A model generated the notes under the pieces. That model saw nothing but the letters and a program-made list of their open reading frames with translations, had not been told where the DNA came from and made no database searches. The translations under genes and the position numbers were made by a program. Below are positions 1 to 64,000 of a DNA stretch of 64,000 bases, piece after piece (position 1 is the stretch's first letter; every line of letters starts with the position of its first letter). Source of the stretch: an uncultured Stenotrophomonas sp. (GTDB lineage Bacteria; Pseudomonadota; Gammaproteobacteria; Xanthomonadales; Xanthomonadaceae); NCBI RefSeq assembly GCF_945952405.1, contig NZ_CAMFIA010000012.1, positions 49,360-113,359 of the forward strand. Reading direction: 5' to 3'.

Positions 1-87
1 ATCGCTCTGATTGGAGTGAACTGATGGGGTGCAGATGCAGCACCCCTCCGGGAACCGTCACCCATAAGGAGGACGGTTGCAGACGTG

Positions 88-375
88 TCAGCGCGGAGCG
101 GGGTGGTATTTGTGGGCTCCGACGCCGTTGATGATCGCCGTGGCGGTCAGGCTGAACCCATGCTCGGCCATGCGCAGAAGGTCGGCAGGGAGCTTCGCTT
201 CCTGTAGGCGTGTGCTGAGCTGAGCCTTGCCGATCTCGTTGTTCTGCCGCAGGCGTTCCGTGAGGGCGGCCAGATCCCCTCTCTGGTGAGTTCCGATAAG
301 GGTCAGTAGCGCCCGCTCCTGGGCAACGTCCCTGCCGATGAGGCGGGCAATGTAGTTCTGATCGTCCGTGTTCAA
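88..375 (-). CDS. Hypothetical prophage protein, TTG start
   Basis: A small protein of about 95 residues, rich in Leu, Arg and Gln in a predicted helical middle part, with no recognised domain. The frame is open upstream to a possible ATG at 450, but a very strong ribosome binding site (AAGGAGGAGG, about 382-392 on the complement) lies 6-7 bases before a TTG codon at 375. That start is preferred. It is transcribed against the late genes to its right and is separated from them by the terminator at 494-522. It belongs to the prophage by position. Function unknown. Confidence 0.6.
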   Translation of the reverse strand: MNTDDQNYIARLIGRDVAQERALLTLIGTHQRGDLAALTERLRQNNEIGKAQLSTRLQEAKLPADLLRMAEHGFSLTATAIINGVGAHKYHPAPR

Positions 376-493
376 GCGCGGTCCTCCTCCTTTTGGATGA
401 GCGGCTATCGTACTGCCAGAACAATGCAAATAACGCTTGAACGTTGCCAACGTTTCGGTATAGTTCTTGGCAGAGTGGGGGATTCTCCACTTT

Positions 494-522
494 AAACGGC
501 CCCTTTCGAAGTGGGCCGTTTT
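494..522. terminator. Bidirectional intrinsic terminator
   Basis: A nine-base stem (AAACGGCCC at 494-502 pairing with GGGCCGTTT at 513-521) with a ten-base loop, followed by T residues on both strands. It separates the leftward gene at 88-375 from the rightward low-GC pair that starts at 554. Confidence 0.7.
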
Positions 523-553
523 GCCATCTGCCTAATGGACTGGACGGATCATC

Positions 554-1258
554 GTGAAAAGTAAAGCTATTACTATGGTCGGCGTGATTGCGACTGCCGT
601 ATGGTTGGCGCTCACCGCAACCTACGTTTGGGCCAGATGGTCGGAATTCTTGGCTATGGAACCGAATTCGCTGGGAGACTTCGTCGCGGGTGCTTTCGGT
701 CCGCTGGCACTGTTCTGGCTAGTCTGCGGGTACTTCCAGCAGGGAATCGAGCTTCGACAGAACACTCAGGCTCTACAGAATCAGGCTACCGAGTTGCGTA
801 ACTCTGTGCAGCATCAGGAGCAGATGTCACAAACGGCGATCCGTCAGCTTGAACTTGAGAAGGAAGTGTTAGAGGCTAACATGGCGCGGGATTTGAAAGC
901 TGCAGCAGATGCTGAGCCCGATCTCCAACTGCTCGCTATTGATCACACCGAAGTGGGTGGGCAGAAGCATAAGTACTACGTGCAGTTGCCATTGAAGAAC
1001 GTTGGGGCAGACCTTGAGCTGTTGGAGTACAGAGAACAAGGTGTCGAGAATGTTATTGCTCGCGGTGAGCTGGGATCGATGCAATCGGTTACCTTTTACT
1101 TCGATGGTCCGCTGCCATCGTATACCACTGCCAGCTACATCCATTTGACCCTAAGAGACCAGGTTAAGCGGCGGCACTTGCGCTCGATCCGCTTGACCCC
1201 GAGCAACGGGATGTACTCTGCTGAACTCCTTCCACCTGACTTCAAGCCGGAATCGTGA
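554..1258 (+). CDS. Two-helix membrane protein with coiled coil, unknown function (phage cargo)
   Basis: 234 residues. Two hydrophobic segments (about 8-28 and 40-62, the second ending in GYFQQG) are followed by a long Gln/Glu-rich coiled-coil stretch (about 66-115) and a C-terminal part that looks beta-rich. A GTG at 554 is the likely start, though an ATG at 575 is possible; neither has a strong ribosome binding site. Base composition is clearly poorer in GC than the phage late genes, a sign of separate origin. Similar membrane plus coiled-coil hypothetical proteins are, from memory, widespread in bacteria but uncharacterised. With its neighbour at 1447 it forms a module between terminators at 494 and 2166. 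A role in superinfection exclusion or defence is only a guess. Confidence 0.75.
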   Translation: MKSKAITMVGVIATAVWLALTATYVWARWSEFLAMEPNSLGDFVAGAFGPLALFWLVCGYFQQGIELRQNTQALQNQATELRNSVQHQEQMSQTAIRQLELEKEVLEANMARDLKAAADAEPDLQLLAIDHTEVGGQKHKYYVQLPLKNVGADLELLEYREQGVENVIARGELGSMQSVTFYFDGPLPSYTTASYIHLTLRDQVKRRHLRSIRLTPSNGMYSAELLPPDFKPES

Positions 1259-1446
1259 TATTCGTCACGTAAGATGGGCGCCAGTATCGGCCAATTGGTC
1301 ACGTCATCCACCTCTGGCTGAGCTCCTGCCAGCAGTGTGCACGTCACAATGCATAACCTCATTGTCGCTGACTTAGGTAGTGATCTTGCCGGCGACGCTG
1401 CTCTGTAGCATAGAATCGCCGTGACCTAGCCTAGCAAGGAAGTCCT

Positions 1447-2115
1447 GTGAATCTGGGAAAAGACCTGGTTGTGACTGTGGGGGCGCAAGAGCTAGTCCCA
1501 GTTGCTGAAGATGTAATTGAAGCTCTCGTTGATAGTTCGCTCGATGAAGGACTACTGAAGGACCTACCCTTCTTGTCCACGATTTTTGCGGTGGGCAAAT
1601 TTGGTTTTTCTGTTCGTGATCGACTTCTTTCGCAGAAGATAGTGAAATTCCTGAATGAGGTAGCCACCCTTTCGTGGAGTGACCGAGCGAGAGCAGTGGA
1701 CGAGCTAGCCGGGAACGATGGCAAGCAAGAAAAAGTTGGAGCACTTCTTCTGGATATGCTTGACAAAGCGGACATGGATGAAAAGCCGCGCTTGCTTGGC
1801 AAGCTCTTTGTCGCCATGGGTCGGGGTGAGATCAGGAGTGATGACTACCTCCGTATGGCTACCATGATCAATGGCGTGTATGCCGGTGATCTCCGTGCTC
1901 TTGCCGAGTCCAAAGAGCTCGACAGTCTAACTATGAATCGGCGATTTGCCCTTCAGGCCAATGGCTTCCTGCAGTACTCCATCAAGAACCCAATTAATCC
2001 AGCGGGTTCTGTAATGAGTATGAAGGACATGGGCGAGGCGCTATACAACAGGCCGTTTGAATTCGCTTGGGCAATTACAGATGATGGCAGAACTATCCTG
2101 AGGCACTGCTTCTAA
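1447..2115 (+). CDS. Conserved hypothetical protein, helical (phage cargo)
   Basis: 222 residues starting with GTG at 1447, preceded by AAGGAAG five bases upstream. The sequence appears mostly helical, with a hydrophobic stretch around residues 40-58 (KDLPFLSTIFAVGKFGFSV) followed by an RDRLL motif, and a second conserved-looking block LLGKLFVAMGRGEI near residue 118. There is no signal peptide and no catalytic motif I recognise. The pattern resembles an uncharacterised family I have seen across unrelated bacteria, but I cannot name it. Low GC and the flanking terminators mark it as cargo rather than a structural gene. It lies 188 bases after the membrane protein gene and may share its transcript or use its own promoter. 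Confidence 0.75.
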   Translation: MNLGKDLVVTVGAQELVPVAEDVIEALVDSSLDEGLLKDLPFLSTIFAVGKFGFSVRDRLLSQKIVKFLNEVATLSWSDRARAVDELAGNDGKQEKVGALLLDMLDKADMDEKPRLLGKLFVAMGRGEIRSDDYLRMATMINGVYAGDLRALAESKELDSLTMNRRFALQANGFLQYSIKNPINPAGSVMSMKDMGEALYNRPFEFAWAITDDGRTILRHCF

Positions 2116-2165
2116 AGTCAGGGTCAGATCGGCCAAGCTTTGACCGATCAAGCATCCACCTAAAG

Positions 2166-2197
2166 GCCTCCGGCGTATGCCGGGGGCTTTCTCTTTT
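2166..2197 (+). terminator. Intrinsic terminator after the cargo pair
   Basis: A nine-base-pair stem (2166-2174 with 2179-2187, one G-T pair) closed by a GTAT loop and followed by TTTCTCTTTT. It lies between the low-GC cargo genes and the endolysin gene, just upstream of the endolysin ribosome binding site. Confidence 0.8.
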
Positions 2198-2208
2198 ATG
2201 GAGACGTC

Positions 2209-2697
2209 ATGGCGCAGATCACTCCCCAACTGGCTGGCGGCGTGAACGTCGTGGCCTTCCTCGACATGCTGGCCTTGTCTGAAGGCACGGACAACGGTAA
2301 GCGACCCACCAAAGACCGCGGCTATGACGTGATCGTTGGCGGGGAGTTGTTCAAGAGCTACGCCGACCACCCGCGCGTGCTGGTGGATCTGCCGAAGCTG
2401 AAGATTCAGTCCACGGCAGCCGGCCGCTACCAGCTGCTGCGCCGCTACTACGACGCCTACAAGAAGACGCTCGACCTGAAGGATTTCACTCCCCTAAGCC
2501 AGGACCTGATTGCGCTGCAGCAGATCCGGGAGCGCCGCGCTCTGCCGCTGATCCAGGCGGGCAAGATCACCGAGGCCATCAAGGCGGTCAGCAACATCTG
2601 GGCGAGTCTGCCCGGAGCCGGCTACGGCCAGCCGGAGCACAAGCTGGCCGACTTGCTGGCGGTCTACCGCCGGGCCGGCGGGACGGTGGCGCCATGA
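2209..2697 (+). CDS. Phage endolysin, lambda R-like transglycosylase (GH104)
   Basis: 162 residues, close to the 158 of lambda R. The N-terminal part has FLDMLALSEGTD, where Glu25 matches the catalytic glutamate of the lambda-type lytic transglycosylase, and the AAGRYQLLRRYYDAY stretch is the family hallmark. There is no signal peptide, so export to the periplasm should depend on a holin. The start ATG has GGAG at good spacing. It overlaps the next gene by four bases (ATGA), so the lysis genes are translationally coupled. It cleaves peptidoglycan glycan strands at the end of the lytic cycle. Assignment is from sequence pattern and position; confidence is high. Confidence 0.92.
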   Translation: MAQITPQLAGGVNVVAFLDMLALSEGTDNGKRPTKDRGYDVIVGGELFKSYADHPRVLVDLPKLKIQSTAAGRYQLLRRYYDAYKKTLDLKDFTPLSQDLIALQQIRERRALPLIQAGKITEAIKAVSNIWASLPGAGYGQPEHKLADLLAVYRRAGGTVAP

Positions 2698-3008
2698 TCG
2701 GGGGCGATGTGGACTGGCAGGCCATTGGGACCGCGTTTGGCGGCCTGATGGTTGGCGCTGGCGGCGTGGCGCTGTGGTGGCGCAAGCAGTTCGTAGAGAC
2801 AGCCAGGGAAGGGGCGGAGGTCAACGTGATCCAGTTGATGCGCGAGGAAGTGACCCGGCTGGGCGAACGGGTGGGACGGATGGAGGCCAGGGAGCTGCGC
2901 TTGATCCGCCACATCTACCGGCTTGAAGGGCTGATGCGCGCGGCAAGCCTGGAGCCGCCGCCGTTCGACCCGGACAGCGACACGATCAGAGCAGGAGGTT
3001 CGGAATGA
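2694..3008 (+). CDS. One-helix membrane protein of the lysis cassette (holin candidate)
   Basis: 104 residues with one transmembrane segment (about 10-28, AIGTAFGGLMVGAGGVALWW) followed by a charged helical or coiled-coil tail (residues 35-85) that would lie in the cytoplasm or periplasm depending on orientation. It overlaps the endolysin stop and the next start, so it is in the same transcription unit. A single-helix protein next to the endolysin is a candidate holin or pinholin, but size and layout would also suit a lysis accessory protein. No other obvious holin is seen in the window, so the holin could also be to the left. Confidence 0.7.
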   Translation: MIGGDVDWQAIGTAFGGLMVGAGGVALWWRKQFVETAREGAEVNVIQLMREEVTRLGERVGRMEARELRLIRHIYRLEGLMRAASLEPPPFDPDSDTIRAGGSE

Positions 3009-3403
3009 ACGGAGATAGGCCTAGCGAATGCTCTGTTCCGGCGAAACTCACTGTCGTGTGCAGCGCTGCGCAGCTGACCGCGGAACTGAGGGAAATTGGG
3101 GAGCGGGTTTCCCGCGCTCCCGGATATCTCCAATGGATGGCGTTGCAGGTGCTTGAGGCCGACGAACACGGCATCGAGCTGGGCCATATCGACCCTGAAC
3201 ATCCTTCCATATCCAGTGCATGTGAACTCCGGGGTCTGCCTCAACTCTCCAAGTGGCTTCGTCTGCTGCTGCTCGCCCTTCGGGAGCATGAGGAAGAGAG
3301 AAGGCACGGGGAACGATCGGAGCAGAGCATGGATGGCTCTGACTTGGGGACGACTGTTATCCGCTGCGCGGCGGAAGATTTGTCGCAAGTTGCGAAGCCA
3401 TAG
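3005..3403 (+). CDS. Hypothetical protein in lysis cassette
   Basis: 132 residues, no signal peptide or membrane segment. The start at 3005 overlaps the preceding stop and has an ideal AGGAGG seven bases upstream, so it is expressed with the lysis genes. The middle part (LREIGERVSRAPGYLQW) and the Leu/Arg-rich LSKWLRLLLLALREHEEE section look helical. No known family is recognised. Its last 47 bases overlap the end of the convergent gene at 3357-3566. Confidence 0.6.
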   Translation: MNGDRPSECSVPAKLTVVCSAAQLTAELREIGERVSRAPGYLQWMALQVLEADEHGIELGHIDPEHPSISSACELRGLPQLSKWLRLLLLALREHEEERRHGERSEQSMDGSDLGTTVIRCAAEDLSQVAKP

Positions 3404-3566
3404 CCAGTAGCTCGTCGGCAATCGTCTCTTGGCCAGCTGCTTTTAGACGCAGGGCGTGTCTTCGGAGTGTTTGGAGGAATCGCTCCATTGGCAGTACGCC
3501 ATCCTGGTGAAGAGCAATAGCAATTGCCATCACTGCGGCTAGAGCCGTAGGCCCGGTGTTGTCCAT
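3357..3566 (-). CDS. Small antisense-oriented hypothetical protein inside lysis cassette
   Basis: 69 residues beginning MDNTGPTALAAVMAIAIALHQ, with an amphipathic Ala-rich N-terminus and a helical, Arg/Leu-rich remainder. An open frame continues upstream to 3626, but GGGAGGG lies just before the ATG at 3566 and decides the start. It is the only leftward gene among the late genes here and its 3' end overlaps the convergent 3005-3403 gene by 47 bases. Function unknown; it could be a late cargo gene or a regulator acting on the lysis transcript. Confidence 0.55.
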   Translation of the reverse strand: MDNTGPTALAAVMAIAIALHQDGVLPMERFLQTLRRHALRLKAAGQETIADELLAMASQLATNLPPRSG

Positions 3567-3641
3567 GTCGCCCTCCCTGGGCTGTGTTGGTAGCACGCGC
3601 AGCGTACTCCAGGCAGGGCGACTCATTCATATAGGTGCCCA

Positions 3642-4070
3642 ATGCTGAACCCTCTTCGTCCCTACGCCGACCTGCTCAAGGTGCTGGCGGTTCTGGTGCT
3701 GGCTGGTGGTCTGTTCGTGACTGGCTGCGAGCGCGGTGAAGATCGCCAGTCCGCCAAGGACCAGGCAACCATCGCCAAGGCCGACAAGGCGCGCGCTGCT
3801 GCTGAGGCTGAAGCTGCCGAGAACTTCCGCGCGGCCAACGCCTGCGGGCTGCTACTGAAGGACGTGAACCGGCAGAGCCAGGCGGCAATCGATGAGGCAG
3901 CCCGGCAGAAGGAGGCAGCCAATGAGGCTGCGCGCCGGGCCGAGGTGGCAGCGGCCGAGAGTCAGCGCCGGGCTGATCAGGCCAGCCGCGCGCTGCAGGA
4001 CGCCAAGACCCAGCCGGCATGCCGGCAACAGCTGGAGCAGAAGCTATGCGACGCCATTCCATTGCTGTGA
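3642..4070 (+). CDS. Rz-like inner-membrane spanin subunit
   Basis: 142 residues: a short cytoplasmic N-terminus, one hydrophobic segment (about 13-29, LKVLAVLVLAGGLFVTG), and a long Ala/Glu/Arg-rich coiled coil ending in a Cys-containing tail. This is the layout of an i-spanin that spans the periplasm and, with the Rz1-like lipoprotein, fuses inner and outer membranes in the last step of lysis. The Rz1-like gene starts inside its 3' end in another frame (4046-4336), the classic nested spanin arrangement. A Cys in VTGC looks like a lipobox but follows a membrane anchor, so an o-spanin reading is less likely. Confidence 0.8.
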   Translation: MLNPLRPYADLLKVLAVLVLAGGLFVTGCERGEDRQSAKDQATIAKADKARAAAEAEAAENFRAANACGLLLKDVNRQSQAAIDEAARQKEAANEAARRAEVAAAESQRRADQASRALQDAKTQPACRQQLEQKLCDAIPLL

Positions 4071-4336
4071 TCCTGGCCGCGGCGCTGCCGCTGTGCGGGT
4101 TCGGCAGCTGCAGTAAGGCCAGCAGGCCGGACATCCCCCAGTTGGTCTATGTCACGGTGGAGACGGCAGTGGCGCCCCCGGCCTTACTGACCCAGCCCTG
4201 CCAGATCATCCGCGTGCGGGAGCGCTCGGTGGAGCAGGTGGTGTCCGCCTACAACGCCAACATCCTGAGCCTGCAGCAGTGCAACAAGCAGCTGGGCGAG
4301 ATCCGGGAGTTGGGCGTTGACCGGGTGAAGCGATGA
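4046..4336 (+). CDS. Rz1-like outer-membrane spanin lipoprotein
   Basis: 96 residues from ATG 4046. A basic start (MRRHS) and a hydrophobic stretch lead to a Cys-containing site near residue 22 (GFGSC) suited to lipoprotein processing. The remainder is short, Pro-containing and partly helical with a conserved-looking VYVTVETAVAPPALLTQPC segment. Its first 25 bases lie inside the Rz-like gene in a different frame, as for lambda Rz/Rz1. It should sit in the outer membrane and pair with the i-spanin. The stop overlaps the next start by four bases. Confidence 0.78.
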   Translation: MRRHSIAVILAAALPLCGFGSCSKASRPDIPQLVYVTVETAVAPPALLTQPCQIIRVRERSVEQVVSAYNANILSLQQCNKQLGEIRELGVDRVKR

Positions 4337-4677
4337 ACCGTCGGGTTCTCGCCCTTGGCCGGTTGAAGACCGGCGAGATGAACAAGACCGAGGCCGCGTA
4401 TGCAGAGCGGCTGCGCGCGCTGCAGGCGGCTGGTGGGATCCAGTGGCACCGGTTCGAGGGCATGAAGCTGCGCCTGGCCGACAACACGTTCTATACCCCG
4501 GACTTTGCGGTGATGGCAGCCGACGGCGTCATGGAGTGCCACGAGGTGAAGGGGCACTGGCAGGACGATGCACGGGCCAAGATCAAGATTGCAGCGGCCA
4601 TGTACCCATTCCGCTTCATCGCGGTGAAAGTGCGGCGAAAGCGCGATGGCGGTGGCTGGGAAGTGGAGGAGTTCTGA
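4333..4677 (+). CDS. DUF1064-type phage nuclease-like protein
   Basis: 114 residues. After an N-terminal KTEAAYAERL helix the sequence has TFYTPDFAVM and then MECHEVKGHWQDDARAK, giving the D...ExK pattern of PD-(D/E)XK nucleases. Length and motif order match the DUF1064 family found in many phages. A role in DNA recombination, junction cleavage or packaging-related processing is inferred from the fold and from its place beside the HNH nuclease and terminase genes. It overlaps its neighbours by a few bases on both sides. Confidence 0.8.
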   Translation: MNRRVLALGRLKTGEMNKTEAAYAERLRALQAAGGIQWHRFEGMKLRLADNTFYTPDFAVMAADGVMECHEVKGHWQDDARAKIKIAAAMYPFRFIAVKVRRKRDGGGWEVEEF

Positions 4678-4844
4678 TGCACGCGACAGTGATTGCGTCT
4701 GTCCGCCTGCAGTGGTGGTTGCGGTGGTATCTGGCTGCCGTGGTGTGGCTCGCTCGGGCAACGGGCATGGACCCGAACTGGGATCGGGTGGAGTGGTGGA
4801 TACGCCGTGGCCTGGTGATCCGGGCTGCAGGGCCTGGCCAGTGA
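4677..4844 (+). CDS. Very small Trp-rich hypothetical protein
   Basis: 55 residues with an unusually Trp-rich, basic sequence (RLQWWLRWYLAAVVWL) that forms one hydrophobic or amphipathic helix, followed by a short polar tail. The ATG at 4677 overlaps the previous stop by one base and its stop overlaps the GTG start of the HNH gene, so it is embedded in a tightly coupled operon, which supports it being real. Function unknown. Confidence 0.5.
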   Translation: MHATVIASVRLQWWLRWYLAAVVWLARATGMDPNWDRVEWWIRRGLVIRAAGPGQ

Positions 4845-5167
4845 GCGTGGCTCGCGGCCGCAGGACCCGGCAGACCGGCGGTAGCTCCTTCGCCCACCTG
4901 TACGGCACCGCGCGCTGGCAGCGCACGCGCAAGGCGCAGCTGGAGCGTGAGCCGCTCTGCAGCCGGTGCAAGGCACGCGGGCATGTGACGGTGGCGACGG
5001 TATGCAACCACACGAACGGACACCCGCCTGGAGAAACGGAGGAGATGTTCTGGACTGGACCCTTCGACAGTCAGTGCGCCGACTGCCACAACGTCGATCA
5101 GGCGCGTCTGGAACGAGGTGCGGTGCAGGTCCGAGGGTGCGATGAGGACGGGTGGCCGGTCGGCTGA
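4841..5167 (+). CDS. HNH endonuclease (terminase-associated)
   Basis: 108 residues from GTG 4841, which overlaps the preceding TGA; an upstream in-frame extension lacks sense as protein and is rejected. The sequence has CSRC, then VCNHTNGHPP, then CADCHN, giving the His-Asn-His active site with two zinc-binding CxxC pairs. HNH proteins next to terS/terL assist terminase cleavage at cos sites in HK97-type phages (family knowledge). The region between it and terS (5168-5306) is therefore where a cos site could lie. It acts in genome packaging in the cytoplasm. Confidence 0.85.
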   Translation: MSVARGRRTRQTGGSSFAHLYGTARWQRTRKAQLEREPLCSRCKARGHVTVATVCNHTNGHPPGETEEMFWTGPFDSQCADCHNVDQARLERGAVQVRGCDEDGWPVG

Positions 5168-5306
5168 ATGGTTCCACGGCATCGCGTTCCACGCTGCGCA
5201 GGGTAGGGGGGGCGAATTGTTTGGGTCGATTCGGACCTAGACCGACCGTCCCCCGTTCTTCGCGCATCCACAGTTGGAAAGACGACCCCCTCAAGGTGGG
5301 GAAACG

Positions 5307-5684
5307 ATGGCAAATCCCCGCACGCCAGCGGCGAAAGCGGCAGTGTCTGGCGCTGCGGCAAAGAATCCGCAACGGCATCGAAATCGGAAGACGCCCAAGG
5401 GGCCGAAAGCGATCGGCACCCCGTACAAGGGCATGACCAAGGAGCAGGTGGCCGTCTGGAAAGAGCAGGTGGATAACATGCCCTGGCTGCACGCTGGGCA
5501 CCGCCTCCTGCTTCGCCAGGTTTGCATCTTGGCCGCACGAATGGCGACCGACCCCGATATGGGTGTTTCCGCGATGCAGGCGCTTGGCTCACTGCTATCC
5601 AAGCTCGGAGCAACCCCGGTGGATGAGACGAAAGTGAATCATGGCTCAGGCGAAGACGAAGACCCGGACGACAAGCACTTCTAA
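5307..5684 (+). CDS. terS: Terminase small subunit
   Basis: 125 residues from ATG 5307. The N-terminus is basic and Pro/Ala-rich (RHRNRKTPKGPK), followed by a helical core (TKEQVAVWKEQVDNMPW, then AGHRLLLRQVCILAARM) and an acidic tail. Pattern and position fit P27-type small terminases, which recognise phage DNA and hand it to the large subunit. The last 44 bases overlap the start of terL in another frame. The first in-frame ATG upstream (5274) lacks a better ribosome binding site. DNA specificity cannot be read from sequence. Confidence 0.8.
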   Translation: MANPRTPAAKAAVSGAAAKNPQRHRNRKTPKGPKAIGTPYKGMTKEQVAVWKEQVDNMPWLHAGHRLLLRQVCILAARMATDPDMGVSAMQALGSLLSKLGATPVDETKVNHGSGEDEDPDDKHF

Positions 5685-7521
5685 CTGCCGGACCAGTGAG
5701 TATCCGTTGGCAGTGGTCGAAGGCAAGACCGTCGCGGGCCCCCACGTGCGCAACGCCTGCCGGCGCCATCTCAAAGACCTGGAGGACGCTCACGAGCGTG
5801 GCCTCTACTTCGATCGAGAGGCCGCCGACAAGAAGATCGCCTTCTTCGAAGAAGTGCTGCGCCTCAGCGAGGGCCAGTTCGAGGGCAAGCCGTTCAAGCT
5901 GCACCCCAGCCAGGCATTCAAGATCGGCAGTCTGTTCGGCTGGAAGCAGGCGGACGGCACCCGGCGCTTCCGCCGCGCATACATCGAGGAGGGCAAGGGA
6001 AACGGTAAGTCGCCGATGGCCGGTGGGATCGCGCTCATCGGGCTTTGTGCCGATCAGGAGGCCGGCGCCCAGGTGTACGCGGTGGCCTCGCACAAGGATC
6101 AGGCCGGAATCCTGTTCCGGGACGCCGTGAAGATGGTGAAGGCGTCACCGGCGCTGAAGAAGCGGCTGGAGTTCTCGGGCGGTGAGGGCAAGGAATACAA
6201 CATCGCCCATCACAAGTCGCAGAGCTATTTCCGGCCGGCGTCTCGTGACGTTGGCAAGACTGGATCGGGCTACCGGCCGCACTTCGTCCTGGCCGACGAA
6301 GTGCACGAGATGGCAGACGGCAAGATCATCGAAATGATGGAGAACGGCTTCAAGTTCCGCCGTTCCCCACTGCTGTTCATGATCACCAATTCGGGCAGCG
6401 ACCGGAACAGCGTTGCCTGGGCAGAGCATGAGCATGCCGTCAAGGTGGCTGCTGGCCACCACGAGGCCGTGAACGATCCGACCTTCGTCGGAGACGTCAT
6501 TGATGACCGCACGTTTTCGTTCGTGTGTGGGCTTGATGAGGGCGACGAGCCGCTCGAGGATCCGGCCTGCTGGGTGAAAGCAAACCCGATGCTGGGTATC
6601 ACCATCACGGATGAATACCTGCAGGGCCGGGTTGACCTGGCCAAGCAGATCCCGAGCAAGCTCAACGAGATCCTGCGACTCAACTTCTGCATGTGGACCG
6701 ACGCCGACCAGGCGTGGATGAGCCGCGAAATTGTCGAGCCTGCGATGCAGTCGTTCGACAGGACGCAGCACCACGGCAAGCGCCTACATCTCGGGCTGGA
6801 CTTGTCGCAGAACCGCGACATTACGGCTCTAGGTGCGGTGGTGGAGACCGGATCGAAGGAGGTCCTGGTTGAGGTTGAGGGCAAGAAAACCCTGGTCAAC
6901 AAGCCAACGTTCGATGCGTGGGTGGAGGCGTGGACGCCGGGCGATACGGTCAAGGCTCGCGAACTGCGCGACAAGCTTCCTTACAGCACCTGGATTGCCA
7001 AGGGTCACTTGCACGCCCCGAAGGGGCAGACGATCAGCTACCGGCATGTCGCGCAGACGGTGGCCGAGTACGACCGGGACTTCGAAGTTGTCCAAGTGGC
7101 TTACGACCGGTACGCCTTCCGACAGTTCGAAGAGGAAGTGAAGGAGCTGGGGCTTTCCGTCTCGTTCGTGGAGCACCCGCAGGGTGGCCTGAAGAAGGGC
7201 AAGCCCACGGAGGCCGCAGTAAAGGCAGCTGCCGCAGCCGGCAAGCCCCAACCGGAAGGGCTCTGGATGCCCGGATCGCTACGGCTGTTCGAAGAAGCCC
7301 TGCTGGAAGGGCGCGTCCGCTTGTTCGGAAACCCTGTGCTGGTGTCCGCAATCATGTCGGCCGTCATTGAGAGCGACAAATGGGAGAACCGCTGGCTGTC
7401 CAAGGCGCGTTCAGTCAACAAGATCGACGCCGCGGTGGCGGTAGTGATGGCCTTCGGCTCCGCACATTCATCGGTAGCGCCCGCCTCTGTCTATGAGCAG
7501 CGGGGCATCCGATTCTTATAG
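5641..7521 (+). CDS. terL: Terminase large subunit
   Basis: 626 residues. The N-terminal ATPase has a Walker A-like EEGKGNGKS at about 117-125 and a Walker B VLADEVHEM near residue 219. The C-terminal nuclease begins with LHLGLDLSQNRDITALGAV (about 380-400), containing the first metal-binding Asp of an RNase H-like fold. It docks on the portal, drives DNA into the head and cuts the concatemer. Length fits HK97-type enzymes of the P27/YmfN group. It starts inside terS and is followed nine bases later by the portal gene. Confidence 0.95.
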   Translation: MAQAKTKTRTTSTSNCRTSEYPLAVVEGKTVAGPHVRNACRRHLKDLEDAHERGLYFDREAADKKIAFFEEVLRLSEGQFEGKPFKLHPSQAFKIGSLFGWKQADGTRRFRRAYIEEGKGNGKSPMAGGIALIGLCADQEAGAQVYAVASHKDQAGILFRDAVKMVKASPALKKRLEFSGGEGKEYNIAHHKSQSYFRPASRDVGKTGSGYRPHFVLADEVHEMADGKIIEMMENGFKFRRSPLLFMITNSGSDRNSVAWAEHEHAVKVAAGHHEAVNDPTFVGDVIDDRTFSFVCGLDEGDEPLEDPACWVKANPMLGITITDEYLQGRVDLAKQIPSKLNEILRLNFCMWTDADQAWMSREIVEPAMQSFDRTQHHGKRLHLGLDLSQNRDITALGAVVETGSKEVLVEVEGKKTLVNKPTFDAWVEAWTPGDTVKARELRDKLPYSTWIAKGHLHAPKGQTISYRHVAQTVAEYDRDFEVVQVAYDRYAFRQFEEEVKELGLSVSFVEHPQGGLKKGKPTEAAVKAAAAAGKPQPEGLWMPGSLRLFEEALLEGRVRLFGNPVLVSAIMSAVIESDKWENRWLSKARSVNKIDAAVAVVMAFGSAHSSVAPASVYEQRGIRFL

Positions 7522-7529
7522 GAAGCGCA

Positions 7530-8792
7530 ATGTCCAGGTTCAACGAAGAAGACCTTAAGTCGCTGGACCGGCTCTGGAATCCACCGCCGGCGGCGCCACC
7601 AGGTGCACGCGCTGAGGCCGGCCAGTTCACGGGAATGGATGATCCGGCACTGCTGGAGTTCATCCGATCACAGGGCGGCCACGGCGGCGGTGGCTACCAG
7701 ATGCGCAACATGGCGGTACTCCGCTGCCTGTCTCTGATCTGCGGGACCATTGGCATGCTGCCGCTGAACCTGGTCGAGTCTGGCGGAAAGAAGCGGATAG
7801 CCACCGAGCATCCCGCGCACCGCCTTCTGAAGATCAAGCCAAACCCGTGGCAGACGCCGTTGGAGTTCAAGCGGCAGATGGAGCTGGCCAGGCAGAGGCA
7901 CGGGGATGCCTACGCACGGATCGTGTGGTCAGCAGGCCGGCCAATCCACCTGATCCCACTGGACTCCCTCGCGGTGCGGGCTGAGCTTGGCGACGACTGG
8001 CGCATGCTCTACCGGTTCAACAGCAAGAAGCGTGGCGAGGTCATCCTCAAGCAGGAGGAAGTGCTGCACATCCGCGACCTATCCGTGGACGGCGTGACCA
8101 GCCTGTCCAGGATGAAGTTGGCAGACCGCGCCATCCGTCTTGCGCTGGATGCGGAACGGGCAGCAAGCCGGATCTTCGAGACCGGCAACATGGCCGGCGG
8201 CGCCATTGAGGTGCCGAATGCGCTTAGCGATGTGGCCTACGAGCGCATGCGAACCTCACTCGATACCGAGTATGCGGGCGCAAGCGCGGCGCAGCGATGG
8301 ATGCTGCTGGAAGAGGGGGCTGAGGCCAATAAGTTCGGCAGCACCGCCCAGGAAGCCCAGCACGTCGAGAACCGCAGCGCACAGGTGGAGGAGGTGGCCA
8401 GGCTCTACGGCGTCCCCCGACCGCTCCTGTTCCTCAGCGACACCAGCTGGGGCACTGGCATCGAGCAGCTGGGGATCTTCTTCCTGCAGTACACGATGCT
8501 GGAGCACTTCACCAACTGGGAGCAGGCGGTCGCGCGATCGCTAATCGACGAGCGGGACCTGGAACGCTACCAGCCGAAGTTCAACGTGCGGGCGCTGATG
8601 CGCGGCACGCTCAAGGATCAGGCCGACTTCTTCAAGGCCGCCCTGGGCTCGGGTGGTACGGCACCGTTCCATACACAGAACGAGGTCCGCGACCTGCTGG
8701 ATTACCCCGAATCGGATCAGCCCGGGGCAAATGACCTGATCAACCCCATGACACAGAAGGGAAAGAGCAATGAGCCTCCGGCAGCTGCCTGA
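7530..8792 (+). CDS. Portal protein (HK97 gp3 type)
   Basis: 420 residues. The N-terminal part has NMAVLRCLSLICGTIGMLPLNLVE, typical of the HK97-family portal. Further on, QRHGDAYARIVW and VLHIRDLSVDGVTSLSRM match conserved stretches, and RLYGVPRPLLFL is near residue 292. Twelve copies form the ring at the head vertex through which DNA enters and leaves and to which connector proteins attach. It is preceded by terL and overlaps the protease gene by 23 bases. All expected regions are present, so no truncation is suspected. Confidence 0.95.
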   Translation: MSRFNEEDLKSLDRLWNPPPAAPPGARAEAGQFTGMDDPALLEFIRSQGGHGGGGYQMRNMAVLRCLSLICGTIGMLPLNLVESGGKKRIATEHPAHRLLKIKPNPWQTPLEFKRQMELARQRHGDAYARIVWSAGRPIHLIPLDSLAVRAELGDDWRMLYRFNSKKRGEVILKQEEVLHIRDLSVDGVTSLSRMKLADRAIRLALDAERAASRIFETGNMAGGAIEVPNALSDVAYERMRTSLDTEYAGASAAQRWMLLEEGAEANKFGSTAQEAQHVENRSAQVEEVARLYGVPRPLLFLSDTSWGTGIEQLGIFFLQYTMLEHFTNWEQAVARSLIDERDLERYQPKFNVRALMRGTLKDQADFFKAALGSGGTAPFHTQNEVRDLLDYPESDQPGANDLINPMTQKGKSNEPPAAA

Positions 8793-9612
8793 AATCCGTG
8801 CCGAGCGACGGCTCGGCGCCGCCCAGTTCGACATGCGGCCCGATGCTCTCGAACGCTGGGAGCCCGAAGTTCGCGCCGCGGGCAACGACGCGAACAGCAT
8901 CTCGATTTATGACTCCATCGGCGAGAACTGGGAGGGAACCGGCGTCACCGCCAAGCGGATCAGCGCGGCCCTTCGTGCCATCGGCGACAGGGACGTGGTG
9001 GTGAACATCAACTCCCCTGGCGGTGACTTCTTCGAGGGGGTCGCCATCTACAACCTGCTGCGCGAGCACCAGGGCAGGGTGACCGTCCAGGTCATGGGAC
9101 TGGCCGCGTCGGCGGCGTCGGTGATCGCGATGGCCGGCGACGAGATCCTGATGGGCGATGGGTCTTTCCTCATGATCCACAACGCCTGGGCGGTGGCCAT
9201 CGGCAATCGGCACGATATGTCCGACGCGGCCAAGCTGCTGGAGCCGTTCGATACGGCAATGGCCAAGGTCTACGCGGCCCGCTCGGGTGTAACCGAGGCC
9301 GAAGCGGCGCGGATGATGGACGCCGAGACCTGGATCGGCGCAGGCCAGGCGGTGGAAAACGGTTTTGCCGATGGTCTGCTCGATGGTGCCGCCGCCACCA
9401 AGGATGCCAAGCAGGCATCGGGTGGGCGCAAGGCTCTGGCCTTGGTCGAGGCGGCCATGGTCAAGGCAGGTCACTCCCGATCCATGCGGCGCGACACGCT
9501 GAAATCGCTGTTCAACGGCAAGCCGAGCGCTGCCGGGTCCGCTACGCCGAGCGCTGGCGGCAACGAAACCTCGGCCCTGTTGCAGGGCCTTCTCGACAAC
9601 ATCAAAGCCTAA
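8770..9612 (+). CDS. ClpP-like head maturation protease
   Basis: 280 residues. VNINSPGGDFFEGVAIYNLL is followed by GLAASAASVIAMAG, in which the serine nucleophile lies in the ClpP-type motif, and by FLMIHNAW with the catalytic His; the acid residue is not assigned. S14-type proteases cleave the scaffold domain of the major capsid protein and themselves in prohead maturation. The Ala/Gly-rich C-terminus (after residue 215) is likely a scaffold-like tail. The gene starts within the end of the portal gene, after AAGAGCA, a start context also seen at 18119 and 24130. Confidence 0.93.
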   Translation: MSLRQLPEIRAERRLGAAQFDMRPDALERWEPEVRAAGNDANSISIYDSIGENWEGTGVTAKRISAALRAIGDRDVVVNINSPGGDFFEGVAIYNLLREHQGRVTVQVMGLAASAASVIAMAGDEILMGDGSFLMIHNAWAVAIGNRHDMSDAAKLLEPFDTAMAKVYAARSGVTEAEAARMMDAETWIGAGQAVENGFADGLLDGAAATKDAKQASGGRKALALVEAAMVKAGHSRSMRRDTLKSLFNGKPSAAGSATPSAGGNETSALLQGLLDNIKA

Positions 9613-9623
9613 GAGGCCAACAC

Positions 9624-10877
9624 ATGACCAAGATGACCCACGGCCGCATTCCGCGCGGCCTCGTTTCCGTGCGCGCCGACGGCGGCAGCCAGCCCGATGT
9701 GAAGGCGCTGGTGGAGTCGCTGAACAAGGCATTCGCCGACTTCAAGGCCGAGCACACCAAGCAGCTGGAAGAGATCAAGAAGGGCAGCGCCGATGCACTG
9801 CAGGCCCTGAAGGTCGACAACATCAACGCCGACATTACCCGCCTGCAGGCGGCGGTCGACCAGGCCAACACCCAGATGGCCGCCTTCCAGATGGGCGGCG
9901 GTTCGGCCGGCGGCGGTGGCGTCGCGGACGCCGAGTACACCGACGCGTTCCGCGCACACTTCCGCCGCGGCGAAGTCCAGTCCGCCCTCAACAAGGGCGC
10001 GGCCAACGAAGGCGGCTACCTGGCCCCGGTCGAGTGGGACCGCTCGATCACTGATCGCCTGGTCATCGTCTCGGACATGCGACAGCTGGCCACGGTCCAG
10101 CCGTGCTCGGGCGAAGGCCTGACCAAGCTGTTCAACACGGGCGGCACTGCCTCCGGCTGGGTGGGCGAAGCCGCGCCGCGTCCGCAGACCGGCACGGCGC
10201 AGTTTGCCGCGCTGAGCTTCGGCTGGGGCGAGATCTACGCCAATCCGGCGGCCACCCAGCAGCTGCTGGACGACGCCGAGATCGACCTGGAAGCGTGGCT
10301 GGCCGGCGAGGTCGAGCTGGAGTTCGCAAAGCAGGAGGGCGATGGGTTCTTCTCCGGCAATGGCGTCAACAAGCCGTTCGGCATCCTGACCTACGTGGAT
10401 GGCGGTGCCAACGCGGCAAAGCACCCGTTCGGCGCTATCAAGGCGGTGAACAGCGGCGTGGCCGCCGGCATCAATGGCGACAGCATCATCGACCTTGTGT
10501 ACGACCTGCCCTCGGCCTTCACGGCCGGCGCGAAGTTCGCGATGAACCGCAAGACCCAGGGCGCGGTGCGCAAGCTCAAGGACGGGCAGGGCAACTACCT
10601 GTGGCAGCCGTCGCTCGTGGCCGGCCAGCCCTCAACCCTCGCCGGGTTCCCGGTGCAGGACGTGGCGGCGACGCCGGATGTGGCCGCCAACGCAATCGCC
10701 ATGCTGTTCGGCGACTTCAAGCAGACCTACACCGTCTATGACCGCAAGGGCGTGCGCGTGCTGCGCGACCCGTACACCAACAAGCCCTACGTGATGTTCT
10801 ACACCACCAAGCGCGTGGGCGGCGGTGTGCACAACCCCGAGCCGATGCGCGCCCTCAAGATCGCGGCCTCGGCCTGA
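9624..10877 (+). CDS. Major capsid protein (HK97 fold)
   Basis: 417 residues. The first about 95 form a Lys/Ala/Gln-rich helical delta domain (VKALVESLNKAFADFKAEH) that acts as internal scaffold and is expected to be removed by the upstream protease near the Gly-rich linker around residues 91-101. The mature part begins near YTDAFRAHFRRG and has NEGGYLAPVEWDRSI and the C-terminal RVLRDPYTNKPYVMFYTTKRVGGGV segment typical of the family. It makes the icosahedral shell. A strong hairpin follows directly (10886-10912). Confidence 0.95.
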   Translation: MTKMTHGRIPRGLVSVRADGGSQPDVKALVESLNKAFADFKAEHTKQLEEIKKGSADALQALKVDNINADITRLQAAVDQANTQMAAFQMGGGSAGGGGVADAEYTDAFRAHFRRGEVQSALNKGAANEGGYLAPVEWDRSITDRLVIVSDMRQLATVQPCSGEGLTKLFNTGGTASGWVGEAAPRPQTGTAQFAALSFGWGEIYANPAATQQLLDDAEIDLEAWLAGEVELEFAKQEGDGFFSGNGVNKPFGILTYVDGGANAAKHPFGAIKAVNSGVAAGINGDSIIDLVYDLPSAFTAGAKFAMNRKTQGAVRKLKDGQGNYLWQPSLVAGQPSTLAGFPVQDVAATPDVAANAIAMLFGDFKQTYTVYDRKGVRVLRDPYTNKPYVMFYTTKRVGGGVHNPEPMRALKIAASA

Positions 10878-10885
10878 TCACCACC

Positions 10886-10912
10886 TGCCGGGCGGCCTCT
10901 CGCCGCCCGGCA
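10886..10912 (+). other. Strong hairpin after capsid gene
   Basis: An 11-base-pair perfect stem (10886-10896 with 10902-10912) with a CTCTC loop, without a T tract. It lies between the capsid gene and the next start codon. More likely an mRNA-stabilising or processing element than a full terminator. Confidence 0.55.
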
Positions 10913-10937
10913 TCCAACCTGTGATCGAGGAGCCGCA

Positions 10938-11330
10938 ATGGAAAAGCTCATCAAGCCCTTCCGTGGAGTGCCGGAAGGCGAGATCTATCCCGTCCAGTTC
11001 GCCGCCGGCGATGACTGCCCGCCCGAGCTGGTGGCAGGTGCGCTGTCGGTTGGTGCCCTGCGCCTGGCCGCGCAGCTGCCGCCGCTGGGCGCACTGGAGA
11101 GCCAGGCCCATGAGGTGCCGGACCTGTCTGCCTCCGAGGTGCAGCTGGCTGCCACCTCCGCCTCCGGCGACGCCGAACCCCAGGAACGCGAGGCCAGCAC
11201 CAGTGACTCCGCTCCGGCGACGGACAAGGAATCGCTGATCGGGCAGCTGGAAGCTGCGGGCATTCCTTTCGACAAGCGCTGGGGGGCGGGGAAGCTCTCT
11301 GCTGCACTGGCCGAAGGTAAGAAGGAGTAA
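10938..11330 (+). CDS. Hypothetical head-region protein with HeH/LEM-like C-terminus
   Basis: 130 residues from ATG 10938 with GAGGAG upstream. The N-terminal part (KLIKPFRGVPEGEIYPVQF) looks like a small beta domain. A low-complexity acidic linker follows, and the C-terminus (SLIGQLEAAGIPFDKRWGAG) resembles the short helix-extended-loop-helix motif seen at the end of several phage head-region proteins. It lies between capsid and connector genes, so a role as head decoration, completion or connector accessory is plausible but not shown. Confidence 0.65.
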   Translation: MEKLIKPFRGVPEGEIYPVQFAAGDDCPPELVAGALSVGALRLAAQLPPLGALESQAHEVPDLSASEVQLAATSASGDAEPQEREASTSDSAPATDKESLIGQLEAAGIPFDKRWGAGKLSAALAEGKKE

Positions 11331-11333
11331 GCC

Positions 11334-11813
11334 ATGCCCCTGTTGACGCCTGAGCAGTGCCGCGCCCAATGCAGGGTCGATGGGGATTACGCCGATGCCG
11401 AGCTGGCGGCGCTGCTCGCATCGGCCGAAGACGCGGCGGCGGCATACCTAAACCGGTCTCTGTTTTCCGACCAGGCAGCACTGGCCGGCGCCTTGGACGC
11501 GTTCCCGGCTGCTGCGGCGGCAGCTGCCTCGGCCTACTCCGCATCCATGACGGCCACAGATTCTGAGCCTGACGCGGCCAAGGCAGCGGCGATGCGCTCC
11601 GTCGCGAGGCAACGCAAGGCTTCGGCTGACCTAGCGTTGTCGCGGGACTTGGCGGGAATGGTCGTCAACCCGAGCGTGGTTGCAGCCGTCCGGTTGACCC
11701 TGGCGCACTTGTGGGAGAACCAGGGCGCGGTGGTTATCGGTGCCACCGCCGTCGAGTTGCCGCTAGGCGTGATACCACTCCTGCGGCCCTATCGGCGGGT
11801 GATGACGCCATGA
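11334..11813 (+). CDS. Head-tail connector protein (gp6-like)
   Basis: 159 residues. It begins with LLTPEQCRAQCRVDGDYADAEL followed by LLASAEDAAAAYLNR, the typical start of the phage gp6-like (QLRG-type) connector family, and ends with VRLTLAHLWENQG and a short tail. Such proteins form a ring below the portal. An Ala-rich insertion of some 50 residues in the middle makes it longer than many relatives. Stop and next start overlap (ATGA at 11810-11813), so it is coupled to the adaptor gene. Confidence 0.85.
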   Translation: MPLLTPEQCRAQCRVDGDYADAELAALLASAEDAAAAYLNRSLFSDQAALAGALDAFPAAAAAAASAYSASMTATDSEPDAAKAAAMRSVARQRKASADLALSRDLAGMVVNPSVVAAVRLTLAHLWENQGAVVIGATAVELPLGVIPLLRPYRRVMTP

Positions 11814-12151
11814 GCGCCAAGAACCTGAGAATCAAGCTTTTCAAGCCCACCACGACGCGCGACGACTACGGCGAAGAGGTGGAAGCTTTCACTGAGGCTG
11901 GCGAAGTATGGGCAGCAGATGAGCCGCTGTCCCTGCGCAGCACAAGCGCTGTGCTCGGGGTTGGGGCCGGTGCGCTGAACGCTCCGGATCTTCGGTGGAT
12001 GACGGTGCGCGTCAACCAGGATATCCAGCCGGGATGGCGGGTAGCGCGGACAACTGGGCGCGACGCCGACAAGCAACTGCTGGTGATCGCGGTGCGCGCC
12101 TCCAAGTCGCCGCTGGACATGCACCTGATAGCGAGGTTGCAGCATGGTTGA
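11810..12151 (+). CDS. Head-tail adaptor/stopper protein
   Basis: 113 residues from ATG 11810. RIKLFKPTTTRDDYGEEVEAFTEAGEVWA is the start expected for SPP1 gp16-like head closure proteins, and the C-terminal half continues with the DIQPGWRV and KQLLVIAVRASK strands of that small barrel. It should close the head after packaging and provide the site to which the tail binds. It lies in the usual place between gp6-like and gp10-like genes and overlaps the latter by eight bases. Confidence 0.82.
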   Translation: MSAKNLRIKLFKPTTTRDDYGEEVEAFTEAGEVWAADEPLSLRSTSAVLGVGAGALNAPDLRWMTVRVNQDIQPGWRVARTTGRDADKQLLVIAVRASKSPLDMHLIARLQHG

Positions 12152-12545
12152 CTTCGATATCCATATCACCGGCCTGAGCGAGCTGGAATCGGCGCTACTG
12201 GCGCTTTCGGACAAGGCCGCGCGTCGTGCGCTCCGAAAGGGCATGCGCCGCGGAGCAATCGTGGTCCGAAACGACGCACGCAATCGCGTCAGGATTGCGC
12301 GGGGAAAGCTGCGGCGTTCTATCCGGGTACGGGAGCGCAGCGATGATCAGGGCTGGATGCGGTTTGCTGTTGAGGTGCCGCGCTCGGCGTTCTATGGCAA
12401 GTTCGGCGAGTACGGTACTTCGAAGATGGCCGCCTGGCCGTTCATGCGCCCGGCAGCTGAGTCCAAGGCCGAGGAGGCCGTAGGCACCATGCGTGACGCT
12501 CTTGGCGAGGGGATTGCGGATGAAATGCGGAGGGCCCGCTCATGA
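12144..12545 (+). CDS. HK97 gp10-like tail completion protein
   Basis: 133 residues. DIHITGLSELESALLALSDKA followed by ALRKGMRRGAIVVRNDARNRV and the AFYGKFGEYGTSKMAAWPFMRPA stretch are hallmark segments of the HK97 gp10 family. Proteins of this family sit at the head-tail joint or tail terminator. The order after the adaptor gene and before the DUF3168 gene is standard. It overlaps both neighbours by a few bases, consistent with one operon. Confidence 0.88.
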   Translation: MVDFDIHITGLSELESALLALSDKAARRALRKGMRRGAIVVRNDARNRVRIARGKLRRSIRVRERSDDQGWMRFAVEVPRSAFYGKFGEYGTSKMAAWPFMRPAAESKAEEAVGTMRDALGEGIADEMRRARS

Positions 12546-12880
12546 GTCTGGATACTCGCCTCACGGCGGCCGCAAACACGATCACCAAGGCGTTCTACCC
12601 GTTTCCGGCCCCAAAGGACCGCCCGCTGCTGTACGTGACGTATCAGCGCGCAGGCGGCAAACAACACGCGACGCTGAACTCGGGCACCGGTGCCGAAAAA
12701 GGCGTGTTCCAGATCGATGTGTGGGGCCCGAAGAAGGGAGCTGTCCGGGAACTTGCTGACCGACTCAAGGATGATCTGCAGGACCTGCTCAAGGTCGGTG
12801 AGATCACCGACAACCCCGATGACTACGAGGCGGAAACCTCGCTTCACCGCGCCAGTTTCGACGTGACTGTGTGGGCCTGA
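12542..12880 (+). CDS. DUF3168-type tail terminator protein
   Basis: 112 residues. LYVTYQRAGGKQHATLNSG, VFQIDVWGPKKGAVRELADRL and the final ASFDVTVWA strand match the gp17/DUF3168 tail completion family. Such proteins cap the tail tube and set the end of tail polymerisation. It overlaps the gp10-like gene by four bases and is followed by a terminator-like hairpin at 12907 before the tube gene. Confidence 0.78.
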   Translation: MSLDTRLTAAANTITKAFYPFPAPKDRPLLYVTYQRAGGKQHATLNSGTGAEKGVFQIDVWGPKKGAVRELADRLKDDLQDLLKVGEITDNPDDYEAETSLHRASFDVTVWA

Positions 12881-12906
12881 GTGCTCGCCACCACTGCCAC
12901 CAACAG

Positions 12907-12928
12907 GCCGCCCACGGGCGGCATTTTT
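12907..12928 (+). terminator. Intrinsic terminator between connector and tail-tube genes
   Basis: GCCGCC (12907-12912) pairs with GGCGGC (12917-12922) around a CACG loop, followed by ATTTTTC. It lies upstream of the tail tube gene inside the late operon, so readthrough or antitermination must occur. Confidence 0.65.
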
Positions 12929-12946
12929 CTATCCCAAGGAGCCACC

Positions 12947-13399
12947 ATGGCCAAGAACGAAGCGATTTCCGCACAGAACTCTGCGCTCTACGTGAAGAAG
13001 GGCACTGCGCCCACCACGCCGAACGACCCGGCCGGCTATACCGAGGTCGACGGACTGACGGGCTTCCCGTTCGGCCGGGGCCAGGCCAACACCCTGGACG
13101 CAACCAACCTGAAGTCCGCGCAGGTCGAGAACATCGCAGGCCTGGCCGGCGGCCAAACCGTGCAGGTTGCCGGCCACCGCTGGCCGGTGGGCAAGTCGGC
13201 GGGCCAGGAGATCCTCCGCGATGCCGATCCCGACGAGGACCTGCATTTCCTGATGGTGCTCCCCACCGGTGATGCCGCCACTTTCGTGGGCAAGGTGGCC
13301 GGTTTCAACGTCACCCCGGGCACCAACGCGGTGCTGACCTTCACCGCGGACCTGCTGCCGCGTGACTTCGCCATCGTCATCCCGCCGACCGGACCGTAA
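12947..13399 (+). CDS. Major tail tube protein
   Basis: 150 residues from ATG 12947, which has AAGGAG eight bases upstream; an in-frame upstream extension to 12881 runs through the terminator and is rejected. GYTEVDGLTGFPFGRGQANT and the C-terminal GKVAGFNVTPGTNAVLTFTA resemble the lambda V / HK97-type tube family. It should polymerise around the tape measure to form the tail tube. The chaperone gene with the frameshift follows directly, as in most siphophages. Confidence 0.85.
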   Translation: MAKNEAISAQNSALYVKKGTAPTTPNDPAGYTEVDGLTGFPFGRGQANTLDATNLKSAQVENIAGLAGGQTVQVAGHRWPVGKSAGQEILRDADPDEDLHFLMVLPTGDAATFVGKVAGFNVTPGTNAVLTFTADLLPRDFAIVIPPTGP

Positions 13400-13402
13400 G
13401 CC

Positions 13403-13750
13403 ATGACCCTGCTGAACAAGAGCCAGATCCTCGCCGCTTCGGACCGCAAGACCGAAGACCTGGAGGTCAAGGAGTGGGGCGGAACCGTCCGCATCTCCAC
13501 CATGTCGGCCAGCGACCGCGACAAGTGGGAGCAGGACACCTACGGCGGCGAGAAGACCAAGACCGAGGACTTCCGCGCCCGGTTCGTGGCGCTGTGCCTG
13601 GTGGATGACAAGGGCGACCGCCTGTTCACCGACAAGGACGTGGCGCAGCTGGGTGCCAAGTCGGCCGCGGCGCTGGACCGCGTGTTCCGGGCCGCGCAGA
13701 AGCTCAACGCGCTGGGCGACGCCGCCATCGAGGCCGCCGAAAAAAACTGA
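13403..13750 (+). CDS. Tail assembly chaperone, short form (gpG-like)
   Basis: 115 residues. LLNKSQILAASDRKTEDLEVKEWGGTVRI followed by MSASDRDKWEQ is the usual N-terminal part of tail assembly chaperones of the gpG type, which bind the tape measure and help tube polymerisation. The gene ends in GCC GAA AAA AAC TGA. The heptamer A AAA AAC just before the stop allows a -1 shift into the frame at 13747-14073, giving a longer GT-type fusion of about 222 residues. The short form should be the major product. Confidence 0.85.
   Translation: MTLLNKSQILAASDRKTEDLEVKEWGGTVRISTMSASDRDKWEQDTYGGEKTKTEDFRARFVALCLVDDKGDRLFTDKDVAQLGAKSAAALDRVFRAAQKLNALGDAAIEAAEKN
13741..13747 (+). promoter_or_regulatory. 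Programmed -1 ribosomal frameshift site (A AAA AAC)
   Basis: The run of seven A at 13740-13746 followed by C is read in frame as GAA AAA AAC TGA. The slippery heptamer X XXY YYZ is A AAA AAC, with the stop codon immediately downstream, which promotes pausing. After slippage the reading continues CTG ACA AGC into the T-like frame without any start codon near its beginning. Confidence 0.85.
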
Positions 13751-14073
13751 CAAGCCGGCCTGAGCGCCGGCTGCAGTTTCGGATCGCGTGGCGGCTTGGC
13801 TACGCGCATCCTGACCAGTTGCTGGCGGGGATGGATTCCCGCCAGCTGACGGAGATGTACGCGTTTGCCCGTATGGAACCGCTGGACCAGCCCCTGCAGG
13901 ACATGCTCGCCCAGCTGACCGACGTGCTGGCCCGGGTTCATGGCAACGAGACCAGCCCCAAGGACTTCCTCCTCGTCAGGGAGGCGCCGAGGGCACTGGG
14001 AGAAGATGCTGCCCGAGCCCAGCAGATCGCCGAGCTGTTCCAGGCAGCGTCGGCCAGGAATTCAGTGCACTAA
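13747..14073 (+). CDS. Frameshift extension of tail assembly chaperone (gpT-like, DUF4035)
   Basis: This frame is translated only as a C-terminal extension of the 13403 protein after a -1 shift at 13741-13747. It encodes about 108 residues beginning LTSRPERRLQ. RIAWRLGYAHPDQLLAGMDS followed by RQLTEMYAFARMEP matches the DUF4035 motif of phage tail assembly protein T. A TTG at 13819 could be called as a start but has no ribosome binding site and would lose the conserved N-terminal part. The fusion form binds the tube protein while the short form coats the tape measure (family knowledge). Confidence 0.82.
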   Translation: MTSRPERRLQFRIAWRLGYAHPDQLLAGMDSRQLTEMYAFARMEPLDQPLQDMLAQLTDVLARVHGNETSPKDFLLVREAPRALGEDAARAQQIAELFQAASARNSVH

Positions 14074-14135
14074 GTGCTGGCGTTGCCGGCGCTTGGGGAA
14101 AGGCATACTTGGGGCCCCGTTATGTGAGGTCGAGC

Positions 14136-14411
14136 ATGGAAGGTAGCCAGGACTCTCAAGCAGCCGATACTTCGGCGCCTGTTGACGTGCAGCAGGAGAT
14201 CGCTCGCATCGGTAGCAGCTTCCTGCCCGAGGCGATCAAGACAGCCGGGCATCTGTCATTGGTGGCAGGTGTTGCAGTGGGCGGGTACGCCATGTATCAC
14301 CCATCAATCTCATTGTTCGTTCTCGCGGCAACGACGCTTCTGTCTGCACCGTTTCTCTATGGCTTCGCCGACATTGTCCTGAGCCTGCGCAGGCTTTGTA
14401 TTAAGCCCTGA
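14136..14411 (+). CDS. Small two-helix membrane protein inserted between tail genes
   Basis: 91 residues from ATG 14136 with a GAGG-type site upstream. A polar N-terminus of some 30 residues is followed by two hydrophobic segments (about 40-58 and 60-80) and a short basic tail. It is not part of any known tail module, interrupts the chaperone to tape-measure order, is poorer in GC than its neighbours, and is followed by a terminator at 14434. This is the layout of a moron gene that may be expressed from its own promoter in the lysogen. Function unknown; superinfection exclusion is a guess. Confidence 0.68.
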   Translation: MEGSQDSQAADTSAPVDVQQEIARIGSSFLPEAIKTAGHLSLVAGVAVGGYAMYHPSISLFVLAATTLLSAPFLYGFADIVLSLRRLCIKP

Positions 14412-14433
14412 ACAATCCGAGACCGGCTTTTGA

Positions 14434-14458
14434 GGGCTGCCTTCTGGCGGCCCTTTTT
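14434..14458 (+). terminator. Intrinsic terminator after small membrane protein gene
   Basis: Eight-base-pair stem (14434-14441 with 14446-14453, one G-T pair), TTCT loop and a TTTTT tail. It separates the inserted small gene from the tape measure gene. Confidence 0.85.
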
Positions 14459-14472
14459 ATTTGGAGCAATTC

Positions 14473-17400
14473 ATGACCTCGACGGCCGCGACCATCGATG
14501 TACAACTGCGCGCGAGCACTGCCGCTTACCGTGCCGAGATGGTCAACTCTGCGCGTACTACCACGCAGCAGCTTGGCCTGATCCGTAAGGAGGCCTCACA
14601 CACAGCGGTTTCCATTGCGAACCTCAACAAGGCGGCGGTTGGATTCGTAGGCTTCGAAGCGGTCAAGAGTGGCGTGTTGGCACTCTTGGATGCGCAGAAG
14701 TCGATCCAGCAAATCCACTACGGCCTCATGGGTGCTACGGGGTCGGCCCAGGCCGCAGACAAGGCCTACGGCTTCGTCGCGCAGACCGCGAAGGACCTTG
14801 GCCTGAACCTGGAGGAGGCTGGCAAGAGCTTCACCAGCATGTCGGCGGCCGCCACCGCGAACGGCATAGCCATGAAGGATCAGCAGGAGCTGTTCCGGCA
14901 GCTGTCCCGTTCGGCGACCGTGATGCACCTCACCAGCGAGCAAATGGGGCGAGCCACCACGGCGCTAGGGCAGTCCTTCAGCAAGGGCAAGTTCCAGGCC
15001 GAGGAACTCCGGCAGCAACTTGGCGAAGCAATCCCTGGCATTGTGCCTCGCTTCATGCAGGCGGTTGCCAAGATGAACGAAGGAACGGCTCTTGCTGGTA
15101 AGTCCTTCGACAAACTACTGCAAGACGGTGATCTGAGCGTCCAGAAGTACCTTCCAGCGATGATCAAGGCGCTGGAGGCGTCCGGAACAGGAGCGGAGGA
15201 AGCCGCAAAGGGCCTGAGTGCAGAGCTGAATCGACTGTCCACGGCCTGGTTCAACTTGAAGGTCAAGGCCAGCGGCGGAGTGTTCAGCGATGCTGCCATC
15301 TCGTCCGTTCGTTTCATGGCCGAGAACCTGGAGAATGTCGCCGGTGCGGCGACGTTGGCTGCGGGTGTCATTGCTGGCCGTCTCGTTGGCGTCGGTGTCG
15401 GGAGGGCATATAGCGCAGTTTCCGCACCGATTTCTGATCGCATGGCTGCATCCAGCCAGGCATCGGATATGGCGAACGTCGCGCGGGAGCGCGTCAGAGA
15501 GGCCGCCGCTACGGTCAATCAGGCTCGGGAATCCGTTCGTCTCACGGCGACATGGAAGGCCCAAGCAGCGGCTGCTCAGGATACTGCTCGAGAACAACGG
15601 GCCATGGCCGCTGCTGCCTACGAGGCGGCCCAGCGGACGTTGGATCACCAACGGGGTTCCGCTACGCTGTCGGCGAACCTTCGGGCGCAGAAGGACGCAG
15701 AAGCTGCAGTTGTTGTCAGCAGGCGTAATCTGGCGCGTGCGCAGGCGGAGTACAACGCAGCATCTCTGTCCGGTGCACGGGCAGATGCAGCCTCTACCGC
15801 GGCGAAGGGGCGGCTTATCCTGGCCCAAGAGGCTGCTGCCGTCGCAACCAAGAACCTCACCGCGGCGCGGGGAAGGGAGGCCGCCGCAGCATCGGCGTCA
15901 TCGCTTGGCGGAATGGCGGCAAACGGATTGCGCAGTGCTGGAAGCGGGCTGCTCGCCCTGGCCGGTGGCCCGTGGGGAGCCGCAGCGATTGCCATTGGTG
16001 GTGTGGGCATCGCATACATGGACATGGTGCGCAAATCCCAACAAGCGAGAGAGGAGTACGCACAGCAGGTCAAGTCTCTAGGTCTTCTGGCCTACCAGAT
16101 TTCGGATGTTACGGAGAGATTTCAAAAGTTCGGTAGTGAGATCTCTCTTAAGGATTTCATCGGACAATGGAATGAGGCTGCGCAGAAGATCAAGCAGTCG
16201 GAGGAACGTGCGAGGGCGCTTGAGGCCGCTGTCCGCAACTATCAGGCGCTGGTGGATCAAGGGAGAACGTCCACGCGCGAGGGCTCGGGGCTCACGATTG
16301 TTGGTGACATGGAACGCCTCGCTGACGCGAAGGCGGATCTGAAAAAGTTCCAAGAGGAGGTCGCCCCGACTCAAGCCAAGTTCGAGGAAATGTCGACGGT
16401 TCTTCGATCACGCCTGACACCTGAGCTGTTCGATGCTGCAAAGGCAGCGGCAGCCCTTGGTAATGAGAAGCTGGAGGAGTTTCTGGCAGCGCTGCCTGAG
16501 GCGGCCAGGCGTGCAGTAGACGCAGGGAACGCGATCCAAGGAATGCTTTCTGGCTTGCGAACCGATAGTTGGAAAGATCAGGTCGAGTGGATCAAGAAAT
16601 CCAAAGGCGAGTACGCGGCATGGATGGCCGAGCAAGGCAAGGTCATCAACGACAATGGAGGTGTCCAGGCTCTGACACCACAGGAGCGGGCATCTTTCAA
16701 CGCTGAAGCCGCCCGGAAGAAGGCGCACTTTGAGCGTATGAAGCAGCTCGAGGATGAAAAAAAGTCCAACGCTGCGGCTACCCGCTCAGGAATCGCCAAC
16801 GGCAAGGCCCAGGAGAGCCAGTACGCGTCGATCACAGATCGGATCAAGCGACAGATTGCCCTCGACAAGGAGCAGATGGGCCTGACCGACGACATGACGG
16901 CGGCGCAGAAGCTCCAGGTGGTCATCACAAACGAGCTGGCCTCGGCCAAGAGCAAGCTGAGCGAGGAGGAGCAGAAGCGCGTCAAGGCGTTGCTTGAAGA
17001 GGCGGTGGCTCAGGGCAAGGCTCTGGCGGCGCAGGAGTCCGCGAAGAAGGCAGCGCAGGACATGCTGCGGCTCCGGAAGGAGCTGAGCGAAGCCGCCGTT
17101 ACCCAGCAACAGGGCAACGCAATCGACCTGGCCGGCATCGGCACTGGCAGCGAGCAGATGGAACGCTTGCGCCGCCAGCTGCAGCTCAAGGAAGACTACG
17201 ACCGCCGCCTGTCCGCCCTCAACGACCGCAACGCCAGTGCCAACAACGGCAACGGCTACACCAGCAAGCAGTACGCGCAGCAGCTGGACGAGCTGGACAA
17301 GTACCACAAGGAGGCACTGGGGCGGGAGGCGCAGTACCAGGCGGAGCGCCAGAGTTCGATCACCAACTGGTCGCTGGGCGCATATCGAGCCTTTGAGGAC

Positions 17401-18060
17401 TATCGCTCTCAGGCGGCCAATGCGGCAGAGCTGAGCAATCAGGCGTTCACCAACGCATTCCAGGGAATGGAAGACGCGCTGGTGAACTTCGCCATGACCG
17501 GGAAGCTGAGCTTCAGCCAGCTGGCCAACTCGATCATCGCCGACCTGGCCCGGATCGCAGCCAAGCAGGCAACGTCCGCGCTGTTCAATGCAGCCTTCAA
17601 CGCCTTCGCCGGCCCGGTTGGCGCCGTGCAGCGAGAGAAGATCGTTCCAGGCTTCGATGGCGGCGGCTATACCGGCCACGGCGGGCGACTGGAGCCAGCC
17701 GGCATAGTCCACAAGGGCGAAGGTGTGCTCAGCCAGGATGACATGCGCGCGCTGGGCGGGCCTTCGGCCTTCCACGCACTGCGTGCCTCGCTGCGGCGCG
17801 GCTACGACGCAGGCGGCATCGGTGGTCAGGTGCCTACGCGCGTCGCGGTGAGCAGGCGTGCCAGCGGGCAGAGCGAACCGCTGGTTGAGATCCACAACTA
17901 CAGCGGAAGCCCGGTCAAGCAGCGCGAGGAGTCGCGGACCATGCCCGATGGCTCGGAGATCCGGAAGCTGATCGTTCAGATTGGCGCTGAGGAGCTGGAT
18001 GGTGGTTCGTGGGGCAGGGTTGGTCAGGCCCGCTACGGGTGGCAGGACAGCGGCAGGTAA
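14473..18060 (+). CDS. Tail tape measure protein
   Basis: About 1195 residues from ATG 14473 (GGAG seven bases upstream; a TTG at 14461 overlaps that site and is less likely). The N-terminal third has the tape measure core with GLMGATGSAQAADKAYGFVA and LRQQLGEAIPGIVPRFMQAV. The middle holds long Ala/Gln/Arg-rich coiled coils and a hydrophobic span near residues 495-515 (GPWGAAAIAIGGVGIAYM). The C-terminus has the lambda-type NFAMTGKLSFSQLANSIIAD segment and GGYTGHGGRLEPAGIVHKGE. It sets tail length and is ejected with the DNA; its length suggests a tail of roughly 180 nm by the usual 1.5 angstrom per residue rule. Confidence 0.95.
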   Translation: MTSTAATIDVQLRASTAAYRAEMVNSARTTTQQLGLIRKEASHTAVSIANLNKAAVGFVGFEAVKSGVLALLDAQKSIQQIHYGLMGATGSAQAADKAYGFVAQTAKDLGLNLEEAGKSFTSMSAAATANGIAMKDQQELFRQLSRSATVMHLTSEQMGRATTALGQSFSKGKFQAEELRQQLGEAIPGIVPRFMQAVAKMNEGTALAGKSFDKLLQDGDLSVQKYLPAMIKALEASGTGAEEAAKGLSAELNRLSTAWFNLKVKASGGVFSDAAISSVRFMAENLENVAGAATLAAGVIAGRLVGVGVGRAYSAVSAPISDRMAASSQASDMANVARERVREAAATVNQARESVRLTATWKAQAAAAQDTAREQRAMAAAAYEAAQRTLDHQRGSATLSANLRAQKDAEAAVVVSRRNLARAQAEYNAASLSGARADAASTAAKGRLILAQEAAAVATKNLTAARGREAAAASASSLGGMAANGLRSAGSGLLALAGGPWGAAAIAIGGVGIAYMDMVRKSQQAREEYAQQVKSLGLLAYQISDVTERFQKFGSEISLKDFIGQWNEAAQKIKQSEERARALEAAVRNYQALVDQGRTSTREGSGLTIVGDMERLADAKADLKKFQEEVAPTQAKFEEMSTVLRSRLTPELFDAAKAAAALGNEKLEEFLAALPEAARRAVDAGNAIQGMLSGLRTDSWKDQVEWIKKSKGEYAAWMAEQGKVINDNGGVQALTPQERASFNAEAARKKAHFERMKQLEDEKKSNAAATRSGIANGKAQESQYASITDRIKRQIALDKEQMGLTDDMTAAQKLQVVITNELASAKSKLSEEEQKRVKALLEEAVAQGKALAAQESAKKAAQDMLRLRKELSEAAVTQQQGNAIDLAGIGTGSEQMERLRRQLQLKEDYDRRLSALNDRNASANNGNGYTSKQYAQQLDELDKYHKEALGREAQYQAERQSSITNWSLGAYRAFEDYRSQAANAAELSNQAFTNAFQGMEDALVNFAMTGKLSFSQLANSIIADLARIAAKQATSALFNAAFNAFAGPVGAVQREKIVPGFDGGGYTGHGGRLEPAGIVHKGEGVLSQDDMRALGGPSAFHALRASLRRGYDAGGIGGQVPTRVAVSRRASGQSEPLVEIHNYSGSPVKQREESRTMPDGSEIRKLIVQIGAEELDGGSWGRVGQARYGWQDSGR

Positions 18061-18063
18061 TCG

Positions 18064-18096
18064 GGTGGGCGCAGGAACCGCTGCGCCCACCTATTT
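18064..18096 (+). other. Strong hairpin after tape measure gene
   Basis: An 11-base-pair perfect stem (18064-18074 with 18081-18091) followed by TATTT. Weak T tract, so it may act as a leaky terminator or as an mRNA end-stabilising element. Confidence 0.55.
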
Positions 18097-18118
18097 GAAA
18101 GAGAAGAGGCAAAGAGCA

Positions 18119-18475
18119 ATGGAGACCTTCCCGAGCTATGCCGAGATCCGATTCGCGGACTACGGCGAAGAGTTCGACCCTGCGGTGGAGCGTACCGAGA
18201 TGGAGCGGGGCGTGCCGCGGCAGCGACTGCTGAATACCCATGTCATCCAGACAATCGAGGCGTCGGTGCAGTTCCGCTCGGCGCAGGCAGTGGCCGATTT
18301 CGAGGCATGGTACTTCGACAACCTCAAGCGCATTGGCTGGTTCAACATGGAGCACCCCCGCACCGGTCGGATCATTCGCGCCCGTTTCCAGGGCGGGAAG
18401 ATCGGCAAGCTGCAGCCGCTCAACACTCAGTTTCGATTCGCCAAGCGCGATCTGGTTTTGGAGTACATGCGATGA
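18119..18475 (+). CDS. Minor tail protein (distal tail region)
   Basis: 118 residues from ATG 18119, preceded by GAGG and the AAGAGCA start context. FPSYAEIRFADYGEEFDPAVERTEMERG and the later QAVADFEAWYFDNLKRIGWF stretch look like the small proteins that follow the tape measure in many Xanthomonad siphophages. It is probably a distal tail or tail-tip component. It overlaps the DUF1833 gene by four bases, so the two are co-translated. No stronger family assignment can be made. Confidence 0.72.
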   Translation: METFPSYAEIRFADYGEEFDPAVERTEMERGVPRQRLLNTHVIQTIEASVQFRSAQAVADFEAWYFDNLKRIGWFNMEHPRTGRIIRARFQGGKIGKLQPLNTQFRFAKRDLVLEYMR

Positions 18476-18933
18476 GCACATTCACCGAGCGCCGGCAGCG
18501 TACCGACGACACCAGCGGGATCCTGCTCCTGCTGGAACTGAGCGCCCCGTCCTTCGTTGAGGTGCTGCGCATCGTCAACGACACGGCCGACTGGGTGAGC
18601 CAGGGCAAGATCTACACGGGCTTCCCCTTCGGCTTCAAGCTGCCCGACGACATGGGCGGGCAGGCGCCGCGCGCCCAGCTGGTGCTGGACAACGTGGGCC
18701 GCTCGATTACCGAGGACCTGGAGCGGATGCAGCCTGGCGAGCTGGTCACCGCCCGGCTGATGATTACCGACCGGGCCGACCCCAACGTGATCGAGGCTAG
18801 CTACGACCTGCCGATGACGCAGGTTGTGGTCAACAGCCGCACCGCGTCGGCCCAGCTGGGCGTGGACTTCCTGACCCGCCAGCAAGCGGTCACGCTGCGC
18901 GCCAACCCGTTCACCCTGCCGGGCATCTTCTGA
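18472..18933 (+). CDS. DUF1833 family minor tail protein
   Basis: 153 residues. LLLLELSAPSFVEVLRIVND, then PDDMGGQAPRAQLVLDNVGR and MTQVVVNSRTASAQLGVDFL match the DUF1833 family, found between the tape measure and NlpC/P60-type genes of siphophages. It is thought to be part of the tail tip baseplate. It overlaps the stop of the preceding gene and the start of the NlpC-like gene, so the three form a coupled block. Confidence 0.82.
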   Translation: MSTFTERRQRTDDTSGILLLLELSAPSFVEVLRIVNDTADWVSQGKIYTGFPFGFKLPDDMGGQAPRAQLVLDNVGRSITEDLERMQPGELVTARLMITDRADPNVIEASYDLPMTQVVVNSRTASAQLGVDFLTRQQAVTLRANPFTLPGIF

Positions 18934-19328
18934 TGCGCCCGGCAGAGGTGGAACGGTTCGTCGGCATTCCCTACGACGGCGATCACTTCGATTGCGCCGA
19001 CCTGGTGGTGCTGGTGCAGCAGCAGCTGTTCGGCCGGGCCATCACGCTGCCAGGGCGCCGCCCCCGCGGGCTGCAGGGCTCGGCCGAGCTGGGCGCGCTG
19101 TCGCGGCCCTATGCGCATCGGCGGGACGGACCGCCGGAAGATGGCGACCTTGTTCTGATGATCGATCAGGGACACCGAAACCCCGGCCATGCCGGGGTTT
19201 TCTTCTTTCTGGCCCATGAGGGCTGGGTTCTCCACAGCAACGAGTGCAACGGCTGCAGCGTGCTGCACCGGGTGCGCGATCTGCCCGGCTTCGGGCTGCG
19301 AATCGAGGGTTACTACGCATGGGCCTGA
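18933..19328 (+). CDS. NlpC/P60-like tail-associated cell-wall peptidase
   Basis: 131 residues. HFDCADLVVLVQQQLFGR contains the expected nucleophilic Cys (about residue 22) and GHRNPGHAGVFFF the expected His. This Cys/His layout matches small NlpC/P60 peptidases placed before the J gene in many siphophages, where they cut peptide cross-links during entry. The DNA coding for the His motif is itself a perfect intrinsic terminator (19178-19208). The stop overlaps the start of the J-like gene. Confidence 0.82.
   Translation: MRPAEVERFVGIPYDGDHFDCADLVVLVQQQLFGRAITLPGRRPRGLQGSAELGALSRPYAHRRDGPPEDGDLVLMIDQGHRNPGHAGVFFFLAHEGWVLHSNECNGCSVLHRVRDLPGFGLRIEGYYAWA
19178..19208 (+). terminator. Intrinsic terminator embedded in the NlpC/P60 coding sequence
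   Basis: AAACCCCGGC (19178-19187) pairs perfectly with GCCGGGGTTT (19191-19200) around a CAT loop and is followed by TCTTCTTT. It lies in the sense direction within an intact gene and would reduce transcription of the J gene unless suppressed by translating ribosomes or antitermination. Confidence 0.65.
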
Positions 19329-22300
19329 TGCAAGCGCCAACCGATGCCGGCCGACTGATCATCACCCCGCATCCGGTGATGCTGGACGGCCAGCAGAACC
19401 TGCAGGCCGACCTGCGCCCGGGGGAGAGCCTGTATGGGTTCCTCGCGCGCCATGTGCACGGGCTGGACGGACAGGCATGGGTGGTCACCATCGGCGGCCG
19501 GCCGGTGGAACGCCACCTGTGGTGCAACGTGTACCCGAAGCACGGCCAGGTGATCGAGGTCCGCGCCGTGGTAGGCAAGAGCGCTATCCGCCTCGTAGCG
19601 ATGATCGCGCTTACCTACTTCACTTTGGGTGGCGCGTCCATCGCGGGCTTCAGCATCGGCACATCCACGGCGCTGGGCACGACCATCGCCCGAATCGCGG
19701 TTTACGTCGCCGGCAGCTTGCTCATCAACAAAGTGCTGGGGCCTAAGTTGCCCAGTGCCGCAGCGACGGCGCCGGCGGATACGGCGTTCTCGATCTCGGC
19801 GCCCCGGAATCGCGCCCGCGCCTATGAGCCTCTGTCACTGCTGTTCGGCAGCGTGCGCATCGCCCCCGACGTGGCTAGCAAGCCGTACATGCACTACGAG
19901 GGCGACGAGCAGTACCTGTCGCTGGTGCTTACGCCGGGTGTGAATGTGGGGCGTGTCGAAGCGCTCTACAACGGCGACGCGCTGCTGAGCACCTACGAGG
20001 GTGTGCAGGTCTGGCACAACGGCTTCCCGGGCATGCCCAGCCAGGCCATTCCGCTCTACAGCAATTCCGCAAGCGTCGACGGCGGCACGATCCTGGACAC
20101 CAGCAGCGATCCGAAGCACACCCCGAGCAAGTGGATTCAGCGCACCAGCGCGCCCGGTGCCATCCGCCTGCAGGTGAACATGGACTTCCGCATCTTCGAC
20201 GCCGATTCGAAGGGGCGCGAGTACGAGAATCGGGAGCAGATCCAGATCCAGTACCGCGCCGTGGGGGAGAGCGCTTGGCGCCCGTTCGGCACCTATTCGG
20301 TGTCCGGCCGCACGCAGAAGTCGCGCCGGGCCACCTACGGGCTGGACGTGGCGCCGGGCCAGTACGAAGTGCAGGTGCGCACCACCGGCCAGAACACCGA
20401 CGGGAACAACGCGCAGGCCAGCTTCACCTGGACCAACCTGGTGAGCGTGATGGCCGACACCGCCAGCTATGACGGCATCCCGCGCATTGGTATCCGGATG
20501 AAGGCTTCCGGCCAGCTCAACGGCAGCCCCGACGAGCTGCGCTGTGTGGCGCATTCCCTGCCGATCCTGGTGTGGAAGGGCGACGCCATCGGCTGGGTCA
20601 CGGAGGAAAGCAGCAACCCCGGTGCGCAGATCCTGGCCTATGCCCGCGGCATCAAGTCGCCGGCCGGCGTGCGGATCGGCGGCATGGGGCTACCCGACAG
20701 CCAGATCGACGTGGAAGCCCTTAAGGCCTTCATGCTGCACTGCGCGGCCAATGGTTTCACCTACGACTACCTGGTGACCGACAAGCGCAACCATCAGGCG
20801 GTGATGGATGCGATTGCGCTGGCCGGCTTCGGCCAGATCGCCTGGCCCAAGGGTCGGCTGGCGGTGGTGTGGGCCGCCGATGAGCAGCCGCTCTCGGGCG
20901 TGGTCAACATGGCCACCATCAAGAAGGGCCAGTTCCAGGTCGAGTACACCCTGGCCAACGGTGCCGACGGCATCGAGTACAGCTACCTGGACCGGGCCAC
21001 TTGGGAGGCCCGGACCCTTCGCGTTCCCGCGCCGGGCGTGTCTACCATGCTCAACCCGGCGCAGGTGACCGGTGAGGGCGTCACCAGCGAGGCGCACGCG
21101 GCCACCCTGGCGCGCTGGCATCTGGCGCAGAGCCTTTACCAGTACAAGTCGATCAGCTACAGCACCAACATTGAGCATCTGGCCTATGGCCGCATGTCGG
21201 TGCTGGCGCTGCAGCACGACCTGACGCAGTGGGGCTTCGGTGGCCAGGTGCTGTCGGCCACGATGGGGCCGGGCAGGGCGGTCACGCTGCAGCTGGACGT
21301 GCAGGTGCCTGGGCGCGCGCAGGCAAGCGCCTACATCGGTCTGCGGATCCCGGGCGAGCGGGTGTACCGCGTGTTGCGGGTGCGCCCGTTCACCGGTGAG
21401 AGCGATCAGCTGGTGCTGGCCGATCCGTGGCCGACCGATGCGGCGCTGCCCGGCGACAGCGAGGGCAATCCAGCCTGGGACACCATCTGGATTTACGACT
21501 TCAAGCAGACGCCGGGCTACCGGGTCCGCGTGGTGGCGATCCAGCCGGAGAACGACCTTAAGGGCGCTTCGGTCGACGTGGTGGCCGAGGGGCCGGAATA
21601 CTGGCATTACGTCAAGACGGGCGAGTACATCCCGCCCGACAGCGGCTCGCAGCTCGGCACGCGGCCGGTGGCCAGCAATCTGCGCATCACCGAGCGCCAG
21701 GTGGTGCAGGGCGACACGGTGTTCTCCGAGCTGCAGGCGTCCTTCGATATCTCCGGGCCGGTGGGCGAAATTCGGGTGCTGTCGGACCTGGACCAGAATG
21801 CGGAGCTGGAACAGGTCGCGTCGACCACGACGCGCACAGCCAGCTGGCGCATTCCGCGCGCCGGCGTCTACCCGATCACGGTTCGCCCCTACAGCCCGGA
21901 CGGCCAGGCCGGCGTGGCGGTGACGGTGACCTATGCCACCCAAGGCGCCGACGTGCCGCCGGTGCTGGTGGACCTGTTCGACGTGGAGGAACGCAGCGGC
22001 GGCGTGCGCCTCTACACCTGGGGCTGGCTGGGTAGCACCACCCGCTCGCCGGACTTTGCCGGCGTCGAGATCCGGTACATGCCGGGGAAGGTGGCAGCGC
22101 CGGACTGGCACGCGATGACGCCGGTGGGCGAGACGGGCTACCACACCGCGCCATTCGAGAACGTCATTCCGGAATCGGGCGACTGGACCTTCGCCTGCCG
22201 CAGCGTGAATACCTCGGGCGAGCTGTCCACGGAAAGCCGGGTGGTCATGAAGACCCTTGGCCAGAACCTGGGCGAGGTGCTCGATACGACGGTCCAGCAG

Positions 22301-24061
22301 ATGATCGACCAGCAGCGGCAGATCGACCAGGAGAAGGTCGACCGCTTCAACGAGGATGCGCGCGTGTCGCAGCAGGCCGCGGCCGACGCAACGGCCAAGG
22401 CCAATGCGGCGCGGGATGCGGCGATTGCCCATGCCGATGCCATCGCTGCCATCGTGTCGGATATCACCGAGGCCGACGACTGGGTGGCGCCCAAGACGTA
22501 CCCGGCCGGGGACTTCGTCAAGCACGGCGGCAAGCTCTACCGCGCGCTGCGGGAGAGCACCGGAGCCGAGCCGGGGCTCAGCCCGGAGGACTGGCAGCTG
22601 ATCGGCAACTTCGCCGGCGTCGGCGAGGCGCTGGCCGCGTCCATCGATATGTCGTTCCAAAACGCGTCCGACCTGGCCGCCGAGGCCGGCCGCATCAATG
22701 CGATCCTCGCCCGAATGCCGGCTGGCGACGGCAAGGTGGCCTCGGTCGAGGCAGTCGATGCGGTCAACGCGCGCGTGGAGCAAACCGAGGGCGGCGTGCG
22801 CGCGGTCGGGGAGCGGACCACCTCGCTTGAGGCGCAGCTCAGCTACAAGCACGCCGGGGACCGCGACTGGAACGCCGGCGACATGAACGTGCGCGCCGGT
22901 GTGCGCACCTGGCAGTCGGTCATGGCCGAAGGTGACCGGGCGGTGGCCAAGCGAGTGGATGCCACCAATGCCGAACTGGGTTCGTTCAAGGCTGGGACCA
23001 CCAAGTCCATCGAGGTGATCGCCACCAAGCAGGCCGCGCAGGCTGAGCAGATCGAGCATGTCGGGGCCGAGCTGGAGGGAAAGGCATCCGCCGATGCCCT
23101 GCGGCAGGTCAGCAGCAGGGTGGAGCAGACCGAGGGAGGGCTGCAGGCCGTCTCTGGCCAGCTGGAGTCGGTGAAGGCCGATCTGGGTGGCAAGGCCAGT
23201 GCGCAGGTCGTGCAGGGGATGGAGGCACGCGTGGTCCAGACCGAGCAGGGGCTGCAGTCGGTCCGGGCCCGGGCATACCTGAAGGTGATCGCCGACGCCG
23301 GCCAGGGGCCGTTGATTGGCGGCATGGAGATCGACAACGACGGCAACACGGTGGCCACGCGGTTCGTGAGCAGCCAGTTCGAGATCCTGACCCCTAACGC
23401 GGCCAGCGGGATCGAGATCCGCGATGGCTATCACCGGGTGTGGAGTGCCAACGCTCAGCGCATCATCGGCGTCGGGTTCGGCAAGCCGGCTGATCGGCTC
23501 ATGGACTACTTCGGCCCGAACGTCGGTGCAGCCAATGCGTCCAAGCTCAACGCCACGATGTGGATGGACATGGACGGCAACGCGTACTTTGGCGGCGCTC
23601 TCCGCGCGGGTGCGATCAACAGCGGCGGCCAGTTCAATCTCAACAACGCCAATTGGGACAGCGCTACCTACCTGAGCGTAATGCACGCGGGGTCACAGGG
23701 GCGGCCCAAGGTGGTGTTGCGCTGGGCACGGCTAAGTGCAGAGGCGGTCTCGTTCGGCAATGCCTCGCTGCCCACCCGCACAGGCACGATGCGCCTGCGC
23801 CTGTGGCGGGATAGCACGCTGCTGTCGGACCAGAGCATTACCGCCTCCTCGGTCAACGTCTATGAGCCCGACTCGAACCGCACGCTCACAACGCAGACCT
23901 GGGAGTGGCCGCAGCTGTCGATCACCGACACGTCCAACGCCACCGGCAACGTGCCGTACCGCATGCAGATCGACTTCACCGGTGGCACCCGCTACGACAT
24001 TCCCGCGTCTGTGGTCGGAGCCCTGCCAAGTGTTGCGGTGTTGAACATCATCGAAAGCTAA
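19319..24061 (+). CDS. Tail tip attachment protein, lambda J-like
   Basis: 1580 residues from ATG 19319 (GAGGGT upstream); ATG 19328 is an alternative. Like J proteins it starts with a small domain (LRPGESLYGFLARHVHGLDG), a hydrophobic segment (about 95-140), and the conserved core with DTAFSISAPRNRARAYEPLS and GVRIGGMGLPDSQIDVEALK. Fibronectin-like domains follow. Near residue 1055, DDWVAPKTYPAGDFVKHGGK looks like a small carbohydrate-binding module. Coiled-coil repeats with RVEQTEGG come next and the C-terminus (after 1320) has the DUF1983-like part and a likely receptor-binding beta region. It determines host range. Confidence 0.93.
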   Translation: MGLMQAPTDAGRLIITPHPVMLDGQQNLQADLRPGESLYGFLARHVHGLDGQAWVVTIGGRPVERHLWCNVYPKHGQVIEVRAVVGKSAIRLVAMIALTYFTLGGASIAGFSIGTSTALGTTIARIAVYVAGSLLINKVLGPKLPSAAATAPADTAFSISAPRNRARAYEPLSLLFGSVRIAPDVASKPYMHYEGDEQYLSLVLTPGVNVGRVEALYNGDALLSTYEGVQVWHNGFPGMPSQAIPLYSNSASVDGGTILDTSSDPKHTPSKWIQRTSAPGAIRLQVNMDFRIFDADSKGREYENREQIQIQYRAVGESAWRPFGTYSVSGRTQKSRRATYGLDVAPGQYEVQVRTTGQNTDGNNAQASFTWTNLVSVMADTASYDGIPRIGIRMKASGQLNGSPDELRCVAHSLPILVWKGDAIGWVTEESSNPGAQILAYARGIKSPAGVRIGGMGLPDSQIDVEALKAFMLHCAANGFTYDYLVTDKRNHQAVMDAIALAGFGQIAWPKGRLAVVWAADEQPLSGVVNMATIKKGQFQVEYTLANGADGIEYSYLDRATWEARTLRVPAPGVSTMLNPAQVTGEGVTSEAHAATLARWHLAQSLYQYKSISYSTNIEHLAYGRMSVLALQHDLTQWGFGGQVLSATMGPGRAVTLQLDVQVPGRAQASAYIGLRIPGERVYRVLRVRPFTGESDQLVLADPWPTDAALPGDSEGNPAWDTIWIYDFKQTPGYRVRVVAIQPENDLKGASVDVVAEGPEYWHYVKTGEYIPPDSGSQLGTRPVASNLRITERQVVQGDTVFSELQASFDISGPVGEIRVLSDLDQNAELEQVASTTTRTASWRIPRAGVYPITVRPYSPDGQAGVAVTVTYATQGADVPPVLVDLFDVEERSGGVRLYTWGWLGSTTRSPDFAGVEIRYMPGKVAAPDWHAMTPVGETGYHTAPFENVIPESGDWTFACRSVNTSGELSTESRVVMKTLGQNLGEVLDTTVQQMIDQQRQIDQEKVDRFNEDARVSQQAAADATAKANAARDAAIAHADAIAAIVSDITEADDWVAPKTYPAGDFVKHGGKLYRALRESTGAEPGLSPEDWQLIGNFAGVGEALAASIDMSFQNASDLAAEAGRINAILARMPAGDGKVASVEAVDAVNARVEQTEGGVRAVGERTTSLEAQLSYKHAGDRDWNAGDMNVRAGVRTWQSVMAEGDRAVAKRVDATNAELGSFKAGTTKSIEVIATKQAAQAEQIEHVGAELEGKASADALRQVSSRVEQTEGGLQAVSGQLESVKADLGGKASAQVVQGMEARVVQTEQGLQSVRARAYLKVIADAGQGPLIGGMEIDNDGNTVATRFVSSQFEILTPNAASGIEIRDGYHRVWSANAQRIIGVGFGKPADRLMDYFGPNVGAANASKLNATMWMDMDGNAYFGGALRAGAINSGGQFNLNNANWDSATYLSVMHAGSQGRPKVVLRWARLSAEAVSFGNASLPTRTGTMRLRLWRDSTLLSDQSITASSVNVYEPDSNRTLTTQTWEWPQLSITDTSNATGNVPYRMQIDFTGGTRYDIPASVVGALPSVAVLNIIES

Positions 24062-24070
24062 GCGCGCAGC

Positions 24071-24098
24071 GGCAGCGGGCCCTTCGGGGCTCGCTGCC
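24071..24098 (+). other. Hairpin with UUCG loop after J gene
   Basis: A 12-base-pair stem (24071-24082 with 24087-24098, one G-T pair) closed by the very stable TTCG tetraloop, without a T tract. It likely stabilises or delimits the long J transcript. Confidence 0.6.
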
Positions 24099-24129
24099 AT
24101 GCCCGCGCATCAGGAAAGGGACAAGAGCA

Positions 24130-25293
24130 ATGGCTCAGAAGAAAACCGACCAGACGACACTCAATCCGGATGGTAGTCACGGCGATGACGCGTTCACCGC
24201 CTTTGCCATCTTCAACGACAACGCTGATGACGCAGAAGCCAGGCTGCACGCGCTGGAGACCGGTGCCGGTGGGGTGGGGCAGGACGTGGCAGCCTTGCAG
24301 TTGGGGCTGCAGCAGGAGAGCCAGGCCCGACAGCAGGCGGATACGGCCGAGGCGCTGGCGCGCCAGCAGGCCGATGCTGCCCTGGATCTGCGGGTTGATG
24401 GGCTCCGCGGCCGGATGCTGGGTGACAACGCGCTGATCAACGGCGATTTTGACGTCTGGCAGAGGGGAACATCGTTTACCGCTACGGCGGTATACGGTCC
24501 TGATCGCTGGTTCATCCAGCAGGGCGGTGTGACCGGCCAGTCCTTTGCCAAGAACGCCTTGTCTCTTGGCGACGTCAATTTCCCGGCCAGTGAAAGCAAC
24601 CTTTTCGTCACGCTCACCGGGAACAGCAATGCCAGCGGCGCGCATCAGGTGTTTGAACAACGCGTTGAGGATTGCCGGACCTTCGCAGACGTGCCATCCA
24701 CGCTGAGCTTCAGGGTGTTCAATCCAGGCGCAGCTGGGCGCAAGATCGCCGTTGAGTTTGCGCAGACCTTCGGGGCAGGTGGCTCGGCAACCGTGCTGGG
24801 AATTGCTCCACAGGTGTTCACCTTGGCCGCTGGCCTGAACATCATCACCAAGACCGTTACGCTTCCGTCCATCGCAGGAAAGACGGCAGGTGCAGGTAGT
24901 GCAGCGGTGGTCGCCATCTGGACCACGGCGGGCTCGGATTTCAGTGCGCGCACCGCCGGGCTGGGCTTGCAGACAGGCTCTCTGTACTTCGGAAAAATGA
25001 AGTGGGAAGCCGGGGCGGTGGCAACGCCCTTTGCGCGGCGGCCGCCAGGGGCAGAGTTGCTGCTTTGCTACCGGTATGGGGAGCCCATCGGCCTCATCGC
25101 CGATTCGCAGGGCGCCAACTACACGCCGTATTCCTACAAGGTGCCGAAGCGCGTTGTTCCGACATTGACCGTGCTCGGCAGTTCGATCGCACCGGCGGTA
25201 TTGAACGCGCGGGGCTCCACAACCTGGTTCAGCATGGACGGGCGCGCGCCCACCTCTGTGGCCAGTTACTGCTTTGCCGACGCGGAGCTTTGA
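24130..25293 (+). CDS. Tail fibre / minor tail protein
   Basis: 387 residues from ATG 24130. After a polar start (TLNPDGSHGDDAFTAFAIFN) comes a helical, Gln-rich stalk (about 30-95), then a beta-rich domain beginning NALINGDFDVWQRGTSF. That NGDFDVWQRG motif is common in phage fibre and structural proteins with a jelly-roll-like domain, and the later FGKMKWEAGAVATPF and RRPPGAELLLCYRYGEPIG stretches complete it. It probably forms a side fibre or tip adhesin. Its place right after J and before the 25296 gene fits a fibre module. Confidence 0.82.
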   Translation: MAQKKTDQTTLNPDGSHGDDAFTAFAIFNDNADDAEARLHALETGAGGVGQDVAALQLGLQQESQARQQADTAEALARQQADAALDLRVDGLRGRMLGDNALINGDFDVWQRGTSFTATAVYGPDRWFIQQGGVTGQSFAKNALSLGDVNFPASESNLFVTLTGNSNASGAHQVFEQRVEDCRTFADVPSTLSFRVFNPGAAGRKIAVEFAQTFGAGGSATVLGIAPQVFTLAAGLNIITKTVTLPSIAGKTAGAGSAAVVAIWTTAGSDFSARTAGLGLQTGSLYFGKMKWEAGAVATPFARRPPGAELLLCYRYGEPIGLIADSQGANYTPYSYKVPKRVVPTLTVLGSSIAPAVLNARGSTTWFSMDGRAPTSVASYCFADAEL

Positions 25294-25295
25294 TC

Positions 25296-25766
25296 ATGTA
25301 CCAACTGACTGCAGACCCCTCCGTCGTCTACTGTCCCGAGCGCCAGTCGTGGATCTCCGAGGGCACCTGGTTGTGGGACCAGTACCAGCTCTGGCTGAAA
25401 GAGGGCAACACGCCGGCGCCCATCGGGCCGAGCTATGCGCTCCACTCGCCCGAGCACTTCCGCGCGATCCGCGACCAGGCGTTTACGTGGATGCGCGGCG
25501 CGGCCGTGGCCCGCGGCTATGACAGCATCGAATCGTGCGCCAGCTACTACAACAGCGGCGTGAGCCGGTATCGCCTCGAGGCGCGGGCGATGGTGGCCTG
25601 GCGCGATGCCGTGAACCAGCAACTGGAGCAGCTGGTGCTGGCGCCGCCGACGGGCATCGAGACCTGGGACCAGGTGCGAGCGCTGCTGCCCCAGCCGGAG
25701 GCCTTCGCCTGGCCCGAGAGGGCCGAGCTGCCGCTGGAGACCGGGAGCCCTGCCGTAGTTCTCTAA
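25296..25766 (+). CDS. Hypothetical protein of fibre module
   Basis: 156 residues from ATG 25296 with GGAG upstream. The sequence is rich in Trp and Tyr (SWISEGTWLWDQYQLWL) and has a helical middle part (EHFRAIRDQAFTWMRG, RLEARAMVAWRDAVNQQ). Small proteins of this kind follow fibre genes in several phages; a fibre assembly chaperone is possible but not shown. It lies three bases after the fibre gene. Its stop overlaps the end of the convergent SRAP remnant. Confidence 0.75.
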   Translation: MYQLTADPSVVYCPERQSWISEGTWLWDQYQLWLKEGNTPAPIGPSYALHSPEHFRAIRDQAFTWMRGAAVARGYDSIESCASYYNSGVSRYRLEARAMVAWRDAVNQQLEQLVLAPPTGIETWDQVRALLPQPEAFAWPERAELPLETGSPAVVL

Positions 25767-25972
25767 GCCACCTGTTGCAGCAGGTCCTCTCGGTTGTTCC
25801 GCGGCGTGTTCAATGCGCAGCTGAAGTGGTACTCCACCGTGGCCGGCGGCTTGCTGGCCGCCATCCACTCATCGATCTGGCCGATCTGCAGCCACACAGG
25901 CATGCGGTCGTGGACGTCGGCCGAAACGCTGCTGCTGTCCCCCTCACCTGGAGAAGTGACCCTATGGGCGCC
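25763..25972 (-). pseudogene. C-terminal remnant of an SRAP (YedK/HMCES-like) gene
   Basis: Read on the complement, this stretch encodes ADVHDRMPVWLQIGQIDEWM followed by a YHFSCALNTPRNNREDLL segment and a stop. The HDRMPV motif and the V/L-N-x-PRN-x C-terminus are hallmarks of SOS-response-associated peptidase domain proteins, which crosslink to abasic sites in DNA. The catalytic N-terminal Cys, the core domain and part of the segment between the two motifs are absent, and an in-frame stop lies just upstream at about 25973. It is a decayed cargo gene. Such genes are often found at the end of tail modules in related prophages (recollection). Confidence 0.65.
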
Positions 25973-26099
25973 TCATTTCGACTGGAGTAATCTACTCCCG
26001 GACAGTCAGGCCTCGGAACAAGTAGGAAGACTGGCCTCGCTTGAGGCGTATGCGCCAACTACCTATCAATGCCGCGAAGCTAAAGGTTATGAGTGACAT

Positions 26100-26897
26100 A
26101 TGGAAGAACGTCCAGTCCCCATGAACTCTCTTGCCCTGACTCTCGATACCATTTCCAGTGGCACTCCATGCGCCATTCCCAAGAGTTGGCTGCAGGGGCG
26201 TACGGCCTATGGAGGTCTTTCCGCAGCGATGGCATTGCAGCTGGCGATGAAAGAGCACTCGACGGACTTGCCCCCGTTGCGAACAGCTCAGATATCGTTC
26301 ATCGGCCCGGTCACGGAGTCAGTCTGTTTCCGGACGGAGGTGCTGCGCCGAGGAAAGTCGGTAACTCAAATCGGTGTTGATGGGCATGTGGCGGATGCAT
26401 TAGCCGTGAGGGCGTCCTTCTGCTTTGCTGCGGAACGTCAAAGTGCCATCCATCACATGCGCGCTCAGCGCCCAGACGTAGGCCCGCCGTCGGACTACGA
26501 CAAATCTATCGCTTGGGCGAACCCGCCTGGATTCTTTCAAAACTTCGATGTTCGATTCGTTGGAGAATCGCTCCCCGATTCATCGTCCACCGTCCCTGAA
26601 CTTCTGGCCTGGGTGCGGCTTCGTGATGCCGATGGCATAAGAGCAGAGGTCGCCCTCATGGCGACGGGGGATTCTTTGCCGCCGGCAGCGATGGCAATGT
26701 TTGCCGGCCCAACCCCAATAAGTTCGATGAACTGGACAATCGACTTGGTTGGCCCTGCAGGAACGCCGGGATGGCTCTTGCTTCGATCACGCAGCCTAGC
26801 TGCTTCGAATGGATATTCATTCCAACTAATGGAGATCTGGGACGTTCACGGCAATTTGGTCATGTTGAGCACGCAGACCGTTGCAGTCTTTGGCTGA
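26100..26897 (+). CDS. Thioesterase-superfamily protein (TesB-like double hotdog), phage cargo
   Basis: 265 residues from ATG 26100; ATG 26121 is also possible. WLQGRTAYGGLSAAMALQLA and LRTAQISFIGPVTESVCFRT match the N-terminal hotdog domain of acyl-CoA thioesterase II-like proteins, and the C-terminal half (RFVGESLPDSSSTVPELLAW, PAAMAMFAGPTPISSMNWTI) the second. The enzyme would hydrolyse acyl-CoA thioesters in the cytoplasm. It is unrelated to virion assembly and richer in AT than the tail genes, so it is moron cargo that may alter lysogen lipid metabolism. Substrate unknown. Confidence 0.78.
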   Translation: MEERPVPMNSLALTLDTISSGTPCAIPKSWLQGRTAYGGLSAAMALQLAMKEHSTDLPPLRTAQISFIGPVTESVCFRTEVLRRGKSVTQIGVDGHVADALAVRASFCFAAERQSAIHHMRAQRPDVGPPSDYDKSIAWANPPGFFQNFDVRFVGESLPDSSSTVPELLAWVRLRDADGIRAEVALMATGDSLPPAAMAMFAGPTPISSMNWTIDLVGPAGTPGWLLLRSRSLAASNGYSFQLMEIWDVHGNLVMLSTQTVAVFG

Positions 26898-26927
26898 ACC
26901 CTTTGCAGTCGCTGCTTAAGCAGCGCT

Positions 26928-27134
26928 TCAAGCAGCGCGGTGGCGGCGCACGTGCAGTGGACAGAGGGTAGGGCTCTGGCCATAGTCAAAGCTGGCCAGT
27001 AGACGTGCCCAGTAAGCATCCTCAACGTACTGATCAGCCGTGATAGCCCCGCCAGCCGTGCCCGGGGCGTGCAGGAACCGGGGAAACTGTGACAACGATC
27101 CGGCGGCCTCAACATGACGCTTACGCCGCCAGGT
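26928..27134 (-). pseudogene. Coding-like fragment of unknown origin
   Basis: The complement is open for 69 codons with protein-like composition, including SQFPRFLHAPGTAGGA and TADQYVEDAYWARLLASFDY, and ends in TGA at 26928-26930. No start codon with a ribosome binding site and an upstream stop at about 27135 suggest the remains of a gene rather than an intact one. No family recognised. The region also contains the palindrome GCTGCTTAAGCAGC near 26911. Confidence 0.25.
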
Positions 27135-27171
27135 CTACGTTCGGGGTCCCCAGATGAGCCCGGAGTAGGTC

Positions 27172-27600
27172 ATGCCCAACAGGGCGGTGGTGTTTGTCAG
27201 CGAGGCCCATGGCGGGCTGAGTCAGGCTCGCCTGTCAACGATCATGGCCGATGCCGAGCGCTTCAACCGCAATGCAGGGGTAACTGGCATTACGCTGTTC
27301 GACGGGCGGCGTTTCCTTTCCTATATGGAGGGGCCGCCAGATGGCCTTGATGTCGCATTCTCCAGAGCGGTCGGGGCAACGAGCCATTCGGGATTGATCG
27401 AGATTGCGCGTGGGCGGGTAGGGCAGCGACGCCTGCCGTACTGGCCAATGCGATCGCTTCCGGTGCAGCCCGATGAGCTTAAGGCGTTGGCCTTGGCGGA
27501 CTGGACCAGCTTCACGCAGCGTGGAGGCAGGGATGGGACACCCCTGACGGCTATGGATCTCCTTGTGGCATACGTAGAGCCCTACGCGATCGCAGCGTAG
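27172..27600 (+). CDS. BLUF-domain protein lacking the photoactive Tyr and Gln (phage cargo)
   Basis: 142 residues, one BLUF fold covering residues 1-95. FNRNAGVTGITLFDG, MEGPPDG and the later YWPM keep the flavin-site Asn, the EGP turn and the Trp-x-Met pair. But the first strand reads AVVFVS with Phe where the photochemical Tyr should be (codon TTT), and FLSYMEG has Ser where the essential Gln should be (codon TCC). The host BLUF protein at 34569 keeps both. The domain should still fold and may bind flavin but is not expected to run the normal light reaction. The tail after residue 95 is short and helical. Its own effector is not evident. Confidence 0.85.
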   Translation: MPNRAVVFVSEAHGGLSQARLSTIMADAERFNRNAGVTGITLFDGRRFLSYMEGPPDGLDVAFSRAVGATSHSGLIEIARGRVGQRRLPYWPMRSLPVQPDELKALALADWTSFTQRGGRDGTPLTAMDLLVAYVEPYAIAA

Positions 27601-27678
27601 GGAAGTGCTAAGCCCGGCTGCGCTGCTTGGCTGCGGCTTGTTCGGCGCACCTAGAGTGCGGCCTTGCAGGAAACGGTG

Positions 27679-27957
27679 TCAGCGCCTGTTGGCAGATTCA
27701 TGCTCGATCTGTTCGCTCAGCAGCGCCAATGCTTGCTGGAAGGCAGCACTGAAGATCGCACTGCCGTTGCCGGCATGCACGTCAGCAATTCCTGGTAGCA
27801 GCGCGCTCCAACTTCCATGCAGGTTCGTCGGATCAGGGTGGGTGATGATCAACGCTCTGAGGCCGTACTCAAGGGCCTTGATGTAGCCTCTCTGGGCCTC
27901 GAGATCAGTCTCGCAGGCTTCTAAGCGATCGAGAATTGCAGCAGTTGTGATCGTCAT
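27679..27957 (-). CDS. Hypothetical helical prophage protein
   Basis: 92 residues from the ATG at 27957: MTITTAAILDRLEACETDLE then LEYGLRALIITHPDPTNLHG and a helical C-terminus (FSAAFQQALALLSEQIEHE). The N-terminal part looks like a short coiled coil. An open frame upstream to 28116 crosses the 82-bp promoter repeat of the divergent 28115 gene and is rejected. The gene is convergent with the BLUF-like gene. No family recognised. Confidence 0.6.
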   Translation of the reverse strand: MTITTAAILDRLEACETDLEAQRGYIKALEYGLRALIITHPDPTNLHGSWSALLPGIADVHAGNGSAIFSAAFQQALALLSEQIEHESANRR

Positions 27958-28037
27958 GATTTTCGAAGGCGGCCACCTATGGGGCGTTGAGAATAGTCTG
28001 CGCGTGCCTCTACCCGTGTAAATCGCGCGTCGCGCCT

Positions 28038-28119
28038 GCACCGATTCCGAACGATTCAGGCTGGTCGCCGCCGCGTTCGCAGGATCTGCGACTGCCGGCT
28101 GTATTCTCGCGACCATGCT
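28038..28119 (+). repeat. 82-bp upstream repeat, copy A (promoter/operator with palindrome)
   Basis: About 85 % identical to 30874-30955. Both contain the 15-bp palindrome TCGCAG-N3-CTGCGA (here 28077-28091) and a -10-like TATTCT (28102-28107) that ends seven bases before the ATG at 28115, so transcription should start at or next to the start codon. The two downstream genes are unrelated. Confidence 0.75.
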
Positions 28120-28459
28120 GCTTCCCCAAGACTTTTACTGGACGACGCTGTCAGCCAGCCGGACAAACGACCCCTTGACCGTGATCGCCTCCCACGGGGT
28201 GTGGGTAGTGGCCATGGCCCAGCGCGTGAACGACGGCATCTGGATAGCCTCGCTTGACCGGCATCGGCACGGGCCTGGCGGTCCGTTCCGGTGTTGCACA
28301 AACTATGAGCAGGGCCGAGCTGGTGCCGAACTGTGGGTGGTCAGGCATGAAGAGCGATTGCGGGAGGACGTAGCAAAGATCCTTGCGTGGCAGGATCGGG
28401 TCCGGGGGAACTGGCTGGCCAAGACCGACCTGGACCCGCCTTTTGGCTGGATGGGATAA
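28115..28459 (+). CDS. Hypothetical prophage protein, probably leaderless mRNA
   Basis: 114 residues. LLPQDFYWTTLSASRTNDPL, then GVWVVAMAQRVNDGIWIASL and a C-terminal helix (ERLREDVAKILAWQDRVRGN). It looks like a small alpha/beta protein of a type common in Xanthomonad prophages, with no known function. There is no ribosome binding site; a -10-like box ends seven bases before the ATG, which suggests a leaderless transcript controlled from the palindrome at 28077-28091. Confidence 0.72.
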   Translation: MLLPQDFYWTTLSASRTNDPLTVIASHGVWVVAMAQRVNDGIWIASLDRHRHGPGGPFRCCTNYEQGRAGAELWVVRHEERLREDVAKILAWQDRVRGNWLAKTDLDPPFGWMG

Positions 28460-28582
28460 GCCCCGGCAAGGCCACGAGAGGTCGCGGAAATCCGTTCCGC
28501 AAAATTCCCATACCCCTTGCGGCGCAATGCTGTTGAGGTTCAGTTTTGCACACTGAAGCGGAACGAATTCCAGTGTAGCTAG

Positions 28583-29100
28583 TTGAAAGATGCGGTGGCG
28601 CCGAGCCAGCAGCTGCTCCCATGCTTCGATCATTACCCATTCTTCCCGCAGCTTCAGGAGATCGGTGCGAACCAGTTCAGACTGACGCTGTGGACGAACA
28701 CGCCCGCGCGCCTGCAGGGCTGGGCCTACGTGTTCGATCGCCCTCCAACGAGGATGCGCAGTATCTCGCATTGTGGGATGCGAACGGCCATCTGACGTAT
28801 GCGCTGGGCTCCAAGCCCATGCGGATCATCGGTGTGGGCGGCGTCTTTCCCAATGGCGGTATGGAAGAGGACAGGTTTCCTGACTTCACGGGCAAGACGG
28901 TCGCCGGAGTGATCTGCGCGCCGGCCACCAGCACGTTCCAGAACAGTTTCACCGTGATGGGAATCGGAAACGGGCAGGGCATCAGTGGGAAACACGGCCT
29001 GTTCGGCAACGCCATCACCATTCCGAAGATAGGAACCGGCGGCTCGCCCAACCAGGCCGTGGTCGGGATCGTGATGGCGGTCGACGTAACGAATTACTGA
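28583..29100 (+). pseudogene. Frameshifted phage structural (fibre-like) gene fragment
   Basis: Two frames join into one protein-like sequence. The first gives LQEIGANQFRLTLWTNTPAR and WAYVFDRP, then near 28748 a -1 step is needed to continue with SNEDAQYLALWDANGHLTYA and the long tail ending MAVDVTNY at 29100. A one-base deletion around CCCTCC would explain this. No start codon with a ribosome binding site lies before the first part. The repeated Gly and beta-type sequence resembles small phage tail or fibre accessory proteins. No gene is seen between 29100 and 29316 apart from a hairpin (29207-29214 with 29229-29236). Confidence 0.5.
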
Positions 29101-29315
29101 TCTGCCGCGACCATGTGACCTGCATATCAGAAGGCCACATGAGGCAGCGCGCTACTACGCATACATCAGCACCGGGCACTGGAACCGACCGCCAATCCGC
29201 AAGTAACACTTCGCCGCCTCAAAGGGCAGCGAAGTGAGGGTCACTTGCAGAGAACTCTTTCGAAATTGCCGGCTAAGGAGCCTGCGTTTCTCAACAACGC
29301 CACTTGAGTCGAAGG

Positions 29316-29777
<462 letters not shown>

Positions 29778-29793
29778 CAGAAATCCTTTCTGG

Positions 29794-30684
29794 TTATTGG
29801 CAGCAGTTCCTGTAAATTTCATCCGCACGTCTGATAGCCGCCTGCTGCTGGGCGGGGCTCAGTTCCTCACTGTACATATCGAGCAATTTTTCCGAGAACG
29901 CTGACGGCATCGCCTTTCTCGCCGCTAGATAGTAGGCGTAGGCCTCGGTGGGATTTTTTTCAACAATGATTCCGCTTGTGTTTGCGCGGCCTAGTGCCAC
30001 CAGAGCATCTACGCTACCCTGACTCGCCGCAGTGTTTAGGAATGACGCAGCATCCTTCTTCCATTCAACTACGGCTTCAGGGTTTCGTATGGCAGCGTCT
30101 GATCCGCCGAATGCTGACTGGGTGTCGGTGGCATAAAGCAGCATTGCTTCCACGGAACCCTGCTGTGCTGCTTTGAGTAGCCATTTGCCGGGTACGTTCA
30201 GCGCTGAGTCTTTCAGCAGCGAGGAGCACTCTTTTAACCTTTGATCTGATGATTCTAGTGAGCTCATTTGATCCGATTTGGCCAAAAGGAGAGCGGCCGA
30301 CTGAATTTCGTCGGGCGATCCTGCGTTTCGACAGTCCAAGGTGGCTAGATATATCTCGAAGGTTGCCGTGCTGTCGCCAGCGTCCGATGCACCTATACGA
30401 GAGAGGATGAAGTCTCTTGCATTGCCACTGGGGCGAAATGCGCCGCTACGGGATATGGCAAATGCTTTCGGGCCCAACGGCTGGACGACCTTCGCGTCAA
30501 CCTTTCGCTGGGATATAAGAGATGTGTAGGGCTTCTGTCCGTCGCCGTGCAGAATCGCCGACCGTGTACCTTCGGTCTCGACTTGTTCGGCGCTAGCGTG
30601 GCGCTTTGAACTCCCAAGAGTGAGCGCGATAACGCCCGCGGTAGCTGCAAGTACCACAAGAGCTGCGATTAAGGTCTTTTTCAA
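29794..30684 (-). CDS. Membrane-anchored or exported Sel1-like repeat protein (phage cargo)
   Basis: 296 residues from a TTG at 30684 (GGAAAG upstream). An N-terminal hydrophobic helix (KKTLIAALVVLAATAGVIAL) exports or anchors it. After an unassigned domain the C-terminal half has Sel1/TPR-like helical pairs: KWLLKAAQQGSVEAMLLYA and FLNTAASQGSVDALVALG, then NPTEAYAYYLAARKAM. Such repeats mediate protein contacts in the periplasm. GC is far below that of the tail genes, a mark of separate transfer. It heads a likely operon with the polyglycine protein. No partner or activity can be named. Confidence 0.72.
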   Translation of the reverse strand: MKKTLIAALVVLAATAGVIALTLGSSKRHASAEQVETEGTRSAILHGDGQKPYTSLISQRKVDAKVVQPLGPKAFAISRSGAFRPSGNARDFILSRIGASDAGDSTATFEIYLATLDCRNAGSPDEIQSAALLLAKSDQMSSLESSDQRLKECSSLLKDSALNVPGKWLLKAAQQGSVEAMLLYATDTQSAFGGSDAAIRNPEAVVEWKKDAASFLNTAASQGSVDALVALGRANTSGIIVEKNPTEAYAYYLAARKAMPSAFSEKLLDMYSEELSPAQQQAAIRRADEIYRNCCQ

Positions 30685-30729
30685 TTTCTTTCCGCCGAAG
30701 CCAAGCCGTGCCGATTGCTAATTGAAAGC

Positions 30730-30753
30730 TGACAATTGAGTGAGGATTTGTCA
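30730..30753. promoter_or_regulatory. Inverted repeat upstream of Sel1-like gene
   Basis: TGACAA (30730-30735) and TTGTCA (30748-30753) form a perfect inverted repeat with a 12-base spacer in the AT-rich region before the leftward Sel1-like gene. A TTGACA-like -35 overlaps it on the complement, but no convincing -10 was found at standard spacing. Confidence 0.35.
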
Positions 30754-30873
30754 ATCAGTCGATTCTTCGTTGCGTGTAGGGAATTTCCTACTCAATGCAG
30801 CATGCGACTCTGGAACCTCGCGATCTGAAGCTGCAGGCAGCTCAACCCGGGGCGCGTGAGCAGCGCCGCGCCG

Positions 30874-30955
30874 GCACCCATCCCCAACGATTCAGGCAGG
30901 TCGCTGCCGCGTTCGCAGAATCTGCGACGGGCGGTCGTATCCTCCCGGCCATGCT
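30874..30955 (+). repeat. 82-bp upstream repeat, copy B (promoter/operator with palindrome)
   Basis: Second copy of the 28038-28119 element. The palindrome TCGCAG-AAT-CTGCGA lies at 30913-30927 and a -10-like TATCCT at 30938-30943 ends seven bases before the ATG at 30951. Spacing between palindrome, -10 and ATG is identical in both copies. Confidence 0.75.
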
Positions 30956-31484
30956 TCCCTCCCAGGGCTACCAAGGTTTCCGCGTCGCCCCGATCCCCTC
31001 TGGCTGGGTCCAGATTGGGGAGAGCTGGGTGCTGTGGTGGAGCGGTCGACAGATCGCCAACATCAGACGCGGTAAGGATGGCGCTGTGCGCGTGCGCTTG
31101 GATGCCCGGAAGATGGGGCAGGTCAAGGAAATACCAGCCGCCAGCATCGTCCAGGGTAAGCGCTACGCCGAGCGCTGGTGCGCAGCCAGGCTCTACCCGG
31201 AGATGCGCTTACGCGCGGCCGTGGCCCGACTGCTGGACACCACGCCGGCCGAGCCACTCGCACCGCTGCCCGGCCTGCCTCCGACCGAAGAGCAGCAGCA
31301 ACAGGCCCGGCGCCTGGCCGAGGCCGGGACGGTGGAATTGGCGCGAATCAAGGAGGCGCTGGAGCCGCGCCGACCGCTGAAGGAGCCCAAGCCCAGGGCG
31401 AAGGATCCGATGAAGATGTGGGTGGGGGCAGGGCGCGCCGAGCTACGCCGCGGCTATTTGCCGGTAGGTGGTAGCCGCTTGTAG
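30951..31484 (+). CDS. Hypothetical prophage protein, basic, probably leaderless mRNA
   Basis: 177 residues from ATG 30951. An N-terminal beta-type part (FRVAPIPSGWVQIGESWVLW, then WSGRQIANIRRGKDGAVRVR) is followed by LYPEMRLRAAVARLL, a Pro-rich linker and a basic helical C-terminus. The frame continues upstream to 30795, but the shared promoter repeat and -10-like box directly before 30951 place the start there. No known family. Similar small proteins recur near the integrase end of related prophages (recollection). Confidence 0.7.
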   Translation: MLPSQGYQGFRVAPIPSGWVQIGESWVLWWSGRQIANIRRGKDGAVRVRLDARKMGQVKEIPAASIVQGKRYAERWCAARLYPEMRLRAAVARLLDTTPAEPLAPLPGLPPTEEQQQQARRLAEAGTVELARIKEALEPRRPLKEPKPRAKDPMKMWVGAGRAELRRGYLPVGGSRL

Positions 31485-31501
31485 TGGCATGCAGCTAAAG
31501 G

Positions 31502-31663
31502 CTATGAATAGCGGAAATGGGGCTCGTTACGGCCTGCGGCGGCAAAGGCCAGGTGGATTGCCGCTGGCCGGCAGCTACCATCCCGCACAGGCGGGCACAA
31601 GCTCGAACGGACGGCTTGCCCAGCCCGGCTAAGGGCAAGACGCCGACGGCGAAAGCGCTGCAT
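31502..31663 (-). CDS. Possible small Arg-rich protein
   Basis: A 53-codon frame on the complement from ATG 31663 with GAGG six bases upstream, encoding a basic peptide (QRFRRRRLALSRAGQAVRSS) with three Cys in its middle part. It occupies most of the 307-base space between the 30951 gene and the AlpA-like gene. The same DNA has several strong hairpins (31547-31569, 31582-31595, 31615-31639), so a structured RNA is an alternative. Support is weak. Confidence 0.28.
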   Translation of the reverse strand: MQRFRRRRLALSRAGQAVRSSLCPPVRDGSCRPAAIHLAFAAAGRNEPHFRYS

Positions 31664-31796
31664 CTCCGTCCTCTTTTACGCCAGTGACCTCAAATGCATT
31701 GCCGCACAGGGTATTCGAGTCCTAAATTCTCGTGCGCGACAGTGGCAGTATTCTTGGTTAGGCTGATCGCCCCAGCCGTTGTAAACGGGTGTGACT

Positions 31797-32054
31797 ATGA
31801 ACGAACACGATAGCCCGGTTCCCTTTGAGCTCAGGGCGATAAATGCGGACGTAGTAGGCGAACTGCTGGGCTTGACCCGAAGATCCGTGCTGGAGTCGGT
31901 CGCGTGCCGTCCCGACTTCCCTGTCAGGCTGTCGATGCGGCCAGCCACGTGGGTGGCCGGGGAAGTGCTGAGATGGCGAGATAGCCACCGTCCCGGGACA
32001 CTAGCCCGCAGACGGAGAAGCTCGGCGCGGCAGCCCTCCGGCGACGGACAGTAG
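31797..32054 (+). CDS. AlpA/excisionase-like DNA-binding protein
   Basis: 85 residues from ATG 31797 (a GTG at 31791 is possible). The core ADVVGELLGLTRRSVLESVA followed by FPVRLSMRPATWVAGEVLRW is the winged helix-turn-helix pattern of AlpA-type proteins, with the typical W-x-x-x-E-V-x-x-W ending, then a basic tail (RRRRSS). Such proteins act as excisionases or activate integrase genes. It points away from the 30951 gene and is convergent with the integrases, which fits a directionality factor. Confidence 0.7.
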   Translation: MNEHDSPVPFELRAINADVVGELLGLTRRSVLESVACRPDFPVRLSMRPATWVAGEVLRWRDSHRPGTLARRRRSSARQPSGDGQ

Positions 32055-32176
32055 TAAGACCTAGTCGAAGCTGGGCTCCACTGCTGTCTCTGCCACGAAA
32101 GCTAGAGATCGGTCGCATGAGTTCGATGCGATAATATCGCTTTGCTCCAGGCCGTATGGCGGCGAGCTGGCCGACA

Positions 32177-33166
32177 TTAGAACCTCAGCTTGGCGACAGC
32201 GTCGGCATCGCCTTCCGCGTTCAGGTGCGCGTAGTACTTCTCAGTAGTCGCGTAATCCGCGTGACCGGCAAGGATCTGTACGCGGCGTAGAGGTACACCT
32301 GCAATGACCATGTGCGCGCAGAAAGTGTGTCTCAGGCGGTGAAGACTGCCGCCAATGCCCGCGGCTTTAGCATCAGAAGAGAACCAGCCGCTGACAGTAT
32401 CCTTATGGATGCTTACCAATGGGTCGGGTAGATGTCGGAGTGCCCATCGGGCATAACGGTTTAGCGGGACCTCGCGCCACTTTCCCGACTTCGTCCGGCC
32501 GTTTTCACTCGCGTCTGGATTGCTTTCAATTAGAAGCCTACCGCGCACCACCGACGACTTCTCGAGGCCCATCAACTCCCCGCGGCGCAGGCCGGTGTGG
32601 GCCATGAATAGCCACAGTGGTGCCCGGGTAGGGTTTGCCCGATACAACCGGCGCATCGCCGCTCGATCGTAGAATTTTACCGCCACGCTCCGTACGCCGC
32701 GAGGCGCCTTCACGCAGGCTAGGGGGTTTACATCCAGCTCTTTCCATTCGACGCCGCGGTTGAAGGCCGCCTTGAGCCGTCGAATCTCCTTCCCCACTGT
32801 TTCCTTTGCAGCCTTGTCATCCAGTAGCCTGGAGCGTTTGTAATGCTCCACCTCGACTGGGCGGATGCCGTCGATCTGTCGATGGCCGAAGCGCGTCATG
32901 AAGCGCTTCACCTCGCTCCTTGCTTTGCAGATGGTGGTCGGATGCTCGGCCTCATACCAGGCCAGATACCACTCCAGATAGTCGCGAACCCTGGGCAAGC
33001 GCGCCAAGATCCGGACGCCATGGGTCAGTTCTGCTTCCTTTGCGGACCTAATTCTCTCCGCCTCAAGGGCATCGCACTGCCCAATGGACCTGCGAAAGCG
33101 GCCGTTGCTCTCAGTCCAGTCGATGTAGGCTCGCGTTCCTCTCCAGTACAGTCGCACCGTCGCCAT
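32177..33166 (-). CDS. Tyrosine recombinase, integrase A
   Basis: 329 residues from ATG 33166 (AAGGTG upstream; a GTG at 33211 is an alternative that adds 15 residues). The N-terminal arm-binding and SAM-like domains (VRDYLEWYLAWYEAEHPTTI) precede a full catalytic set: Arg in HTGLRRGELMGL, Lys in TKSGKWREVP, His and Arg in LHRLRHTF, His in LAGHADYATT and the Tyr nucleophile in EKYYAHL. It lies directly after integrase B on the same strand with a gap of only 12-57 bases, so both are probably on one transcript. Confidence 0.93.
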   Translation of the reverse strand: MATVRLYWRGTRAYIDWTESNGRFRRSIGQCDALEAERIRSAKEAELTHGVRILARLPRVRDYLEWYLAWYEAEHPTTICKARSEVKRFMTRFGHRQIDGIRPVEVEHYKRSRLLDDKAAKETVGKEIRRLKAAFNRGVEWKELDVNPLACVKAPRGVRSVAVKFYDRAAMRRLYRANPTRAPLWLFMAHTGLRRGELMGLEKSSVVRGRLLIESNPDASENGRTKSGKWREVPLNRYARWALRHLPDPLVSIHKDTVSGWFSSDAKAAGIGGSLHRLRHTFCAHMVIAGVPLRRVQILAGHADYATTEKYYAHLNAEGDADAVAKLRF

Positions 33167-33223
33167 TCCGGTCACCTTGAGTAGGGCATGCCTTGCGGTC
33201 CACATGGTCACCCTAGGAGCGCT

Positions 33224-34198
33224 CTACCCCAACTGGCGAGCGATCTCAGAAGCGGGCTCGTGGTAATAGATCATCAAAGACTTGAGATCTCGATGTCCGA
33301 TGATTCGAGCCAACTGCAGGATGTCTAACTTTTTCGAGAGCCTCCAGATGGCCTCGGCACGGCTATCGTGGAAGTGCACCTCTCGATGTCCGGTCGAATC
33401 GCGGACTTTTCGCCAGAGTGCATCACGCACGGCAGACTTGAGCTGGAAGACGGACCCGAAGCCAAGGGGAAGCGTTCTCAGAATCTCGCAGGCCCGTCGG
33501 CTAAGCGGTACATCCCTCGCGTCGCCGTTCTTGGTTTTGGGTAAGTGAACGTACTGCTCGGACAGATGCACGTTCGGCCAAGTCAGTGACAGGATCTCCC
33601 CTGATCGCATGGCTGTCTCCAAGGCGAGCAGGAAAGCCAAGCCCGTCCGCTGGGTGGCCGTCTCCGCTGACAGACCCTTCTCGAGACCGAATGCCGCAAT
33701 AAGGTCGGCTTCCTCACTTGGAGATACGCGTCGCGCGCGGCCTTTAGGCTGTTGCGGCCACCGAACGTCCGACATTGGGTTCTGCTTGATCCATTTCCAT
33801 TCCCGACGTGCGGTTTCGAATACGGACCGCATCAGGTTCATTTCGCGAGCGACCGTCCCAGGCTTGACCTGCTTAAGCCTTCCATCTCGCCAAGTGATGA
33901 TGTCCGAGCTGTCGATTGCCGCAATGCGGCGGTCCAGAAGCGGCAGAGATCTCTCCCAAGAAGCGATGCGCACCGATTCCCACCGTTCGCCCGCTCGCTT
34001 GGGCGCCTCTTCCTTGACGTAGCGGCGCATAGCTTCGCGCAGCGACTTATCTGGCAGTTTCCCGCCACGCAGCTCAGCCTCGCGCTCAAGAGCCCACTTC
34101 GCGGCTTCTTGCTTTGTGTGCTTAGTAGTGGAGTCGCGAACGCCCGCCACGTACACCTGCACGCGCCACTTGTTCCCTGATCGTTGGATGCTGGCCAT
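33224..34198 (-). CDS. Tyrosine recombinase, integrase B (attachment-site proximal)
   Basis: 324 residues. N-terminus IQRSGNKWRVQVYVAGVRDS is a typical arm-binding fold. The catalytic set is Arg in ETAMRSGEILSL, Lys in LPKTKNGDARDVPL, His and Arg in HFHDSRAEAIW, His in IIGHRDLKSL and Tyr in MIYYHE. It is the recombinase closest to the tRNA-Leu gene and therefore the best candidate for the enzyme that inserted the prophage. It is only distantly like integrase A (different spacing and motifs), so the two are not a recent duplication. A -10-like TATGAT ends six bases before its ATG. Confidence 0.94.
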   Translation of the reverse strand: MASIQRSGNKWRVQVYVAGVRDSTTKHTKQEAAKWALEREAELRGGKLPDKSLREAMRRYVKEEAPKRAGERWESVRIASWERSLPLLDRRIAAIDSSDIITWRDGRLKQVKPGTVAREMNLMRSVFETARREWKWIKQNPMSDVRWPQQPKGRARRVSPSEEADLIAAFGLEKGLSAETATQRTGLAFLLALETAMRSGEILSLTWPNVHLSEQYVHLPKTKNGDARDVPLSRRACEILRTLPLGFGSVFQLKSAVRDALWRKVRDSTGHREVHFHDSRAEAIWRLSKKLDILQLARIIGHRDLKSLMIYYHEPASEIARQLG

Positions 34199-34204
34199 GG
34201 CCGC

Positions 34205-34210
34205 ATCATA
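34205..34210 (-). promoter_or_regulatory. Candidate -10 box of integrase B, leaderless start
   Basis: TATGAT on the complement, six bases before the integrase B start codon. No good -35 was found at 16-18 bases, so an activator would be needed. Confidence 0.35.
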
Positions 34211-34352
34211 TGGGGAATTTTTGGGGAGAGCAGCCGGGCAACTCCGGGCAAATCGTGGTGATCGCGGAAATTCGGATCACCCTAAGTGCCTGATTTCGTG
34301 CCGAATCGGGGTGAATCGTGGCGAACACGTTGGCTCCCCAAAACATGCGATG
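34211..34352. other. Attachment region between integrase B and tRNA-Leu
   Basis: This non-coding stretch has repeated motifs of the type ATCGTGGTGATCG, GGGGTGAATCGTGG and TCGGATCACC that could be integrase arm sites. The recombination core is expected to lie in the 3' end of the adjoining tRNA gene (34351 and up). Confidence 0.5.
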
Positions 34353-34437
34353 GTGCCCGGAGCCGGAATCGAACCGGCATGGGGTTGCCCCCGGCGGATT
34401 TTAAGTCCGATGCGTCTACCAGTTTCGCCATCCGGGC
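34351..34437 (-). tRNA. tRNA-Leu (anticodon TAA)
   Basis: The complement reads GCCCGGATGGCGAAACTGGT, a D loop with GGTAGACGCA, an anticodon loop CTTAAAA giving anticodon TAA, a long variable arm of the class II type (CCGGGGGCAACCCC region), the T arm GGTTCGATTCC, an acceptor stem CCGGGC and encoded CCA at 34351-34353. The prophage integrase genes lie just beyond its 3' end. Confidence 0.95.
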
Positions 34438-34568
34438 CTGCAGCGCGGCGCCGATTGTAGCCCACCCGCAGCGCGCCGAAGGCGCCGCATGGAATCGGCT
34501 ACGTGCTTAACTGTTGTCCCTGTTCATGTCATAGTCCCAGCCATCGTTCCCAGGGGGGGAGCCATCCG

Positions 34569-35003
34569 ATGTCGCTACACGCGATTGCCTATGCCAGTGA
34601 GGCCCGTGCCGATCTGCAGACAACCGATCTTGATCGCCTGCTGGCTGATGCCACGGCCTTCAACCGTGTGGCTGGCGTCACCGGCGTGCTGATGTTCGAC
34701 GGCAGCCGCTTCCTGCAATACCTGGAAGGTCCCGAGGATGGCATCGATTCGGTGTTCCAGCGCATCCTCAATGCGCGCAGCCACGGCCAGGTGAAGGTGC
34801 TGTGCCGCGCACCGGTGGCGCAGCGGAATTTCCCGCGCTGGTCGATGGGGACGCGGCGGATCGAAGCGGACCTGCTGGCCCCGATCGTCAATGCGGCATG
34901 GCCGGGTTTCCTGCTCGGCAGCGGCGGCTTCGATTGCCTGCTGCAGGCCTGGACCGGTGCCGATGGCGAGCTGGAACCGGCCGCGGTCGCGCTGGGCTCC
35001 TGA
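34569..35003 (+). CDS. BLUF-domain blue-light sensor protein (host)
   Basis: 144 residues from ATG 34569, preceded by a GGGGGGAG ribosome binding site. One BLUF domain: Tyr in HAIAYASEA (residue 8), Asn in FNRVAGVTGVLMFDG, Gln in FLQYLEGP and the Trp-x-Met in RWSM are all present, so flavin binding and the normal blue-light reaction are expected. A C-terminal helical part of some 45 residues follows without an output domain, so it must act through a partner protein. It is the first host gene across the attachment site and is paralogous (roughly a third identical by eye) to the prophage gene at 27172. Confidence 0.9.
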   Translation: MSLHAIAYASEARADLQTTDLDRLLADATAFNRVAGVTGVLMFDGSRFLQYLEGPEDGIDSVFQRILNARSHGQVKVLCRAPVAQRNFPRWSMGTRRIEADLLAPIVNAAWPGFLLGSGGFDCLLQAWTGADGELEPAAVALGS

Positions 35004-35145
35004 GCCTGCCTTGGCGACGGGGCGCCGGGACCGTTAGGCTGTAGCCTTTCTGGCGCGGGTTTCCCGGAGTGCTACAGCGAATGAGTGGGTGGGCCGAAGC
35101 CATGCCGGTGCGCATGCGATTGCATCCGATGCGCGGGACGTGCCG

Positions 35146-36432
35146 ATGAGCGCGCCGATCGCGGCGGCGGCAACGCCGCGTTTCGCGGTGATCGGGCTGG
35201 GCTATGTCGGGCTGCCGCTGGCGGTGGCCTTCGGCAGGCACTGGCCGACCCTGGGTTTCGACATCGATGCCGGCCGCATCGCCGAGCTGCGCAGCGGCCA
35301 GGACCACACGCTGGAAATGGAAGCCGACGAGCTGGCGGAAGCCCGGCAGCTGCAGTACGGCTGCGATCCGGCTCTTCTTGATGGATGCAACGTCTACATC
35401 GTCACCGTGCCGACCCCGATCGATGCCTACGAGCAGCCTGATCTGGAGCCATTGCGCTCTGCCAGCCGGCTGATCGCCCGCCACCTGCGTGCCGGTGACC
35501 TGGTGATCTACGAATCCACGGTGTACCCGGGAACCACCGAGGAAGTCTGCGTGCCGCTGCTGGAGCAGGGCTCCGGCCTGCGTTTCAACGAGGACTTCTA
35601 CTGCGGCTACAGCCCGGAGCGGGTCAGTCCCGGCGACCGCCAGCGGCGCCTGGCCGACATCCGCAAGATCACCTCCGGCTCGACAGCGGAAGTGGCCGCG
35701 GTGATCGATGGCCTCTACCAGCGCATCATCGCCGCCGGCACCTTCCCGGCGCCGTCGATGCGCGTGGCCGAAGCGGCCAAGGTGGTCGAGAACATCCAGC
35801 GCGACGTCAACATCGCGCTGGTCAACGAGCTGGCGCTGATCTTCGACCGGCTCGGCATCGATACCCAGGATGTGCTGGATGCGGCCGGCAGCAAATGGAA
35901 TTTCCTGCCGTTCCGGCCGGGCCTGGTCGGTGGCCACTGCATCGGCGTGGACCCGTACTACCTGCTGCACAAGTCCGAGAGCGTCGGCTACCACCCGGAC
36001 CTGATCCACACCGCGCGGCAGGTCAACAACCGCGTCGGCGAGCATGTGGCGGCGCGGGTGCTGGCGATGCTGGCCGAGCGTGGCCGTACACCGGCGGCCT
36101 CCCGCATCCTGGTGCTGGGCGTGACCTTCAAGGAGGACTGCCCGGACCTGCGCAACAGCCGTGCGCTGGAACTGGCGCAGCGCCTGCGCGATGCCGGCGC
36201 ACGGGTTGAGGTCAGTGATCCCTGGGTGGGCCCGGCAGCCCTGGCGGAGGCGGGGCTGCAGTGGCTGGCCGAACCGGTGCCCGCTGGCTATGACGCGGTG
36301 GTGCTGGCCGTGGCGCACGCAAGGTTCAAGGCGATGGACGAAGCCGGTATCCGCGAGCTGCTGGCCCCGGGTGGGCTGGTCTACGACGTGAAATCGGCCT
36401 GGCCACGCAACGTGGTCGATGCCCGCTTGTAA
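35146..36432 (+). CDS. UDP-N-acetyl sugar 6-dehydrogenase (WbpO/TviB type)
   Basis: 428 residues from ATG 35146. The N-terminal Rossmann motif is FAVIGLGYVGLPLAVAF. TVPTPIDAYEQPDLEPL, IYESTVYPGTTEE and YCGYSPERVSPGD match the family, and GLVGGHCIGVDPYYL contains the catalytic Cys. The FKEDCPDLRNSR motif in the C-terminal domain is present. It oxidises a UDP-HexNAc at C6 to the uronic acid for surface polysaccharide synthesis. An uncoupled single gene here; no glycosyltransferases lie near. Substrate (GlcNAc or GalNAc) cannot be decided. Confidence 0.88.
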   Translation: MSAPIAAAATPRFAVIGLGYVGLPLAVAFGRHWPTLGFDIDAGRIAELRSGQDHTLEMEADELAEARQLQYGCDPALLDGCNVYIVTVPTPIDAYEQPDLEPLRSASRLIARHLRAGDLVIYESTVYPGTTEEVCVPLLEQGSGLRFNEDFYCGYSPERVSPGDRQRRLADIRKITSGSTAEVAAVIDGLYQRIIAAGTFPAPSMRVAEAAKVVENIQRDVNIALVNELALIFDRLGIDTQDVLDAAGSKWNFLPFRPGLVGGHCIGVDPYYLLHKSESVGYHPDLIHTARQVNNRVGEHVAARVLAMLAERGRTPAASRILVLGVTFKEDCPDLRNSRALELAQRLRDAGARVEVSDPWVGPAALAEAGLQWLAEPVPAGYDAVVLAVAHARFKAMDEAGIRELLAPGGLVYDVKSAWPRNVVDARL

Positions 36433-36487
36433 GCCTGGCGAGCGGGCGGCGCGGTAGACTCGGGGGCAGTTGCAACCGAGGAAAGCC

Positions 36488-38110
36488 ATGCACCGGTATA
36501 TCGTCTACCTGCTCGCCATCCTGATGTTCCCGATATGCCTGTGGCTGGCCTTCATATGGCCGGCCTGGTACTGGGGCGTCGGCCTGACCGCCGCGATGGT
36601 GGCGCTGGGGACCTGGGACCTGCTGCAGAAGCGCAGCACGCTGCGCCGCAACTATCCGGTGATGGCGCACTTCCGCTACGGCCTGGAATCGATCGGCCCG
36701 GAGATCCGCCAGTACTTCGTACAGAGCGATCTGGAAGACGTGCCGTTCTCGCGCCAGCAGCGTGCGCTGATCTACCAGCGTGCCAAGAACGAAATGGACA
36801 CGGTGCCGTTCGGAACCCTGCGCAGCACCTATGCGGTGGACTACGAGTGGATCAACCATTCGCTGGCGCCCACCGCCATCGCCAAGCACGATTTCCGCGT
36901 GCTGATCGGCCCGACCTGCGCCAAGCCCTATTCGGCCAGCGTGTTCAACATTTCGGCGATGAGTTTCGGCTCGTTGTCGGCCAACGCGATCCGCGCCCTG
37001 AACGAGGGCGCGCGACGCGGCGGTTTCTACCACGACACCGGCGAAGGCTCGATCTCGCCGTATCACCGCGAGATGGGCGGTGACCTGGTGTGGGAGATCG
37101 GCTCGGGCTACTTCGGTTGCCGTGACGAGAAGGGCGGCTTCAGCGAAGAGCGCTTCGTTGCCAATGCCACCCATGACCAGGTCAAGATGATCGAGATCAA
37201 GCTGTCGCAGGGCGCCAAGCCCGGTCACGGCGGTGTGCTGCCGGCACCGAAGGTGACGGCCGAGATCTCGGTGACCCGTGGCGTTCCGATGGGTGTGGAC
37301 TGCGTGTCGCCGTCGCGCCACTCGGCCTTCTCGACGCCGGTCGAACTGCTGCAGTTCGTGGCCCGCCTGCGCGAGCTGTCCGGCGGCAAGCCGGTCGGCT
37401 TCAAGCTGGCCATCGGCCACCCGTGGGAATGGTTCGGCATCGCCAAGGCGATGCAGGAAACCGGGCTGCTGCCGGACTTCATCGTGGTCGATGGCGCCGA
37501 AGGCGGCACCGGCGCGGCACCGGCCGAATTCGTCGACCACGTCGGCGTGCCGATGCACGAAGCGCTGCTGCTGGTGCACAACACCCTGGTCGGCCTCGAC
37601 CTGCGCGAGCGCATCCGCATTGGTGCGGCCGGCAAGATCACCAGTGCATTCGACATCGCGCGCACCATCGCGCTGGGCGCCGACTGGTGCAATGCCGGGC
37701 GTGGCTTCATGTTCGCGCTGGGCTGCATCCAGTCGTTGAGCTGCCATACCGACAAGTGCCCGACCGGCATCGCCACCCAGGACCCGGCGCGCTGGAAGCA
37801 CCTGGATGCGCCGGACAAGGCCACCCGTGTGCACAGCTTCCACGAACACACGCTGCACGCGCTGAAGGAGCTGCTGTGCGCCGCCGGCCTGAACGATCCG
37901 GCCGAGCTGGGGCCCGAGCACATCCTGCGCCGGGTCTCGCCGGTGGAGATCCGCTCACTGGCCTCGCTGTACCGTTACCTGGAACCGGGTGAGCTGTTGC
38001 ACAAGGTGCCGGACCATGCCGTGTTCCATGCATTCTGGGCCGATGCGCGCAGCGACTCGTTCCAGCCGCCGCCGAAGATCCAGGCACTGCGCGCCAGCAA
38101 GTCGCGATGA
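36488..38110 (+). CDS. Membrane-anchored FMN-binding glutamate synthase-like protein
   Basis: 540 residues. Two N-terminal hydrophobic helices (about 4-19 and 22-42) are followed by a glutamate synthase alpha-subunit-like FMN barrel: NISAMSFGSLSANAIRAL, DTGEGSISPYHREMGGDLVW, GAKPGHGGVLPAPKVT, VDGAEGGTGAAPAEF and the CHTDKCPTGIATQDP cluster whose Cys residues fit an iron-sulfur site. The glutamine amidotransferase domain is missing, so it is not a normal GltB. The physiological reaction of this stand-alone family is not known. It has its own AGGAAAG ribosome binding site. Confidence 0.88.
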   Translation: MHRYIVYLLAILMFPICLWLAFIWPAWYWGVGLTAAMVALGTWDLLQKRSTLRRNYPVMAHFRYGLESIGPEIRQYFVQSDLEDVPFSRQQRALIYQRAKNEMDTVPFGTLRSTYAVDYEWINHSLAPTAIAKHDFRVLIGPTCAKPYSASVFNISAMSFGSLSANAIRALNEGARRGGFYHDTGEGSISPYHREMGGDLVWEIGSGYFGCRDEKGGFSEERFVANATHDQVKMIEIKLSQGAKPGHGGVLPAPKVTAEISVTRGVPMGVDCVSPSRHSAFSTPVELLQFVARLRELSGGKPVGFKLAIGHPWEWFGIAKAMQETGLLPDFIVVDGAEGGTGAAPAEFVDHVGVPMHEALLLVHNTLVGLDLRERIRIGAAGKITSAFDIARTIALGADWCNAGRGFMFALGCIQSLSCHTDKCPTGIATQDPARWKHLDAPDKATRVHSFHEHTLHALKELLCAAGLNDPAELGPEHILRRVSPVEIRSLASLYRYLEPGELLHKVPDHAVFHAFWADARSDSFQPPPKIQALRASKSR

Positions 38111-38215
38111 CAGGTTCGTCGCGTCGCGCCATGCCCAACTGCCCTGCGGGCTGGCATCGTGACGCCGGAATCAACAACCGCCGGGCATGGGCCTGGCGCT
38201 ACACGGAGGTGGGAG

Positions 38216-38677
38216 ATGCAGTTCAGGACCGGCACCCTGGATGATGTGGCCACGCTGTGGGCCCTGCGCACGCGCTGTGTGCGCGAGACCTGCAGCAGCC
38301 ATTACGCTGCGGAGGTCATCGCGCCGTGGTCGGCGTCGCCGCCGCCGGCGCAGTACGCGCGCTTGCTCGAGCAGGGCGGTTGCGTGGTGGCCGAGGACGG
38401 GGAGGGCGCATTGCTCGGTTTCGGCGTGTTCGACCGCGACGCCAATGAAGTCGATGCGTTGTTCGTCGATCCGGATCGTGGTGGCAGGGGGATCGGCCAG
38501 GCCCTGATGCAGCGCCTGCTGGCGATGGCCGACCGCACGCGCGACGTGGTGCTGTCAGCCTCGCTCAATGCCGTGCCGTTCTATCAACGGCAGGGCTTCA
38601 GCAGCGTGCGCGAAGAGCTCTATCCGCATCCCAGCGGCGTGGCGCTGGCCTCGGTGACCATGCGCAGGCCGTGGTGA
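38216..38677 (+). CDS. GNAT-family N-acetyltransferase
   Basis: 153 residues from ATG 38216 with GGAGGTGGGAG upstream. FRTGTLDDVATLWALRTRCV is a typical GNAT start, and ALFVDPDRGGRGIGQALMQR carries the acetyl-CoA pyrophosphate-binding motif (R/Q-x-x-G-x-G/A). The final NAVPFYQRQGFSSVREE stretch is the usual C-terminal part. Substrate unknown. Followed by a dispersed inverted-repeat element at 38684. Confidence 0.85.
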   Translation: MQFRTGTLDDVATLWALRTRCVRETCSSHYAAEVIAPWSASPPPAQYARLLEQGGCVVAEDGEGALLGFGVFDRDANEVDALFVDPDRGGRGIGQALMQRLLAMADRTRDVVLSASLNAVPFYQRQGFSSVREELYPHPSGVALASVTMRRPW

Positions 38678-38683
38678 AGGTTG

Positions 38684-38750
38684 TAGAGCCGTGCCCATGC
38701 TCGGCTGCGCCTGGCATCTGCGGAAACTGCCGAGCATCGGCTCGGCTCTA
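38684..38750. repeat. Dispersed GTAG-type inverted-repeat pair
   Basis: TAGAGCC (38684-38690) and GGCTCTA (38744-38750) bound two GC-rich hairpins. The GTAGAGCCG start is typical of the REP-like elements (SMAG family) abundant in S. maltophilia genomes. Confidence 0.7.
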
Positions 38751-38761
38751 CTGAGCCGGCT

Positions 38762-40009
38762 TCACCGCCCGGCCAACCACGCGATGGCGCCTTCCGCGGC
38801 GCGCAGGCCGCTGGCATAGCAGGCAGTCAACAGGTAGCCGCCGGTGGGCGCTTCCCAGTCCAGCATCTCGCCGGCACAGAACACGCCGGGCAGGGCGCGC
38901 AGCATCAGGCCTTCATCCAGCGCCTGCAGTCGCACGCCACCGGCGGTGCTGATCACCTCGGCCATCGGCCGTGGGCGCAGCAGTCGCAACGGCAGGCGCT
39001 TGAGCGTGGCGGCCACCGCTGGCAGGTCGTTGCCGGCCTCCCTGCCGAGAATCTCGAACACCAGTGCGGCCTTCACTGCATCAAGGCCGGCCTGGCGGCG
39101 CAGATGCTCGCCGAAGCTGCGGCCCTTGCGCGCGCGTGACAGGTCGGCCAGCAGGCGTGCTTCGTCGCGGCCCGGCACCAGGTCCAGCCACAGCATGGCG
39201 TGGCCATCACGGTTGATGGTCTCGCGCAGGTCGGCAGCCACCGCGTAGACCAGGCTGCCTTCGATGCCGTACTCGCTGGCCACGCATTCGCCCTGCAGGG
39301 AGCGCGGTTGTCCGGCCAGGTCGATCCAGTGCGCGACCACCGGTTTCAACGGTGCACCGGCATTGCGCTGGGCGAAGAACGGCGTCCAGTCCACGTCGAA
39401 GCCACAGTTCGCCGACTGCAGCGGCGCGATGTCCACGCCGCGCGCCTGCAGCGGCGCGACCCAGCTGCCGTCACTGCCCAGCTGCGGCCAGCTGCCCCCG
39501 CCCATCGCCAGCACGGTGGCATCGGCACGGACGTCGATCTGCCCACCTTCGCAGGCGAAGCGCAGGCTGCCGTCGTCGTTCCAGCCGGTCCAGCGATGGT
39601 TGGCATGCAGGCGCACGCCCTGCTCCTTCAGCCGGCGCACCCAGCCGCGCAGCAGCGGGGCCGCCTTGCGATCGACCGGGAACACGCGGCCGGAGCTGCC
39701 GACGTAGGTGTCCACGCCGAAACCGGCGGCCCAGTCACGCAGCGCCTGTGCGTCGAAACCGTCCAGCCAGCGGCCCACCGCAGCGGCCTGCTCGCGGTAG
39801 CGGCTGTCGAACAGCGGCCGCGGATCGGAATGGGTGAGGTTGAGCCCGCCCTTGCCGGCGATCAGGAACTTGCGGCCGGGCGAGCCCTTGGCCTCGTACA
39901 GGTCCACTTCCAGCCCGGCGCCACGCAGGCGCTCGGCGGCGAACAGGCCGGCTGGACCGCCGCCGATGACGGCGACCCGGGCGGGCTGGGCGGCATTACG
40001 GTTTGACAT
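38762..40009 (-). CDS. NAD(P)/FAD-dependent oxidoreductase (HI0933/TIGR03862 type)
   Basis: 415 residues from the ATG at 40009. VAVIGGGPAGLFAAERLRGA is the FAD-binding motif; KFLIAGKGGLNLTHSDPRP, VFPVDRKAAPLLRGWV, ATVLAMGGGSWPQLGSDGSW and the C-terminal GVFCAGEMLDWEAPTGGYLL are hallmarks of the uncharacterised BaiN-like flavoprotein group. It starts 14 bases inside the end of the FKBP gene, so the two are an operon. Reaction unknown. Confidence 0.88.
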   Translation of the reverse strand: MSNRNAAQPARVAVIGGGPAGLFAAERLRGAGLEVDLYEAKGSPGRKFLIAGKGGLNLTHSDPRPLFDSRYREQAAAVGRWLDGFDAQALRDWAAGFGVDTYVGSSGRVFPVDRKAAPLLRGWVRRLKEQGVRLHANHRWTGWNDDGSLRFACEGGQIDVRADATVLAMGGGSWPQLGSDGSWVAPLQARGVDIAPLQSANCGFDVDWTPFFAQRNAGAPLKPVVAHWIDLAGQPRSLQGECVASEYGIEGSLVYAVAADLRETINRDGHAMLWLDLVPGRDEARLLADLSRARKGRSFGEHLRRQAGLDAVKAALVFEILGREAGNDLPAVAATLKRLPLRLLRPRPMAEVISTAGGVRLQALDEGLMLRALPGVFCAGEMLDWEAPTGGYLLTACYASGLRAAEGAIAWLAGR

Positions 40010-40430
40010 CGAGCAGCTCGACATCGAACACCAGCGAGGAACCGGCCGGAATCGGGCCGACCCGGCGGTCGCCATAGCCGTAGTCCGGCGGGATCATCAG
40101 CGTGCGCTTGCCACCGACCTTCATGCCGGCCACGCCTTCATCCCAGCCGCGGATGACCTGGCCAGCGCCGAGCGCGAAGGTGAACGGCTCGCCGCGGCTG
40201 ACCGAGCTGTCGAACGTCTTGCCGTGCTTGCTTTCGGTGCGGTTGTCGTAGATCCAGCCGGTGTAGTGCACGGTGACCTTGCTGCCGGAGACGGCTTCGG
40301 CACCGGTGCCGGGCACGGTGTCGATGCGCTCGAAGGCGGTCAGGGTGCCACCCGGCGGCGGACCGGACGGCCCGGTCGAGCAGCCGGCGGCGGCGAGGGA
40401 CAACAGCAGGGGTAGCAGCAGGCGGCGCAT
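39996..40430 (-). CDS. FKBP-type peptidyl-prolyl isomerase, lipoprotein
   Basis: 144 residues from the ATG at 40430. RRLLLPLLLSLAAAGCS is a clear lipoprotein signal with LAAAGC lipobox, so the protein is anchored in a membrane facing the periplasm. The single FKBP domain has KVTVHYTGWIYDN, GQVIRGWDEGVAGMKVGGKR and IPPDYGYGDRRVGPIPAGSS, with Tyr, Asp, Trp and Tyr of the active site present. It assists folding of exported proteins. The upstream in-frame ATG (40478) would spoil the signal and is not used. Confidence 0.92.
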   Translation of the reverse strand: MRRLLLPLLLSLAAAGCSTGPSGPPPGGTLTAFERIDTVPGTGAEAVSGSKVTVHYTGWIYDNRTESKHGKTFDSSVSRGEPFTFALGAGQVIRGWDEGVAGMKVGGKRTLMIPPDYGYGDRRVGPIPAGSSLVFDVELLDVKP

Positions 40431-40500
40431 CGGGCGTCTCCGGAAGGGCGCAGGGCGAGGGCGGCAAGGGTAGCGCATCGACGCCGGGTATCATGGCGGC

Positions 40501-40866
40501 ATGGCCAAACTCCTGCTCAATCTGCGCAATGTCGGCGACGACGAATATGCCGATGTCTGCACGCTGCTGGACCAGCACGGCATCGCCTGGTACCGCACCG
40601 AACCCAGCCCCTGGGGTATCTCCAACGGCGGCTTGTGGCTGCGCGAGGACGCCGACCATGCGCGCGCGAAGGCGCTGATGGCGGAGTACCAGGCCGAACG
40701 CGGGCCACGCATCCGTGCCGAGCGCGAGCAGGCGTTGCGCGATGGCACCGCCGAGACCTTCGGCAGCCTGTTGCGGCGGCGACCGTTGTTCGTGGTGCTG
40801 GTGCTGCTCGGAATGGCGGCCGCGGCGGCGCTGGTCCTGCTGCCGTTCATGCTGTTGCGGGGGTAG
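40501..40866 (+). CDS. DUF6164 family membrane protein
   Basis: 121 residues. The N-terminal soluble part (KLLLNLRNVGDDEYADVCTL, then WYRTEPSPWGISNGGLWLRE) is a small regulatory-looking alpha/beta domain, followed by an Arg/Glu-rich helix and a C-terminal transmembrane segment (about 95-117). This is the DUF6164 arrangement, common in Xanthomonadaceae, of unknown role. It is divergent from the FKBP-flavoprotein operon with about 70 bases between starts, so promoters for both must be in 40431-40500. Confidence 0.75.
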   Translation: MAKLLLNLRNVGDDEYADVCTLLDQHGIAWYRTEPSPWGISNGGLWLREDADHARAKALMAEYQAERGPRIRAEREQALRDGTAETFGSLLRRRPLFVVLVLLGMAAAAALVLLPFMLLRG

Positions 40867-40893
40867 GGTTCGGCAGTTTTCGACCGGCTGTGG

Positions 40894-40912
40894 ATCCACG
40901 CCATGCGTGGAT
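40894..40912. repeat. ATCCACGC-CAT-GCGTGGAT dispersed palindrome
   Basis: Perfect eight-base-pair palindrome. The same arms recur at 43515-43533 with ATG as loop. It belongs to the dispersed GTAG-type family; here it lies between two co-oriented genes. Confidence 0.7.
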
Positions 40913-40946
40913 GAACGGTAAATCTGGTCCTGGGGCGGTCTGGCGC

Positions 40947-40952
40947 TAAAAT
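40947..40952 (+). promoter_or_regulatory. Candidate -10 of the TrhO-like gene, leaderless start
   Basis: TAAAAT ends six bases before the ATG at 40959 and no ribosome binding site is present between, so the transcript probably starts at or next to the start codon. Confidence 0.4.
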
Positions 40953-40958
40953 AGCGGG

Positions 40959-41726
40959 ATGATCGCCAATACCGCCGCCTACCATTTCACCGTCATCGAT
41001 ACGCCCCAGGTCCTGTGCGACCAGTTGCTGGCGCGTGCCGGGGCGGCGGAGCTGCGTGGCACCATCCTGGTATCGCCCGAAGGGCTGAACCTGTTCCTGG
41101 CCGGTGAGCCGGGGGCCATCGAGGGTTTCTACGCGGCGCTGCACGAGGATGCGCGGTTTGCCGGCATGCGGGTCAAGACCAGCCTCAGCGAGCACCAGCC
41201 GTTCGCGCGGCTGAAGGCCAAGGTGAAGGACGAGATCATCAGCTTCCGCCGTGATGACGGGCAGCCGCTGGACTACCCGCGTGCACCGGCGGTCGATCCG
41301 GCCACGCTGCAGCGCTGGCTGCGGCAGGGGCATGACGACGCCGGCAAGCCGGTGGTGATGCTCGATACCCGCAACCTGCAGGAAGTGGAGTACGGCACCT
41401 TCAAGGATGCGCTGGTGCTGCCCATCCACAAGTTCACCGACCTGCCGGAGGCGCTGGCGCCGCATCGCGAGGCGTTGAAGGACAGCACGGTGGTCAGCTT
41501 CTGCACCGGCGGCATCCGCTGCGAGAAGGCGGCGCTGTGGATGGTCAACGATGGCATGGACAACGTGCTGCAGCTCGACGGCGGCATCCTGGGCTACTTC
41601 GAGGAGGTGGGGGGCGAGGGCTACGAGGGCCGCTGCTTCGTCTTCGACGAGCGGGTGGCGCTGGATGCCGAACTGAAGCCGATGGTCGACCAGCCGCTGC
41701 CCGAGCCACGCCCCAGCGCCTTCTGA
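40959..41726 (+). CDS. trhO: Rhodanese-domain protein, TrhO-like tRNA uridine hydroxylase
   Basis: 255 residues. The N-terminal acylphosphatase-like part has GTILVSPEGLNLFLAGE; the rhodanese domain has VVMLDTRNLQEVEYGTF and the active-site loop FCTGGIRCEKAALWMVNDG. That CTGGIRCEKA signature is specific for the YceA/TrhO group, which makes 5-hydroxyuridine at position 34 of tRNAs with oxygen. It is shorter than E. coli TrhO at the C-terminus, but of normal length for Xanthomonad homologues as I recall them. A cytosolic enzyme; no operon partner. Confidence 0.85.
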   Translation: MIANTAAYHFTVIDTPQVLCDQLLARAGAAELRGTILVSPEGLNLFLAGEPGAIEGFYAALHEDARFAGMRVKTSLSEHQPFARLKAKVKDEIISFRRDDGQPLDYPRAPAVDPATLQRWLRQGHDDAGKPVVMLDTRNLQEVEYGTFKDALVLPIHKFTDLPEALAPHREALKDSTVVSFCTGGIRCEKAALWMVNDGMDNVLQLDGGILGYFEEVGGEGYEGRCFVFDERVALDAELKPMVDQPLPEPRPSAF

Positions 41727-41740
41727 GCGCGCCTGCCCGG

Positions 41741-41800
41741 TGGAGCCGGCCGCTGGCCGGCTGCAAATCGCTCTGCCTGCCGGCCAGCGGCCGACACTAC
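41741..41800. repeat. Dispersed GTAG-type hairpin pair (GCCGGCCGCTGGCCGGC core)
   Basis: Two hairpins in inverted order, one with GTGGAGCCGGCCGCTGGCC and one with GGCCAGCGGCCGACACTAC. Same family as 43575-43638 and 50102-50125. Rest of the space up to 41946 holds no gene that I can support. Confidence 0.7.
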
Positions 41801-41945
41801 CCAACAGCGGCCGAGCCTGGGCTTGGCGCTGCATTGGCCTGTGGTGCTGAACCCGCCCCGCGGGAATCAGCATCCCGCCATCGTCACTGGCCGCTGCCGC
41901 TGGTCGACCCCATGCATGGGTGATCCTGTGACGGAAAACCGCCTG

Positions 41946-42941
41946 ATGATCCCATTGTCGATTCTCGACCTGGCCCCGGTCTGCGAGGGCAGTGATACCA
42001 CCGCTGCCTTCGCCAACATGCTGGAACTGGCCCAGCACGCCGATGCGCTGGGCTACCGCCGCTACTGGCTGGCCGAACACCACAACATGCCCGGCATCGC
42101 CAGTGCGGCCACTGCCGTGCTGATCGGCCACGTCGCTGGCGGTACCCGGCGTATCCGGGTCGGTGCCGGCGGCATCATGCTGCCCAACCACGCACCGCTG
42201 CAGGTGGCCGAGCAGTTCGGCACGCTGGCATCGCTGTATCCCGACCGCATCGACCTGGGCTTGGGCCGCGCGCCGGGAACCGACCAGCCGACCGCGCGCG
42301 CGCTGCGTCGCTACTTCGACAGCGCCGACCAGTTTCCGCAGGACGTGCGCGAGCTGCTGCACTACTTCGAGCCGGTTCAGCCCGGCCAGGCGGTCCAGGC
42401 AGTGCCGGGCGGCGGCCTGCGGGTGCCGACCTGGATTCTCGGCTCGAGCCTGTTCGGGGCGCGGATGGCTGCGTCGATGGGCCTGCCGTATGCGTTCGCC
42501 TCGCACTTCGCGCCCGACGTGATGGACGAAGCGCTGGCGGTGTACCGCCGCGAGTTCCGTCCCTCGGCCACGCTCAAGCAGCCGCACGCAATGCTGGCCC
42601 TGAACGTCGTCGCCAGTGACAGCGAAGCCGAGTCGCGCCGCCTGTTCACCAGCCAGCAGCAGAGTTTCGTGAACCTGCGGCGCGGCCGTCCCGGCAAGAT
42701 TCCGGCACCGATCGACGACATCGAGGCCTTCTGGGAGCCGCACGAGAAGCTGGGTGTGGAGCGGGCACTGGCCTGCACCGTGCTGGGCGATCCGCAGCAG
42801 GTGGCCGACGGAATCGCGGCGTTCGTCGAACGGCACAGGCCCGACGAACTGATGCTGACCGCCAACCTGTACGACCACCGCGCGCGGCTGCGTTCGTTCG
42901 AGCTGGCGATGCATGCCTGGCATGCCCGCCACGCGAACTGA
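41946..42941 (+). CDS. LLM-class flavin-dependent oxidoreductase (YhbW-like)
   Basis: 331 residues if the ATG at 41946 ([12 protein letters not shown]) is used; GTG 41928 and ATG 41916 are in frame upstream, none with a strong ribosome binding site. [20 protein letters not shown] and [19 protein letters not shown] are hallmark segments of luciferase-like monooxygenases of the MsnO8/YhbW group, which use reduced FMN. The C-terminal [18 protein letters not shown] is typical. Substrate unknown. It stands alone between repeat elements and the next gene. Confidence 0.88.
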
Positions 42942-43009
42942 ACGATTGCGTCACGGTCCATTGCGGCCGGACCGCGTCTGATGGGGGCTCATATCGATGG
43001 AGCCCCCAC

Positions 43010-43507
43010 ATGGCCGAGACCCGCGCCGAACACATTGCCCAGCTGGCCGAACTGATCAAGGACGTGGAGGTGGCGATGTTCACCACCACCGGCGTCGATG
43101 GCCGCCTCTACAGCCGGCCGCTGGCCACCCAGCAGGTCGCGTTCAACGGTGACCTGTGGTTCGTCATCACCGCCGACAGCCCGAAGGTGGCCGAGATCGC
43201 GCTGGATCCGCGCGTCAACGTGGCCTATGCCTCGCCGTCCAGGAACACCTATGTGTCGGTGGCCGGGCGCGCGCGCATCGTCGACGACCGCGCCCGGATC
43301 GAGGAGCTGTGGTCACCGGCGATGAAGCTGTTCTTCCCCGGTGGCAGCGATGATCCGAACCTGCGCCTGATCCAGGTGCGTGCTGATTCGGCCGAGTACT
43401 GGGATGGCCCGGGTACGTTGCTGGGCAAGGCGTTGAGTTTCGTGCTCTCGGCAGTGCAGGACGAGCCGGCGCCGCTGGCCGACAACGGGTTCATCGACCT
43501 GCGCTGA
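43010..43507 (+). CDS. Pyridoxamine 5'-phosphate oxidase-family protein (general stress protein 26-like)
   Basis: 165 residues. AQLAELIKDVEVAMFTTTGVDGRLYSRPLATQQ is the start of the split-barrel flavin-binding fold, with VAYASPSRNTYVSVAGRARI and LWSPAMKLFFPGGSDDPNL later. This group (GSP26/YdaG-like) binds FMN or FAD and is linked to stress responses; enzymatic role is unclear. Single gene, with TCACATG-type leader and no partner. The adjoining 3' space has two dispersed repeats. Confidence 0.87.
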   Translation: MAETRAEHIAQLAELIKDVEVAMFTTTGVDGRLYSRPLATQQVAFNGDLWFVITADSPKVAEIALDPRVNVAYASPSRNTYVSVAGRARIVDDRARIEELWSPAMKLFFPGGSDDPNLRLIQVRADSAEYWDGPGTLLGKALSFVLSAVQDEPAPLADNGFIDLR

Positions 43508-43514
43508 CCGCTTC

Positions 43515-43533
43515 ATCCACGCATGGCGTGGAT
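43515..43533. repeat. ATCCACGC-ATG-GCGTGGAT dispersed palindrome
   Basis: Same eight-base arms as 40894-40912, located right after the stop codon of the stress protein gene. Confidence 0.7.
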
Positions 43534-43574
43534 CTACTGGCGACGCGCTGTGTGGATGGGATACGTCCGATGCT

Positions 43575-43638
43575 GGTAGTGCCGGCCGCTGGCCGGCAAA
43601 CGGGAAGCGTTGCAGCCGGCCAGCGGCCGGCACTACCG
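43575..43638. repeat. GTAG-type REP pair
   Basis: GGTAGTGCCGGCCGCTGGCC at 43575 is repeated in inverted order ending GGCCAGCGGCCGGCACTACC at 43638, giving a 24-base near-perfect outer inverted repeat with hairpins in each half. It lies between convergent genes, a usual site for SMAG-type elements. Confidence 0.8.
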
Positions 43639-43647
43639 GATTTCAGC

Positions 43648-44307
43648 TCAGAACCAGCGCTGGAACAGGTCGATCGTGTAACCGACCAGTTGACCCGAGC
43701 TGAAACCGAAGAAGGCGATCGCCGCCAGGCCCGCGATCCAGTTGAACAGCATCAGCGCGCCATCGCGTTCCAGCAGCGCCAACGAGAACAGCAGCAGCTG
43801 GAACCCGAACAGGAAATTGGTGAAGGGAATCGGCAACGACAGCAGGATGCCCAGCAGCACCAGCAGCAGGCCGCTGAAGGCGTGTGCCGGCAGTGGCGCC
43901 AGCAGCTGCGGCAGGCGGGGTTTCAGCATCCGGTCCAGCCGCCGCAGCGGGCGGTCGATCCGGTCCAGGAAGCGGTGCATGGTGGCGCGGCGTGGGCCGC
44001 GGCGGGCGATGAAGCCGGGCAGCCACGGCCGGCGCAGGCCGCACAGCATCTGCAGGCCGATCAGGATCACCAGCGGTCCGCTGAGCGCGCCGCCCATGCC
44101 CGGAATCGGGATGAACGACGGCAGGATCGCCACGAACAGGAAGACGCCGAATGCACTCTGCTGCAGGTTGCCAAGGATCTGGCCGAGCGGCATGTGCTCG
44201 GCCGGGTCGCCGGAGGCGAACATCTCCAGCAGGGTGCGGATGCCTTCGTTGCGGTAGGTCGGGCGCTCGCCGCCCGGACCCTGGCCGGGCTCAGGCGGTG
44301 AGCTCAT
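43648..44307 (-). CDS. ExoD-family membrane protein
   Basis: 219 residues from the ATG at 44307. RTLLEMFASGDPAEHMPLGQ is followed by GVFLFVAILPSFIPIPG, then further hydrophobic helices (LLLVLLGILLSLPIPFTNFLFG and LALLERDGALMLFNWIAGL). This is the ExoD pattern, a family named after exopolysaccharide defects in Rhizobium, role unclear. Start lies 17 bases inside the end of the CNNM-type gene, so both are one transcription unit. Confidence 0.85.
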   Translation of the reverse strand: MSSPPEPGQGPGGERPTYRNEGIRTLLEMFASGDPAEHMPLGQILGNLQQSAFGVFLFVAILPSFIPIPGMGGALSGPLVILIGLQMLCGLRRPWLPGFIARRGPRRATMHRFLDRIDRPLRRLDRMLKPRLPQLLAPLPAHAFSGLLLVLLGILLSLPIPFTNFLFGFQLLLFSLALLERDGALMLFNWIAGLAAIAFFGFSSGQLVGYTIDLFQRWF

Positions 44308-45604
44308 CGGCCTGCTCGTCGGACAGCGTGCGCAGCAGCAGCTTGTCCACCCGCGCCCCATCCAGGTCGACCACTTCGAAGCGCCAGCCAGCCCAGTCGA
44401 AGTATTCGCCGGCGTGCGGGATGCGGCCGAAGTAGTGGATGCACATGCCGGCCAACGTGTAGTAGTCGCCGTCCTCGGCGTCGGGCAGGTCGTTGCTGCC
44501 GATCAGTTCGCGCAGGTCCTCGATCGGCAGCGAACCATCCACCAGCAGCGAACCGTCCTCTCGGGTCACCACCAGCGCGTCCTCGTCGGCGTTCTCCACC
44601 GCCTGCAGGCGGCCGACCACCGCACCCATCAGGTCGCTGATGGTCACCAGGCCCTGGATCTCGCCATATTCGTCCACCACCAGCGCCATCGACTGCTGTT
44701 CCTCGCGGAAGATCTCCAGCAGCTTCATCGCGTGGGTTGATTCGGAGACGTACAGCGGTTCGCGCAGGGTCTGGAACAGCGCGTTGTCGCCGCGTGCCAT
44801 GCGCGTCGCCAGTGATTTCAGTTCCAGCACGCCGACCACGTCCTGGTCGTTGTCGCGGTACACCGGGTAACGCGAGAACTCGTGCTCGGCCATGATCTCC
44901 AGGTTGCGTTCCAGGCCGGCCTGGGTATCGAGCCAGGCGATCCGGTTGCGTGGGGTCATCAGGCTGTCGGCAGTGCGGTCGCCCAGGCGCATGACACGGT
45001 TCATCATGTCGCGCTCGTGGGCATCGATCACGCCCGCTTCGTGGCTCTCGGCCACCAGCATGCGGATCTCCTCTTCGGTCACCTGGGCGGCCTCGTCCTG
45101 GCCCAGGCCCAGCACCTTCAGCACCAGCTGGGTGGTCTTGGACAGCAGCCAGACGAAGGGCAGGGCGAGCTTGGCCAACCAGCTCATCGGCATCGCGACC
45201 AGCCCGGCAATCGCTTCCGAGCGGGTCAGTGCCAGGCGCTTGGGTACCAGTTCGCCGAAGATCAGCGTGATGAAGGTGATCAGGCTCACCGCCAGCGCGG
45301 TGCCGACGTTGCCGGCGTAGGCGAAGCCCGGCATCAGGCCCTGGATCCAGCCCGCAAAGGCCTCGCCCAGCGCTTCACCACCGAGGTAGCCGGTGAGCAC
45401 GCCGATCACGGTGATGCCGATCTGCACGGTGGACAGGAAGCTCTCCGGCTTCTCCGACAGCTCCAGCGCCTTGGCGGCCCGCTTGGAGGTGGCGGCCATC
45501 TGCTTCAGGCGACTCTTGCGCGAGGTCATGACCGACATCTCGGACATGGCGAAGAAGCCGTTCAGCAGAACAAGCGCGAAGACAATCAGGATCATTTCAA
45601 ACAC
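44291..45604 (-). CDS. CNNM/CorC-type hemolysin-family transporter protein
   Basis: 437 residues. N-terminal DUF21/CNNM membrane domain (ILIVFALVLLNGFFAMSEMS and three further hydrophobic spans to about residue 180), two CBS domains (RNRIAWLDTQAGLERNLEIM, then GDNALFQTLREPLYVSESTH) and a C-terminal CorC_HlyC domain (DGSLLVDGSLPIEDLRELIG). Members of this group take part in magnesium or cobalt export or resistance; the hemolysin name is historical. It is the first gene of a pair with ExoD. Confidence 0.9.
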   Translation of the reverse strand: MFEMILIVFALVLLNGFFAMSEMSVMTSRKSRLKQMAATSKRAAKALELSEKPESFLSTVQIGITVIGVLTGYLGGEALGEAFAGWIQGLMPGFAYAGNVGTALAVSLITFITLIFGELVPKRLALTRSEAIAGLVAMPMSWLAKLALPFVWLLSKTTQLVLKVLGLGQDEAAQVTEEEIRMLVAESHEAGVIDAHERDMMNRVMRLGDRTADSLMTPRNRIAWLDTQAGLERNLEIMAEHEFSRYPVYRDNDQDVVGVLELKSLATRMARGDNALFQTLREPLYVSESTHAMKLLEIFREEQQSMALVVDEYGEIQGLVTISDLMGAVVGRLQAVENADEDALVVTREDGSLLVDGSLPIEDLRELIGSNDLPDAEDGDYYTLAGMCIHYFGRIPHAGEYFDWAGWRFEVVDLDGARVDKLLLRTLSDEQADELTA

Positions 45605-45822
45605 GGGCGTCGTCCCCGGTTGGTGGCAGGGAGGGCGGGTGCTTGCGATGGCGGCAGGCGCTCAGGAGCGGGGTCCGGCGCGGCGCTGGGGGATAAGGGT
45701 CGTCGTCCATAAGGTGCGCCCGAAGGCGCGCTGGCATCTTAGCAAAGGGGCGTAGCCGGGTGGCAACTGCCTGTTCAGGTTGGGGCCGGCAAGGCGCCAA
45801 AAGGGGGCAGGGATACCCGTGA

Positions 45823-45840
45823 TGGTCATCTAGCCGTCAT
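45823..45840 (+). promoter_or_regulatory. Candidate Pho box overlapping a -10 element, upstream of the DUF47-pit pair
   Basis: TGGTCAT-CTAG-CCGTCAT has the 7-4-7 layout of a PhoB box (consensus repeats CTGTCAT; five and six of seven matches). The second repeat overlaps a CATAAT -10-like box (45838-45843). Binding there would be expected to repress. Confidence 0.45.
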
Positions 45841-45887
45841 AATTCCGTCTGGTGCCGTCCTTCCCGCGACGGCTGACAGGTTTCTCA

Positions 45888-46514
45888 ATGTTCTCTCTGC
45901 AGACCATTTTCGGTTCCGGCAAACAGTTCTACACCCTGCTCGATGAGGCCGCCGTCGCGGCCTCCGACGCCGCCAAGGCGCTGCATTCCATGCTGCGCGA
46001 GGCCGACCGCCAGCCCGCGCTGGACGCCTTCAAGCTGGCCCGCCTGCGCGAACGCGCGGCCTCGGACAAGATCAGCCAGGCGCTGGTGGACAGCTTCATG
46101 ACCCCGATCGAGCGCGAAGACATCGAAGCGCTGGGCTCGGCGCTGTACAAGATTCCCAAGCAGATCGAGAAGTTCGCCGATCGCTACTCGCTGGCCACGA
46201 CCCACCTGGAGCACATCGACTTCGCGCCGCGCGCGGCGATGCTGGAACAGGCGGCCGGGGTGGTGGTGGAGATGGTGGCCGACCTGCGCCACATGAACCT
46301 GGACCGGATGACCGCGCTCAACGAGAAGCTGCGCTCGCTGGAGAACGAGGCCGACCGCCTGATGCTGGAGCTGTACCGCGACATCTATTCCGGCCGCCTG
46401 GACAACCTGCAGATGTTCCTGCTGAAGGAATTCTTCGAGATCCTGGAAAAGGCCATCGACCGTTGCCGCGAGGCCGGCGTGGTGGCGTACCAGATCGTGT
46501 TGAAGAACAGCTGA
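45888..46514 (+). CDS. DUF47 (PhoU-like) regulator of Pit
   Basis: 208 residues from ATG 45888. The whole protein is helical, with FSLQTIFGSGKQFYTLLDEA at the start, then SFMTPIEREDIEALGSALYK and LENEADRLMLELYRDIYSG. It matches the DUF47 family, a PhoU-like fold normally coded next to a Pit phosphate carrier and thought to control it. The pit gene follows after 13 bases. A candidate Pho box lies 48-65 bases upstream of the start. In Sinorhizobium the equivalent orfA-pit pair is repressed by PhoB (established knowledge). Confidence 0.9.
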   Translation: MFSLQTIFGSGKQFYTLLDEAAVAASDAAKALHSMLREADRQPALDAFKLARLRERAASDKISQALVDSFMTPIEREDIEALGSALYKIPKQIEKFADRYSLATTHLEHIDFAPRAAMLEQAAGVVVEMVADLRHMNLDRMTALNEKLRSLENEADRLMLELYRDIYSGRLDNLQMFLLKEFFEILEKAIDRCREAGVVAYQIVLKNS

Positions 46515-46527
46515 CGGACGCCGCCGC

Positions 46528-47649
46528 ATGTTGACCCTTGTCCTGGTGGTGATCCTGGCCGCACTCGTCTTCGAGTTCATCAACGGCTTCCACGACACTG
46601 CCAACTCCATTGCCACCGTGGTCGCGACCAAGGTGCTCTCGCCCGGCTGGGCGGTGATGCTGGCCGCCTTCATGAACCTCATCGGTGCGCTGACCGGTAC
46701 CGCGGTGGCGCTGACCATCGCCTCGGGCCTGCTCAACACCAACGTGGTCGACGTCACCCCGCAGGTGATCCTGTGCGCCCTGCTGGGCGGCATCATCTGG
46801 AACCTGATCACCTGGTGGAAGGGCCTGCCGTCCTCCTCCTCGCACGCGCTGATCGGTGGCCTCTGCGGCGCCGGCCTGGCCGCTGCCCACAACAACTGGG
46901 ACGCGCTGATCTGGTCCGAGCGCCTGGGCAGCTGGGCGCAGAACAAGGGCCTGCTGTGGAAGGTGTTCGTGCCGATGATCACCTCGCCGATCGCCGGCTT
47001 CCTGCTCGGCATCGTGGTGATGGTGCTGCTGTGGGCGCTGATCGCCGGCCTGGCCAAGGTGGGCGGCGCCATCGGCCGCCTGGCCCGTCCGCGCATCGTC
47101 AATGCGTTCTTCGGCAAGGCACAGATCGCCTCGGCGGCCTACATGGGCTTCGCCCACGGCCACAACGATGCGCAGAAGACCATGGGCATCATCGCCATGA
47201 CCCTGATCGGTGCCGAAGCCACCGGTGCGCTGGATGACCTGCCGTCGTGGCTGGCCTTCATGCACCCGGACGCGAGCGCCGGTGACGGCATCGCGATGTG
47301 GATCGTGCTGACCTGTGCGGTGGTGATGGCCGCGGGTACCGCCTCGGGCGGCTGGAAGATCATCAAGACCCTGGGCCACAAGATGGTCAAGCTGCACCCG
47401 ATCCACGGCTTCGCCGCGGAAACCAGCTCGGCCACCATCCTGACCCTGGCGGCCCACTTCGGCATGCCGGTCTCGACCACGCACAGCATCTCCACCGCGA
47501 TCATGGGCGTCGGCTTCGCCAAGAACCCGCGTTCGCTGAAGTTCGGCGTGATCGAACGCATCGTCTGGGCCTGGATCCTGACCATCCCGGCGGCGGGCGG
47601 CTGTGCCTACCTGATCCTCAAGCTGTTCGCGCTGTTCGGCTGGACCTGA
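46528..47649 (+). CDS. pit: Inorganic phosphate transporter, Pit family
   Basis: 373 residues with about ten hydrophobic segments. VFEFINGFHDTANSIATVVA near the start and AAYMGFAHGHNDAQKTMGII in the second half are the duplicated GxHDT/GHND-type signatures of the family, and GMPVSTTHSISTAIMGVGFA is near the end. It imports metal-phosphate driven by protons at low affinity. Coupled to the DUF47 gene and followed by an inverted repeat (47655) and a strong terminator (47707). Confidence 0.93.
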   Translation: MLTLVLVVILAALVFEFINGFHDTANSIATVVATKVLSPGWAVMLAAFMNLIGALTGTAVALTIASGLLNTNVVDVTPQVILCALLGGIIWNLITWWKGLPSSSSHALIGGLCGAGLAAAHNNWDALIWSERLGSWAQNKGLLWKVFVPMITSPIAGFLLGIVVMVLLWALIAGLAKVGGAIGRLARPRIVNAFFGKAQIASAAYMGFAHGHNDAQKTMGIIAMTLIGAEATGALDDLPSWLAFMHPDASAGDGIAMWIVLTCAVVMAAGTASGGWKIIKTLGHKMVKLHPIHGFAAETSSATILTLAAHFGMPVSTTHSISTAIMGVGFAKNPRSLKFGVIERIVWAWILTIPAAGGCAYLILKLFALFGWT

Positions 47650-47654
47650 GGTTC

Positions 47655-47695
47655 GGGGTCAGATCCCTTTTCCACAGGGAACGGGATCTGACCCC
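47655..47695. repeat. Perfect inverted repeat GGGGTCAGATCCC
   Basis: Thirteen-base arms (47655-47667 and 47683-47695) with a 15-base loop. Related arms (GGGTCAGAGCCC) occur at 50158-50193. Such GGGTCAGATCCC elements are a second dispersed family in this genome. Confidence 0.8.
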
Positions 47696-47706
47696 AGAGA
47701 ATGGAA

Positions 47707-47736
47707 AAGCCCGCCGGATTCCGGCGGGCTTTTTTC
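47707..47736 (+). terminator. Intrinsic terminator of the DUF47-pit operon
   Basis: Eleven-base-pair stem (47707-47717 with 47721-47731), ATT loop and a run of T. It lies between convergent transcripts and has A residues on the other side, so it could serve both. Confidence 0.9.
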
Positions 47737-47839
47737 ATGGGCAGAGAATTTTTCCGCATCCAGCGTGCCGACCAACTGACGTTGCCGTTGGCGTTGCCGT
47801 TGATCCAGCGGGTGCCGGGCCGCAGGCCCGGCCGCCCCC

Positions 47840-49330
47840 TCAATTACGCTGGAACAGCGCCTGCACATCCTTGCGGAACGCCGCCTGGCTGTCCGCCCGG
47901 CTGTAGAACATGTGCCCACCCGGATAGCTGCGCACCTGCACCCGGTCCGGATTGCTGCCCATTGCCGGCATCTGGTCCACGGTCAGGATCGAGCCCATGA
48001 ACGGGCACGACAGGTCGTTCCAGCCATGCACGATCAGTACCTGCAGGTGCGGGTCGATCGCCACCGCCTGGCGCAGCTGGGTTACCGCGCCCTGGCGCAG
48101 CTCGCCGTTGCGGTCCCACAGCCGGTTCACGTCGTAGTTCAGTGCCTGGTAGCGCGCATCCACCTTCCAGCCGACCACCCGGGTCACGAAGTCGACCATC
48201 GCCGTGGTGGTCGGCGCGATGATGCTGTCCAGCAGCGGATCGTTGGCGCGCTGTTCCGGATCGTTCGGGAACGGATCGAACGCGGTCACGTTGGAGTCGT
48301 AGCGGCTGCCCAGCGTGCCCTTGTCACGGAACACTTCGCGCAGATAGGCCTGGGTCTCCAGGCGGCCACCAGCACGGCGCACGAACTGCGGGTCCAGCCC
48401 GGTCAGTTCGGTCACCCGGCGCAGCATCGCCTCGGTTGCCTGCGGATCGCTGCGGCCCTTCATCAGGGCTGTGGCGTAGTCGCCGCGGGTGTATTCCACC
48501 ACCTCGCGCATCGCGGCATCGGTCAGCCTGCCCTGGCGTTCCAGGTGTGCCGCCGCGATCGACGGCAAGGTCTGCATCCATGCCATCGGCGAGACGTCGG
48601 CGTTGTCTTCCAGGGTCGGGCTCAGGTACGGCGAGACCAGCACCAGGCCGTTCATGGCCACGCCCAGCCGGGTCTGCAGGAAATGGGTGATGCGCGGGCC
48701 ACGGTAGCCGCCGTAGCTCTCGCCGGTCAGGTACTTGCGTGAGGCCATGCGCTGGTTGCGCAGCAGCCAGTCATAGATCGAGCGCGAGAGGTACTCGATG
48801 TCGGCAGCGGGGTTGTACAGCTGCTTCTTGGCTTCGTCGTCGCCGATGCGCGCGCGGCTGAAACCGGTGCCGACCGGATCGATGAACACCAGGTCGGTGA
48901 AGTCGAGCCAGGTCCCCGGATTGTCATGCAGGGTCGCCGGCGCCGAGGCGCTGTCGCCCTCCGAGCCGAAGGTCACCACCTTCGGTCCGATCGCGCCCAT
49001 GTTGAGGTAGACCGACGAGGCACCGGGGCCGCCGTTGAGGGCGAAGGTCACCGGCCGGTCCTTGCCCGGCAGGGTGTAGGCGGTGAACACCACGTCGGCG
49101 ATCACCTTGCCCTGTGCGTCGCGCACCGGCAGGGTGCCGACGGTTGCGGTGTAATCGAGGGTGCGGCCGGCCAGACGCATGCTCTGGCGGGCCGAGGCAT
49201 CGGCCGGCAGCGCGGGCGCTTCGGTCTTTTCGTCTTTCGGTTCGGGCTTGGCGTCGGGCGCGGCCAGCACGCTGGCCGGAGCGATGAGCAGGCCGACGCA
49301 GAGCGCGGCAGTGTGCAGCAGGGACTTCAT
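47840..49330 (-). CDS. Exported S10-type serine carboxypeptidase
   Basis: 496 residues from the ATG at 49330. KSLLHTAALCVGLLIAPASVLA is a signal peptide, so the enzyme acts in the periplasm or outside. NGGPGASSVYLNMGAIGPK forms the oxyanion region, LTGESYGGYRGPRI holds the nucleophile Ser, VLIVHGWNDLSCPF the Asp region and RSYPGGHMFYSR the His. This is the S10 fold known from plants, fungi and a few bacterial groups including Xanthomonads. It removes C-terminal residues from peptides. Upstream in-frame ATG codons lack a signal-compatible sequence. Confidence 0.9.
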   Translation of the reverse strand: MKSLLHTAALCVGLLIAPASVLAAPDAKPEPKDEKTEAPALPADASARQSMRLAGRTLDYTATVGTLPVRDAQGKVIADVVFTAYTLPGKDRPVTFALNGGPGASSVYLNMGAIGPKVVTFGSEGDSASAPATLHDNPGTWLDFTDLVFIDPVGTGFSRARIGDDEAKKQLYNPAADIEYLSRSIYDWLLRNQRMASRKYLTGESYGGYRGPRITHFLQTRLGVAMNGLVLVSPYLSPTLEDNADVSPMAWMQTLPSIAAAHLERQGRLTDAAMREVVEYTRGDYATALMKGRSDPQATEAMLRRVTELTGLDPQFVRRAGGRLETQAYLREVFRDKGTLGSRYDSNVTAFDPFPNDPEQRANDPLLDSIIAPTTTAMVDFVTRVVGWKVDARYQALNYDVNRLWDRNGELRQGAVTQLRQAVAIDPHLQVLIVHGWNDLSCPFMGSILTVDQMPAMGSNPDRVQVRSYPGGHMFYSRADSQAAFRKDVQALFQRN

Positions 49331-49440
49331 GGCACCGTATCGGCAGCGGAAGGGGGTTCCGATGCTAGGCCGGCGGCGGGGTGTGCCGTATGTGTCCAAA
49401 GGCATGGCCGCAGGCTGCAGCGGCTTGCGGCCAGATGGGG

Positions 49441-50034
49441 TCAAGCGGGCAGGGCGGTGGCGGCTTCGTCATTGGCCAGCAGGCCGTAGACGGCCGAGTC
49501 CGAAAGCTCGCCCTGGATGCGCCAGCGCTGTCGAAGCACGCCCTCGCGGTGGAAGCCGAGGCGATCGAGCACGCGCGCCGATGGCACGTTTCGCGGGTCG
49601 ATCTCGGCCTCGATGCGGTGCAGGCGCAGGGTGCCGAACAGATAGGCCAGGGTCTGCTGAAGGGCTTCATGCATGTAGCCCTGGCCCTGGCGATCGGGGG
49701 CCAGCAGGTAGCCGATCTCGGCGCGTGCGGCGTCACGGTCGATCGCGAACACCACGCAGATGCCCAGCAGCGGTCCCTCCAGTGACTCGCGCACGGCCAG
49801 CTTCAGCTGGGTGCCGATGGCATGGGCGGCGAGGTCGTCGTCGATCTGTTCGCGCGCTTCGGCCGGCCGCGTCCAGGCCGGGTGGTTCCACCAGCGCATC
49901 ACGTCCGGGTCGGATTGCAGGGTGAACAGCGCGGCGGCATCGTCGCGGCGGATCGGGCTCAGGACCAGCCGCGTGCTGTGCAGCGGCAGGGCAGGGAACA
50001 GCTGCGAGTGGCTGGCCAATACGATGGTCCACAC
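49441..50034 (-). CDS. GNAT acetyltransferase (RimJ/RimL type)
   Basis: 197 residues if GTG 50034 is used. HSTRLVLSPIRRDDAAALFT is a typical RimL-like start; later EIGYLLAPDRQGQGYMHEAL carries the acetyl-CoA motif and IEAEIDPRNVPSARVLDRLGF the C-terminal signature. Acts on an N-terminal amine or small amine; substrate unknown. The frame is open to 50154 but that part crosses the dispersed repeat and is unlikely to be translated. Start is uncertain. Confidence 0.83.
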   Translation of the reverse strand: MWTIVLASHSQLFPALPLHSTRLVLSPIRRDDAAALFTLQSDPDVMRWWNHPAWTRPAEAREQIDDDLAAHAIGTQLKLAVRESLEGPLLGICVVFAIDRDAARAEIGYLLAPDRQGQGYMHEALQQTLAYLFGTLRLHRIEAEIDPRNVPSARVLDRLGFHREGVLRQRWRIQGELSDSAVYGLLANDEAATALPA

Positions 50035-50101
50035 GGATGAACGCGCATTATGGCGCCGCCGGGTTTGCCGATGGGGGCGTAATGCCCGGGGTGCATGAAC
50101 C

Positions 50102-50125
50102 GGTAGTGCCGGCCGCTGGCCGGCA
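50102..50125. repeat. Single GTAG-type palindrome
   Basis: GGTAGTGCCGGCCGCTGGCC followed by GGCA, the same unit as in 43575-43638, here alone. Confidence 0.7.
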
Positions 50126-50157
50126 ACCTCGATATCCAGGTGGTTCATGGGCAACCG

Positions 50158-50193
50158 GGTCAGAGCCCTTTCCGCCGGAAAGGGATCCGACCC
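50158..50193. repeat. GGGTCAGAGCCC-type inverted repeat
   Basis: Seventeen-base arms with two mismatches around a GCC loop. Related to 47655-47695. It lies just downstream of parE and may act as its terminator. Confidence 0.7.
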
Positions 50194-50204
50194 CGGTCGG
50201 GGGA

Positions 50205-52094
50205 TCAGACTTCCAGCGAAGCCAGGTCGCCCTTGGTTTCCAGCCAGCCCTTGCGGTCGGAGGCGCGCTTCTTGGCCAGCAGCATGTCCATCAGCGAGCG
50301 GGTCTGCTCGCCATCGTCCACGGTCAGCTGCACCAGGCGGCGCGTATCCGGGTGGATGGTCGACTCGCGCAGCTGCAGGGGGTTCATCTCGCCCAGGCCC
50401 TTGAAGCGGGTCACGTTGACCGCGCCCTTGAGCTTCTCGCGTTCGATCTTGTCCAGCATCGAGCGCTTTTCTTCCTCGTCCAGGGCGTAGAACACCTGCT
50501 TGCCCACGTCGATGCGGAACAGCGGCGGCATCGCCACGAACACGTGGCCGGCATCCACCAGCGCCGGGAAGTGCTTGAGGAACAGCGCGGTCAGCAGGGT
50601 GGCGATGTGCAGGCCGTCGGAGTCCGCGTCGGCCAGGATCACCACCTTGCCGTAACGCAGGCCGCTGATGTCGTCCTTGCCGGGATCGCAGCCGATCGCC
50701 ACCGCCAGGTTGTGCACTTCTTCCGAGGCCAGCACGCTGTTGGACGAGACTTCCCAGGTGTTGAGGATCTTGCCGCGCAGCGGCAGGATCGCCTGGAAGT
50801 CCTTGTCGCGGGCCTGCTTGGCGCTGCCGCCTGCCGAGTCACCCTCGACCAGGAACAGCTCGGTGCGCGACAGGTCCTGGCTGATGCAGTCAGCCAGTTT
50901 GCCGGGCAGGGCCGGGCCCTGGGTGACCTTCTTGCGGACGACCAGCTTCTCGGTCTTCAGGCGCGCGCTGGCGCGCTCGATGGCGATCTGCGCGATCTTC
51001 TCGCCCAGTTCCACGTTCTGGTTCAGCAGCAGGCTGAAGGCGTCGTGGGCGGCGCCCTCGACGAAGCCGGCGGCCTGGCGCGAGGACAGGCGTTCCTTGG
51101 TCTGGCCGCTGAACTGCGGGTCGGTCATTTTCAGCGACAGCACGAACGACACGCGGTCCCAGACGTCTTCCGGGGCCAGTTTGACGCCACGCGGCAGCAG
51201 GTTGCGGAAGTCGCAGAATTCGCGCAGCGCCTCGGTCAGGCCGGTGCGCAGACCGTTGACGTGGGTGCCGTGCTGGGCGGTGGGAATCAGGTTGACGTAG
51301 CTTTCCTGGACCAGCTCGCCTTCGGGCAGCCAGGCCACGGCCCAGTCAACCACTTCGGTGTCCTTCTTCAGGTTGCCGACGAACAGGTCGGCCGGCAGCG
51401 ATTCGCGCTCGCCCAGTTCCAGCTTCAGGTAGTCGCGCAGGCCGTCTTCGTAATACCAGGTGTCGACTTCGCCGGTGGCTTCATCGGTCAGCTTGACGGT
51501 CAGGCCCGGGCACAGTACGGCCTTGGCGCGCAGCAGGTGCTTCAGCGCGCGCACCGCGAACTTGGGGGTGTCGAAGTACTTCGGGTCCGGCCAGAAGCGC
51601 ACGCGGGTACCGGTGTTCTTCTTGCCGACCGTACCGACCACTTCCAGCGGGGTGGCGCGGTCGCCGTTGCGGAAGGTGATGCGGTGTTCGGCACCTTCGC
51701 GCTTGATATGCACTTCCACCAGGGTCGACAGCGCGTTGACCACGCTGACGCCGACGCCATGCAGGCCGCCGGAGAAGGTGTAGTTGTTGTTGCTGAACTT
51801 GCCGCCCGCATGCAGGCGGGTAAGGATCAGCTCGACGCCCGGGATCTTCTCTTCCGGATGGATGTCCACCGGCATGCCGCGGCCGTCATCGCTGACTTCC
51901 ACGCTGCCGTCCTTGAACAGGGTGATCTCGATCGAGCGGGCATGGCCAGCGAGGGCCTCGTCCACCGAGTTGTCGATCACTTCCTGCGCCAGGTGGTTCG
52001 GGCGCGCGGTGTCGGTATACATGCCGGGACGGCGCTTGACCGGGTCAAGGCCGGACAGGACTTCAATATCGGCGGCGTTATAGCGGGCGTTCAT
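50205..52094 (-). CDS. parE: DNA topoisomerase IV subunit B
   Basis: 629 residues. GHKL ATPase: EVIDNSVDEALAGHARSIEI, VSDDGRGMPVDIHPEEKIPG and GGLHGVGVSVVNALSTLVEV. TOPRIM: LFLVEGDSAGGSAKQARDKD and VVILADADSDGLHIATLL. The C-terminal VTRFKGLGEMNPLQLREST is typical. The RRPGMYTDTARPNHLAQEVI start and the length (GyrB is near 800) identify ParE rather than GyrB. It decatenates replicated chromosomes with ParC, whose gene is not here. A fluoroquinolone and novobiocin-class target in general. Confidence 0.95.
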   Translation of the reverse strand: MNARYNAADIEVLSGLDPVKRRPGMYTDTARPNHLAQEVIDNSVDEALAGHARSIEITLFKDGSVEVSDDGRGMPVDIHPEEKIPGVELILTRLHAGGKFSNNNYTFSGGLHGVGVSVVNALSTLVEVHIKREGAEHRITFRNGDRATPLEVVGTVGKKNTGTRVRFWPDPKYFDTPKFAVRALKHLLRAKAVLCPGLTVKLTDEATGEVDTWYYEDGLRDYLKLELGERESLPADLFVGNLKKDTEVVDWAVAWLPEGELVQESYVNLIPTAQHGTHVNGLRTGLTEALREFCDFRNLLPRGVKLAPEDVWDRVSFVLSLKMTDPQFSGQTKERLSSRQAAGFVEGAAHDAFSLLLNQNVELGEKIAQIAIERASARLKTEKLVVRKKVTQGPALPGKLADCISQDLSRTELFLVEGDSAGGSAKQARDKDFQAILPLRGKILNTWEVSSNSVLASEEVHNLAVAIGCDPGKDDISGLRYGKVVILADADSDGLHIATLLTALFLKHFPALVDAGHVFVAMPPLFRIDVGKQVFYALDEEEKRSMLDKIEREKLKGAVNVTRFKGLGEMNPLQLRESTIHPDTRRLVQLTVDDGEQTRSLMDMLLAKKRASDRKGWLETKGDLASLEV

Positions 52095-52185
52095 CTATCT
52101 TCTAAAGCGCGGAGCGACGCGCAAGTGTGCGGTCTGGGCGGCGAATTTGCACGCCTGCGGTTCAGCCTCGGCGCTGGGGAGGGGG

Positions 52186-52191
52186 TAAAAT
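52186..52191 (+). promoter_or_regulatory. Candidate -10 box for the 52267 gene
   Basis: TAAAAT in a GC-rich setting about 75 bases before the start of the small exported protein. A TTCAGC-like -35 is 19 bases upstream, at the edge of usual spacing. Confidence 0.3.
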
Positions 52192-52266
52192 GGCAGTCGC
52201 TGGAATCTGAACGCCGGCGACCCCGGTTGGGTCGAAACGTCCAAGCCATACCGCGAGGAGGACCTC

Positions 52267-52500
52267 ATGAAGAAGTTGCTGACCATTGCAATCCTGGCCG
52301 CTGCCGCCGTTGCAGTGCCGCTGGTGGTGGCACAGAACGCCGGCCAGCCGGCCCCGCAGCAGGGTGACCAGGCCGACAAGGCGCAGGCCGAAGCCGATGC
52401 CAAGGCCAAGCGCCGTGCCCAGGCCAATGCCGAAATGAAGGCGCAGGGCCAGCCGGCCCCGCAGCAGGAAGAAGAGGAAGAGGCGCGCAAGAAGCGCTGA
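52267..52500 (+). CDS. Small exported Gln/Ala/Glu-rich protein
   Basis: 77 residues with GAGGAGG directly before the ATG. KKLLTIAILAAAAVAVPLVVAQ is a signal peptide; the mature part is low-complexity (QPAPQQ repeated twice, then Ala/Lys and an acidic EEEEE run and basic end). No fold is recognised. It is divergent from parE and ends in a strong terminator at 52545, so it is a single-gene unit with robust translation signals. Function unknown, perhaps envelope-related. Confidence 0.8.
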   Translation: MKKLLTIAILAAAAVAVPLVVAQNAGQPAPQQGDQADKAQAEADAKAKRRAQANAEMKAQGQPAPQQEEEEEARKKR

Positions 52501-52544
52501 TCCCGCACCCGCCAAGCGCCCTTGCGACAAGGGTTGCGTACCGG

Positions 52545-52571
52545 AACGCCCCGCCCAGCGGGGCGTTTTTT
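52545..52571 (+). terminator. Intrinsic terminator of the small exported protein gene
   Basis: Ten-base-pair stem (52545-52554 with 52558-52567), CCA loop and TTTTTT. Confidence 0.9.
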
Positions 52572-52594
52572 GTTGGAACGGCCGCACGAGCCCC

Positions 52595-52623
52595 TTGGGT
52601 TGGCGGCCATCAATCTGTAAACT
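52595..52623 (+). promoter_or_regulatory. Candidate pyrG promoter
   Basis: TTGGGT (52595-52600), 17-base spacer, TAAACT (52618-52623). The leader to the pyrG start is about 275 bases and holds no gene I can support; a long leader leaves room for nucleotide control, but no typical attenuator is seen. Confidence 0.35.
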
Positions 52624-52829
52624 ACGGCTTTCCGGGAGTAGTGCGTGTCCACCATTTGCGAATGGGCTGGCACGGCCATGCGTGGCCTCCAGCAATGCGG
52701 GTCGCAGGTGACGGTCGATTTGACCGGCACGGCCGCCCCGACCTCGCACGATGGTCCCCGTCCGGCGCTTGCCGCCGCACGGATCGGCACCTCCCTCGCT
52801 GCTCCAGCGAACCGGAAAACCCCCTCTGA

Positions 52830-54563
<1,734 letters not shown>

Positions 54564-54568
54564 CTTGT

Positions 54569-54594
54569 GATGGGGGCCGCCGGCCCCCATCTTG
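54569..54594 (+). terminator. Hairpin after pyrG
   Basis: Ten-base-pair stem (54569-54578 with 54582-54591) followed by only TTG. A weak terminator or processing site between pyrG and kdsA. Confidence 0.5.
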
Positions 54595-54652
54595 CACGCT
54601 TCAACCCCCAGCGCGCCGGCCCGGCCGGTGCCGCGGACAACAAGGAAACGCC

Positions 54653-55483
54653 ATGAAACTGTGTGGATTCGAGGTCGGGCTGGACCAGCCCCTGTTCCTG
54701 ATCGCCGGCCCCTGCGTGATCGAGTCGATGCAGCTGCAGCTCGATACCGCCGGCAAGCTGAAGGAAGTCACCGACAAGCTCGGCGTCAACTTCATCTTCA
54801 AGTCCAGCTTCGACAAGGCCAACCGCACTTCGGGTACCGCCTTCCGCGGCCCGGGCATGGAAGAGGGCCTGAAGGTCCTGGCCGAGGTCAAGAAGCAGAT
54901 CGGCGTGCCGGTGCTGACCGACGTCCATGAATACACCCCGATGGATGAAGTGGCTTCGGTGGTGGACGTGCTGCAGACTCCGGCGTTCCTGGTCCGCCAG
55001 ACCGACTTCATCCGCAAGGTGTGCTCGGCCGGCAAGCCGGTCAACATCAAGAAGGGCCAGTTCCTGGCACCGTGGGACATGAAGCCGGTGGTGGAGAAGG
55101 CCAAGGCCACCGGCAACGAGCAGATCATGGTCTGCGAGCGCGGCGCCAGCTTCGGCTACAACAATCTGGTCAGCGACATGCGTTCGCTGGCGGTGATGCG
55201 CGACACCGGTTGCCCGGTGGTGTTCGATGCCACCCACTCGGTGCAGCTGCCGGGCGGGCAGGGCACCAGTTCGGGTGGCCAGCGTGAGCACGTGCCGGTG
55301 CTGGCGCGTGCCGCGGTGGCGGTGGGCATCTCCGGCCTGTTCGCCGAGACCCATCCGGATCCGTCCAAGGCGCTGTCCGATGGCCCCAATGCGTGGCCGC
55401 TGGACCAGATGGAAGCGCTGCTCGAGACCCTGATGGAACTTGATGCGGTGACCAAGAAGCACGGCTTCTCGCGCTTCGCGTGA
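54653..55483 (+). CDS. kdsA: 3-deoxy-8-phosphooctulonate synthase
   Basis: 276 residues. [20 protein letters not shown] at the start, [40 protein letters not shown] and [20 protein letters not shown] are all typical. It joins arabinose 5-phosphate and PEP to KDO 8-phosphate for lipopolysaccharide core. The [12 protein letters not shown] substrate loop is intact. The next small gene begins within its stop codon region (four-base overlap). Confidence 0.97.
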
Positions 55484-55827
55484 GTCGTGACCCGTGGCTG
55501 GCGCTGGAAGCCCAGCGTCGCCGCCGGCGCTGGAGGCAGTGGCCCTGGGGCCTGATCGCCCTGGGCCTGGCGCTGTTGTGCACGCTGGGCATGTTCGGCC
55601 TGGTGCTGATCGGCGCCGCCTCGGTGCGGCCTCCGGGTGATGGCAGCAGTGCCCACAACCTGAAGGCGTACTTCATTGCGCTGCTGGTCGCGGAACTGCT
55701 GGGCAGCCTGGGCTGCGTGGCGGCGGCGGTCCTCGGCTGGCGCCTGAACCGCGGCAAGCTCACGGCAGCGCTGGCGATCATCCTGCTGTCGCTGTGGCTC
55801 GGCGCCCTGTTCTACGGGCTGCTTTGA
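55480..55827 (+). CDS. Small membrane protein, first of a tandem pair
   Basis: 115 residues from a GTG at 55480 overlapping the kdsA stop. Basic N-terminus ([10 protein letters not shown]), then [20 protein letters not shown] as first helix, a loop with PPGDG, and two further helices. It resembles its downstream neighbour: both have the [10 protein letters not shown] opening and the PPGDG loop at the same place, so they arose by tandem duplication. No known family; position in the kdsA-eno block is the only context. Confidence 0.72.
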
Positions 55828-56156
55828 TGAATGCGGCGAACTCCGCGCGGGGGTGGCCCTGGGGCCTGATTGCCCTGGGGCTGTCCGTGCTTGCCTGGGC
55901 CGCGTTGGTGATGGGGGTGTTGGCCTTCGCCGCCAGCTTCGCGCCGCCGGGCGACGGCAATCATGGCGTGCAGGCCATGCAGTACTGGGTCCTGGCCGCG
56001 CTGCTCACGCTGGGCCTGTCGTTCATCGGCAGCCTGGTGGCGATGGTGATGGCCTGGCGCCGCGGGCGCGGAGCGCTCTGTGCCGGGATTGCCGGTGTGT
56101 TGCTGACACTGCTGGCATCGCTGGTACTGCTGGTGATCGGGGCCAACTGGGGCTGA
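55827..56156 (+). CDS. Small membrane protein, second of a tandem pair
   Basis: 109 residues from ATG 55827, overlapping the previous stop (TGATG). [20 protein letters not shown] is the first helix, then FAPPGDGNHG, then two more helices (VLAALLTLGLSFIGSLVAMV and CAGIAGVLLTLLASLVLLVI). Paralogue of the 55480 protein. Function unknown. Confidence 0.72.
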   Translation: MNAANSARGWPWGLIALGLSVLAWAALVMGVLAFAASFAPPGDGNHGVQAMQYWVLAALLTLGLSFIGSLVAMVMAWRRGRGALCAGIAGVLLTLLASLVLLVIGANWG

Positions 56157-57545
<1,389 letters not shown>

Positions 57546-57549
57546 GCTG

Positions 57550-57903
57550 ATGCGCGACTGGCGCTGGATGCTGCTGGTGCTGGCCCTGCTGCTGGGCTGG
57601 CTGCAGTACCGCTTCTGGTTCGGTCCGGGCAATTCGGGTGAAGTGATGATGCTCGAAGCGCAGGTGACCAACCAGGAGCGGGACAATGAGGGCCTGCAGC
57701 AGCGCAACGACGCGCTGGCTGCTGAAGTGAAGGACCTCAAGGAAGGCCAGTCCGCCATCGAAGAACGCGCGCGCAGCGAGCTGGGCATGATCAAGCCGGG
57801 CGAAAAGTTCTATCGCGTGGTCGAGGATGCGCCGGTTGCCCCGGCGCAGGCTGCGGCCGGGGCCAGTGCCCAGGCCGGCGAACACCCGGCGGACGTGCCA
57901 TGA
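57550..57903 (+). CDS. ftsB: Cell division protein FtsB
   Basis: 117 residues. N-terminal transmembrane helix ([21 protein letters not shown]), a periplasmic coiled coil ([20 protein letters not shown]) and the conserved [20 protein letters not shown] segment. It forms the FtsQBL complex at the septum. The Ala-rich tail after residue 95 is longer than in E. coli. Four bases after eno, and it overlaps ispD by four bases, as in many Gammaproteobacteria. Confidence 0.93.
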
Positions 57904-58598
57904 GCGCCGCGATCTGGGTGGTGGTTCCCGCCGCCGGCCGTGGCGCCCGCTTTGGTGCACCGCTGCCCAAGCAGTACCTGCAGGCGGGCGGGCAGATCCT
58001 GCTTGCCCACACCCTGGACGCGCTGCTGGCGCACCCGGCTGTGGCCGGGGCGATGGTGGTGATCGGCCAGGATGACGCCGACTGGCCGGGCTGGGGTGAG
58101 TGGGCCGGCAAGCCGGTGCTGACCTGCATCGGCGGCGCCACCCGTGCCGCCTCGGTGCTGGCCGGATTGCAGGCGTTGCCGGACACGGTACGCGCCGATG
58201 AATTCGTGCTGGTCCATGATGCCGCGCGGCCCAACCTGTCGCTGGCCGATCTCGGTCGCCTGCTGGAAGTCGGCCGTGCCGATCCGGTCGGGGCGATCCT
58301 GGCCGCGCCGGTGCGCGATACGCTCAAGCGTGCGGGCGACGATGGCGGCATCGATGGCACCGAGCCACGCGAGCGCCTGTGGCGCGCACTGACGCCGCAG
58401 CTGTTCCGCCGCCACCAGCTCAGCCGCGCGCTGTCCGAGGCGGCGGCCGCCGGTGTTGAAGTCACCGACGAAGCCATGGCCATGGAGCGCCAGGGCCAGC
58501 GCCCGCTGCTGGTGGAAGGCAGCGAGGACAACTTCAAGGTCACCACCCCGGCCGATCTCGACCGGTTCGAATTCGTACTTTCCCGCCGCGCCGGCTGA
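57900..58598 (+). CDS. ispD: 2-C-methyl-D-erythritol 4-phosphate cytidylyltransferase
   Basis: 232 residues. [22 protein letters not shown] is the CTP-binding start with the essential Arg and Lys; [20 protein letters not shown] and the final [20 protein letters not shown] match the family. It uses CTP, the product of PyrG nearby, in the MEP route to isoprenoids. ispF follows after 34 bases. Confidence 0.95.
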
Positions 58599-58632
58599 CT
58601 GCCCGCGCGGCCCTGCTGCAAGGGTTGCATCC

Positions 58633-59130
58633 ATGAGCACCGCTCCGTTCCCGCCCGTCCGCATCGGCCAGGGCTACGACGTCCATGCCTTCGGTGAAGG
58701 CGACCACATCATGCTGGGCGGAGTGAACGTGGCGCACAGCTGCGGCGTGCTCGCGCACAGCGACGGCGATGTGATCCTGCATGCCTTGTGTGATGCCATG
58801 CTCGGCGCGCTGGCGTTGGGTGACATCGGCCAGCACTTCCCGCCCAGCGACGATCGCTGGAAGGGCGCCGACAGCAGCGAATTCGTGCGCCACTGTGACA
58901 GCCTGCTGCGCGAGCGCGGCTGGCGCGTCGGCAACACCGACATCACCGTGATCTGCGAGCGGCCGAAGGTCGGCCCGCATGCGCTGGCCATGCGTGAGCG
59001 CATCGGCTCCCTGCTGCAGCTGCCGCTGGATGCGGTCAGCGTCAAGGCCACGACCTCCGAAAAGCTGGGGTTCACCGGTCGGGGCGAAGGCATCGCCGCG
59101 CAGGCCGTCGTACTGCTGGTGGCGGCATGA
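58633..59130 (+). CDS. ispF: 2-C-methyl-D-erythritol 2,4-cyclodiphosphate synthase
   Basis: 165 residues from ATG 58633. [20 protein letters not shown] and [20 protein letters not shown] carry the zinc-binding Asp-x-His and His; [10 protein letters not shown] and [20 protein letters not shown] complete the active site. It catalyses the cyclisation step of the MEP pathway. The stop overlaps the truD start by four bases. Confidence 0.96.
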
Positions 59131-60158
59131 TCCCGGTACCGCTGGCGTTCGGTGCGCCGCTGCTGACCGCGCGCATCCGCACGACGCCGGAAGATTTCCA
59201 GGTCGACGAACTGCCGGCCTTCGAGGCCACGGGCGAAGGCGAGCATCTGCTGCTGCACATCCGCAAGCGCGGCGCCAATACCGTGCACGTGGCCAAGCTG
59301 CTGGCGCAGTGGGCCGGCCTGCCGGAAATGGCGGTGAGCTACGCCGGTATGAAGGATCGCCACGCGGTCACCACCCAGCGCTTCAGCGTGCACCTGCCCA
59401 AGCGCGTGGCGCCGGACCTGGCGGCGCTGGCCAGTGACGAGATCGAAGTGCTCGAGGCCACCTGGCACAACCGCAAGCTGCAGCGCGGTGCGCTGGCCGG
59501 CAACCGGTTCCGGCTGGTGCTGCGTGAGGTGCGCGGGGATGCCGCGGCGATCAGCGAACGGCTGCAGCAGATGGGTGCGCGCGGCCTGCCGAACTGGTTC
59601 GGTGAGCAGCGCTTCGGGCGTGACGGTGGCAATGTTCCGGCCGCGCTGGCGATGTTCGGTGGCCGTCGCATGCGCAAGGACCAGCGCTCGCTGCTGCTGT
59701 CGGCGGCGCGTTCGGCGCTGTTCAATCGCGTGCTGGCCGCACGCGTGGAGCAGGGCAGCTGGGACCAGCCGCTGGACGGTGAAGTGTGGATGCTCGATGG
59801 CAGCCGCAGCGTGTTCGGCCCCGAACCGTATACCGATGTGCTGGCCGAGCGCCTGGCGCGTTTCGACATCCATCCGAGCGCGCCACTGTGGGGCGAAGGC
59901 GAGCTGCGCAGTGCCGACGCCGCGCGCGCGCTGGAGCTGGCGGTACTGCAGGACGAGGAATCAATGGCGCTGCGTGCCGGCCTGGAAGACGCGCGGCTGA
60001 AGCAGGAACGCCGCGCGCTGCGCCTGCGCCCGGCGCTGCTGCAGCACCAGTGGCTGGCCGATGACGTGCTGGAGCTGTCGTTCGCACTGCCGCCGGGTTG
60101 CTACGCCACCGCCGTGCTGCACGAGCTCGGCCCCGTCGAAGACGCCTCGCAGGCCTGA
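59127..60158 (+). CDS. truD: tRNA pseudouridine(13) synthase
   Basis: 343 residues. [20 protein letters not shown], the catalytic [18 protein letters not shown] with the nucleophilic Asp, and [18 protein letters not shown] are family hallmarks, and [10 protein letters not shown] is present. It makes pseudouridine at position 13 of tRNA-Glu. The ispF-truD-surE-pcm-nlpD order is the Gammaproteobacterial standard, here with smr inserted on the other strand between truD and surE. Confidence 0.95.
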
Positions 60159-60161
60159 CAG

Positions 60162-60230
60162 AAAAAAGGGGACGGAGGGGATTAAGTCGTTTGTGGCACA
60201 AACGACTTAATCCCCTCCGTCCCCTTTTTT
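60162..60230. repeat. Perfect 34-bp inverted repeat, bidirectional terminator
   Basis: 60162-60195 is the exact reverse complement of 60197-60230 around a single G. The ends are A6 and T6, so either transcript ends in a very long hairpin with a U tract. It sits exactly between the stop codons of truD and the convergent smr gene. Confidence 0.95.
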
Positions 60231-60770
60231 TCAGCGGTGTGCCAGCAGTACGAGTACGGCGCCGGTGCCGCCTTGTCCGGGCGGTGCCGAGTGGAAGGCC
60301 AGCACGTCGTTGCGCAGCCGCAGCAGGCGGTCGACCAGGTTCTTCAGTACCGGCGCGCCGCCATCGGACTGCAGGCCCTTGCCGTGGATGATGCGCACGC
60401 AGCCATACTCGTGTGCATGCGCTTCCAGCATGAACTGGCGCAGCAGCGCTTCGGCCTGCGCGGCGGTCGCGCCATGCAGGTCCAGTTCGTCCTGTACCGA
60501 GTACTGCCCGCGCTTCAGCCGCTGGAACAGGCGTGGCGGCAGATTCTCGCGGCGGTAGCTGGCCACGTCGCCGGCCTCCAGCGGCGCACTGTCGCGCAGC
60601 AGCCGGGCGAACTCGCCGGCCGCTTCGGCCTCGTCACGTTCGGCCATGCGCGCGCGCGGCTTCGGCCGCGGGGCGGCCGGGGCCGGCTCGGCATCCTTGC
60701 GCAACGGCGTCACTTCGCCGATGGCTGCACGGAACAAGGCCGCCGGATCTTCGTCTTCAGGGTGTGGCAT
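60231..60770 (-). CDS. Smr-domain protein
   Basis: 179 residues from the ATG at 60770. An acidic and Pro/Arg-rich N-terminal half (PHPEDEDPAALFRAAIGEVT) and a C-terminal Smr domain: ELDLHGATAAQAEALLRQFM, then CVRIIHGKGLQSDGGAPVLK and VLAFHSAPPGQGGTGAVLVL, with the LDLHG and HGKG motifs of the nuclease-like family. Related to SmrA/SmrB; SmrB cleaves mRNA at collided ribosomes. The shorter form without SmrB's own N-terminal hook suggests SmrA-like. An upstream open stretch to 60929 is non-coding in character. Confidence 0.88.
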   Translation of the reverse strand: MPHPEDEDPAALFRAAIGEVTPLRKDAEPAPAAPRPKPRARMAERDEAEAAGEFARLLRDSAPLEAGDVASYRRENLPPRLFQRLKRGQYSVQDELDLHGATAAQAEALLRQFMLEAHAHEYGCVRIIHGKGLQSDGGAPVLKNLVDRLLRLRNDVLAFHSAPPGQGGTGAVLVLLAHR

Positions 60771-60979
60771 GCGCACAGGGTAAACCGCCGGCGCAGGTCT
60801 GCCTATGACGGTTCGATGTCGGCCGTGACCGCCGACAGGGTAGGACCGGCGGCTCGCATGCGGCACAATAGACGATGCCCTTGCAGGGTCGACGGCTTCC
60901 GCAGGGGAGTACGACGGTCCCGCCCACACTGCACGGTGACGGAATCGAATTCTTGGAAAATCAAGCGGTTAAATCGAAG

Positions 60980-61759
60980 ATGCGAATCCTGGTCAGTAAC
61001 GACGATGGCGTCGACGCCGCCGGTATCCGGATGCTTGCCTCGGTGCTGCGCGAGGCCGGCCACGAAGTGACCGTGGTCGCACCCGACCGCGACCGCTCCG
61101 GTGCCAGCAACTCGCTGACCCTGGACCTGCCCATCCGCCTCAAGCGCATCGACCATTACACCGTGTCGGTGGCCGGTACGCCGACCGACTGCGTGCATCT
61201 GGCGCTGACCGGCCTGTTGGAATTCGAGCCCGACATTGTCGTGTCCGGCATCAACAACGCCGCCAATCTTGGCGATGACGTGATCTATTCCGGCACCGTT
61301 TCGGCGGCGATGGAAGGTCGCTTCCTGGGGCTGCCGGCGGTGGCGGTCTCGCTGGTCAGCCGCAACCACGATCCCCGCCATTTCGAGACCGCCGCGCGCG
61401 CCGCGGTGGAGATCGTCGCCCGGCTCAAGGCCGACCCGCTGCCGGCGGACACCATCCTCAACGTCAACGTACCGGACCTGGCGTGGAGTGAGGTCAAGGG
61501 GTTCGAAGTGACCCGGCTCGGCAACCGTCATCGCGCCGAAGGGTGCATCGCGCAGAAGGATCCGCGCGGCAACGAGGTGTACTGGATCGGTCCCGCCGGT
61601 CGTGAGCAGGACTCCGGCCCCGGCACCGATTTCCATGCGGTGCGCACCGGCCATATCTCGATCACCCCGATCCAGGTCGACCTGACCCGCTACCAGGCGC
61701 TGGAGAAGGTGGCCAGCTGGGTTGGCGGCCTCAGCGCCGCGCTGGACCAGCCGGCATGA
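60980..61759 (+). CDS. surE: 5'-nucleotidase SurE
   Basis: 259 residues from ATG 60980. [20 protein letters not shown] holds the metal-binding Asp pair; [40 protein letters not shown] and the C-terminal [20 protein letters not shown] complete the fold. A stationary-phase survival phosphatase acting on nucleoside monophosphates. It overlaps pcm by four bases, as in E. coli. Confidence 0.96.
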
Positions 61760-62433
61760 GTCCACGCCTGCGCCTGCAGCCGGAAGCCGTGGGTATCGGC
61801 ATGACCTCGCAGCGCGTGCGCGACCGCCTGGTCGATCGGCTGCGCGAAGCAGGGATCGTCGACGAGCCCACCTTGAACGCGATCCGCGTGGTGCCGCGCC
61901 ATCTGTTCATCGACGAGGCGCTGGCCTCGCGGGCCTACGAAGACACCGCCCTGCCGATCGGGCACGGCCAGACCATCTCGCAGCCGTGGGTGGTTGCGCG
62001 GATGACCGAGGCGGTGCTGCAGGTTGCGCCGAAGCGGGTGCTGGAAGTGGGTACCGGTTCCGGCTACCAGGCCGCCATCCTCGGTGCGCTGGGCCTGGAG
62101 GTCTACACCGTGGAACGCATCGGCGACCTGCTGCGGCAGGCACGCAAGCGCTTTCGCGCGCTGGGCATGAACATCCGCACCAAACATGACGATGGCCGGG
62201 TCGGCTGGGCCGAGCATGGCCCGTTCGATGCCATCGTGGTCACTGCGGCCGCGCCGGCGCTGGTCGACGCCCTGGTCGAACAGCTGGCCGAAGGCGGCCG
62301 CCTGGTGGCGCCGGTCGGTGGGCCCGGGGCGCAGTCGCTGGTCCAGCTGGACCGCGGGGCCGACGGCAGCATTGAACAACGCGTGCTGGCACCGGTCACG
62401 TTCGTGCCGTTGCTGTCTGGCATGCTCGACTAA
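61756..62433 (+). CDS. pcm: Protein-L-isoaspartate O-methyltransferase
   Basis: 225 residues. [27 protein letters not shown] is the substrate-binding part (split here for length: the [15 protein letters not shown] motif), followed by the SAM motif [18 protein letters not shown] and the [20 protein letters not shown] segment. It repairs isoaspartyl residues of aged proteins. Partner of surE in the stationary-phase cluster. An N-terminal extension of about 15 residues compared to E. coli Pcm. Confidence 0.95.
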
Positions 62434-62451
62434 TCCACGGAGCAGGGTTGC

Positions 62452-63066
62452 ATGAAGATTTTCGGGCCGCTGTACGAGCGGGCGATGAAGTGGGCGGCAC
62501 ACGAGCGTGCGCCGACCTACCTGACGGTGCTGAGCTTCTTCGAAGCGATCATCTTCCCGGTGATGCCGGAGGTGATGCTGGCGCCGATGTGCGTGGCCCA
62601 GCCCAAGCGCGGCTGGTGGTTCGCCACCCTCAGCCTGGCTGGCTCGATGGTCGGCGCGCTGATCGGCTACGCGCTGGGCCATTACGCCTTCGAAGCGATC
62701 AAGCCGCTGTTCGAGGTGATGGGCATGCTGCCGGCGATCGAGCAGGGCATCACCACGGTGCAGGCAAAGATGGCCGAGTCGCCGTGGGCGGTGTTTACCT
62801 TCCTGGTGCTGGGCGGCTTCATGCCGATCCCGATGAAGGTCTTCACGTGGGCATCGGGTATCGTCGGCGTACCGATGCCGCAGTACCTGCTGAGCATGCT
62901 GATCGGTCGTGGCAAGCGCGTGTTCGTGCTGGCCGCGGTCATCCGGATCGGTGGTGCACGTGCCGAAGCGGCGCTGCGCCGCTGGATTGAACCGCTGGGC
63001 TGGATCGCCACCGCGCTGGTGGTGGTGCTGATCGCCTGGCTTGTATGGAGGTCGAAGTTCGCATGA
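62452..63066 (+). CDS. YqaA-family (VTT/DedA-like) membrane protein
   Basis: 204 residues. Soluble start (KIFGPLYERAMKWAAHERAP), re-entrant and transmembrane segments including TVLSFFEAIIFPVMPEVMLA, SLAGSMVGALIGYALGHYAF, FTFLVLGGFMPIPMKVFTWA and a C-terminal helix. It belongs to the YqaA branch of the VTT superfamily (possible lipid scramblase or transporter). The stop overlaps the nlpD start by four bases, which couples it to envelope biogenesis. Confidence 0.88.
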   Translation: MKIFGPLYERAMKWAAHERAPTYLTVLSFFEAIIFPVMPEVMLAPMCVAQPKRGWWFATLSLAGSMVGALIGYALGHYAFEAIKPLFEVMGMLPAIEQGITTVQAKMAESPWAVFTFLVLGGFMPIPMKVFTWASGIVGVPMPQYLLSMLIGRGKRVFVLAAVIRIGGARAEAALRRWIEPLGWIATALVVVLIAWLVWRSKFA

Positions 63067-63848
63067 GTCCTGATCGTCTGAGCAAGGGAGTGCGCATCGG
63101 CGCGCTGGCGTTGCTGGTTTCCACCCTGGCCGCCTGCGGCACCGCCACCGTGGTCCGCCCTGGCGGCGGCAGCGCCGGTGGTGGCGTGACCACCCCGAAG
63201 ACCTCGGTGCCCAAGCCGGGGCAGACCGTGGTCGTGCGCAAGGGCGACACCATCTATGCGCTGGCCCGCATCCACGACATCACCCCGGCCGACCTGATTG
63301 CCTGGAACAATCTGGACAATCCCTCGACCATCCATCCCGGCCAGGTGATCCGCCTGTACCCGCAGGGGGCTGGCGGTGGCCGTGCGCCGACCACGGTGGT
63401 GACGCCGCCGCGTTCCGGTGGCAGCACTGGCGGCAGCGCCACGCCGACCCCGGCGCCGGTCGGTCCGGTGAAGAGCAACATCGCCTGGCGCTGGCCCGCC
63501 GATGGCGCGATCGTCGGTCGCTATGTGGCTGGCGATGCGACCAAGCAGGGCGTGGACATCGCCGGCACCAGCGGCCAGGCGGTCAAGGCCACAGCCAATG
63601 GCGTGGTGGTGTACTCCGGCGCCGGCCTGGTCGGCTACGGCGAGCTGATCATCATCAAGCACAGTGACCAGTGGCTGTCGGCCTATGGCCACAACCGCAA
63701 GCGCCTGGTGAACGAAGGGCAGAGCGTGAAGGCCGGTGAGCAGATCGCCGAGATGGGCCGCACCGGTGCGAACCGCGACATGGTCCACTTCGAGATCCGC
63801 TACAACGGCAAGCCGGTCGACCCGCAGCAGTACCTGCCGGCGCGTTGA
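63063..63848 (+). CDS. nlpD: Lipoprotein NlpD, LysM and degenerate LytM domains
   Basis: 261 residues from ATG 63063. Lipoprotein signal ending LVSTLAACG. LysM domain with VVVRKGDTIYALARIHDITP and IHPGQVIRLY (about 58-103), a Thr/Gly/Pro-rich linker, then a LytM domain from about residue 140 (KQGVDIAGTSGQAVKA, YGELIIIKHSDQWLSAYGHN). The zinc-binding His of active M23 enzymes is replaced by Gln or Gly-type residues at the first site, so it is the catalytically inactive form that activates an amidase (AmiC) at the septum. rpoS is expected next, outside the window. Its last 52 bases are repeated at the window edge. Confidence 0.94.
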   Translation: MSPDRLSKGVRIGALALLVSTLAACGTATVVRPGGGSAGGGVTTPKTSVPKPGQTVVVRKGDTIYALARIHDITPADLIAWNNLDNPSTIHPGQVIRLYPQGAGGGRAPTTVVTPPRSGGSTGGSATPTPAPVGPVKSNIAWRWPADGAIVGRYVAGDATKQGVDIAGTSGQAVKATANGVVVYSGAGLVGYGELIIIKHSDQWLSAYGHNRKRLVNEGQSVKAGEQIAEMGRTGANRDMVHFEIRYNGKPVDPQQYLPAR

Positions 63849-63851
63849 TCG
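63797..63851 (+). repeat. 55-bp direct repeat, copy 1 (nlpD 3' end)
   Basis: Covers the last codons of nlpD including the stop codon and three bases beyond. Identical to 63946-64000 with an offset of 149 bases. Confidence 0.95.
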
Positions 63852-63945
63852 CCGATTCGCCCTCTGGGCGGATCCCCGGCCCGGCGCAGCGCGCCGGGCG
63901 TTCGCCGGCGGCGCGGCCCATGGGCCGCAAGCGCCGTCGGCTCAC

Positions 63946-64000
63946 CCGCTACAACGGCAAGCCGGTCGACCCGCAGCAGTACCTGCCGGCGCGTTGATCG
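63946..64000 (+). repeat. 55-bp direct repeat, copy 2 (at window edge)
   Basis: Exact copy of 63797-63851; may continue beyond the window. Suggests a 149-bp tandem duplication of the nlpD end plus spacer. Confidence 0.95.

Follow-up and report, generated by a model that had tools for sequence, protein, structure and literature searches.

Why does a prophage carry a gene of the BLUF family of light sensors from which both photochemically essential residues are missing? The question is raised by an open reading frame at 27172-27600 (+) in a 64,000-nucleotide stretch of DNA from an uncultured Stenotrophomonas sp. (the window, to which coordinates without a prefix refer). Its 142-residue product matches the BLUF domain profile PF04940 over residues 6-93 with 51 bits, above the curated cut-off of 25 (E 1.6e-13), which places it in the family by homology. 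No NCBIfam model matched it at E 0.01. Its PHROG match, phrog_19899, is labelled as unknown function; four of the five BLUF proteins tried against PHROGs matched this entry. Because the host BLUF protein encoded outside the prophage aligns with Slr1694/PixD without gaps, and the prophage protein aligns with the host BLUF without gaps over the domain, PixD numbering is valid for the prophage protein. Alignment with solved BLUF proteins such as Tll0078 places Phe8 at the position of the photochemical Tyr and Ser50 at that of the Gln, and Asn32, Arg65, His72, Trp91 and Met93 are retained. The first-pass annotation had read both substitutions, the Asn and the Trp-x-Met pair in the same way. Its further statement that the rest of the flavin site is kept holds for Asn32, Trp91 and Met93 but is too strong, since residues 41 and 66, which we take to line the flavin, are also altered, to Thr and Ala respectively.

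Judged by its sequence, the product is a BLUF homologue and not a BLUF photoreceptor, because the two defining residues, Tyr8 and Gln50, are both absent. It should be incapable of BLUF photochemistry, given residues 8 and 50 and a published account in which BLUF proteins with Tyr changed to Phe were photoinactive in every case (PMC9486806). The same account supports the earlier description of the protein as light-blind. The prophage protein belongs to a clade in which Phe8 is combined with Ser or Ala at position 50 (the Ser/Ala clade). Asn32 and Arg65, used as markers of the flavin site, are present in all 16 sequences of this clade after thinning, as are Trp91 and Met93. Because Asn32, Arg65, His72, Trp91 and Met93 are invariant in the clade, we infer that the protein still folds as a BLUF domain and that it probably holds flavin.

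The gene is cargo of a 44.5-kb lambda-like prophage integrated at a tRNA-Leu gene. The prophage, delimited by its attachment repeat, by uninterrupted sites and by its phage genes, extends from C12:39230 to about C12:83734; its right part occupies 1-34375 and its left end lies outside the window. The attachment repeat is 25 bp long (96% over 26 aligned columns; C12:39230-39255 and C12:83710-83734), and its right copy, at 34351-34375, is the 3’ end of the tRNA-Leu (TAA) called at 34351-34437 (-), the integration site. At the uninterrupted site L091, both prophage flanks are joined exactly at the repeat. L092 and L094 have the same first base of the right flank, and on the left their similarity stops about 0.57 kb short of the left repeat; L090 retains similarity to the final 519 bases of the prophage. 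The part in the window contains endolysin, terminase, portal, head protease, capsid, tape measure and tail fibre J genes. The tail fibre J gene and a further tail fibre gene (19244-24061 and 24127-25293, both +) form the left border of the cargo region, which extends to the integrases. The BLUF gene thus lies between the attachment sites, in the position of a moron, and the annotation of the product as a prophage-borne BLUF homologue was correct. The cargo region also holds an acyl-CoA thioesterase-like gene (Pfam 4HBT_3; 26100-26897, +), a phrog_26768 gene (30795-31484, +) and the C-terminal remnant of an SRAP (YedK-like) gene (25766-25942, -), which aligns to residues 152-221 of 221 with 63% identity. 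The open reading frame at 25794-26096 (+) runs antisense to this remnant along roughly half its length and is unlikely to be a gene. Two integrase genes, identified by profile matches, are adjacent at the attachment site (32177-34198, -): the integrase at 33224-34198 and a second one at 32177-33211. Other members of the light-blind lineage are found with an integrase beside a tmRNA (L067), near a tRNA-Leu (CAA) (L069) and at the same tRNA-Leu (TAA) (L050).

The loss of the two residues is a property of a lineage. A profile of 12 relatives (A2), all 12 rows of which read Phe8 with Ser or Ala50, was used to separate this lineage within the genus at a threshold of 250 bits. The gene was found at or above this score in 12 of the 91 genus genomes, one copy each and without stops, and every copy reads Phe8 with Ser or Ala50; the next match in the 91 genomes is a Tyr/Gln gene at 222.7 bits. 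IMG/VR contributes 15 loci on 14 viral contigs, all with Phe8 and Ser or Ala50. Because the combination recurs in each of the 12 carrier genomes and each of the 15 viral loci, the substitutions in the prophage protein are not a matter of chance. A BLUF gene of any type is present in 84 of the 91 genomes, and each of the 12 carriers has at least one Tyr/Gln BLUF. A comparison of 179 BLUF sequences, counted as distinct when their first 330 bases differ, gave 146 with the Tyr/Gln pair and 28 in which Phe is accompanied by Ser, Ala or Thr; the combination of Phe8 with Gln50 does not occur. The other five read Ile/Gln (L153, with an N-terminus that does not match), gap/Gln (L081), Tyr/Arg (L084, a decayed copy of 70 amino acids), gap/gap (L160) and gap/Arg (L008, the second frame of a frame-shifted gene). 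A more degraded group with Phe8 and Thr50 (the Phe/Thr group), which lacks Arg65, Trp91 and Met93, is present in six of the 91 genomes and on one viral contig; a second viral case (L122), a 21-residue start at a contig end, was excluded from the counts.

In 395 family genomes from 54 genera, drawn evenly from a larger group with 10 candidates scored per genome, no match outside the genus reached E 1e-38. A contig scan with short peptide patterns, which may miss relatives, returned nine loci, all in records titled Stenotrophomonas, five of the Phe type and four Tyr/Gln. Among isolated phage records, none matched the prophage BLUF at E 1e-5; the only phage records that matched the host BLUF at E 1e-3 are those of Acinetobacter phage MD-2021a (H1, H2), annotated as ycgF. 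Plasmid matches came from 126 records, all below 60% identity, by which alone they were judged. Four BLUF genes within about 10.4 kb, all Tyr/Gln, are present in each of L037, L076 and L085. At L051:7322-8660, L078, L079 and L043, a Phe/Thr BLUF, a 91-amino acid unknown protein and a Phe/Ser BLUF are encoded consecutively on one strand, apparently two light-blind BLUFs in one operon.

A large phylogenetic tree comprised 97 of 172 usable sequences after thinning (at 97% identity for the Phe types and 88% for Tyr/Gln) and was built without columns 8, 50, 91 and 93. One branch sets off all Phe types (SH-aLRT 87); its sister is a Tyr/Gln clade, members of which also start with MPN or VPN. In a more careful tree with fewer rows and the Phe/Thr group left out, the Ser/Ala clade has a support of 95/88. 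The survey for repeated loss of Tyr and Gln that the first-pass annotation had suggested therefore yields one loss for this clade, and repeated loss within it is unsupported. When the Phe/Thr group is included, it falls inside the Ser/Ala rows, forming a single Phe clade (88/84). The AU test rejected neither the Ser/Ala sequences as a clade of their own (p 0.36) nor the Phe/Thr group beside the Tyr/Gln sister (p 0.37). The Phe/Thr group may thus stem from the same loss event as the Ser/Ala clade or from a second one.

The gene next to the attachment site is not the source of the prophage gene. The host BLUF gene (34569-35003, +), outside the prophage, matches the profile with 91 bits, and its alignment confirms the earlier reading that all key residues are kept: Tyr8, Gln50, Asn32, Trp91 and Met93 are present. 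The two proteins are only 39% identical, and the trees place the host gene elsewhere; the nearest Tyr/Gln relatives of the prophage BLUF do not include it, and the next clade contains viral-contig genes. Local capture of the host BLUF beside tRNA-Leu was therefore rejected, and the special link across the attachment site that had been proposed at first finds no support. The source genome has five BLUF genes: two on C12, a Tyr/Gln gene on C9, and one Tyr/Gln and one Phe/Thr gene on C6. The Phe/Thr BLUF on C6 (L036:11448-13669) has the same small neighbours, the 91-amino acid protein and a gene we call MSILN. The 55 kb around it have no DNA similarity to the C12 prophage.

The light-blind lineage is kept under purifying selection. 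Pairwise dN/dS has a median of 0.137 in the Ser/Ala clade (77 of 120 pairs, with dS of 0.05 to 2), compared with 0.141 in the Tyr/Gln sister; the median is 0.132 in the Phe/Thr group, where 4 of 10 pairs were usable, and 0.188 in the C9-type Tyr/Gln genes. All 12 genome copies are free of premature stops, and no broken copy was seen among those found. The first-pass annotation had named stop codons in close relatives as the sign of a drifting gene; with none in the 12 copies and a dN/dS of 0.14, the gene is not drifting. The low dN/dS and the intact frames led us to reject a pseudogene. A decaying gene without function would explain why both photochemical residues are gone, but selection of this strength on stop-free copies makes it very improbable, as does the fixation of Phe8, Thr41 and Ala66 despite fourfold-degenerate sites that are near saturation.

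Selection has also fixed residues beyond the photochemical pair. Four columns, 8, 41, 50 and 66, are fixed in the Ser/Ala clade in states that few or none of 76 Tyr/Gln sequences share, and eight other columns differ in part. Column 41 is Leu in 75 of the 76 Tyr/Gln sequences and Thr in all 16 Ser/Ala sequences. Column 66 is Ile or Val in 74 of the 76 (one has Ala66) and Ala in all 16. Residue 50 is Ala in 10 of the 16. Phe8, Ser/Ala50, Thr41 and Ala66 always occur together in the clade, and all four positions presumably line the flavin. In partial agreement, Ile79 of AppA, the equivalent of position 66, is described as hydrogen-bonded via its backbone to His85, a residue able to move to the flavin (PMC10278134); beyond this passage, the excerpts of the literature yielded nothing on contacts of 41 or 66 with the flavin.

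Viral-contig BLUF genes, whether Tyr/Gln or light-blind, have neighbours in common. The viral contigs with BLUF cargo (L106-L192) comprise 64 Tyr/Gln entries, 14 Ser/Ala contigs and one Phe/Thr contig. Duplicate contigs were counted once, except for one with two Tyr/Gln genes (hence 64 entries from 63 contigs), and two contigs of ambiguous residue state were kept apart. With flanks of up to 8 kb for Ser/Ala and up to 5 kb for Tyr/Gln, an SRAP gene is found 5’ of the BLUF gene in 8 of 14 Ser/Ala contigs and 24 of 64 Tyr/Gln entries, and phrog_26768, the same family as the gene at 30795-31484, is the recurrent 3’ neighbour (10 of 14 and 38 of 64). The unnamed MSILN gene lies nearby in 7 of 14 and 26 of 64. 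At least one of the three accompanies the BLUF gene in 12 Ser/Ala contigs and 46 Tyr/Gln entries; the other 2 and 18, respectively, have none. The MSILN gene (MSILNVLL..., for example L071:11603-12262, -) belongs to no Pfam family and weakly matches a PHROG whose label is terminase large subunit.

Upstream of the prophage gene, the 95 bases at 27077-27171 (+) form a conserved BLUF leader (AACTGTGAC ... CTTACG ... TCTACG), recognized by identity among relatives and possibly comprising a promoter and 5’ untranslated region. Among 15 relatives, 9 have leaders at least 61% identical to it, two reach 52-55% and four 22-41%; the comparison levels are 18-50% in the preceding 95 bases and 22-34% at fourfold-degenerate sites. 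Two of the four differing leaders (L012, L059) belong to the operon form with a Phe/Thr BLUF, the 91-amino acid protein and a Phe/Ser BLUF. The promoter scan returned a single weak match, compared with 0.8 in shuffles; it lies outside the leader, and inside 27077-27171 there was none. The palindrome CTGAA-N3-TTCAG was considered as a control element of the prophage BLUF and rejected, as none of the 16 Ser/Ala leaders contains an exact copy and only one, L070, comes near. It is exact in 11 of 76 Tyr/Gln leaders, mostly from one orthologous group, against 0.1 expected from simple shuffles, and is present with one mismatch in 2 of 5 Phe/Thr leaders. Before Tyr/Gln BLUFs it is located about 75-88 bases 5’ of the gene (L003, L018-L020, L023-L025, L028, L042, L055). 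The source genome contains seven such sites (L193-L198), six of which were inspected; one precedes the C9 BLUF and two precede radical-SAM genes (TIGR03916 DNA repair and PA0069 family). As far as sequence can tell, the sites may mark a light or DNA-damage regulon.

The gene is intact and conserved and recurs in related viruses; its product therefore probably has a function for which the usual light reaction is no longer needed. Our proposal is that the cargo protein would derive from a short BLUF photosensor whose light switch was removed once while the remainder was kept. The signalling state that depends on the Tyr-Gln pair could not form in such a protein. Without the hydrogen bonds of Tyr and Gln, the strand carrying Met93 and the C-terminal helices would stay in a lit-like arrangement, and a lysogen would make a constant ‘light-on’ form irrespective of illumination. 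This form would act on the partner of the cell’s other short BLUFs. We thus tentatively regard the prophage BLUF as a signalling protein uncoupled from light and probably fixed lit-like. This choice follows from the behaviour of published mutants, with which the constitutive or redox variant named in the first-pass annotation also agrees. Two PixD mutants, Y8F and M93A (the latter without the Gln50-Met93 bond), are described as locked in the light-signalling state (PMC5899715). For BlsA Q51A, lit-like behaviour in darkness is reported, and two further Gln mutants, Slr1694 Q50A and AppA Q63E, are cited as pseudo-lit (PMC6695109). Further points on this side are the natural Ala50 in 10 of 16 clade sequences, the complete retention of Trp91 and Met93, the low dN/dS, the grouping in one clade, the neighbours held in common with Tyr/Gln BLUFs and the leader conserved in 9 of 15 relatives. 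Several points count against a lit-like lock. The BlsA double mutant Y7A/Q51A was not lit-like and looked as if function had been lost, and overexpression of N-terminal BlsA mutants gave insoluble protein (PMC6695109). The outcome of a Tyr-to-Phe change varies among BLUF proteins: photoreduction occurs in OaPAC Y6F, where Trp90 is the expected donor, and in bPAC Y7F, where it leads to the neutral semiquinone (PMC9486806). Thr41 and Ala66 would be superfluous for a simple lock and suggest a changed chemistry. The partner and the output of the constant signal are putative, 2 of the 14 Ser/Ala contigs and 18 of the 64 Tyr/Gln entries have none of the shared neighbours, and 4 of 15 relatives have a different leader.

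The main rival to a lit-like signaller is a redox or photoreduction sensor, in which the Tyr-less flavin would be stably reduced, by Trp91 or by metabolites, and its redox state would set the signal in place of the hydrogen-bond switch. The photoreduction of OaPAC Y6F and bPAC Y7F speaks for this, as do the invariance of Trp91 in the Ser/Ala clade and the extra changes at 41 and 66. For a Tyr-less BLUF, the semiquinone is said to control a cyclase, with the polarity inverted, and LOV proteins that naturally lack the Cys respond to reduction (PMC4682037). On the other hand, flavin binding is deduced from the sequence, there is no known need for the loss of Gln, and no redox partner gene was seen among the part of the neighbours that is annotated. 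We consider such a sensor possible but rather unlikely.

A decoy or subunit poison, which would join Tyr/Gln oligomers or occupy their partner and so blunt the light response, would account for the numerous invariant columns along the whole protein. BLUF proteins such as PixD function as oligomers (PMC5899715), and a Tyr/Gln BLUF is at hand in all 12 carriers. This co-occurrence says little, because 84 of the 91 genus genomes have a BLUF. The identity to the adjoining host BLUF is low, and fixation of positions 41 and 66 is unnecessary for a mere decoy; we therefore find this explanation unlikely. The four fixed substitutions, at 8, 41, 50 and 66, are all to smaller side chains, which is what one would expect if those at 41, 50 and 66 opened a cavity for a new ligand, or if the protein had become a flavin-free, pure protein-binding module. 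The absence of Arg65, Trp91 and Met93 from the Phe/Thr group would fit if flavin is dispensable there. Set against this is the invariance of Asn32, Arg65 and His72 in the Ser/Ala clade, and such a role seems quite unlikely.

The prophage protein resembles the short BLUF proteins PixD/Slr1694, Tll0078, BlrB and BlsA in its length, in the alignment of the domain, in Asn32, Arg65, His72, Trp91 and Met93, and in having no output domain. It differs from them in Phe8, Ser/Ala50, Thr41 and Ala66 and in being encoded in prophages and viral contigs. A named short BLUF of the genus is SnfB of Stenotrophomonas sp. SKA14 (PMC6695109). A published signature for mining BLUF proteins demands both Tyr and Gln (PMC4844311); the prophage protein fails this signature and would be missed by such mining. 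The engineered PixD Y8F, Q50A, AppA Q63E and BlsA Q51A are changed at the same positions and described as locked or pseudo-lit, whereas the prophage protein is natural, carries both changes together with two more fixed ones, and is under selection; the corresponding double mutant of BlsA, as reported, was not lit-like. Natural Cys-less LOV proteins such as BAT are likewise members of a flavin photosensor family that lost the photochemical residue and may sense redox (PMC4682037), but their fold is unrelated, and here the gene is prophage-borne and two photochemical residues were lost together. E. coli BluF, at a locus beside prophage genes, is described as having a degenerate EAL domain that lost its original activity and retains a protein-binding role (PMC3509220); in that protein it is the enzyme domain that has degenerated, and the light domain is preserved. 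In a search of the open literature, mostly without subscription journals and preprints and partly through excerpts, we found no description of a natural BLUF lineage without Tyr and Gln in prophages.

BLUF proteins with Tyr changed to Phe or Gln to Ala were known before as laboratory mutants. Here, a natural lineage has both positions changed and is under selection. With this lineage one can test directly how a BLUF acts once its photocycle is gone, and whether the signal is carried by a lit-like, a dark-like or a redox state. Viral contigs related to Stenotrophomonas prophages repeatedly carry BLUF genes as cargo, some with Tyr/Gln and some light-blind; the records of these contigs do not state the hosts. 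It is conceivable, if somewhat doubtful, that one cargo region of these prophages exists in two interchangeable versions, one encoding a working sensor and the other a light-blind protein with a rebuilt flavin pocket. The latter would fix a host pathway in the light-on state or give it redox control, and the phages may thereby compete over the light response of their hosts.
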